From a virus, in IMG/VR virus record IMGVR_UViG_3300022074_000396, positions 1-22,998 of that record: a stretch of DNA of 22,998 nucleotides; one strand, 5' to 3'. The notes under the pieces were generated by a model. The model was not told the DNA's origin and searched no databases. It saw only the letters and a list, made by a program, of their open reading frames with translations. This document shows, piece by piece, positions 1 through 22,998 of this stretch (within the stretch, counting starts at the first letter, position 1; each line of letters starts with the position of its first letter). A program made the position numbers and the translations under genes.

Positions 1-2
1 TA

Positions 3-1235
3 ATCTTCGATGTGGCATCTTCAATGGTTCGTTCAGATAGCCAACTCAATAACAATCTGAAAGTATTTAAGAGTTCAGTTATACACGAAAAAAGCAATTC
101 AGCATTCAAGGCAATAAGTGCTGAAGCATCAAGTAAGTTTGGATACAACGCAAGTTTCGTTTGTATGGATGAATTCTTTGTTCAAAAGGATGCACAGCTT
201 TGGGATGCTCTAACAACTTCGGTAGGTGCTAGAAGGCAGCCCTTGACAATCGCAATCACTACTGCTGGTTACAATCGTGAATCTATTTGCTACAAAACTG
301 AGGAATACGGTCGTAAAGTTTCAGAGGGTGTGATAGAGGATTCGAGTTTTTATTATGTGAAATTTGCCTGTCCTATGGATGTGGAATGGGATAGTGAAGA
401 AGCATTGAGGTTAGCCAACCCAGCTCTTGAAAGTGGTGTTGTAAAACTTGACTATCTAAAAAGAGAACAAGAGAAAGCGGTTAAAATGCCAAGCTACGAA
501 AACACCTTTCGAATGCTGCACCTCAACCAATGGATGTCATCTGCTAGTAAGTGGCTGAGTGATGTGCAATGGATGGAGTGCAATTTTGAAGAAGTTACAC
601 TTGAGCAATTCAAAGGTCAACGAGTTTGGTGTGGTCTTGACCTTGCATCAGTCCGAGATGTTTCCTGTCTTATCTTGTTAGCAGAGATAGATGAGAAGCT
701 AGTTTGTTTACCTTACTTTTGGACTCCTAAAGAAACAGCATTTGTGAGAAGCCGAAGGGATGGAGTTGACTATATCGGTTGGGAAAAGGAGAACCTTATG
801 GAACTAACTGAAGGAGATGTTACTGATTACAACTACATCAAAGAACGAATAAAAGAAATTGCTGAGGTTGTAAACATTCAAGAGATTGCTTATGATAGAT
901 GGAACTCTAGTCAGTTAGTTATTGACTTAGTGAATGATGGACTTCCAATGATTCCATTCGGACAAGGATTTGCTTCAATGAGCGCACCCACAAAAGAACT
1001 TGAAAAGATTGTGCTTGCTAAAGAATTGAATCACGGAGGGAATAAAATACTACGCTGGATGTGTTCTAATGTTGCTATAAAAACAGACCCAGCACAAAAC
1101 CTCAAGATTGACAAATCGAAGGCAACAGACAAGGTCGATGGTATGGTTGCTCTTGTTATGGCTTTAGGTTCTTATATGAACGGAAATACTACGGAAGAAA
1201 ACCCTTACGATGACAGAGGTTTCGTGTTTATTTAG
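3..1235 (+). CDS. terL: Terminase large subunit (5' partial; nuclease half complete)
   Basis: ATPase/nuclease motor that packages phage DNA into proheads. The frame is open through the left edge (first whole codons read I-F-D before V-A-S-S), so the Walker A region lies outside the window. Numbering from the GTG at 12, a Walker B-like FVCMDE with D53/E54 is followed by the coupling motif ITTAGYN near 82-88. The RNase H-like nuclease domain follows, with candidate metal-binding acids D210 (CGLDLAS), D295 (IAYDRW) and D376 (KVDGMVA). This order is typical of the Terminase_1 family that sits before an HK97-type portal, and the portal is indeed the next gene. The C-terminus ends in an ordinary way at a TAG stop. 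Family call is firm; residue roles are by analogy. The small subunit is not in the window. Confidence 0.93.
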   Translation: MFDVASSMVRSDSQLNNNLKVFKSSVIHEKSNSAFKAISAEASSKFGYNASFVCMDEFFVQKDAQLWDALTTSVGARRQPLTIAITTAGYNRESICYKTEEYGRKVSEGVIEDSSFYYVKFACPMDVEWDSEEALRLANPALESGVVKLDYLKREQEKAVKMPSYENTFRMLHLNQWMSSASKWLSDVQWMECNFEEVTLEQFKGQRVWCGLDLASVRDVSCLILLAEIDEKLVCLPYFWTPKETAFVRSRRDGVDYIGWEKENLMELTEGDVTDYNYIKERIKEIAEVVNIQEIAYDRWNSSQLVIDLVNDGLPMIPFGQGFASMSAPTKELEKIVLAKELNHGGNKILRWMCSNVAIKTDPAQNLKIDKSKATDKVDGMVALVMALGSYMNGNTTEENPYDDRGFVFI

Positions 1236-1247
1236 GGAAGTGTTTTG

Positions 1248-1255
1248 TATCTTTG
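1248..1255 (+). promoter_or_regulatory. Possible Bacteroidota -7 element before portal gene
   Basis: TATCTTTG matches the Bacteroidota -7 consensus TAnnTTTG and lies 17 nt before the portal start codon, in the only gap between terL and portal. No TTG is found at a suitable -33 distance, so this is half a promoter at best. It could give a short A/T-rich leader for the structural operon. Confidence 0.3.
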
Positions 1256-1272
1256 TAGTATAGTTTTTATTT

Positions 1273-2463
1273 ATGGGATTATTTGATTTTCTCCGTTCAG
1301 AAAAAAGAGATAACGGAAACACTTTTCTAAAGGTCAACTCTCCAATGTTTGGCGCAAATGCTGGAGTTGCGGTTGACAAAAACTCTGCACTTTCTTTCTC
1401 GGCTGTTCTAGCTTGTGTTCGTGTTATCTCTGAGAGTATCGGCTCACTACCTATCCACACTTATCGAGTGGAAGAAGATGGGGACAGAAAGCTAGACAAA
1501 GCGCATCCTGTTTCAAAACTAATTCAAAGACCAAACCAATATCAAACAACCTACAACTTCTTTAGCGTAGCAATGACAAACTTGTTGCTTGAGGGAAATT
1601 GTTATTTCTTGATTGAAAGAGATGGAAGCGCAAGACCAACAGCGTTGATTTATCTTAATCCCGACAAGGTAGATGTGATTCCTTTTGAAGGCAATCTATT
1701 CTATCAACACGCTGACTTTGAACAACCGATTCCGCAAACTGACATACTTCATTTTATGGGAACTGGTTTCGATGGTAAAAAAGGAAAGTCAGTTCTTAAA
1801 ATGCAACAAGACACAATCGGTCTTTCTTTAGGTGCTAATATTACAGCCGCTACTTACTTTGGACAAGCTGCTCAAGTGGCTGGGGTTTTAAAAACAGACC
1901 ACAAACTTACTGACGAACAAATCCAACGATTAAGAAACTCTTGGAACTCTAGACATCAAGGTCCTTATAATTCAAACAAGACCGCAATCTTAGAGCAAGG
2001 AATGGATTTCAAACCTATTTCAATAAGCGCAAATGATAAGCAATTGCTTCAATCAAGACAGTTCCAGGTTGAAGAAATAGCTAGGATATTCAGAACTCCA
2101 CTTTCATTGATAGGACACTTAGAGAAGTCAGCAAATCACAACTCTATTGAACAACTATCAACGGACTTTGTTCGCTTTACTTTGACTCCTTACTTAGTAC
2201 AGCTAGAGCAAGAGATGAACATCAAACTATTTAGAGATAATGAGTTTGGAGAGTATGAAGTTAAGTTTGATACAAAAGGACTATTGAGAGGTGATAGCAA
2301 TGCAAGAGCTACTTATTATCGTGAAATGATGCAGATTGGTGCTTTGTCAATCAATGAGGTTAGACAAGCGGAGCAATTAAACAGAATAGGCGATGAGGGT
2401 GATGTTCACTATTTCCCGTTGAACTTTGCACCGATAGGAACAACAGAAGAAAGCAATGACTGA
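1273..2463 (+). CDS. Phage portal protein (HK97 family)
   Basis: Forms the dodecameric ring at the prohead vertex through which DNA enters and to which connector proteins attach. The 396 residues match the usual length of the HK97-type portal family. The N-terminus MGLFDFLRSEK is a common start for this family. The core has the typical pattern ALSFSAVLACVRVISESIGSLP (about 40-61), then a helix-rich middle (DTIGLSLGANITAATYFGQ) and the QFQVEEIARIFRTP segment near 265-278 that is well conserved in these portals. It lies directly after the terminase, and its stop overlaps the start of the protease gene by 8 nt, suggesting translational coupling. No Shine-Dalgarno is seen; the leader is T/A-rich. 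The call is secure. Confidence 0.93.
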   Translation: MGLFDFLRSEKRDNGNTFLKVNSPMFGANAGVAVDKNSALSFSAVLACVRVISESIGSLPIHTYRVEEDGDRKLDKAHPVSKLIQRPNQYQTTYNFFSVAMTNLLLEGNCYFLIERDGSARPTALIYLNPDKVDVIPFEGNLFYQHADFEQPIPQTDILHFMGTGFDGKKGKSVLKMQQDTIGLSLGANITAATYFGQAAQVAGVLKTDHKLTDEQIQRLRNSWNSRHQGPYNSNKTAILEQGMDFKPISISANDKQLLQSRQFQVEEIARIFRTPLSLIGHLEKSANHNSIEQLSTDFVRFTLTPYLVQLEQEMNIKLFRDNEFGEYEVKFDTKGLLRGDSNARATYYREMMQIGALSINEVRQAEQLNRIGDEGDVHYFPLNFAPIGTTEESND

Positions 2464-4003
2464 TTTTCCAACAAAAGGTGAAGATAAAAAAATCAGTTTA
2501 AGAAACTCAAACCACCCGCAGTTTGACTTTGATTTTGCTTCTAATGTAAAAGAACAAACTCCAGATATTTGGAAAGCTGGAGGAAACATAAGAGGAAACG
2601 AGGCTTTCAAACTTTGGGAGAGAGCAAGAGGAGGAGATGAAAGTCCTAGTGTTTTAGAGTGGATAAAAGAAAGAGAAGCGTGGATTGCTAGACACTTTGA
2701 GGACGGCAAGCAATTTGAAGGCGATACAGAGCCGAACTTATCAAACATCGGTGGCGTTGTTGCACAAATGAAATGGGGAACGATTGGAGTTCTAGGAGAG
2801 CAAGGAATGAAGGATGTTATTTTAGAAATGACAAAAAAGCTAGAGGGTAAAAAAGAAGAAAAGCAGTTGAACGAAACTGTAATGAAAGCCCTTGAAAATA
2901 AAGTTGAAGAACACAACGAAGAAGTAAAGGGTTTAGATGTTGACTGGAATCCAAGAGTTACACTAAATACTTTAGTTAAGGTAATGGAAAGAGGGATTGG
3001 AGCTTATAAGACAAACCCGCAAAGCGTCAGACCAAACGTAGGAAGCCCAGAGCAATGGGGTTACGCTAGAGTGAACTCTTTTCTTTTCGCATTAAGAAAA
3101 GGAAGATTTCAAGGCGGCAAACACGATACTGATTTACTTCCAGAAAACCATCCAGTTAAACTGGAGATGGAAGAAAACAAACTTGTAATTATGAAAGAAG
3201 AAAGACACATTCAAAAGATTGAGGAAACAGATGAATCAATCATTGTTTATTACGGAAAGTCAGAGAAAGATGTTCCAATGGAAGATGACATGACAGAAGA
3301 ATCACCAATGGAAGAAAGCGACCACATAGAAGGACACGATGAAGATAAAAAAGAAACTATCTACTCGCGTTCAAATCCAAATGCTGAGATTAGAACTTTC
3401 AACGTTCAAGATTTAGAGCTAAGACAAGAAGGAGATGAGAATGTTGTTGTTGGTTATGGAAGTGTATTCAATACCTTATCAAACGAGCTTGGTGGCTTTA
3501 GAGAGATTATTGCAGAAGGTGCTTTTGATGGTCGATTGGAAGATGATGTTCGTTTCCTTATCAATCACGATGGTTTGCCATTAGCTAGAACAACAAACGG
3601 AACGCTTCGTTTATCTACTGATGAAAGAGGTTTGAAATATGAAGCAAAGGTTGCAAACACTTCTTTAGGTCGTGACTTAGTAGAGTTAATGAGAAACGGT
3701 ACAATCAATCAAAGTTCTTTTGCATTCGTTGTTGAAGATGACTCTTGGGAGGTAAGAGATGGAATGAATTTAAGAACTATCAACAAAGTTTCTCGTTTAT
3801 ACGATGTGAGTGCTGTTACTTATCCAGCATACGAAGAAGCATCTGTTGCACTTCGTTCTATGGAAGAATGGAAACAATTAGAAGAAGAAAAGGTCTTGAA
3901 AGAGAACCTTGAAAAAGAGAAGGAACAGAGGTCGAAGGAAGATTTGGATTTAACTAAACGCTCTCTCGCTGAGTTGCGTTTGTCAATCATAAATAAAAAG
4001 TAA
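2456..4003 (+). CDS. Prohead protease (HK97/U35-S78 type) with long N-terminal extension
   Basis: Serine protease expected to mature the prohead by trimming the capsid delta domain. The protease domain spans about residues 302-480. Candidate catalytic residues are His371 (FLINHDG) and Ser420/Ser421 (NQSSFAF); the family-typical DVSAVTYPAY follows. The whole protein is 515 residues, while stand-alone HK97-type prohead proteases are about 200. The first ~245 residues hold two other modules. One is at about 14-125, with EREAWIARHF and VAQMKWGTIG. The second is at about 165-245, with GAYKTNPQSVRP, EQWGYARVNSF and KHDTDLLPENHP, a pattern I know from other phage head proteins. An acidic linker (246-300) joins them to the protease, and a charged coiled-coil-like tail (475-515) ends the protein. 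It may act as combined protease and scaffold. Protease call is strong; role of the N-terminal half is unknown. Confidence 0.88.
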   Translation: MTDFPTKGEDKKISLRNSNHPQFDFDFASNVKEQTPDIWKAGGNIRGNEAFKLWERARGGDESPSVLEWIKEREAWIARHFEDGKQFEGDTEPNLSNIGGVVAQMKWGTIGVLGEQGMKDVILEMTKKLEGKKEEKQLNETVMKALENKVEEHNEEVKGLDVDWNPRVTLNTLVKVMERGIGAYKTNPQSVRPNVGSPEQWGYARVNSFLFALRKGRFQGGKHDTDLLPENHPVKLEMEENKLVIMKEERHIQKIEETDESIIVYYGKSEKDVPMEDDMTEESPMEESDHIEGHDEDKKETIYSRSNPNAEIRTFNVQDLELRQEGDENVVVGYGSVFNTLSNELGGFREIIAEGAFDGRLEDDVRFLINHDGLPLARTTNGTLRLSTDERGLKYEAKVANTSLGRDLVELMRNGTINQSSFAFVVEDDSWEVRDGMNLRTINKVSRLYDVSAVTYPAYEEASVALRSMEEWKQLEEEKVLKENLEKEKEQRSKEDLDLTKRSLAELRLSIINKK

Positions 4004-4026
4004 TTTAATTTTAAAAACTGAAAAAG

Positions 4027-5244
4027 ATGAAAACATCTAAATTCTACACAGAGGAGAGAGCTTCAGTTGTTGAAAATATGGAAAGCATCGTTGACTCAGC
4101 GAAAGTTGAAGGTCGTGAGCTTACAGAAGGTGAAACAACAGAATTCGATTCTCTAAACGAAAAAGCTAACTCTTTAGAGGGTATGGCTAAGCGTGCTGCT
4201 TCATTTGAAGCATTACAAGCAAACAAAGCAAAATCAGAGCCAACTATTGAGGACACTCCGAAAGAAGTTCGTGAGTATTCTTTCCAAGAAGCTATGACTG
4301 CTGCTTACTCTGGTCGTTTGGAAGGTCTTATTAAAGAGATGGACCAAGAAGCTAGAAACGAAGCTCGTTATACAGGACAGTCATTCAAAGGTATTGCTAT
4401 CCCTTCAAGCGTGTTAACACGTGCGCAAGTTGGAACAGCTGCTGGAAATGCTACTGAAGTAATGGCTTGGACTGACCAACTTCAAGCAAACTTAATTCTT
4501 GCTTCTGCTGGTGCAAACTTTTACTCTGGTGTGAACAATATGAAGTTCCCAGTATTTAGTGCTATTAACTCTGGATTCGTTCCAGAAGCTGGTGGTTCTG
4601 CTCCAGCTGCTAACGGAACTGCTTCTGGTGTTACTTTAAGCCCAAAGAAACTTATTTCTATTGTTAATGTATCTGCTGAAGCTCTAGTTCAAAATGCTGG
4701 AATCGAAGCTGCACTTCGTAGAAATATGGCTGCTTCTGTTGCTTCTACATTAGAGAACGCTTTATTAGATACTGGTGATGTAATAAACGCTCCAGCTTCT
4801 ATCTTTGCAGATGCTGGTGCTGGCTCAACTGGTGCTGTAACTGCTGCAAACTTGATTGCTTGTGAAAAAGCTGTTTTGAATGGTGGTGTTCAATTAGAAG
4901 GAGCTAGAATGGCTTACTTAATGGACTTAGATGCTTACACAGCTGTAAAAACTGCTGATATGGTTTCTAGTGTTTCTGCTTTGTATGACCCAAGAGATAA
5001 AACTTCAAACGGATATTTCACATTCGTTTCTAGTAATGTTGCAGCTTCTGGTGCTGGTACTAAGCAACATGCTCTTTTCGGAGATTTCTCGAAAGTTCAC
5101 ATTGCTCAGTTCGGTGGTCTTGATATTTTAGTTGACCCTTACACTGATGGTGGAGTTGGTCAAACTAGAATGATTGTAACTTCTTTAGTTGATGGTGATG
5201 CAGTTCAAAATGATGCTGCTTTCGCTACATTGATTGAAGCATAA
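4027..5244 (+). CDS. Major capsid protein (HK97 fold)
   Basis: Main head shell subunit. The 405 residues are typical for HK97-type capsid proteins. The first ~85-95 residues are charged and helical (ERASVVENMESIVDSAKVEG and on) and look like the delta scaffolding domain removed by the upstream protease. The mature part starts somewhere around YTGQSFKGIAIPSSV. It is rich in Ala, Gly, Ser and Val, with GFVPEAGGSAPAANG and LISIVNVSAEALVQN as family-like core segments. It sits 23 nt after the protease gene and is followed by a UUCG-capped hairpin with a T run. Codon use is strongly biased to GCT for Ala and GGT for Gly compared with neighbours, consistent with high expression. The cleavage point is not determined. 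Confidence 0.92.
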   Translation: MKTSKFYTEERASVVENMESIVDSAKVEGRELTEGETTEFDSLNEKANSLEGMAKRAASFEALQANKAKSEPTIEDTPKEVREYSFQEAMTAAYSGRLEGLIKEMDQEARNEARYTGQSFKGIAIPSSVLTRAQVGTAAGNATEVMAWTDQLQANLILASAGANFYSGVNNMKFPVFSAINSGFVPEAGGSAPAANGTASGVTLSPKKLISIVNVSAEALVQNAGIEAALRRNMAASVASTLENALLDTGDVINAPASIFADAGAGSTGAVTAANLIACEKAVLNGGVQLEGARMAYLMDLDAYTAVKTADMVSSVSALYDPRDKTSNGYFTFVSSNVAASGAGTKQHALFGDFSKVHIAQFGGLDILVDPYTDGGVGQTRMIVTSLVDGDAVQNDAAFATLIEA

Positions 5245-5258
5245 TTGATTTAAATACT

Positions 5259-5288
5259 GGAGGAGGGTTTCGGCTCTCCTCCATTTTT
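5259..5288 (+). terminator. UUCG-capped hairpin terminator after capsid gene
   Basis: Stem GGAGGAG (5259-5265) pairs with CTCCTCC (5276-5282). The inner bases GGT/GCT extend it to 10 bp with G-U pairs around a TTCG tetraloop (5269-5272). A run of five T (5284-5288) follows after one A. It lies between the capsid and connector genes, so it would cut or attenuate transcription after capsid, or protect the 3' end of capsid mRNA. Confidence 0.75.
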
Positions 5289-5301
5289 ACCAACAAAAGA
5301 C

Positions 5302-5922
5302 ATGATTACAAACACAGATTTAGGTATTTCGGTTACAACAGGCTACGGAAAGTTGATGCTCAAACAAGCTCCAACACTTATTCCAGTATCTGTTGCAGAA
5401 GCAAAAACACATTTGCGTATAGATAGTTCATTCACTGCTGATGATACTTATATTGAAACGCTTATCAGTGTGGCTACTTTAGCTGCTGAAAATTACACGA
5501 ATCTGGCTATAATGGAACAATCTTGGTATCTTTATTTAGATGCTTTTCCAGATTATTTCAATCTACTAAAAGGAACGCTTCGAGCATTAACGGTAAACTC
5601 AATCACTTACTCGGATGAAAACAATGCAAGCCAAACTCTAGCAGCTTCAAACTATTTTGGAGATGGAAATATAAAACCAGCAAGAATATACTTCGCTCCT
5701 GATGCAACTATTCCAAGCACTTACGATAAACCAAACGCAGTGGTGGTTGATTTTACTCTTGGATATGGAGGTGCTTCTTTAGTTCCAGCCCCTATCAAAC
5801 AAGCTATACTTTTGATGATTGGAACATATTACGAAACAAGACAAACAGTAAGCGATAGAACTTATAAAGAGATACCTCAATCGGCTGAATTTTTATTGAT
5901 GCCTTATAGAGTGCAAGGATAA
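5302..5922 (+). CDS. Head-tail connector protein (gp6 / phiE125 gp8-like)
   Basis: Adaptor that binds the portal ring in head completion. The 206-residue protein carries the family pattern PVSVAEAKTHLRID (about 28-41) followed by DDTYIETLISVATLAAENYTN (48-68), then a beta-rich middle (SWYLYLDAFPDYF) and a C-terminal helix pair (IKQAILLMIGTYYETRQTV). The helical opening with AKxHLRID and the late YYETR segment are hallmarks of the gp6-like/phiE125 gp8-like connectors. It follows the capsid terminator hairpin and its stop overlaps the next start by one base (taATG). Its position, directly before the head-closure gene, agrees. The ATG at 5302 has an A-rich leader and no competing upstream start. 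Confidence 0.85.
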   Translation: MITNTDLGISVTTGYGKLMLKQAPTLIPVSVAEAKTHLRIDSSFTADDTYIETLISVATLAAENYTNLAIMEQSWYLYLDAFPDYFNLLKGTLRALTVNSITYSDENNASQTLAASNYFGDGNIKPARIYFAPDATIPSTYDKPNAVVVDFTLGYGGASLVPAPIKQAILLMIGTYYETRQTVSDRTYKEIPQSAEFLLMPYRVQG

Positions 5923-6248
5923 TGAATATAGGGAAACTAGATAGATTAGTAGTAATAAAACAAGCTACATTCACGCAGGATGCTTATGGTGAAAACATTG
6001 CAAGCAATTCAACACTAGCTTCTGTTTATGCAAGGTTTGAATTTGAAAAAGGGAAATCTGGATATGAAGCTGACACTTTTATCGGAACAGCTCCAGCAAA
6101 GATGACAATCCGATATCGTTCTGATATACAAGTTTCTCCAAAGCATTACATAGAATACAACTCAAAAGATTGGTTCATTCGTTCTGTCGAGGAGATAGGA
6201 AGAAAAGAAGGATTGATTTTAAGAGTAGAACAAAAAACAACTGATTAA
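5922..6248 (+). CDS. Phage head closure / head-tail joining protein
   Basis: A small beta-barrel protein of 108 residues that plugs the connector after packaging (SPP1 gp16-like family). Family features seen are the start NIGKLDRLVVIKQAT, the central VYARFEFEKGKSGYEADTF, and the ending SKDWFIRSVEEIGRKEGLILRVEQ, all typical of the joining family. It overlaps the connector stop by one base and lies 1 nt before the gp10-like gene, so translation is probably coupled. Gene order connector, closure, gp10-like, terminator is the standard HK97-type order. Confidence 0.87.
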   Translation: MNIGKLDRLVVIKQATFTQDAYGENIASNSTLASVYARFEFEKGKSGYEADTFIGTAPAKMTIRYRSDIQVSPKHYIEYNSKDWFIRSVEEIGRKEGLILRVEQKTTD

Positions 6249-6249
6249 A

Positions 6250-6738
6250 ATGGCGATTCAAACTGGTAAACAACTGATGGGAACTGGAGGTCATAGACCT
6301 TTAGTCGGTTTTGCTATCGATGAAAACGACCTAAAAGAGATTATAAGAGATTTAGAAGATATTTTACCTCCAAAAAGAGGAACAAAGACAATAGTTCGCC
6401 AAGCTATGCGTAAGGCAATGAAGCCGATGTTGGCAAAGCTCAAAGAACTAGTTCCCATTAAAACTAAACAGCTTAGAAAATCTCTTGCAATTATAAACGG
6501 TAAGTCAAGAGGTATTAATTTCCCAGCAGTTTATGTAGGACCAAGAGTTAAAGGTTCTTATAAGTCAAAAGATAAAAGCGGTTTTTATATGTATTTTTTA
6601 GAGTATGGAACTGCTAAAATTCAAGGGATGCGCTTGTTTGACAAAGCAAAAAGCTCAACAGAACAACAAGTTTATTTTTCAATCATTCCAAGTTTGAGAA
6701 GTATTATTGAAAAAAGAAGGAAAAAGAAAGGATTTTAA
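6250..6738 (+). CDS. HK97 gp10-like tail/neck completion protein
   Basis: This 162-residue protein fits the HK97 gp10-like family, which acts at the head-tail interface or in tail completion. The pattern AMRKAMKPMLAKLKELVPIK (about 57-76) followed by TKQLRKSLAI, then VYVGPRVKG and YMYFLEYGTAKIQG (113-128), is characteristic: a basic helix, a short beta part and the Y-x-E-YGT motif. The C-terminus is very basic (EKRRKKKG). It starts at ATG 6250 one base after the closure gene and its stop shares one base with the next ATG. The exact assembly step is inferred from position. Confidence 0.8.
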   Translation: MAIQTGKQLMGTGGHRPLVGFAIDENDLKEIIRDLEDILPPKRGTKTIVRQAMRKAMKPMLAKLKELVPIKTKQLRKSLAIINGKSRGINFPAVYVGPRVKGSYKSKDKSGFYMYFLEYGTAKIQGMRLFDKAKSSTEQQVYFSIIPSLRSIIEKRRKKKGF

Positions 6739-7136
6739 TGGATATTGGAAAAGCAATAAGTTCTATTTTAAGAAATACCGCAGGGGTTTCTAACTATGTT
6801 AGTTCTAGGATATTTCCTCAAAAGATACCTTTTGGAGAAACTATGCCAGCAATCACTTATTTTATAATTGATACAACTCCAAACAATACAAAGAACGGTG
6901 TTTCGACTTACGACTATGTAAGAGTGCAAATAACCTCTTTTGGCACTACTTACGCTCAAGCTCAAGATTTATCTGTTGAGGTTCGTGCGGCTTTAGATTA
7001 CAAAAGCCAAACAGTTGAAGGAGTGCAGATAGATAAGTGTTTCTTTGAAGATGCCAACGATGTATATGATGATAAATTTGGAGATGATGGAATCCACTAT
7101 GTTGCAATGGATTTTAGATTCAACATTAATAGATAA
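6738..7136 (+). CDS. Tail terminator / tail completion protein (DUF3168-like)
   Basis: At 132 residues it matches the DUF3168 family, which includes tail terminator proteins that cap the tail tube. Seen here are an N-terminal helix (IGKAISSILRN), RIFPQKIPFGETMPAITYFII (24-44), a beta segment YDYVRVQITSFG, the helix AQAQDLSVEVRAAL, and a C-terminal DDGIHYVAMDFRFNI strand. This alternation is typical of the family. It overlaps the gp10-like stop by one base and precedes the tube protein by a small gene. Confidence 0.8.
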   Translation: MDIGKAISSILRNTAGVSNYVSSRIFPQKIPFGETMPAITYFIIDTTPNNTKNGVSTYDYVRVQITSFGTTYAQAQDLSVEVRAALDYKSQTVEGVQIDKCFFEDANDVYDDKFGDDGIHYVAMDFRFNINR

Positions 7137-7139
7137 GAT

Positions 7140-7316
7140 ATGTATAAAGTAAAAATAAAAAAAGATATTGAATGCAGAGGGATTGAATACAAAGAGGGCG
7201 AATCTTACGAGGTTGGTCGTGTTGTAAGAAACTTTCTAAAATTTAATGATGCAATAGATACAACGAAAAAGAAATCTAAAAAGAAGGACACCCCTTCGGA
7301 TTTAGACATTAGCTAA
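7140..7316 (+). CDS. Small basic protein between tail terminator and tail tube genes
   Basis: A 58-residue reading frame, MYKVKIKKDIECRGIEY and on, starting 3 nt after the preceding stop. The N-terminal 35 residues look like a small beta domain (KVKI, GIEYKEGESYEVGRVV), and the tail is lysine-rich (TKKKSKKKD). Small proteins with this kind of K-V-K-I...Y-K-x-G-E start are frequent in phage structural clusters, but I cannot name the family. Its tight packing between two tail genes and the absence of any other frame there support translation. Confidence 0.7.
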   Translation: MYKVKIKKDIECRGIEYKEGESYEVGRVVRNFLKFNDAIDTTKKKSKKKDTPSDLDIS

Positions 7317-7341
7317 TATTAACAAATAAAAAAATAAGAAA

Positions 7342-7773
7342 ATGGCTATTTTTAACGGAACGGATTTAATCCTTACAGTTAGTCCTTCTAGTGGGGGTTC
7401 TAACGCAAAATTGATGCACTCAACAAGTGTGTCTTTATCAATTAATGTTGACACAATAGATGTTTCAACAAAAGATTCTGCTGGATTCAGAGATTTAATA
7501 GGAGGACAAAAATCTTTCTCTCTTTCTGCTGACGGTTTGATGGACTTTGCTGGTGTTGGTGCTGACACTGAGCCAGATGAGTTGTTTACTCAAATGATGG
7601 CAAGAACAGCAGTAACTTTTGTTTTTGGTTTAGCTTCACCAGCTTCTGGAGATTACACTTATAGTGGCTCTGGCTTTATCACCTCTTTAGAGATGACTGG
7701 AGCAGTGGAAGATGCTCCTACTTATTCAATATCAATTGAAGGGACTGACGCATTGACTCAAACCTCAATTTAA
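7342..7773 (+). CDS. Major tail tube protein (TP901-1-like)
   Basis: The 143-residue protein forms the stacked rings of the tail tube. Seen are MAIFNGTDLILTVS at the start, VDTIDVSTKDSAGFRD (about 34-49) which is the classic ID.ST.DS pattern of TP901-1-type tube proteins, SFSLSADGLMDF (56-67), and a C-terminal beta hairpin ending YSISIEGTDALT. Size and all-beta composition agree. It has an A-rich leader and is followed by a second UUCG-capped hairpin like the one after the capsid gene. The two tail assembly chaperone frames follow, as expected. Confidence 0.88.
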   Translation: MAIFNGTDLILTVSPSSGGSNAKLMHSTSVSLSINVDTIDVSTKDSAGFRDLIGGQKSFSLSADGLMDFAGVGADTEPDELFTQMMARTAVTFVFGLASPASGDYTYSGSGFITSLEMTGAVEDAPTYSISIEGTDALTQTSI

Positions 7774-7777
7774 TTTA

Positions 7778-7838
7778 TTTCGTTGGTGGGGATGGGCTTC
7801 GGCTCTCCTCACTAACTTAACTTTTAACACCAACGAAA
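7778..7838 (+). promoter_or_regulatory. Alternative 11-bp pairing upstream of tail chaperone start
   Basis: Bases 7778-7788 (TTTCGTTGGTG) are a perfect reverse complement of 7828-7838 (CACCAACGAAA), which end two bases before the ATG at 7841. The same left arm also forms the outer stem of the UUCG hairpin, so the two pairings exclude each other. When the outer pairing forms, the inner 8-bp UUCG hairpin (7789-7809) can remain. Confidence 0.5.
7782..7816 (+). terminator. UUCG-capped hairpin after tail tube gene
   Basis: Left arm 7782-7792 pairs with 7806-7816 over 11 bp including two G-U pairs. A one-base bulge (T7793) separates this from the inner stem GGGC (7794-7797) and GCTC (7802-7805) around a perfect TTCG tetraloop (7798-7801). 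No strong T run follows directly, so it may be an attenuator or mRNA-end stabiliser rather than a full terminator. Part of its left arm can pair elsewhere, as listed for 7778-7838. Confidence 0.65.
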
Positions 7839-7840
7839 AA

Positions 7841-8191
7841 ATGTTTGAAGTAGTAATACTTAACGGAAACGATTATCCGATTAGATTCGGAATGAACGCT
7901 CTTAGAATTTATTGTAAAAAAACAAACACAAGTTTGCAAGACCTTGACAAGTTAGGTCAAGACATATCTCTTGATGATGCGTGTCAGCTCATCCTTGCTG
8001 GATTGCAAGACGGAGCAAGAGTAGCTGGAAAGGATTTTGACTTGACAATTGAGGACATTGCAGATATTTTGGATGAAGATTTTGAAGCACTGCAAAAGTG
8101 TTTTGATATATTCGGAGAACAATTTTCAGCAAAATTCAAAGACGAGGGAAACGAAAAAGAGGTGAAGAAAACACCTCGAAACAAAAAATAG
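7841..8191 (+). CDS. Tail assembly chaperone, short form (gpG-like)
   Basis: The 116-residue frame 0 product of the tail assembly chaperone locus, acting with the tape measure during tail tube polymerisation. It begins MFEVVILNGNDYPIRFGMNAL and is mostly helical and acidic (SLDDACQLILAG, IADILDEDFEALQKCFDIF), ending in a basic tail KKTPRNKK at TAG 8189-8191. This position, between tube protein and tape measure, and the presence of a second frame shifted by -1, are the standard G/GT arrangement known from lambda. The slippery site GGGAAAC lies at codons 102-104 of this frame. Confidence 0.82.
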   Translation: MFEVVILNGNDYPIRFGMNALRIYCKKTNTSLQDLDKLGQDISLDDACQLILAGLQDGARVAGKDFDLTIEDIADILDEDFEALQKCFDIFGEQFSAKFKDEGNEKEVKKTPRNKK

Positions 8192-8526
8192 ATTGGGATG
8201 ACTTGGAAGCTATTGCTTATGGTTTTGGCTTACTTCCCAAAGAGTTTTGGAGCTTAACTTTTCATGAGTTCTTTTTATTACAGAGAGGTCGAAATGAACA
8301 GCTCGAAATGACAGAGAGGTTTGAATGGGAAAGGACAAGATGGCTAGCTTGTTTAATTTTACAGCCACACAAAAAGAAAAATTCCAAGCTCAATCCAACC
8401 GATTTAGTGAGGTTTGAATGGGAGAAAAAAGAGGAAAAAATGGAACTCGAAAAGCGTAAAAAAGCTGCTCAATATGCGGTTAAAAAGTACAAAATCGAGA
8501 TTCCAGAAAACAACGAAAATGACTAA
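7841..8526 (+). CDS. Tail assembly chaperone, frameshift product (gpGT-like)
   Basis: Long form read as 7841-8152 joined to 8152-8526 by a -1 shift, giving about 228 residues. The -1 frame is open from 8107 to 8526. After the slip it reads RKRGEENTSKQ, then KIDWDDLEAIAYGFGLLPKE and SLTFHEFFLL. DWD-x-L-E-A followed by GLLPKEFW-x-LT is what the T part of such chaperones looks like. The second frame has no ATG near its beginning (first candidate is a TTG at 8203), which argues against independent translation. The C-terminal half is strongly charged (KKKEEKMELEKRKKAAQYAV). Expected to bind the tape measure protein, which is the next gene. Confidence 0.82.
8146..8177 (+). promoter_or_regulatory. 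Programmed -1 ribosomal frameshift signal
   Basis: The heptamer G-GGA-AAC (8146-8152) is in the correct phase (X-XXY-YYZ) for frame 0. A 6-nt spacer (8153-8158) follows, then a perfect 6-bp hairpin: GAGGTG (8159-8164) with CACCTC (8172-8177) and a 7-nt A-rich loop. Slippery site, spacing and hairpin together fit a -1 signal, in the place where lambda uses GGGAAAG. Confidence 0.85.
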
Positions 8527-8528
8527 AA

Positions 8529-8655
8529 ACCCTTATCTAGTAAATTTGCTCTAATAAAAGAACTAAAGTTTTTAGGGTACATATACGATAGAAGGGTGAT
8601 AATTGCTTAGATGCTCTAAAACAACGCTTAAAACGAACGCTAAAAAACGCTAAAA
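8529..8655 (+). repeat. Structured intergenic element, copy A, before tape measure
   Basis: Gene-free spacer. ACCCTTATC (8529-8537) pairs with GATAGAAGGGT (8587-8597, two bases bulged). Inside are TATCTAGTAAATT (8534-8546) and a small CTAAA/TTTAG hairpin. The 3' part has four GCTnAAAA-type repeats at 8613, 8626, 8639 and 8649, the last running into the tape measure ATG. The spacer at 20243-20354 has the same order of parts. Confidence 0.55.
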
Positions 8656-10476
8656 ATGGCTGGAAAAAGATTATCGGTTGCGCTTACTTTGAACGATAAA
8701 CAGTTCCAAAGTGGACTTAGAAAAGCGACTCGAGCAATGACTAAGTTTGGGAAGTCAATGCAGAGAACAGGACAATCTCTTTCAAGAAACTTGACGCTTC
8801 CTGTTTTAGCTTTTGGAGCTGCTTCTGTTAAGGCTTTTGATGAACAAATCAAAGCAGAAACAAAACTTAGAACAGCCTTAGGAGAAGATGAAAAAGCATT
8901 TGCAAGGCTTAAAAAACAAGCTCAAGAACTTCAAAAACTTACTTTATTTGGAGATGAAGCAACTATTGAAGCTGCTGCTTTTTTAGCTCAATTAGGACTA
9001 AACGAAAACGCAATTACAAAACTTCTTCCTCTTATTCAAGATTTTGCTACTGCTCAAAATATGCAGCTAGGAGATGCTGCGAAATTAGTTGCTAAGTCAG
9101 TAGGTTCAAGCACCAATGCGCTTTCAAGATACGGAATAACAATTGAGGGAACAGTTGGAGAGACAGAAAGGCTTGATTCAGCAGTGAATGCTTTATCTAC
9201 TGCTTTTGGTGGCACTGCTTCCGCAATAGCTACGCAAGGACTTGGACCATTTCAGCAACTTAAGAATGAGCTAGGAGATGTTGCTGAGGAATTTGGGAAA
9301 CTAATCCTAGAAAACATTGAGCCACTCAAAACAGCTTTGCAAGGGTTAGCTTCAAATTTAAGAAGTTTAAGCACAGAACAAAAACAGACAATTATTAAAG
9401 TTGCTGGAATAACTGCTGTTGTTGGTCCTTTGCTGATTGTGTTAGGTAAACTTGTCACAGTGATTACTTCGGTGGGAAAAGCATTGATATTTTTAGCTGC
9501 AAATCCTATGATTTTATTTGCCACTTCAATTGCAACTCTAGTCGGATTGCTAGGGTTTGCAATTTTAGACATGGAGGGTTTTATCAAAACAGCTCTTAAT
9601 TTGGGAAAAATAGGTCGTTTGACTGCAAAGGCAATCATAATGTTTGCCGAAGCAACTGGGTTAATGAGTAAGCCAGAAGCACTTGCTGCAATTGCTACAA
9701 TTGACGGAATGAGTAAAGAGCAAGAAAAACTTGCTGACTCAATGGAAGGTACAACACATAATATTGAAGAACAACAAAAAGCTGTTGATAAGTTAGTACA
9801 ATCAATGGGAAAAATACCAACCCCTTCTACTGGTGGTGGTATGCAGTCAACAGGGATTTTATCTTTCGCACCAAAAACAGCTACATCCGTTCAAGCAACA
9901 GAAGGACAAACATCTCCAGCTTTACAATTTGCAACAGACCCAGAATTTTTTGAAGGTATTAAAAAGGCAATAGTTCAATTTCAAAATATTAATGACTTGA
10001 CAGAAGAAATGGACAGAAACTTTGTGTCTTTCGGGGGTGCTTTACAACAAGCATTTTCTTCTGCTTTAGTTAGTCAAGACGGTTTCTTTAAAGTATTTAT
10101 TGATAATGCGAAAAGAGCTTTGAAACAAATAGCAGCTCAAATAGCAGCAATGGCAATTCTAAACGCTTTGCTAGGTGGAACAGGGATAGGAGGAATGATG
10201 GGTTTCAAAGATATTGGTGGTTTTGGTGGAATACCTAAACTATTCGGGTTTGCTGATGGAGGGATGGTTACAGGTGCAACCTTAGCAATGGTAGGTGAAG
10301 GACCAGGAACAAGCGCAGTCAATCCAGAGGTTATAGCACCACTCGATAAACTACAAGGAATGATTGGAAACGCTGGTGGCGGTCAAGTTGAAGTATTCGG
10401 AAGATTAAGCGGCTCTGATATATTAATATCAAGCGATAGAGCAAGAGGAAACAGAAACAGAACAAGAGGTTACTAA
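8656..10476 (+). CDS. Tape measure protein
   Basis: Sets tail length and is ejected with DNA. The 606 residues are short for the family and, at the usual ~0.15 nm per residue, would suggest a tail near 90 nm. Seen are a basic helical start (SVALTLNDKQFQSGLRKATR), the typical MTKFGKSMQRTGQSLSRNLTLPVLAFGAAS (31-60), then a domain with TLFGDEATIEAAAFLAQLGL and NALSRYGITIEG. Hydrophobic segments lie at about 247-268 (TIIKVAGITAVVGPLLIVL) and 277-304 (ALIFLAANPMILFATSIATLVGLLGFAIL). The C-terminal part is Gly-rich (LGGTGIGGMMGFKDIGGFGG) and ends with a basic RARGNRNRTRG. It starts in the last repeat of the preceding spacer and overlaps the next gene by one base. Confidence 0.9.
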   Translation: MAGKRLSVALTLNDKQFQSGLRKATRAMTKFGKSMQRTGQSLSRNLTLPVLAFGAASVKAFDEQIKAETKLRTALGEDEKAFARLKKQAQELQKLTLFGDEATIEAAAFLAQLGLNENAITKLLPLIQDFATAQNMQLGDAAKLVAKSVGSSTNALSRYGITIEGTVGETERLDSAVNALSTAFGGTASAIATQGLGPFQQLKNELGDVAEEFGKLILENIEPLKTALQGLASNLRSLSTEQKQTIIKVAGITAVVGPLLIVLGKLVTVITSVGKALIFLAANPMILFATSIATLVGLLGFAILDMEGFIKTALNLGKIGRLTAKAIIMFAEATGLMSKPEALAAIATIDGMSKEQEKLADSMEGTTHNIEEQQKAVDKLVQSMGKIPTPSTGGGMQSTGILSFAPKTATSVQATEGQTSPALQFATDPEFFEGIKKAIVQFQNINDLTEEMDRNFVSFGGALQQAFSSALVSQDGFFKVFIDNAKRALKQIAAQIAAMAILNALLGGTGIGGMMGFKDIGGFGGIPKLFGFADGGMVTGATLAMVGEGPGTSAVNPEVIAPLDKLQGMIGNAGGGQVEVFGRLSGSDILISSDRARGNRNRTRGY

Positions 10477-12653
10477 TGGCACTAAGAAGGACAGCAGAGT
10501 TTCAAAATGATAAAGGGATTTATTACAAGCTAGAGATTTATGATAGCTTAACAGGTAGCCCTTCATCTTTTACTTTACAACTTGGAGCAAGTGGATTTGA
10601 GCTTAATTATCAAGCCAAAGACAGGACTCGCTTTAGCGGTGTGATTCCTTCAAATGTTAAGTTTGATATTATTCCAAGAGATAGCACTGAGCAAGCTGTC
10701 ATTGACGATATTGCTGCGGCTGCTTATGGTAGATTCCAACTTAAGATTCTCAAGTCAAGTGATGGGGTCACATACAATAACTATTGGGTTGGTAATATTT
10801 TATCAGATGTAAGCTCAAGACAAAACTTATCTTTTCAAGCTGGAACGCAGCAAACAATAACCGCAACTGATGGACTTGCAGAACTTGTTGATGTGGCGTG
10901 GACTACTGGAAATACTTACGCGGATGGAACAACTTACAGATTTTTAGCTATTATTTTTAATATTCTGAGAGATACTGCTATCCTTAATACCTCTCAATAC
11001 TTTGGGGCATCTGAAAACTTTTTGCAAACTCAAGTCAATTGGTACACGGGTCAAATGCCAACTCCAGCAGCAGACAAAGACCCTCTCTATTTTTCTGGAA
11101 TTTTACCCTCAGCACTTAAAAAGAAAGAAAACAATGAGTTTGTCCCTATTGATGCTTTTGATGCTTTAGATAGGATTATGAAGTGCTGGGGTGCAAGGCT
11201 AATGCTTTCAGACGGTATGTGGAGAATGATTCAACCGAACGGATATTCAGACACAAATTTTGAGCGAACTTATAGAAAAGGAACAACAACAGTTATTTCA
11301 AGCAGTGCTGTTCAATTAAAGACAAATGCTGGTGTTGTTTTAGGAGGAGGAACATTTGACTCATTGCATCCAGTCCAGCAAGTTCAAATGTATTACGACT
11401 TGCTTTATGACTTGCAACTTTTACAATTTGATATTCCTTTGTGGATGACTAAGGTTGGTCCAGCATTGCAAAAAACAGACCCCCCAACTCTTACAGTGTA
11501 TGGTAATGCAGCAGCAGTTGGTGGAGGACTTAAGTTTTCTCAATCAATAGGCATTATTTCAGCTCAAACAAATGCTACTCTTGAATGGAATCTTTTGTTC
11601 AGACCAGAGCTGATTTATTACGATGGGCAATACTTGACAAACTCAACAGCAAGTTTAGAAATGGCTCAAAACTTTTTCGATAGTAGGTCAGCAAGTGGGG
11701 CTGGTTCTGGAGCTAGTTTAAGGTGTCAGATTTTTTTGAATTTAAAACTTGTTGGGGATAGTGGAACAACATACTATTTGGAAATGACTCAACTTCAAAA
11801 CGGAAGCGCACAAGTTTGGGACACTACCTTAGCAAATGTTGGTTTTCCACAAATCTTTACTGGAAACGACTATCAAGATTGGTTTAATTCTCCACAAGCT
11901 CCAGACCCTCGAAGTGGTTCTAGTATTGGTGGAACCTACGCAGCTATTCCAGATAGTGGAGAGTTATTCATTGAAGCGTATTCTCGTTTTAGATGGACTG
12001 ACCCAAGTGGATTTACTTCCACTGATGAAATAGACAATGTAGACCCCTTATTCCCTAACCAAACAGGTTCAGTTATTAAGGGTTTAGCAATGGGAATGAC
12101 AAAGCCAGATGGAAACACTTACTACTTACGATATTTATTAAACGGAAACACAACTACTCAACAGCTTATATCTGCAAATCAAGGAACAGCAATTTCAAAT
12201 TCAATCCTTGAGCTTGACCCAGTGAACTTAGGAAGCGGACCAACCGCCCAAACTCCTACAAGAATTAAAACTTTCGATGCTGCTGGCAATGGAGATGACG
12301 GAACGAATATAACATGGCAAGTTTACCAAGAAACAACTGGAGATGGAACAACAGGAAGTATCACAAAAATACTTTGCAAAGAAATACTAGCTGGAAGAAA
12401 GTCAGGTGTTGATGTTTACAATGGCTCAATACAAACAGATACAACAACGAACTACGAATTCCATCTATCTTATGACAATATTTTTGGTTCTAAGGTTTAT
12501 GTTCCAAACGAAATGACTTACAGTGCAAATGAAGGTATTTGGGATGGTCAATGGATAGAAACTGATTTGGATGCTAGCGGTCAAGGATATTCTTTGACTG
12601 ATGTTTTAGCTGACGAAAATCAGACCGCAACTTTAACAGACGACGATTGGTAG
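10476..12653 (+). CDS. Tail tip / baseplate hub-like protein
   Basis: A 725-residue beta-rich protein directly after the tape measure, the place of the distal tail or hub gene. The N-terminal 150 residues look like a tail-tip barrel: YYKLEIYDSLTGSPSSFTLQ, GFELNYQAKDRTRFSGVIPS, a variable part with FDIIPRDSTEQ, and TITATDGLAELVDV, the last being a recurrent feature of Bacteroidota phage tail proteins. The middle has WGARLMLSDGMWRMIQPNGY (about 235-254). The remainder is Ser/Thr/Gly-rich with many short strands, which suggests carbohydrate-binding or fibre-attachment domains. No transmembrane part is seen. Starts on a taATG overlap with the tape measure. The hub role is inferred from position and the N-terminal pattern. 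Confidence 0.6.
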   Translation: MALRRTAEFQNDKGIYYKLEIYDSLTGSPSSFTLQLGASGFELNYQAKDRTRFSGVIPSNVKFDIIPRDSTEQAVIDDIAAAAYGRFQLKILKSSDGVTYNNYWVGNILSDVSSRQNLSFQAGTQQTITATDGLAELVDVAWTTGNTYADGTTYRFLAIIFNILRDTAILNTSQYFGASENFLQTQVNWYTGQMPTPAADKDPLYFSGILPSALKKKENNEFVPIDAFDALDRIMKCWGARLMLSDGMWRMIQPNGYSDTNFERTYRKGTTTVISSSAVQLKTNAGVVLGGGTFDSLHPVQQVQMYYDLLYDLQLLQFDIPLWMTKVGPALQKTDPPTLTVYGNAAAVGGGLKFSQSIGIISAQTNATLEWNLLFRPELIYYDGQYLTNSTASLEMAQNFFDSRSASGAGSGASLRCQIFLNLKLVGDSGTTYYLEMTQLQNGSAQVWDTTLANVGFPQIFTGNDYQDWFNSPQAPDPRSGSSIGGTYAAIPDSGELFIEAYSRFRWTDPSGFTSTDEIDNVDPLFPNQTGSVIKGLAMGMTKPDGNTYYLRYLLNGNTTTQQLISANQGTAISNSILELDPVNLGSGPTAQTPTRIKTFDAAGNGDDGTNITWQVYQETTGDGTTGSITKILCKEILAGRKSGVDVYNGSIQTDTTTNYEFHLSYDNIFGSKVYVPNEMTYSANEGIWDGQWIETDLDASGQGYSLTDVLADENQTATLTDDDW

Positions 12654-13463
12654 ATGAAAGCATCAACTTATAATACAACTTTAGTGAACACCTCTTTGAC
12701 TGTTGTTACTGCTCGTTCAAGCGGAGCAACAGGACAAACATCTTTAACCGTAAAAGCTGGAAATAAAACAGTCGCAAAAAGTGGTGAAAAGGTTTTTCTA
12801 TTCACTAAATACTCAAACACAGTCCATGAGCTTACTCTTACTGCTGACTTAGGTAAAACAACAACTTGCAGTTTTAGTTCAACAGATTTTGATGTTTTGG
12901 TTGAGGTTGGCAGTGTAATCTTAATGCGCCAAGAACCATTGTTTGATAAGGTAAACAATACCGATTTATACTTTCATCAATCTATTTATTTAACTGCTGG
13001 AACAAACGGAAACGACTATCTTTCTGCCTTTGGAACTTCAACATTTTCTGTAAATAGTGGCACAGATTTATCAGACGGAAACTCCAAACCGAATAGATGG
13101 GCGGCACAATTCTCAATCTTTGTAGCTCCTTATGCTTGCACTCTTAAAAAAATAAAAGGGGTTGCTTCTACGGATGCTGGCACTGGTGACGATGCAATCA
13201 TTCAAATTTGGACTGCAACTCCGAATGTAGGAACGACCACTAACTTGACTATTGATTTAATACACCGTTTTTCACTTACCAGTCAAAACAATCAGAACCA
13301 CATTTTTGACTTAGAACAAGATACTGCTGCTCTGGCTGATGCACAGCTTGCAGAAGGAGATATTATCTTTGTAAGTATTAGGAGGTCAGGGGCGAAAAGC
13401 GGCGGTGTCAAATGGTATGCCGATTTAGGATTTGATGTAGAAATGTTTAAACAACCAATATAA
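12654..13463 (+). CDS. Probable tail fibre / receptor-binding or accessory tail protein
   Basis: A 269-residue protein beginning on the base after the previous stop. I do not recognise a named family. It is almost entirely beta and rich in Thr, Ser, Ala and Asn. The first ~100 residues alternate strands (TSLTVVTARSSGATGQTSLT, GEKVFLFTKYSNTVHELTL). The last ~130 (NRWAAQFSIFVAPYACTLKK, DAIIQIWTATPN, EGDIIFVSIRRSGAKSGGVK) look like a jelly-roll type domain. A position at the end of the tail module, just before lysis genes, fits a host-binding protein. It overlaps the following small gene by one base. Confidence 0.5.
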   Translation: MKASTYNTTLVNTSLTVVTARSSGATGQTSLTVKAGNKTVAKSGEKVFLFTKYSNTVHELTLTADLGKTTTCSFSSTDFDVLVEVGSVILMRQEPLFDKVNNTDLYFHQSIYLTAGTNGNDYLSAFGTSTFSVNSGTDLSDGNSKPNRWAAQFSIFVAPYACTLKKIKGVASTDAGTGDDAIIQIWTATPNVGTTTNLTIDLIHRFSLTSQNNQNHIFDLEQDTAALADAQLAEGDIIFVSIRRSGAKSGGVKWYADLGFDVEMFKQPI

Positions 13464-13624
13464 TGAAAACACTTTTGAAAGAGTGCAGCGATGTACTAAC
13501 CTTAAATATAACAACATTAGCAATCTCATTTACTCAAGTTGAGATGATTTTGAAAGTTGTTCTTTTGCTTTTATCTATTATATATACAGCAGACAAATTA
13601 ATCAAAAACCAAAAAAACAAATAA
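13463..13624 (+). CDS. Small membrane protein (53 aa), lysis cluster
   Basis: Starts on a taATG overlap with the preceding tail gene. MKTLLKECSD is followed by a moderately hydrophobic stretch (VLTLNITTLAISF, 11-23) and a strong membrane segment (MILKVVLLLLSIIYTA, 28-43), with a basic tail DKLIKNQKNK. One or two membrane helices are possible. Small hydrophobic proteins of this pattern occur beside holin genes in Bacteroidota phages; an accessory lysis role is likely but not shown by the sequence. Confidence 0.65.
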   Translation: MKTLLKECSDVLTLNITTLAISFTQVEMILKVVLLLLSIIYTADKLIKNQKNK

Positions 13625-13625
13625 G

Positions 13626-13709
13626 ATGAAAAACCTACTTTGCAAAACGATTTATTATTTGACTTTCAAAAAAGTTTGTTTCGGTATCTGTAAAAACTGC
13701 AAGAAATAA
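13626..13709 (+). CDS. Cysteine-rich 27-residue protein
   Basis: Starts one base after the previous stop and its stop overlaps the next ATG by one base, so a ribosome could pass through all three frames. MKNLLCKTIYYLTFKKVCFG and a CKNCKK end give four Cys (6, 18, 22, 25), with C18-x3-C22-x2-C25 at the C-terminus. It is basic and partly hydrophobic. It could be a membrane-associated or metal-binding peptide. Function unknown; existence is supported mainly by the packing. Confidence 0.55.
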   Translation: MKNLLCKTIYYLTFKKVCFGICKNCKK

Positions 13710-13918
13710 TGGAGGAGATTTTACAATTGATAGAACGCTACGGATTGACTCTTATTTTATTGCTTGGGAGTTTGTATGCTCTTTACAAGTTTTTTGTCTT
13801 TAGTATTTACGAGGTGAAGGGAGAGTTTTCAAAACATCATGAAAACGCTGCTAAAGATATGCAATACATAAAAAGCAAAATTGACATTATCCTAGAGTTC
13901 ATCAAAAAAAATAGTTGA
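13709..13918 (+). CDS. Small membrane protein with coiled-coil tail (holin/spanin candidate)
   Basis: A 69-residue protein with one strong membrane helix (LTLILLLGSLYALYKFFVFSI, 13-33), a short acidic N-terminus (MEEILQLIERYG) outside it, and a charged helical C-terminus (EFSKHHENAAKDMQYIKSKIDIILEFIKK) that reads as an amphipathic coiled coil. This build is seen in small phage holins and in i-spanin-like proteins. It lies in a run of lysis-type genes that also includes a separate three-TM holin at 14533, so two membrane-acting proteins may cooperate. Starts on a taATG overlap. Confidence 0.65.
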   Translation: MEEILQLIERYGLTLILLLGSLYALYKFFVFSIYEVKGEFSKHHENAAKDMQYIKSKIDIILEFIKKNS

Positions 13919-13919
13919 A

Positions 13920-14051
13920 ATGGCAAAAGGAATAAGCTTCACTCACCGTGAAAAACCCAAAAAGAAAAGAAAAGGAATCCACTCCAAAAACAAAAGCCGA
14001 ACCAAAGGAGGAAAGCAATACGAAAAACGATACAACGGTCAAGGGCAATAA
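13920..14051 (+). CDS. Very basic 43-residue protein
   Basis: Starts just after the previous stop. MAKGISFTHREKPKKKRKGI is followed by HSKNKSRTKGGK and an end QYEKRYNGQGQ. It is about 40 percent Lys/Arg/His with no hydrophobic part. From memory, short basic proteins with R-x-G-x-H-S/A-K...K-x-Y-x-G-Q-G occur in many phages near lysis or structural genes, which supports it being real. A nucleic-acid or envelope binding role is possible; none is established. Confidence 0.65.
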   Translation: MAKGISFTHREKPKKKRKGIHSKNKSRTKGGKQYEKRYNGQGQ

Positions 14052-14072
14052 TATAGTTGTAATTTGGTGCTA

Positions 14073-14540
14073 ATGGAATTATTTGTTCTAAGAATATCAA
14101 GTCAAGTTGATTCAACAAGTGGACTGCTGTTTGAAAAAACAGATTTAGGATTGAATTTTCTTTGTTATACCTTAGAGGATGAAAGAAGGGCTTTGAAAGT
14201 AAAAGGAGAAACAAGAGTTCCTCAAGGGGTTTATAATATAGAGTTCAGAAAAGAGGGTGGATTTAACGCTCGATATTTTAAAAAATATCCTTCTTTTCAC
14301 AAAGGAATGCTCCAGGTTATGGATGTTCCTAATTTTGAATATATATTGATTCATCAAGGAAATACAGATGAACACACAGCTGGATGTCTTTTGGTCGGTG
14401 ATAGCCAAGAAAATAACATAATTATCAAGGATGGATTTATTGGCAAATCTGCAAACGCTTACAAGCGAATCTATCCGCTAATAGCAAAACAACTAGAACT
14501 CGGAAAAGAGGTCACAATACATTACAAAGATTATGCTTAA
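14073..14540 (+). CDS. DUF5675 family protein, L,D-transpeptidase-like, probable lysis enzyme
   Basis: A 155-residue protein starting at ATG 14073; a possible TTG at 14064 three codons earlier is less likely. It shows the DUF5675 pattern: early beta strands (MELFVLRI), LCYTLEDERR (30-39), TRVPQGVYNIEFR (47-59) and ILIHQGNTDEHTAGCLLVGD (91-110). The H94...T-A-G-C105 arrangement resembles the His/Ser-Gly-Cys active site of YkuD L,D-transpeptidases, so a peptidoglycan-acting function is plausible. It sits next to the holin and overlaps it by 8 nt, which agrees with a lysis role. No signal peptide is seen, so it would need the holin or another route to reach the cell wall. The family assignment is firmer than the chemistry. 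Confidence 0.72.
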   Translation: MELFVLRISSQVDSTSGLLFEKTDLGLNFLCYTLEDERRALKVKGETRVPQGVYNIEFRKEGGFNARYFKKYPSFHKGMLQVMDVPNFEYILIHQGNTDEHTAGCLLVGDSQENNIIIKDGFIGKSANAYKRIYPLIAKQLELGKEVTIHYKDYA

Positions 14541-14922
14541 CAATTTACTCGGTGGCTTATTCACCACCCTATCAAAACAAGCTTCTACTATAATTGACGA
14601 AACTATTTCGACAAAGGAGGAGAAGTGGAAACTCAAAAACGAGTTTCACAAAATACTTATTGATAGTGAAAAGTCAGCTCAACAAGAGGTCACAAAACGA
14701 TGGGAAGCTGATTCCAAAGCTGGCTGGCTACCTGCAAATATCAGACCACTTACATTGATATTTTTGACTGTTATGTTTGTGATAATGTCAATGTTTGACG
14801 GAAATGTTGGAAGTTTTACAATTGACGATGCTTACAAACCAATTTATCAAACCCTTTTAATCACTGTGTACGGTGCTTACTTTGCTGGTCGTTCGATTGA
14901 GAAAGTAAAAAAGAAACAATGA
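14533..14922 (+). CDS. Holin (GTA-type, 3 TM)
   Basis: The 129-residue protein has a helical N-terminus (LLGGLFTTLSKQASTIIDET), then KNEFHKILIDSEKSAQQEVT, and the highly typical RWEADSKAGWLPANIRP (60-76). Membrane segments follow: LTLIFLTVMFVIMSMF (77-92) and IYQTLLITVYGAYFAGRS (103-120). A short basic tail EKVKKK ends it. R-W-x-AD...W-x-P-x-x-IRPL is the signature of the 3-TM holin superfamily found in gene transfer agents and many phages. It overlaps the DUF5675 gene by 8 nt and the next gene by 4 nt (ATGA). Confidence 0.85.
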   Translation: MLNNLLGGLFTTLSKQASTIIDETISTKEEKWKLKNEFHKILIDSEKSAQQEVTKRWEADSKAGWLPANIRPLTLIFLTVMFVIMSMFDGNVGSFTIDDAYKPIYQTLLITVYGAYFAGRSIEKVKKKQ

Positions 14923-15977
14923 AAAACCAAAAACGATACCGTCTGAATGAAGATGAGTGGCGATTGATTGATGATTATAGACAAGACAAAGAAAACAAAG
15001 CACTACTAGTAGAAGAATGTAACGAAGCTGGAATTGATGTTGGCTCTGTTCATCATTATTGGTACAAGAGCAAACGCTTTTCAATATTTGCCAAGCCAAA
15101 CGATTTCTCAAGGGATGAATTTCTCAAAAGTATTGAAGATTTAATTTCTAACTATTCACCTTCTTATCCATCAATTGACTATCCGAAAAGAAAAGAAGGA
15201 CATCTTTTGGTAATAAACCCCGCAGATGTTCATATTGGTAAATATGCAGACGCTTTAGAAACTGGAAATACTTACGATGTAAAAACAGCTAGAAAACGCA
15301 TTTTAGACGGTGTTAGGGGGATTATCTCCAAGTCGGATGGGTTTACTGTTGAAAGGGTGTTATTTTGCATAGGAAATGATATTTTGCACACGGACAATAT
15401 TCACGGAACAACTTCAAGAGGAACAAGACAGGACACCGATGGCAAATGGTATAGACACTTCACCACAGCTCTTGAAGTATATGTTGAATGCGTTGAAATG
15501 CTTATGAATATCGCTCCTGTGGATTGTGTCCATTCAATGAGCAATCACGACTATATGAGTGGCTTTCATTTGGCACACGCTTTGAAATCTTGGTTCAGAA
15601 ACACCGAATCAGTAAGCGTGGATGACTCACCAATTCATCGAAAATATTATGTTTACGGAAGCTCATTGATTGCCTTAACTCATGGAGATGGGGCTAAAAG
15701 TAATATTTTACCCTTATTAATGGCTCAAGAGAAGCCAGAGCTTTGGGCTAAAACTAAGCACCGATACTGGTATCTGCATCACATACACCACAAGCAACGA
15801 TTTAAGTATTTAACGAGCTTTGATGATATTGGAGTTACTTTAGAGTTCTTGAGAAGTCCTAGCGGCACGGATGCGTGGCACTATCAAAAGGGTTATACTG
15901 GCTCTCCGAAAGCTGTTGAGGGTTTTATTCATTCAAAAGAAAATGGTCAGATTGCGCACTTGACACATATATTTTAA
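14919..15977 (+). CDS. Calcineurin-like metallophosphoesterase
   Basis: A 352-residue protein with all the metal-binding motifs of the calcineurin-like superfamily in order: D103-x-H105 (NPADVHIGK), G152-N-D154 (GNDILHTDN), N209-H-D211 (SNHD), H255-G-D257 (THGDG) and H288-x-H290 (LHHIHHK). Residues 1-60 form a separate small helical part (YRLNEDEWRLIDDYRQDKEN... VHHYWYKSKRFSIF) that could contact DNA or another protein. Substrate may be nucleic acid or a nucleotide; it cannot be told. It overlaps the holin by 4 nt and is the last gene before the strong terminator at 16037. Catalytic class is strongly supported. Confidence 0.88.
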   Translation: MKNQKRYRLNEDEWRLIDDYRQDKENKALLVEECNEAGIDVGSVHHYWYKSKRFSIFAKPNDFSRDEFLKSIEDLISNYSPSYPSIDYPKRKEGHLLVINPADVHIGKYADALETGNTYDVKTARKRILDGVRGIISKSDGFTVERVLFCIGNDILHTDNIHGTTSRGTRQDTDGKWYRHFTTALEVYVECVEMLMNIAPVDCVHSMSNHDYMSGFHLAHALKSWFRNTESVSVDDSPIHRKYYVYGSSLIALTHGDGAKSNILPLLMAQEKPELWAKTKHRYWYLHHIHHKQRFKYLTSFDDIGVTLEFLRSPSGTDAWHYQKGYTGSPKAVEGFIHSKENGQIAHLTHIF

Positions 15978-16036
15978 TATATTTGCGCTGTTTTTGGGAA
16001 AATAAACAAATTTTTCATTGTTTTTGTTAGGGATTT

Positions 16037-16064
16037 GGGGCTTTTTAGCCCCTTTTTCTTTTTT
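16037..16064 (+). terminator. Strong intrinsic terminator of the late block
   Basis: GGGGCT (16037-16042) and AGCCCC (16047-16052) form a perfect 6-bp stem with a TTTT loop, followed by TTTTTC and seven more T. It follows the phosphoesterase gene by 59 nt and separates the structural/lysis block from the next promoter. Confidence 0.92.
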
Positions 16065-16091
16065 ATTTTTACAGTTATTAACAGCCCTCCT

Positions 16092-16142
16092 TATCTAGTA
16101 TTGTTAATTATTTTGTAAATTATTCAACTTTTTTTTGTTGAA
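16092..16142 (+). promoter_or_regulatory. Intergenic motif TATCTAGTA plus inverted repeat upstream of promoter
   Basis: TATCTAGTA (16092-16100) is the third intergenic copy of a motif also present at 8534 and 20250. Downstream TTCAAC (16123-16128) and GTTGAA (16137-16142) flank eight T. The inverted repeat ends 4 nt before the -33 TTG of the promoter at 16147. It could be an operator or a weak transcription stop; nothing else is seen between 16065 and 16146. Confidence 0.4.
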
Positions 16143-16146
16143 AGTG

Positions 16147-16177
16147 TTGTGTAATTGGTTGGGAGTGCATATATTAG
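16147..16177 (+). promoter_or_regulatory. Bacteroidota-type promoter for second gene block
   Basis: TTG (16147-16149), 20 nt, TATATTAG (16170-16177), close to the Bacteroidota -33 TTTG/-7 TAnnTTTG layout. It lies after the terminator and 33 nt before the first ATG of the next block. A second TATATTAG with TTG 19 nt upstream occurs at 21336-21365, which supports both. Confidence 0.65.
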
Positions 16178-16210
16178 CACCATAATTAAAAACACTAAAA
16201 CAATAAAACA

Positions 16211-16363
16211 ATGACAACAAAAGAACTACAACTAACAGACAAAGAACTAAAACTTTTACTATCAAAATTAGTTCAATCAACAAGCGATAAAAGTTTAGAA
16301 GACCCTAAATTATTAGTAAGTCAATTATACGACAAATTACACGAAACATTAAAAACAAAATAA
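16211..16363 (+). CDS. Small helical protein of unknown function, first gene after promoter
   Basis: A 50-residue protein, MTTKELQLTDKELKLLLSKL and on, rich in Lys, Leu and Thr and probably two helices (KELKLLLSKLVQSTSD; KLLVSQLYDKLHETLK). No family recognised. It is the first frame after the 16147 promoter, with an A-rich leader ending AAAACAATG like the next three genes but without the hairpin that precedes those. A host-takeover or regulatory role is only a guess from its early position. Confidence 0.65.
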   Translation: MTTKELQLTDKELKLLLSKLVQSTSDKSLEDPKLLVSQLYDKLHETLKTK

Positions 16364-16390
16364 TTAACAACAACTAAAAACAAACTAACC

Positions 16391-16429
16391 CCACCGCCCC
16401 GCACTGAAAGAAATGCGAGGTTTTGGTGG
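16391..16429 (+). repeat. Hairpin leader repeat, copy 1
   Basis: Outer stem CCACC (16391-16395) with GGTGG (16425-16429). Inner stem CCCCGCA (16397-16403) with TGCGAGG (16414-16420), one C-A mismatch. Loop CTGAAAGAAA. Lies 32 nt before the ATG at 16462. Much richer in GC than its surroundings. Confidence 0.8.
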
Positions 16430-16461
16430 TATAAAACAAACATTAACAAAAACACAAAACA

Positions 16462-16743
16462 ATGGAAAACAAATTTTCAAAAAAGAAGTACAACAGAAAC
16501 TCAATAACTGTTACAGCTGACTCGGTTTACACTTCAGACGCTAATGATAAGTTCGTATACAACGAAAAGGCAACTGAATTGATACACGACACTTTACAAG
16601 TTTTAATAAATAGTCCGAACCCTTTGCGTTCAGAATATGGTTTTAACGAATCAGATTTTGAATTTATAGCACAATTTAGAGCAAAGCAGCAGTCTTTAAT
16701 AGACGACTGTTCATATTTCTTACAAAAATGTAAAGGATTCTAA
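16462..16743 (+). CDS. Protein of unknown function (93 aa)
   Basis: No family recognised. MENKFSKKKYNRNSITVTAD is basic and polar; the rest is mostly helical (NEKATELIHDTLQVLINSPN, ESDFEFIAQFRAKQQSLIDD) and ends with CSYFLQKCKGF, two Cys six residues apart. Preceded by hairpin copy 1 and an A-rich leader. It is well separated from both neighbours and the only long open frame in its stretch. Confidence 0.75.
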   Translation: MENKFSKKKYNRNSITVTADSVYTSDANDKFVYNEKATELIHDTLQVLINSPNPLRSEYGFNESDFEFIAQFRAKQQSLIDDCSYFLQKCKGF

Positions 16744-16759
16744 TAATAGCACAACAAAC

Positions 16760-16800
16760 ACCACCACCCCGCACTGAAAGAAATGCGGGGATTTGGTGGT
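16760..16800 (+). repeat. Hairpin leader repeat, copy 2
   Basis: Outer stem ACCACC (16760-16765) with GGTGGT (16795-16800). Inner stem CCCCGCA (16767-16773) with TGCGGGG (16784-16790), all paired. Loop CTGAAAGAAA. From 16768 to the ATG at 16826 it differs from copy 3 at only two bases. Confidence 0.85.
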
Positions 16801-16825
16801 AGTAACTAACACTAAAAACAAAACA

Positions 16826-17035
16826 ATGGAAACAAAAAAAATTACTTTTACGGAAACTCTAAAAGAATTAGAAATTTGGATAGATAATGTACAATTCGAT
16901 TTAGAGCAAGATTGGAACGAAGAAAAGGAAGAAATGCAAATACAGCTACAACAATTACTTATAGCTAAAGCAAATTTAGAGCAGGTAATGAAGCACGGAA
17001 AGCAGATATTTTCTTCAAGTATATCACTTAGATAA
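16826..17035 (+). CDS. Small acidic coiled-coil-like protein (69 aa)
   Basis: Starts at ATG 16826; an in-frame TTG at 16793 lies inside the hairpin stem and is unlikely. METKKITFTETLKELEIWID is followed by a long charged helix (QFDLEQDWNEEKEEMQIQLQ, then QLLIAKANLEQVMKHGKQ) that reads as a coiled coil. No family recognised. Its leader and start are nearly identical to those of the next gene, so the two may share control. Confidence 0.72.
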   Translation: METKKITFTETLKELEIWIDNVQFDLEQDWNEEKEEMQIQLQQLLIAKANLEQVMKHGKQIFSSSISLR

Positions 17036-17047
17036 CAATAACCAACC

Positions 17048-17086
17048 CCACCGCCCCGCACTGAAATAAATGCGGGGATTTGGTGG
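17048..17086 (+). repeat. Hairpin leader repeat, copy 3
   Basis: Outer stem CCACC (17048-17052) with GGTGG (17082-17086). Inner stem CCCCGCA (17054-17060) with TGCGGGG (17071-17077). Loop CTGAAATAAA, one base different from the other copies. Lies 26 nt before the ATG at 17113. Confidence 0.85.
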
Positions 17087-17112
17087 TAGAAACTAACACT
17101 AAAAACAAAACA

Positions 17113-17676
17113 ATGAACTCAATCAGCTACTATCCTCAAGGAGTGTTCTTAAAAAAAGGGATTGATAACCCCCCAACCTCTTATCTTACATTTAAGGAGT
17201 TTACAGAACTCCACTCAAGCCCAAACTTGAAATCACAAATTGAATCAATTAGATGTTTTGATTATGGCTCTTGGCAATACAAAAGCGCAAAAAAGAGATT
17301 GCCTTGCGTTTTAATGAATAAGTTTGCCTACAACCTTACAGAAGCATTCCAAAAAGAAACTTCATATAAGCCATTTGATGTTGATTTAAAAGACAACTCC
17401 ATTTCTAAAGTTTTAAGATTTAAAAAAGCCATCAAGGAATTATCTTGTTTCGTTGTAGAAAGCCCTTCTGGAGGAATTAAGTTCTTTCTTAAAATAAACT
17501 TCAATACAAAAGACAAAAAAGAATATAGAAGAAAATACGATTTAATTGTGGAGCATTTGGAGAAGAAGTTTGATATTGTATTGGATAAGATGCAAGGAAA
17601 CATCAAGCAGCCATATTTTCTAACTTACCAAAAGGATGCAAAATTTATAGACAGAGATTTTAACTTTAATTTTTAA
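17113..17676 (+). CDS. BT4734/VirE_N-like primase-fold domain protein
   Basis: Starts at ATG 17113; a TTG at 17080 is inside the hairpin. The 187 residues resemble the BT4734-like (VirE N-terminal) domain of Bacteroidota, which usually leads a larger helicase or primase protein. Features seen are KKRLPCVLM (60-68), KPFDVDLKD (86-94) with D89-x-D91, CFVVESPSGGIKFFLKINF (112-130), and the ending YFLTYQKDAKF (168-178). DxD followed by S-x-SGG-x-K is the order of catalytic motifs in archaeo-eukaryotic-type primases, but catalysis is inferred. No helicase follows, so this is a stand-alone domain. It heads a cluster of replication-like genes. Confidence 0.65.
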   Translation: MNSISYYPQGVFLKKGIDNPPTSYLTFKEFTELHSSPNLKSQIESIRCFDYGSWQYKSAKKRLPCVLMNKFAYNLTEAFQKETSYKPFDVDLKDNSISKVLRFKKAIKELSCFVVESPSGGIKFFLKINFNTKDKKEYRRKYDLIVEHLEKKFDIVLDKMQGNIKQPYFLTYQKDAKFIDRDFNFNF

Positions 17677-17679
17677 ACA

Positions 17680-17976
17680 ATGACAAACGATTTAATTTCG
17701 AGCTTATTCTTTAATCCTAAAGAGGAGATAAAAACAAGAGTTCTTAATGCTGATATGGTAGAAGCTACAATTAATCAACTTATCGCAGAACTAAAAGAAC
17801 AAGAGATGCGCAATGCTGAATTGATAAAAGTGTATGAGCAAGAGAAAGATTTCACTGGCTTAGCTATCACAGAAGGAGTAAACAAAGGGCTTCAAATAGC
17901 ACTGATTCACCTGCGTAAATTGAATGCTGATATATTATGGAAACAATTAAACTTGAATACCAATGAAAATGATTAA
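17680..17976 (+). CDS. Protein of unknown function (98 aa)
   Basis: Starts 3 nt after the primase-like gene. MTNDLISSLFFNPKEEIKTR, then a long helix (ATINQLIAELKEQEMRNAEL) and a second helical part (NKGLQIALIHLRKLNADIL). No known family recognised. It is soluble, acidic in the middle, and overlaps the following small membrane protein by 14 nt. Its place suggests the replication operon. Confidence 0.72.
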   Translation: MTNDLISSLFFNPKEEIKTRVLNADMVEATINQLIAELKEQEMRNAELIKVYEQEKDFTGLAITEGVNKGLQIALIHLRKLNADILWKQLNLNTNEND

Positions 17977-18088
17977 GAGCTTTTTATGGAACAACGCTGG
18001 AGCAATATTTTGCTATACAGTGGCAGCTTTAGTTCTTTTAGGAATTATAGCGATGGATTTATTAGGAATTATAAATATAAAAATGTAA
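17963..18088 (+). CDS. Small membrane protein (41 aa)
   Basis: MKMIKSFLWNNAGAIFCYTV starts a basic-then-hydrophobic protein with one membrane helix (about 13-37: AGAIFCYTVAALVLLGIIAM, DLLGI). It overlaps the upstream gene by 14 nt, and its stop shares a base with the next ATG (taATG at 18088), a pattern seen for true genes here. Function unknown. Confidence 0.55.
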   Translation: MKMIKSFLWNNAGAIFCYTVAALVLLGIIAMDLLGIINIKM

Positions 18089-18510
18089 TGAAAAAGAAAG
18101 TATCAAATGTAAAACCTCAAGGAGATTTTGAAAGCCAATACGGACACTTTTATAAGTGGCTGATTGAGTTTCAAGATGGATTCCAAGCAGAGTATTTAAG
18201 TAAGACAGAAACACAAAACAAGTTTATTGAAGGACAGGATATTGATGTTGAAATAACCTCAAGAGATTACAACGGTAAAACAATAAACAAAGTTAAGCCA
18301 ATATCAACTTTTCAAGGTGGCTCAAGACCAGCTCCAAAGGCTGATAATGTGCAAGAGCTAATAGTTAAGCAGAACGCTCTGACAAACGCTTGTAATGTGA
18401 TTGGAGAGGCTGATGTTGCAAAGATTATAGAAGTGGCTGAGGTGTTCTCTAATTGGGTTCTAAAAGGTGAAAAGCCAACCTCAACATCAAAAAATGATTT
18501 ACCGTTCTAA
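18088..18510 (+). CDS. Putative OB-fold ssDNA-binding protein
   Basis: ATG 18088 is chosen over an upstream in-frame ATG at 17986 because the latter would read through the small membrane gene frame and its 34 extra residues look random. The 140 residues show a beta-barrel-like first half (YGHFYKWLIEFQDGFQAEYL, EGQDIDVEITSRDYNGKTIN) consistent with an OB fold, a linker GGSRPAPKAD, and a helical part (LIVKQNALTNACNVIGEADV). The last residues KNDLPF match the acidic-hydrophobic tip of bacterial SSB (D-D-I-P-F type), which recruits replication partners. It lies in a replication cluster. Function is inferred from these features. Confidence 0.62.
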   Translation: MKKKVSNVKPQGDFESQYGHFYKWLIEFQDGFQAEYLSKTETQNKFIEGQDIDVEITSRDYNGKTINKVKPISTFQGGSRPAPKADNVQELIVKQNALTNACNVIGEADVAKIIEVAEVFSNWVLKGEKPTSTSKNDLPF

Positions 18511-18719
18511 TGAATAGAAAAGACACATATTTAACAGAGGAGGGGCTGGAGTTTGAGTTTACAGTTTGGGAGGACTCTGGTGACTATCACACTCCATCCT
18601 ATCACTCTGTTGAGATTGACAAAATAATTTTTAATAAAGAGGATGTTACAGATTTGCTTTTCAATATTGCTGATGAGTATGTTGCAAACATCAAAGAAAA
18701 AATAGAAGAAAAATTTTAA
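18510..18719 (+). CDS. Protein of unknown function (69 aa)
   Basis: Starts on a taATG overlap with the ssDNA-binding-like gene. MNRKDTYLTEEGLEFEFTVW and SGDYHTPSYHSVEIDKIIFN give a beta-rich first half, then an acidic helix (EDVTDLLFNIADEYVANIKE). No family recognised. It is acidic and soluble, and could be a partner of its neighbour. Confidence 0.7.
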   Translation: MNRKDTYLTEEGLEFEFTVWEDSGDYHTPSYHSVEIDKIIFNKEDVTDLLFNIADEYVANIKEKIEEKF

Positions 18720-18723
18720 AAAC

Positions 18724-19173
18724 ATGAATGAAAAACTACAAACAATCCAAGAGGAAATAAAAAAAATAAAGTTTTTAGCAGAAGAGCTAGCTGATATTCC
18801 TTTTGGTTCAATAGACCAAGGTTCTAGAAAAAGAAGGCACGCACTAGCAAGAACAGCGGCGGCTGCTTTTGTAACTTGTGAAATAGGATTGAACTACGAC
18901 CAAGCAAAATTCTACTTTAAAAGACACAGAACTTCTTTTTATCACTATAATAAAAAGCATTTGTCTTATATGGAAAACCCTAAGATTTATCCAGAATATT
19001 ATCAATTTTACATAATGCTTAGAGATTTATATTTGAATAATGAAGAAAGCCTTTTCAAATCAAAAAGAACTTATGACTTTTATCAAGAGATAGAAAAAGC
19101 TCAACAGCAACAAAAAGCTATTGAAAGAAGATTGAAGAAACTAAACAAAGAAGCTGAACTATTAGGATTGTGA
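18724..19173 (+). CDS. HTH protein resembling DnaA domain IV
   Basis: 149 residues. After a helical start, residues 34-79 read RKRRHALARTAAAAFVTCEI, then GLNYDQAKFYFKRHRTSFYH and YNKKH. This resembles the DnaA C-terminal DNA-binding domain (basic R-R, a helix, L-S/N-x-x-x-I, then the R/D-H-T/S-x-x-x-H box), here as KRHRTSFYHYNKKH. A C-terminal charged coiled coil (EIEKAQQQQKAIERRLKKLN) follows. Likely binds DNA near the replication genes, perhaps at an origin. Its stop overlaps the GTG start of the next gene. Similarity is read by eye and needs a profile search. Confidence 0.5.
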   Translation: MNEKLQTIQEEIKKIKFLAEELADIPFGSIDQGSRKRRHALARTAAAAFVTCEIGLNYDQAKFYFKRHRTSFYHYNKKHLSYMENPKIYPEYYQFYIMLRDLYLNNEESLFKSKRTYDFYQEIEKAQQQQKAIERRLKKLNKEAELLGL

Positions 19174-19844
19174 AAAAGATTCTAGTCAAAAAGAGTAGCA
19201 ACTTCACCACGATAAACAATGAGTTCATCTTCAATAAAGAAATGAGCTTGAAAGCTAAGGGATTATTGTGTCACTTATTGGCTTTGCCAGAAACTTGGGA
19301 CTTGTATGTTGAGGAGGTTGAGAAGTGGCACAAAGACGGTAAGAAGGCTATTTACAGCGCATTTAAGGAACTTTCAGAGCTTGGCTATGTAGAACGCACC
19401 ACACAAAGAGAAAAAGGAAAGATTGTGAAATGGGACTATGTTGTTTACGAAAAACCACTTTCCCAAAAGGTAGAAGTAGAAAAGCTACAAGTAGAAAACG
19501 CACCACTATTAAATACTGATATTAAATTAAATACTAATATAAGTAAAAAAGAGGAGTTTGATTTTGAAGAATTAGAAGAATTGAATGTTGATGTTTGGAA
19601 AAAGTGGAGAGCTTACAGAAAAGAAACATTCCGTTTGAATTACAAACCAATAGGAGAAAAGGCAGCAATAGGAAAGCTGATGCGACTTTCTCAAGGATGC
19701 CACGAAGTCCAAGAGCAAATCATTCAGCAATCAATTGAAAACGGATGGAAAGGGATTTTTGACCTTAAACAACAAAAACAATCAAAAACTAAGAGCGCAC
19801 TTGATAACTGGCAGAAAGCTCGTAATTTGATAAACAATGGATAA
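19170..19844 (+). CDS. Winged-helix replication initiation-like protein
   Basis: Begins with GTG in a GTGA overlap with the previous stop. 224 residues. The N-terminal domain (15-75: NNEFIFNKEMSLKAKGLLCH, then LLALPETWDLYVEEVEKW and AIYSAFKELSELGYVERT) is the winged helix common in phage and plasmid replication proteins. The C-terminal domain (about 140-205: VWKKWRAYRKETFRLNYKPI, AIGKLMRLSQG, IIQQSIENGWKGIFDLKQQ) is the DnaD/DnaT-type tail found in replisome organisers that bring helicase to the origin. Both parts are characteristic. It overlaps the next gene by 8 nt. Good candidate for the phage replication initiator. Confidence 0.78.
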   Translation: MKKILVKKSSNFTTINNEFIFNKEMSLKAKGLLCHLLALPETWDLYVEEVEKWHKDGKKAIYSAFKELSELGYVERTTQREKGKIVKWDYVVYEKPLSQKVEVEKLQVENAPLLNTDIKLNTNISKKEEFDFEELEELNVDVWKKWRAYRKETFRLNYKPIGEKAAIGKLMRLSQGCHEVQEQIIQQSIENGWKGIFDLKQQKQSKTKSALDNWQKARNLINNG

Positions 19845-20241
19845 AAAAGAACAAATCTGGAATCGTTGGAAGAACGACCTTCCTAAACTTAAAGAAGAAG
19901 CTGTTGACATACTTTCCAGAACTTATTTGGAGATAGGACAAAAGCCAAGTGTTGAGGACATTGTTACTATGGCTAATATTTTAGTTGATGACTTAGCTAA
20001 TAACACACAATTTAGCACAATGACAATGGAAGATGTTTCAAGGGGTTTTAGAGAGGGTGTGAGAGCTGGAGATGAAGCAAGTGTCTTTCTGAATGTTAGG
20101 AGTTGGAATATTTGGTTACGAAAAGAAAAACAAAAGGTTGCAAAAAAAGTAATAGAATTACATAAACAACAGGAACTCGAATATATTGAAAACGCTCGTT
20201 TATTGGGTGTAAATATTAAAAAAGCAAAGCATAAAAAATAA
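19837..20241 (+). CDS. Protein of unknown function downstream of replication initiator
   Basis: 134 residues, mostly helical, with MDKKEQIWNRWKNDLPKLKE, a motif DIVTMANILVDDLANNTQFS, MEDVSRGFREGVRAG (about 68-82) and a basic C-terminus IKKAKHKK. No family recognised. Overlap with the initiator by 8 nt suggests co-translation and a helper role in replication. It is the last gene before the structured spacer at 20243. Confidence 0.7.
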   Translation: MDKKEQIWNRWKNDLPKLKEEAVDILSRTYLEIGQKPSVEDIVTMANILVDDLANNTQFSTMTMEDVSRGFREGVRAGDEASVFLNVRSWNIWLRKEKQKVAKKVIELHKQQELEYIENARLLGVNIKKAKHKK

Positions 20242-20242
20242 C

Positions 20243-20354
20243 AAGCCTATATCTAGTAAATTAACGAACTAAAAAAAGTAATATCAACATACTACAAAAA
20301 AGAGATAATGGCTTAAAACGCTTTGAAATAGGCTTAAAAACAAAATTAAAAATT
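20243..20354 (+). repeat. Structured intergenic element, copy B
   Basis: AAGCCTATATC (20243-20253) can pair with GATAATGGCTT (20304-20314) in 9 of 11 positions, or its first seven bases with TAGGCTT (20329-20335). It holds TATCTAGTAAATT (20250-20262), GAACTAAA, and three GCTT repeats at 20311, 20320 and 20332. Order and spacing of these parts match the element at 8529-8655. No gene is seen in this stretch. Confidence 0.55.
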
Positions 20355-20609
20355 ATGAAAAAAGGACAATTGAAACTGGAAACAGTTAGGATTTTAGAAG
20401 CTCTCTGCAAGCATATTGTAGAAAGCAAAAACGACTACGAAACAGAGGACTTAAAAGCATTGCTTTCAGAAGCTCTTGCTTATTATGATTTGTATCTTTT
20501 AAAGAAAAACAACAAAGGAATCGAAGCAGCAAGGTTAGAAAGCAAACTTGTCCCAAAATGGGAGGAGGGTCTTAGAGCTGAGATAAGAGCTTATTTTGAT
20601 GAAGTATGA
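20355..20609 (+). CDS. Protein of unknown function (84 aa)
   Basis: MKKGQLKLETVRILEALCKH, then helices (ETEDLKALLSEALAYYDLYL) and an acidic end (EGLRAEIRAYFDEV). Entirely helical, no family recognised. It follows the structured spacer directly and overlaps the next gene by 4 nt (ATGA), so the two are probably co-translated. Confidence 0.72.
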   Translation: MKKGQLKLETVRILEALCKHIVESKNDYETEDLKALLSEALAYYDLYLLKKNNKGIEAARLESKLVPKWEEGLRAEIRAYFDEV

Positions 20610-20911
20610 AAGCGAAAGACAAAGTAAAAAATCTGTTGATTAAATATCCACACTTTAGAGATTCGGACAATAAACTTATCGCCGCTTATTGGTTTGAGGA
20701 ATTAAAAGGAAAGGGAGTGAATCCAGATGAAATGAGTGGAATGGAGTTCCTTCATTTTTTTGCAAACTCTAAACTCACCAACAGCGAAACGATACACAGA
20801 TGCAGAAGAAAAGCTCAAGAAGAAAACACAGAGCTTAGAGGTAAAAGCTACCAAACAAGACAAGACAAAATGCAAAAGCAATGGAGAAAAGATTTAGGAT
20901 ATAATGGCTAA
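20606..20911 (+). CDS. Protein of unknown function (101 aa), conserved phage type
   Basis: MKAKDKVKNLLIKYPHFRDS, DNKLIAAYWFEELKG, then SGMEFLHFFANSKLTNSETI and HRCRRKAQEENTELRGKSY. A start of the form LL-x-x-YPH-x-RDSDNKLI-x-x-YW is familiar from Bacteroidota phage genomes, but it carries no function that I know of. The S-x-x-TIHRCRRKAQE part may be a DNA-contacting helix. Overlaps the NinG-like gene by 8 nt. Confidence 0.75.
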   Translation: MKAKDKVKNLLIKYPHFRDSDNKLIAAYWFEELKGKGVNPDEMSGMEFLHFFANSKLTNSETIHRCRRKAQEENTELRGKSYQTRQDKMQKQWRKDLGYNG

Positions 20912-21302
20912 AACAACTACTTCTAAGCTAAAAGCTAAACTGGATAAGCTGTTCTCTGAATACATAAGGAAAAGAGATAGCGACCACAGAGGGATGTGCA
21001 AGTGCATTAGTTGTGGCAAAGAAGCTCCAGCTTTTGGGGGCTCTATACACGCGGGACACTTTATGAGCAGAAGGCACTTAGCCACGAGATGGGATGAAAA
21101 GAATGTCAATGCTCAATGTGCGGGCTGCAATACTTTTAGAGGGGGTGAGCAATATAGACAATCTATTGGAATAGATAGAAAGTGGGGTGAGGGAACATCA
21201 GCAGAGTTAGAACAAAGAGCGCACACAGTAGTAAAACTATCAAGAGCAGATTATGAAGAAGCAATCGAAAACATTAAGCAAAAGATTAGTGAACTCAATT
21301 AA
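20904..21302 (+). CDS. ninG: NinG-like recombination protein
   Basis: 132 residues matching lambda NinG (Rap), a Holliday-junction-type nuclease family. Seen are a helical start (KLKAKLDKLFSEYIRKRDSD), a Cys cluster C32-x-C34-x2-C37, SIHAGHFMSRRHLATRWDE (47-65) with H49, H52 and H58, then NVNAQCAGCNTFRGGEQYR (67-85) with C72-x2-C75. The zinc-binding Cys/His set and the HAGHF-x-S-R...TRW-x-E-x-N-V-x-x-Q-C-x-x-C-N-x-F pattern are diagnostic. It would act in recombination linked to replication. Its start overlaps the previous gene by 8 nt, and a promoter follows. Confidence 0.87.
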   Translation: MAKTTTSKLKAKLDKLFSEYIRKRDSDHRGMCKCISCGKEAPAFGGSIHAGHFMSRRHLATRWDEKNVNAQCAGCNTFRGGEQYRQSIGIDRKWGEGTSAELEQRAHTVVKLSRADYEEAIENIKQKISELN

Positions 21303-21311
21303 CAATGAGGT

Positions 21312-21333
21312 GTTAATATTTTTTAATCTTAAC
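21312..21333 (+). promoter_or_regulatory. Inverted repeat upstream of promoter
   Basis: GTTAA (21312-21316) and TTAAC (21329-21333) flank a T-rich 12-nt loop and end 2 nt before the -33 TTG of the next promoter. Placement resembles the TTCAAC/GTTGAA repeat before the 16147 promoter. Operator or weak terminator; short and AT-rich, so chance is possible. Confidence 0.3.
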
Positions 21334-21335
21334 GA

Positions 21336-21365
21336 TTGGATAATAGAATCAATATTTTATATTAG
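21336..21365 (+). promoter_or_regulatory. Bacteroidota-type promoter before gene at 21371
   Basis: TTG (21336-21338), 19 nt, TATATTAG (21358-21365). Same -7 octamer as at 16170, and both continue GCA. Only 5 nt separate the octamer from the ATG at 21371, so transcription would begin at or near the start codon. Confidence 0.65.
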
Positions 21366-21370
21366 CAACG

Positions 21371-21736
21371 ATGACAAAGATTAGCACAATATTTGAAGGA
21401 GGGATTGCTAAAGTAGCAACCCTTGCAGATGGTTCACTCTCACTTACGATACATACTCAAGAGCTACCAGAAGAAACAATGATGCGCCTATTCAAGCTAA
21501 GAAAGAAGCCAGGAATGGTTTTAATTAGCTCGGATAGTATAAACAAGAAAGAGGTTGAAGAAGTCGAAAAGTTTACAAGCGATTTTGAGGTTGGCGGAAA
21601 AACACAGAGCCAAAGATTAAGAGCTGTTTTGTATAGAGTATGGGAACAAACAGAACAAACTTATGATTTTCCTATTTGGTATGAATCACAGCTTGAAAGA
21701 ATAATCAATAAATACAAAGCAACTCTGGATGCCTAG
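21371..21736 (+). CDS. Protein of unknown function (121 aa), possibly from a leaderless mRNA
   Basis: MTKISTIFEGGIAKVATLAD with GSLSLTIHTQELPEETMMRL forms a beta-rich first half. The second half is helical: QSQRLRAVLYRVWEQTEQTY (79-98), then DFPIWYESQLERIINKYKAT. A C-terminal S-Q-R-L-R-x-V-L-Y-x-x-W-E-Q followed by a Y-x-x-x-x-x-x-I-I-x-x-YK helix is familiar from other Flavobacteriia phage genomes without a known function. It follows a good promoter with almost no leader and overlaps the next gene by 8 nt. Confidence 0.75.
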   Translation: MTKISTIFEGGIAKVATLADGSLSLTIHTQELPEETMMRLFKLRKKPGMVLISSDSINKKEVEEVEKFTSDFEVGGKTQSQRLRAVLYRVWEQTEQTYDFPIWYESQLERIINKYKATLDA

Positions 21737-21944
21737 AAGGACACTCTCTCAACTAATTTGGAAAAGCACGGAGAACGGAGCTGAGTTGAGAATGCCTTTA
21801 ATAATAAACACAGATATAAACTTCCAATTGATGTTCGGAGAAGCTGAAAGCCACAACGAACAAACACAGAACGAAACAACTAATGCAGAAAAATATGAGT
21901 GTAGAACTTACAAAGATGTTGAGCATTTTAAAAAATTTGTTTAG
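21729..21944 (+). CDS. Protein of unknown function (71 aa)
   Basis: MPRRTLSQLIWKSTENGAEL, then MPLIINTDINFQLMFGEAES and a polar, Asn/Thr/Glu-rich end. No family recognised. It starts in an 8-nt overlap with the previous gene and its end overlaps a possible membrane protein frame by 62 nt. Composition is less gene-like than its neighbours, so this is a moderate call. Confidence 0.5.
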   Translation: MPRRTLSQLIWKSTENGAELRMPLIINTDINFQLMFGEAESHNEQTQNETTNAEKYECRTYKDVEHFKKFV

Positions 21945-22062
21945 AATAACAATGGCAGTGATTATCCTTTTTCTGATGCTTCCTTTTTTTGTGGTCTGGT
22001 TTAGTTTTTTATTTCTTAAATTTGTTATTGAATATGAAGTTGAAAGCAGTCCTAGAGGTTAG
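21883..22062 (+). CDS. Small membrane protein (36-59 aa), start uncertain
   Basis: Frame with one strong membrane helix (AVIILFLMLPFFVVWFSFLF, LKFVI) and a short polar end EYEVESSPRG. The ATG at 21883 gives 59 residues but overlaps the previous gene by 62 nt. The ATG at 21952, 7 nt after the previous stop with an A-rich leader, gives 36 residues and is preferred. It overlaps the next gene by 29 nt. Function unknown. Confidence 0.5.
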   Translation: MQKNMSVELTKMLSILKNLFRITMAVIILFLMLPFFVVWFSFLFLKFVIEYEVESSPRG

Positions 22063-22234
22063 TATTATTATGCAAGAGGAGGAAAGTGTAGAAGAAGCTA
22101 ATTCAAGAGCGATTGAGAAGCTGATTGAAGTAGTGGATGAATGGATAAACGATAAAGACGGAATCACTCCCTACATCAAACTAGAATATGATGTGGACTT
22201 TGAATTTATCAAAGAAATAAAACTATTGAACTAA
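22034..22234 (+). CDS. Protein of unknown function (66 aa)
   Basis: Starts at ATG 22034; an earlier in-frame TTG at 21989 would read through the membrane gene and is unlikely. MKLKAVLEVSIIMQEEESVE, ANSRAIEKLIEVVDEWINDK, then YIKLEYDVDFEFIKEIKLLN. A beta-alpha-beta pattern, acidic. No family recognised. Its stop shares a base with the HNH gene start. Confidence 0.65.
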   Translation: MKLKAVLEVSIIMQEEESVEEANSRAIEKLIEVVDEWINDKDGITPYIKLEYDVDFEFIKEIKLLN

Positions 22235-22566
22235 TGCCAAACTTACCAAAGGGAAAGCCAAAAAGCTGGATAGCTAATAGTAAAAAGAAAACACGCTTTA
22301 GTGAAAAGCACGTTTCAGAGAACTCTAGTTTCTATAATAGTTCAGCTTGGCGCAAAGTAAGAAAAGCATACTTCACAATGAATCCGATTTGCAAATGGTG
22401 TGAAGAAGAAGGGAGGGTTACAACTGGTCAAATTGTGGACCACATTGTTGAGATTAAAGACGGAGGGCAAACACTGAGCTTTGATAACTTACAAACGCTT
22501 TGTCAAGTTCATCACAACCAGAAAACTGCTTGGGCTAAAATGAAAAGAAGAAATGAAGAAAAGTAA
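22234..22566 (+). CDS. HNH endonuclease
   Basis: 110 residues. After a basic start, C53-x2-C56 (ICKWCEEEGRV), VDHI with D69/H70, GGQTLSFDNLQTLC with N85, and C90-x2-H93-H-N95 form the ββα-metal HNH fold with a structural zinc. This small HNH type is usually found next to the terminase genes of HK97-like phages and helps in packaging. Here the small terminase is not visible, but the window ends soon after. Overlaps: one base with the previous gene, 14 nt with the next. Confidence 0.9.
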   Translation: MPNLPKGKPKSWIANSKKKTRFSEKHVSENSSFYNSSAWRKVRKAYFTMNPICKWCEEEGRVTTGQIVDHIVEIKDGGQTLSFDNLQTLCQVHHNQKTAWAKMKRRNEEK

Positions 22567-22816
22567 ATATTACTACGATTATACAAGGAACACAGATACT
22601 CCTTTAGTGGATGATAGAGTTCCTCATTACTACAAAGGGAAACAAGGGTACGAAGCCAGAAAAGTGTGTGATAACTTTGATTTAACTTATCACTTAGCTA
22701 CTGCAACAACTTATATACTGAGAGCGTACCACAAGCACGACACACCGATTGACTGTTTAAAGAAAGCAATCGCTCACATTCAATTTGAAATAGAGAAATA
22801 TGAGCAAGACAATTAA
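22553..22816 (+). CDS. DUF3310-like protein
   Basis: 87 residues. The pattern VPHYYKGKQGYEARKVCDNF (23-42), LTYHLATATTYILRAYHKHD (44-63), and CLKKAIAHIQFEIEKYE (68-84) matches the DUF3310 family, known also as part of T7 gp1.7-type nucleotide kinases. In the short form, activity is unproven. The residues HYYKG and YILRA followed by LKKA are the family signature. Overlaps HNH by 14 nt and the next frame by 17 nt. Confidence 0.75.
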   Translation: MKKSKYYYDYTRNTDTPLVDDRVPHYYKGKQGYEARKVCDNFDLTYHLATATTYILRAYHKHDTPIDCLKKAIAHIQFEIEKYEQDN

Positions 22817-22998
22817 TAAGATAGTTTGGGAAGTGTTTATTGAGGAAACAATGGGACAGGATAAGTCAGAGCTATACACTGATAGAATAAAAGATTATAC
22901 AGAAGACATGTGCTACATTGTTTACACCAATCTATTATATAGGATAGACAGAGGGGAAAATATTAATGACATAGCCTTTGAAGATATACTACCAAGAG
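22800..22998 (+). CDS. Protein of unknown function (3' partial)
   Basis: Open from ATG 22800 to the right edge, 66 codons so far: MSKTINKIVWEVFIEETMGQ, then DKSELYTDRIKDYTEDMCYI, ending in NDIAFEDILPR. Helical and acidic, no family recognised. It starts within the end of the DUF3310-like gene, a 17-nt overlap. Confidence 0.6.
   Translation, partial: MSKTINKIVWEVFIEETMGQDKSELYTDRIKDYTEDMCYIVYTNLLYRIDRGENINDIAFEDILPR

Follow-up and report, generated by a model that had tools for sequence, protein, structure and literature searches.

Organization of the early operon

The window, by which we mean the whole stretch of DNA analysed, is an IMG/VR virus record of 22,998 bases, and since its first gene is cut at the edge it is probably a fragment of a phage. 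Its gene content is that of a tailed phage, with terminase, portal, head, tape measure and DNA repair exonuclease genes followed by a replication block. The exonuclease gene ends at 15977 and the first early gene begins with an ATG at 16211; a terminator and a promoter lie between them. The predicted promoter at 16147-16177 is of what we take to be the Bacteroidota type (TTTG / TAnnTTTG). It aligns with the equivalent signal in six related contigs, which have TATATTTG at the early promoter, upstream of variable cassettes. Behind it the operon runs in the order 50-aa gene, hairpin 1, 93-aa gene, hairpin 2, 69-aa gene, hairpin 3 and BT4734-like gene. The three hairpin cores (16397-16420, 16767-16790 and 17054-17077) thus occupy the first three intercistronic gaps, while the early and replication genes 3' of the BT4734-like gene are densely packed and have no hairpins. 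The features are as follows.

16037..16052, + strand: intrinsic terminator at the end of the preceding gene block, with a T tract behind it
16147..16177, + strand: predicted early promoter, TTG at 16147-16149, 20 nt, then TATATTAG at 16170-16177
16211..16363, + strand: operon gene 1, 50 aa, a cassette gene with no element upstream
16391..16430, + strand: copy 1, whole element, R2 73.2 bits; outer helix CCACC 16391-16395 / GGTGG 16425-16429; inner stem 16397-16403 / 16414-16420 with one C-A mismatch; loop CTGAAAGAAA 16404-16413; spacer TTTT 16421-16424
16431..16461, + strand: A-rich unstructured leader from copy 1 to the ATG at 16462
16462..16743, + strand: cassette gene between copies 1 and 2, 93 aa, no Pfam or PHROG match
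16760..16800, + strand: copy 2, whole element, 69.4 bits; outer helix ACCACC 16760-16765 / GGTGGT 16795-16800; inner stem 16767-16773 / 16784-16790; loop CTGAAAGAAA 16774-16783; spacer ATTT 16791-16794
16801..16825, + strand: A-rich leader from copy 2 to the ATG at 16826
16826..17035, + strand: cassette gene between copies 2 and 3, 69 aa, no Pfam or PHROG match
17048..17087, + strand: copy 3, whole element, 77.2 bits; outer helix CCACC 17048-17052 / GGTGG 17082-17086; inner stem 17054-17060 / 17071-17077; loop CTGAAATAAA 17061-17070; spacer ATTT 17078-17081
17088..17112, + strand: A-rich leader from copy 3 to the ATG at 17113
17113..17676, + strand: gene 3' of copy 3, 187 aa, weak match to the BT4734-like N-terminal domain / primase-helicase family
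17680..17976, + strand: first gene of the conserved early block

The only promoter found in the operon is the one upstream of gene 1, and a search for sense intrinsic terminators found none downstream in the window's early operon and none at the element copies. Two proteins are recorded in passing. The BT4734-like N-terminal domain (17113-17676) is encoded alone, without the helicase part customary in its family, and 13920-14051 encodes a very basic 43-aa protein (KKKRKGIHSKNKSRTKGGKQYEKRYNGQG) with a weak match to phrog_17967, a family of unknown function, that is a possible nucleic-acid binder.

Three copies of a double-stem hairpin

An earlier note on this DNA had described three double-stem hairpin units in these gaps, and all three are present. 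The core pattern, allowing up to three mismatches, occurs exactly 3 times in the window and 0 times in 100 shuffles, and the + strand folding z-scores of the three copies are -2.2, -4.6 and -4.2. The inner stem that the note had given for every unit, CCCCGCA/TGCGGGG, does not extend to copy 1, which has TGCGAGG on its 3' side and hence the single C-A mismatch. The next ATG follows GGTGG by 32, 26 and 26 nt (copies 1, 2 and 3), within the 25-32 nt given in the note. Copies 2 and 3, thought to differ at two bases over about 60, in fact differ at 3/68 positions between CCACC and the ATG, and two of those three positions vary throughout the family. The A-rich leaders 3' of the hairpins resemble the leader of the promoter-proximal gene; since that gene has no hairpin, the start signal itself does not include one. 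Bacteroidota hosts mostly initiate translation without the usual Shine-Dalgarno signal. A Bacteroidota promoter within the element was considered and rejected, there being no TAnnTTTG at the proper distance.

The element recurs with a rewritten stem and a retained loop

Searching the viral contigs of IMG/VR for the exact 24-base core returned 31 stretches. Further copies were gathered from contig fragments by scanning viral contigs with sequence patterns, giving 119 copies (107 non-redundant); because they were gathered by pattern, these counts are not an unbiased sample and conservation at the searched positions is partly selected. Matches to the loop pattern that fell inside coding regions and had poor stems (among them L043, L045, L153 and L168) were discarded. 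About a hundred further sequences of uncultivated phages have the same signal, with the stem rewritten and the loop kept. In each copy a stem of 7 bp carries the loop CUGAAANAAA, or in rare cases CUG(U/C)AA- or CUGAGA-, and on the basis of these sequences we call the loop GNRA-like. The stem is followed by a conserved NUUU-GGUGGUA, which pairs with the upstream CCACC in most copies.

Several scans relaxed one part of the pattern at a time. When seven loop positions were freed, the sole loop form recovered was G-(A/T)-(A/G)-A-N-A-(A/C). True matches in the loop-free scans had GAAA, GUAA, GCAA or GAGA, which preserves GNRA and leaves the following base unconstrained, and forcing a non-A at the second GNRA position left 3/29 matches with perfect stems (GCAA, GCAA and GUAA). 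The loop C, U, G, the fourth A of GNRA and two further A residues are invariant, an invariance imposed in part by the search patterns. Freeing the closing pair or the outer stem pairs yielded paired variants (CCTCGCA/TGCGAGG, CCTCGCA/TGCGGGG, CCCCGCC/GGCGGGG and CCGCGCA/TGCGCGG). In a free-stem scan the inner stem was unconstrained, and only the loop and TTTGG(N)(R)GTA were fixed, with gaps from 5 to 11 allowed. This returned 67 non-redundant perfect 7-bp stems, all at gap 8, against 0 perfect stems and at most 4 pairs at other gaps. A scan with the alternative 3' tail TTTNGGGTR separated 14 perfect stems from 13 chance matches with 0-1 pairs.

The earlier note knew of no named element of this kind, and that agrees with our searches. 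None of the 4227 families of the Rfam 15 covariance models matched above its gathering threshold, and the best sub-threshold matches were at chance level; the element resembles Flavo-1 and other Bacteroidota motifs in Rfam as a covarying structured RNA, but it belongs to none of these families. No published description was found in the open-access literature searched.

Covariation and wobble pairs point to a folded mRNA

The element consists of an outer helix of 5-6 bp, a 1x4 internal loop (R / NUUU), a GC-rich helix of 7 bp and a 10-nt GNRA-type loop, CUGNRANAMA. Among the 107 non-redundant copies, all 13 pairs (seven inner and six outer) have changed on both sides. Both-sides-changed cells numbered 143, compared with 49 +/- 5 in shuffles, and the signal was lost when the partner strand was slid. 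Pairing holds in 99.7% of cells for the inner helix and in 61% for the outer. With the register left free, the outer strands scored 12.81 with their own partner versus at most 12.61 when exchanged, and 0/500 permutations scored as high. Conservation is stronger in the 3' tail NUUUGGUGGUA than in its pairing strand, and the tail is retained where pairing is lost. An H-type pseudoknot between the loop A residues and UUU was rejected, since one nucleotide could not span seven base pairs.

Read on the mRNA (+) strand, the inner-helix wobbles comprise 26 G-U and 1 A-C, and from this asymmetry of 26:1 it follows that the RNA of the gene strand folds. The earlier note had offered an RNA role (a processing or stability element, or a riboregulator) together with DNA alternatives, and had stated that dyads lacking compensatory changes in related phages would speak against RNA. 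The opposite was seen, with all seven inner pairs compensated, and covariation, wobble asymmetry and placement on the mRNA strand together support the RNA role. Protein-binding operators in DNA are disfavoured, because the paired positions covary while their letters change. As the three window copies recur in about a hundred other phage sequences with stem rewritten and loop kept, we consider them a previously undescribed element: almost certainly a cis-acting structured RNA with a function on Bacteroidota phage mRNAs.

The element lies between cistrons of unrelated genes

Of 117 copies with enough sequence, 97 have an ATG-initiated ORF 22-55 nt 3' of the core (5 on the opposite strand), which leaves about 20 without one in the expected range. 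An intercistronic position, with a same-strand stop codon at most 60 nt upstream as well, applies to 89/117 copies, versus 3.6% of sites drawn at random from those loci. The upstream stop codons cluster about 17-24 nt 5' of the core. A distant-ORF set intended as a gene-annotation control was left out, being too rich in spurious ORFs. Positioned by means of ribosome footprint sizes, the hairpin would sit just past the terminating ribosome and just ahead of the initiating one.

Seventy families are represented among the downstream genes, most of which are small and lack annotation; a methyltransferase and Mom-like, DnaD-like and primase-like proteins occur as single members. The element is therefore not the switch of one gene. 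In three lineages the gene upstream encodes a major head protein, and the junction after such a gene is a classic point of expression change. The element lies directly 3' of the major capsid protein gene in L067, L076, L077 and L248; L299, with a 556-aa upstream gene lacking a family match, may be similar. The earlier description of a leader ahead of small early genes needs two changes. The element is not restricted to early genes, and since the operon's first gene lacks it, its position is intercistronic and not that of a 5' leader. The suggestion of origin iterons was not supported. Clustered identical sites in double-stranded DNA would be characteristic of iterons, but the pairs of the element covary and its copies are spread over unrelated genes, some of them 3' of capsid genes and altogether beside 70 unrelated gene families. 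Nor does it resemble REP, RAYT or other dispersed repeats, with their many copies in both orientations; it occurs at 1-4 copies per contig in the sense orientation.

Distribution and comparison with terminators

Across 84,980 bacterial and archaeal species (one genome each), the relaxed core gave seven matches, two of which were in Pedobacter in prophage-like surroundings; the others look like terminators, chance matches or a stray contig. Two Lachnospiraceae matches (L081 and L085) look like terminators. Among 395 Bacteroidia genomes a convincing match was found only in Pedobacter zeae, and outside Pedobacter there were only terminator-like matches of about 27-42 bits with other loops. None of 17 cultivated phages, nearly all of Bacteroidota, gave a convincing score, the one weak match being to a Riemerella phage at 18.9 bits, and Blast searches of cultivated phages with several consensus variants returned either nothing or chance-level matches. 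A match in Cellulophaga phage Ingeline was rejected; it lies inside coding sequence, and that genome has no model match. Because the bacterial-genome and cultivated-phage scans were nearly empty, the element belongs mainly to uncultivated phages. Their hosts would be Bacteroidota, judging by the Pedobacter prophages, the promoter type and the Bacteroidota-type proteins. The Pedobacter-type prophage-like copies are L082, L084, L188 and L121; the last, which is the second element copy in the L082 genome, has the loop variant CTGAGATATA and a weakened stem.

These scans bear on whether the element might act as a partial terminator of transcription or as an attenuator, reducing the expression of genes 3' of it. 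A GC-rich 7-bp stem followed by NUUU, located after a capsid gene and after first genes, would be compatible with this. However, an intrinsic terminator combines a GC-rich hairpin with a U tract of about 7-8, and here about 3-4 U precede GG, whereas the window's true terminator has a T tract; the earlier judgement that these are not simple terminators was sound. Moreover, termination would need neither a conserved loop nor an outer helix. Where the model matches host chromosomes weakly, the sites are real terminators whose loops differ, which makes the element and terminators distinct classes. We regard partial termination as improbable.

Variable gene cassettes surround the element

Nine contigs related to the window broadly share the order exonuclease, gap, small cassette or cassettes, core early genes. 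The cassette genes are non-homologous between related phages, are separated by the hairpin and lie behind the conserved promoter. A hypervariable site for small early genes between promoter and replication block is seen at 16211-17676 of the window and in L005, L008, L012, L019, L024, L025, L031 and L070. The element lies directly upstream of the gene corresponding to that at 17680 in L005, L012, L025, L031 and L070, and is absent there in the window and L008. Some orthologous genes thus have the element immediately in front and others do not, so that no particular gene requires it.

Stem sequences are identical in 12/17 pairs within a contig and in 16% of pairs between contigs, and this sharing suggests duplication or gene conversion. 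Together with the variable cassettes between copies, it also raises the possibility of a DNA-level module, a repeated boundary for recombinational shuffling of small early cassettes. In phage T4, PeSL are reportedly repeated stem-loops between variable small early genes that carry a promoter and a terminator. The element is likewise a repeated stem-loop between such genes, but it has neither promoter nor T tract and its structure covaries as RNA. Recombination requires sequence identity and not compensatory changes, and neither the near confinement of U-G wobbles to the mRNA strand nor the tight spacing to stop codons would be expected of a recombination site. A DNA-level module is therefore very improbable as the main function, although cassette shuffling can be a side effect.

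Candidate readers of the loop

RNA hairpins that bind proteins typically combine an invariant loop with a variable stem, and the unrelated downstream genes would make a regulon-like set. Both points fit a translational operator, at which a phage-encoded loop-binding protein would shut off the following small genes in a timed manner. The hairpin, however, ends about 15-43 nt 5' of the ATG, mostly outside the initiation footprint, and no cognate protein was found in all bearers, so that we consider such an operator rather unlikely. No protein family was common to all bearers. The commonest one found, a DnaA-domain-IV-like family present in 35/104 element-bearing loci versus 1/105 others, was rejected as the cognate factor for its limited presence among the bearers. 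The window encodes a 149-aa protein at 18724-19173 that is DnaA domain IV-like by eye and has no Pfam match. No shared small protein that could be an N-like arginine-rich candidate was found across the element loci examined.

Discussion

Known phage RNA signals offer several points of comparison. The lambda boxB hairpin is read by an N-like arginine-rich peptide and HK022 put by RNA polymerase itself, and an antitermination or pausing element of the lambda nut/boxB or HK022 put kind, acting on nascent RNA, was weighed in this light. The element shares with boxB a GC-rich stem and a GNRA-type loop with an extra free base (CUGAAA-like), a conserved UUU comes right after the stem, and copies lie near the early promoter. 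However, boxB has a 5-bp stem, a 5-nt loop and an adjoining boxA, while the element has 7 bp, a 10-nt loop and an outer helix, and no boxA-like conserved flank was found within 18 nt upstream or 20 nt downstream. The put RNAs are about 70 nt long, form two stem-loops and lie downstream of early promoters (PMC9378689). The element shares with put that it is a cis-acting phage RNA, about 60-70 nt in size and close to early promoters, but put has two stem-loops and occurs once behind each early promoter, whereas the element is a single hairpin with an internal loop, several per operon at successive junctions. It is also tied to stop and start codons. Because there are no sense terminators ahead of it in the window's early operon, because it repeats at gene junctions and because capsid junctions carry copies as well, a nut- or put-like effect is less likely, and we hold it to be unlikely overall.

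The nearest working analogy may be the RNase III sites of the T7 early region, which are intercistronic processing hairpins. In both cases, repeated hairpins with an asymmetric internal loop lie in the gaps of an early operon and each gene has its own start region. The element differs from the T7 sites in its near-invariant loop, its shorter helices and its presence 3' of capsid genes, and the invariant loop exceeds what that model accounts for.

Since the element is a conserved RNA of the mRNA strand, with a near-invariant loop, at junctions of unrelated early and late genes, we propose that it punctuates polycistronic transcripts. The hairpin would fold in the intercistronic space, between a ribosome departing from the upstream gene and another that starts on the downstream gene, and an RNA-binding factor of host or phage would recognise it through the loop. 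It would thereby set the expression of the two flanking cistrons apart, most plausibly by guiding or blocking RNA processing and so protecting the flanking mRNA ends, and the A-rich start region of the following gene would stay open. Punctuation through processing, stability or translational uncoupling is, by itself, a proposal to which we give somewhat less than even weight. For the full statement, a loop-read intercistronic punctuation element with a processing-type route, we see the case as evenly balanced; counting against it, processing alone would not require an invariant loop. More tentatively still, a single GNRA-type loop code, widespread in unrelated phages, might serve one dedicated Bacteroidota reader and control expression junction by junction. 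Candidates for such a reader would be RNA polymerase, a nuclease, a protein associated with the ribosome or a new RNA-binding protein of the phage.

To our knowledge, hardly anything is known of post-transcriptional control in phages of Bacteroidota. A strongly covarying element common to about a hundred phage contigs provides a defined bait for an RNA-binding factor. It also makes it possible to recognise accessory cassettes of early genes, many of them without a known function, and the hypervariable cassette site is a place to seek anti-host or anti-defence genes.
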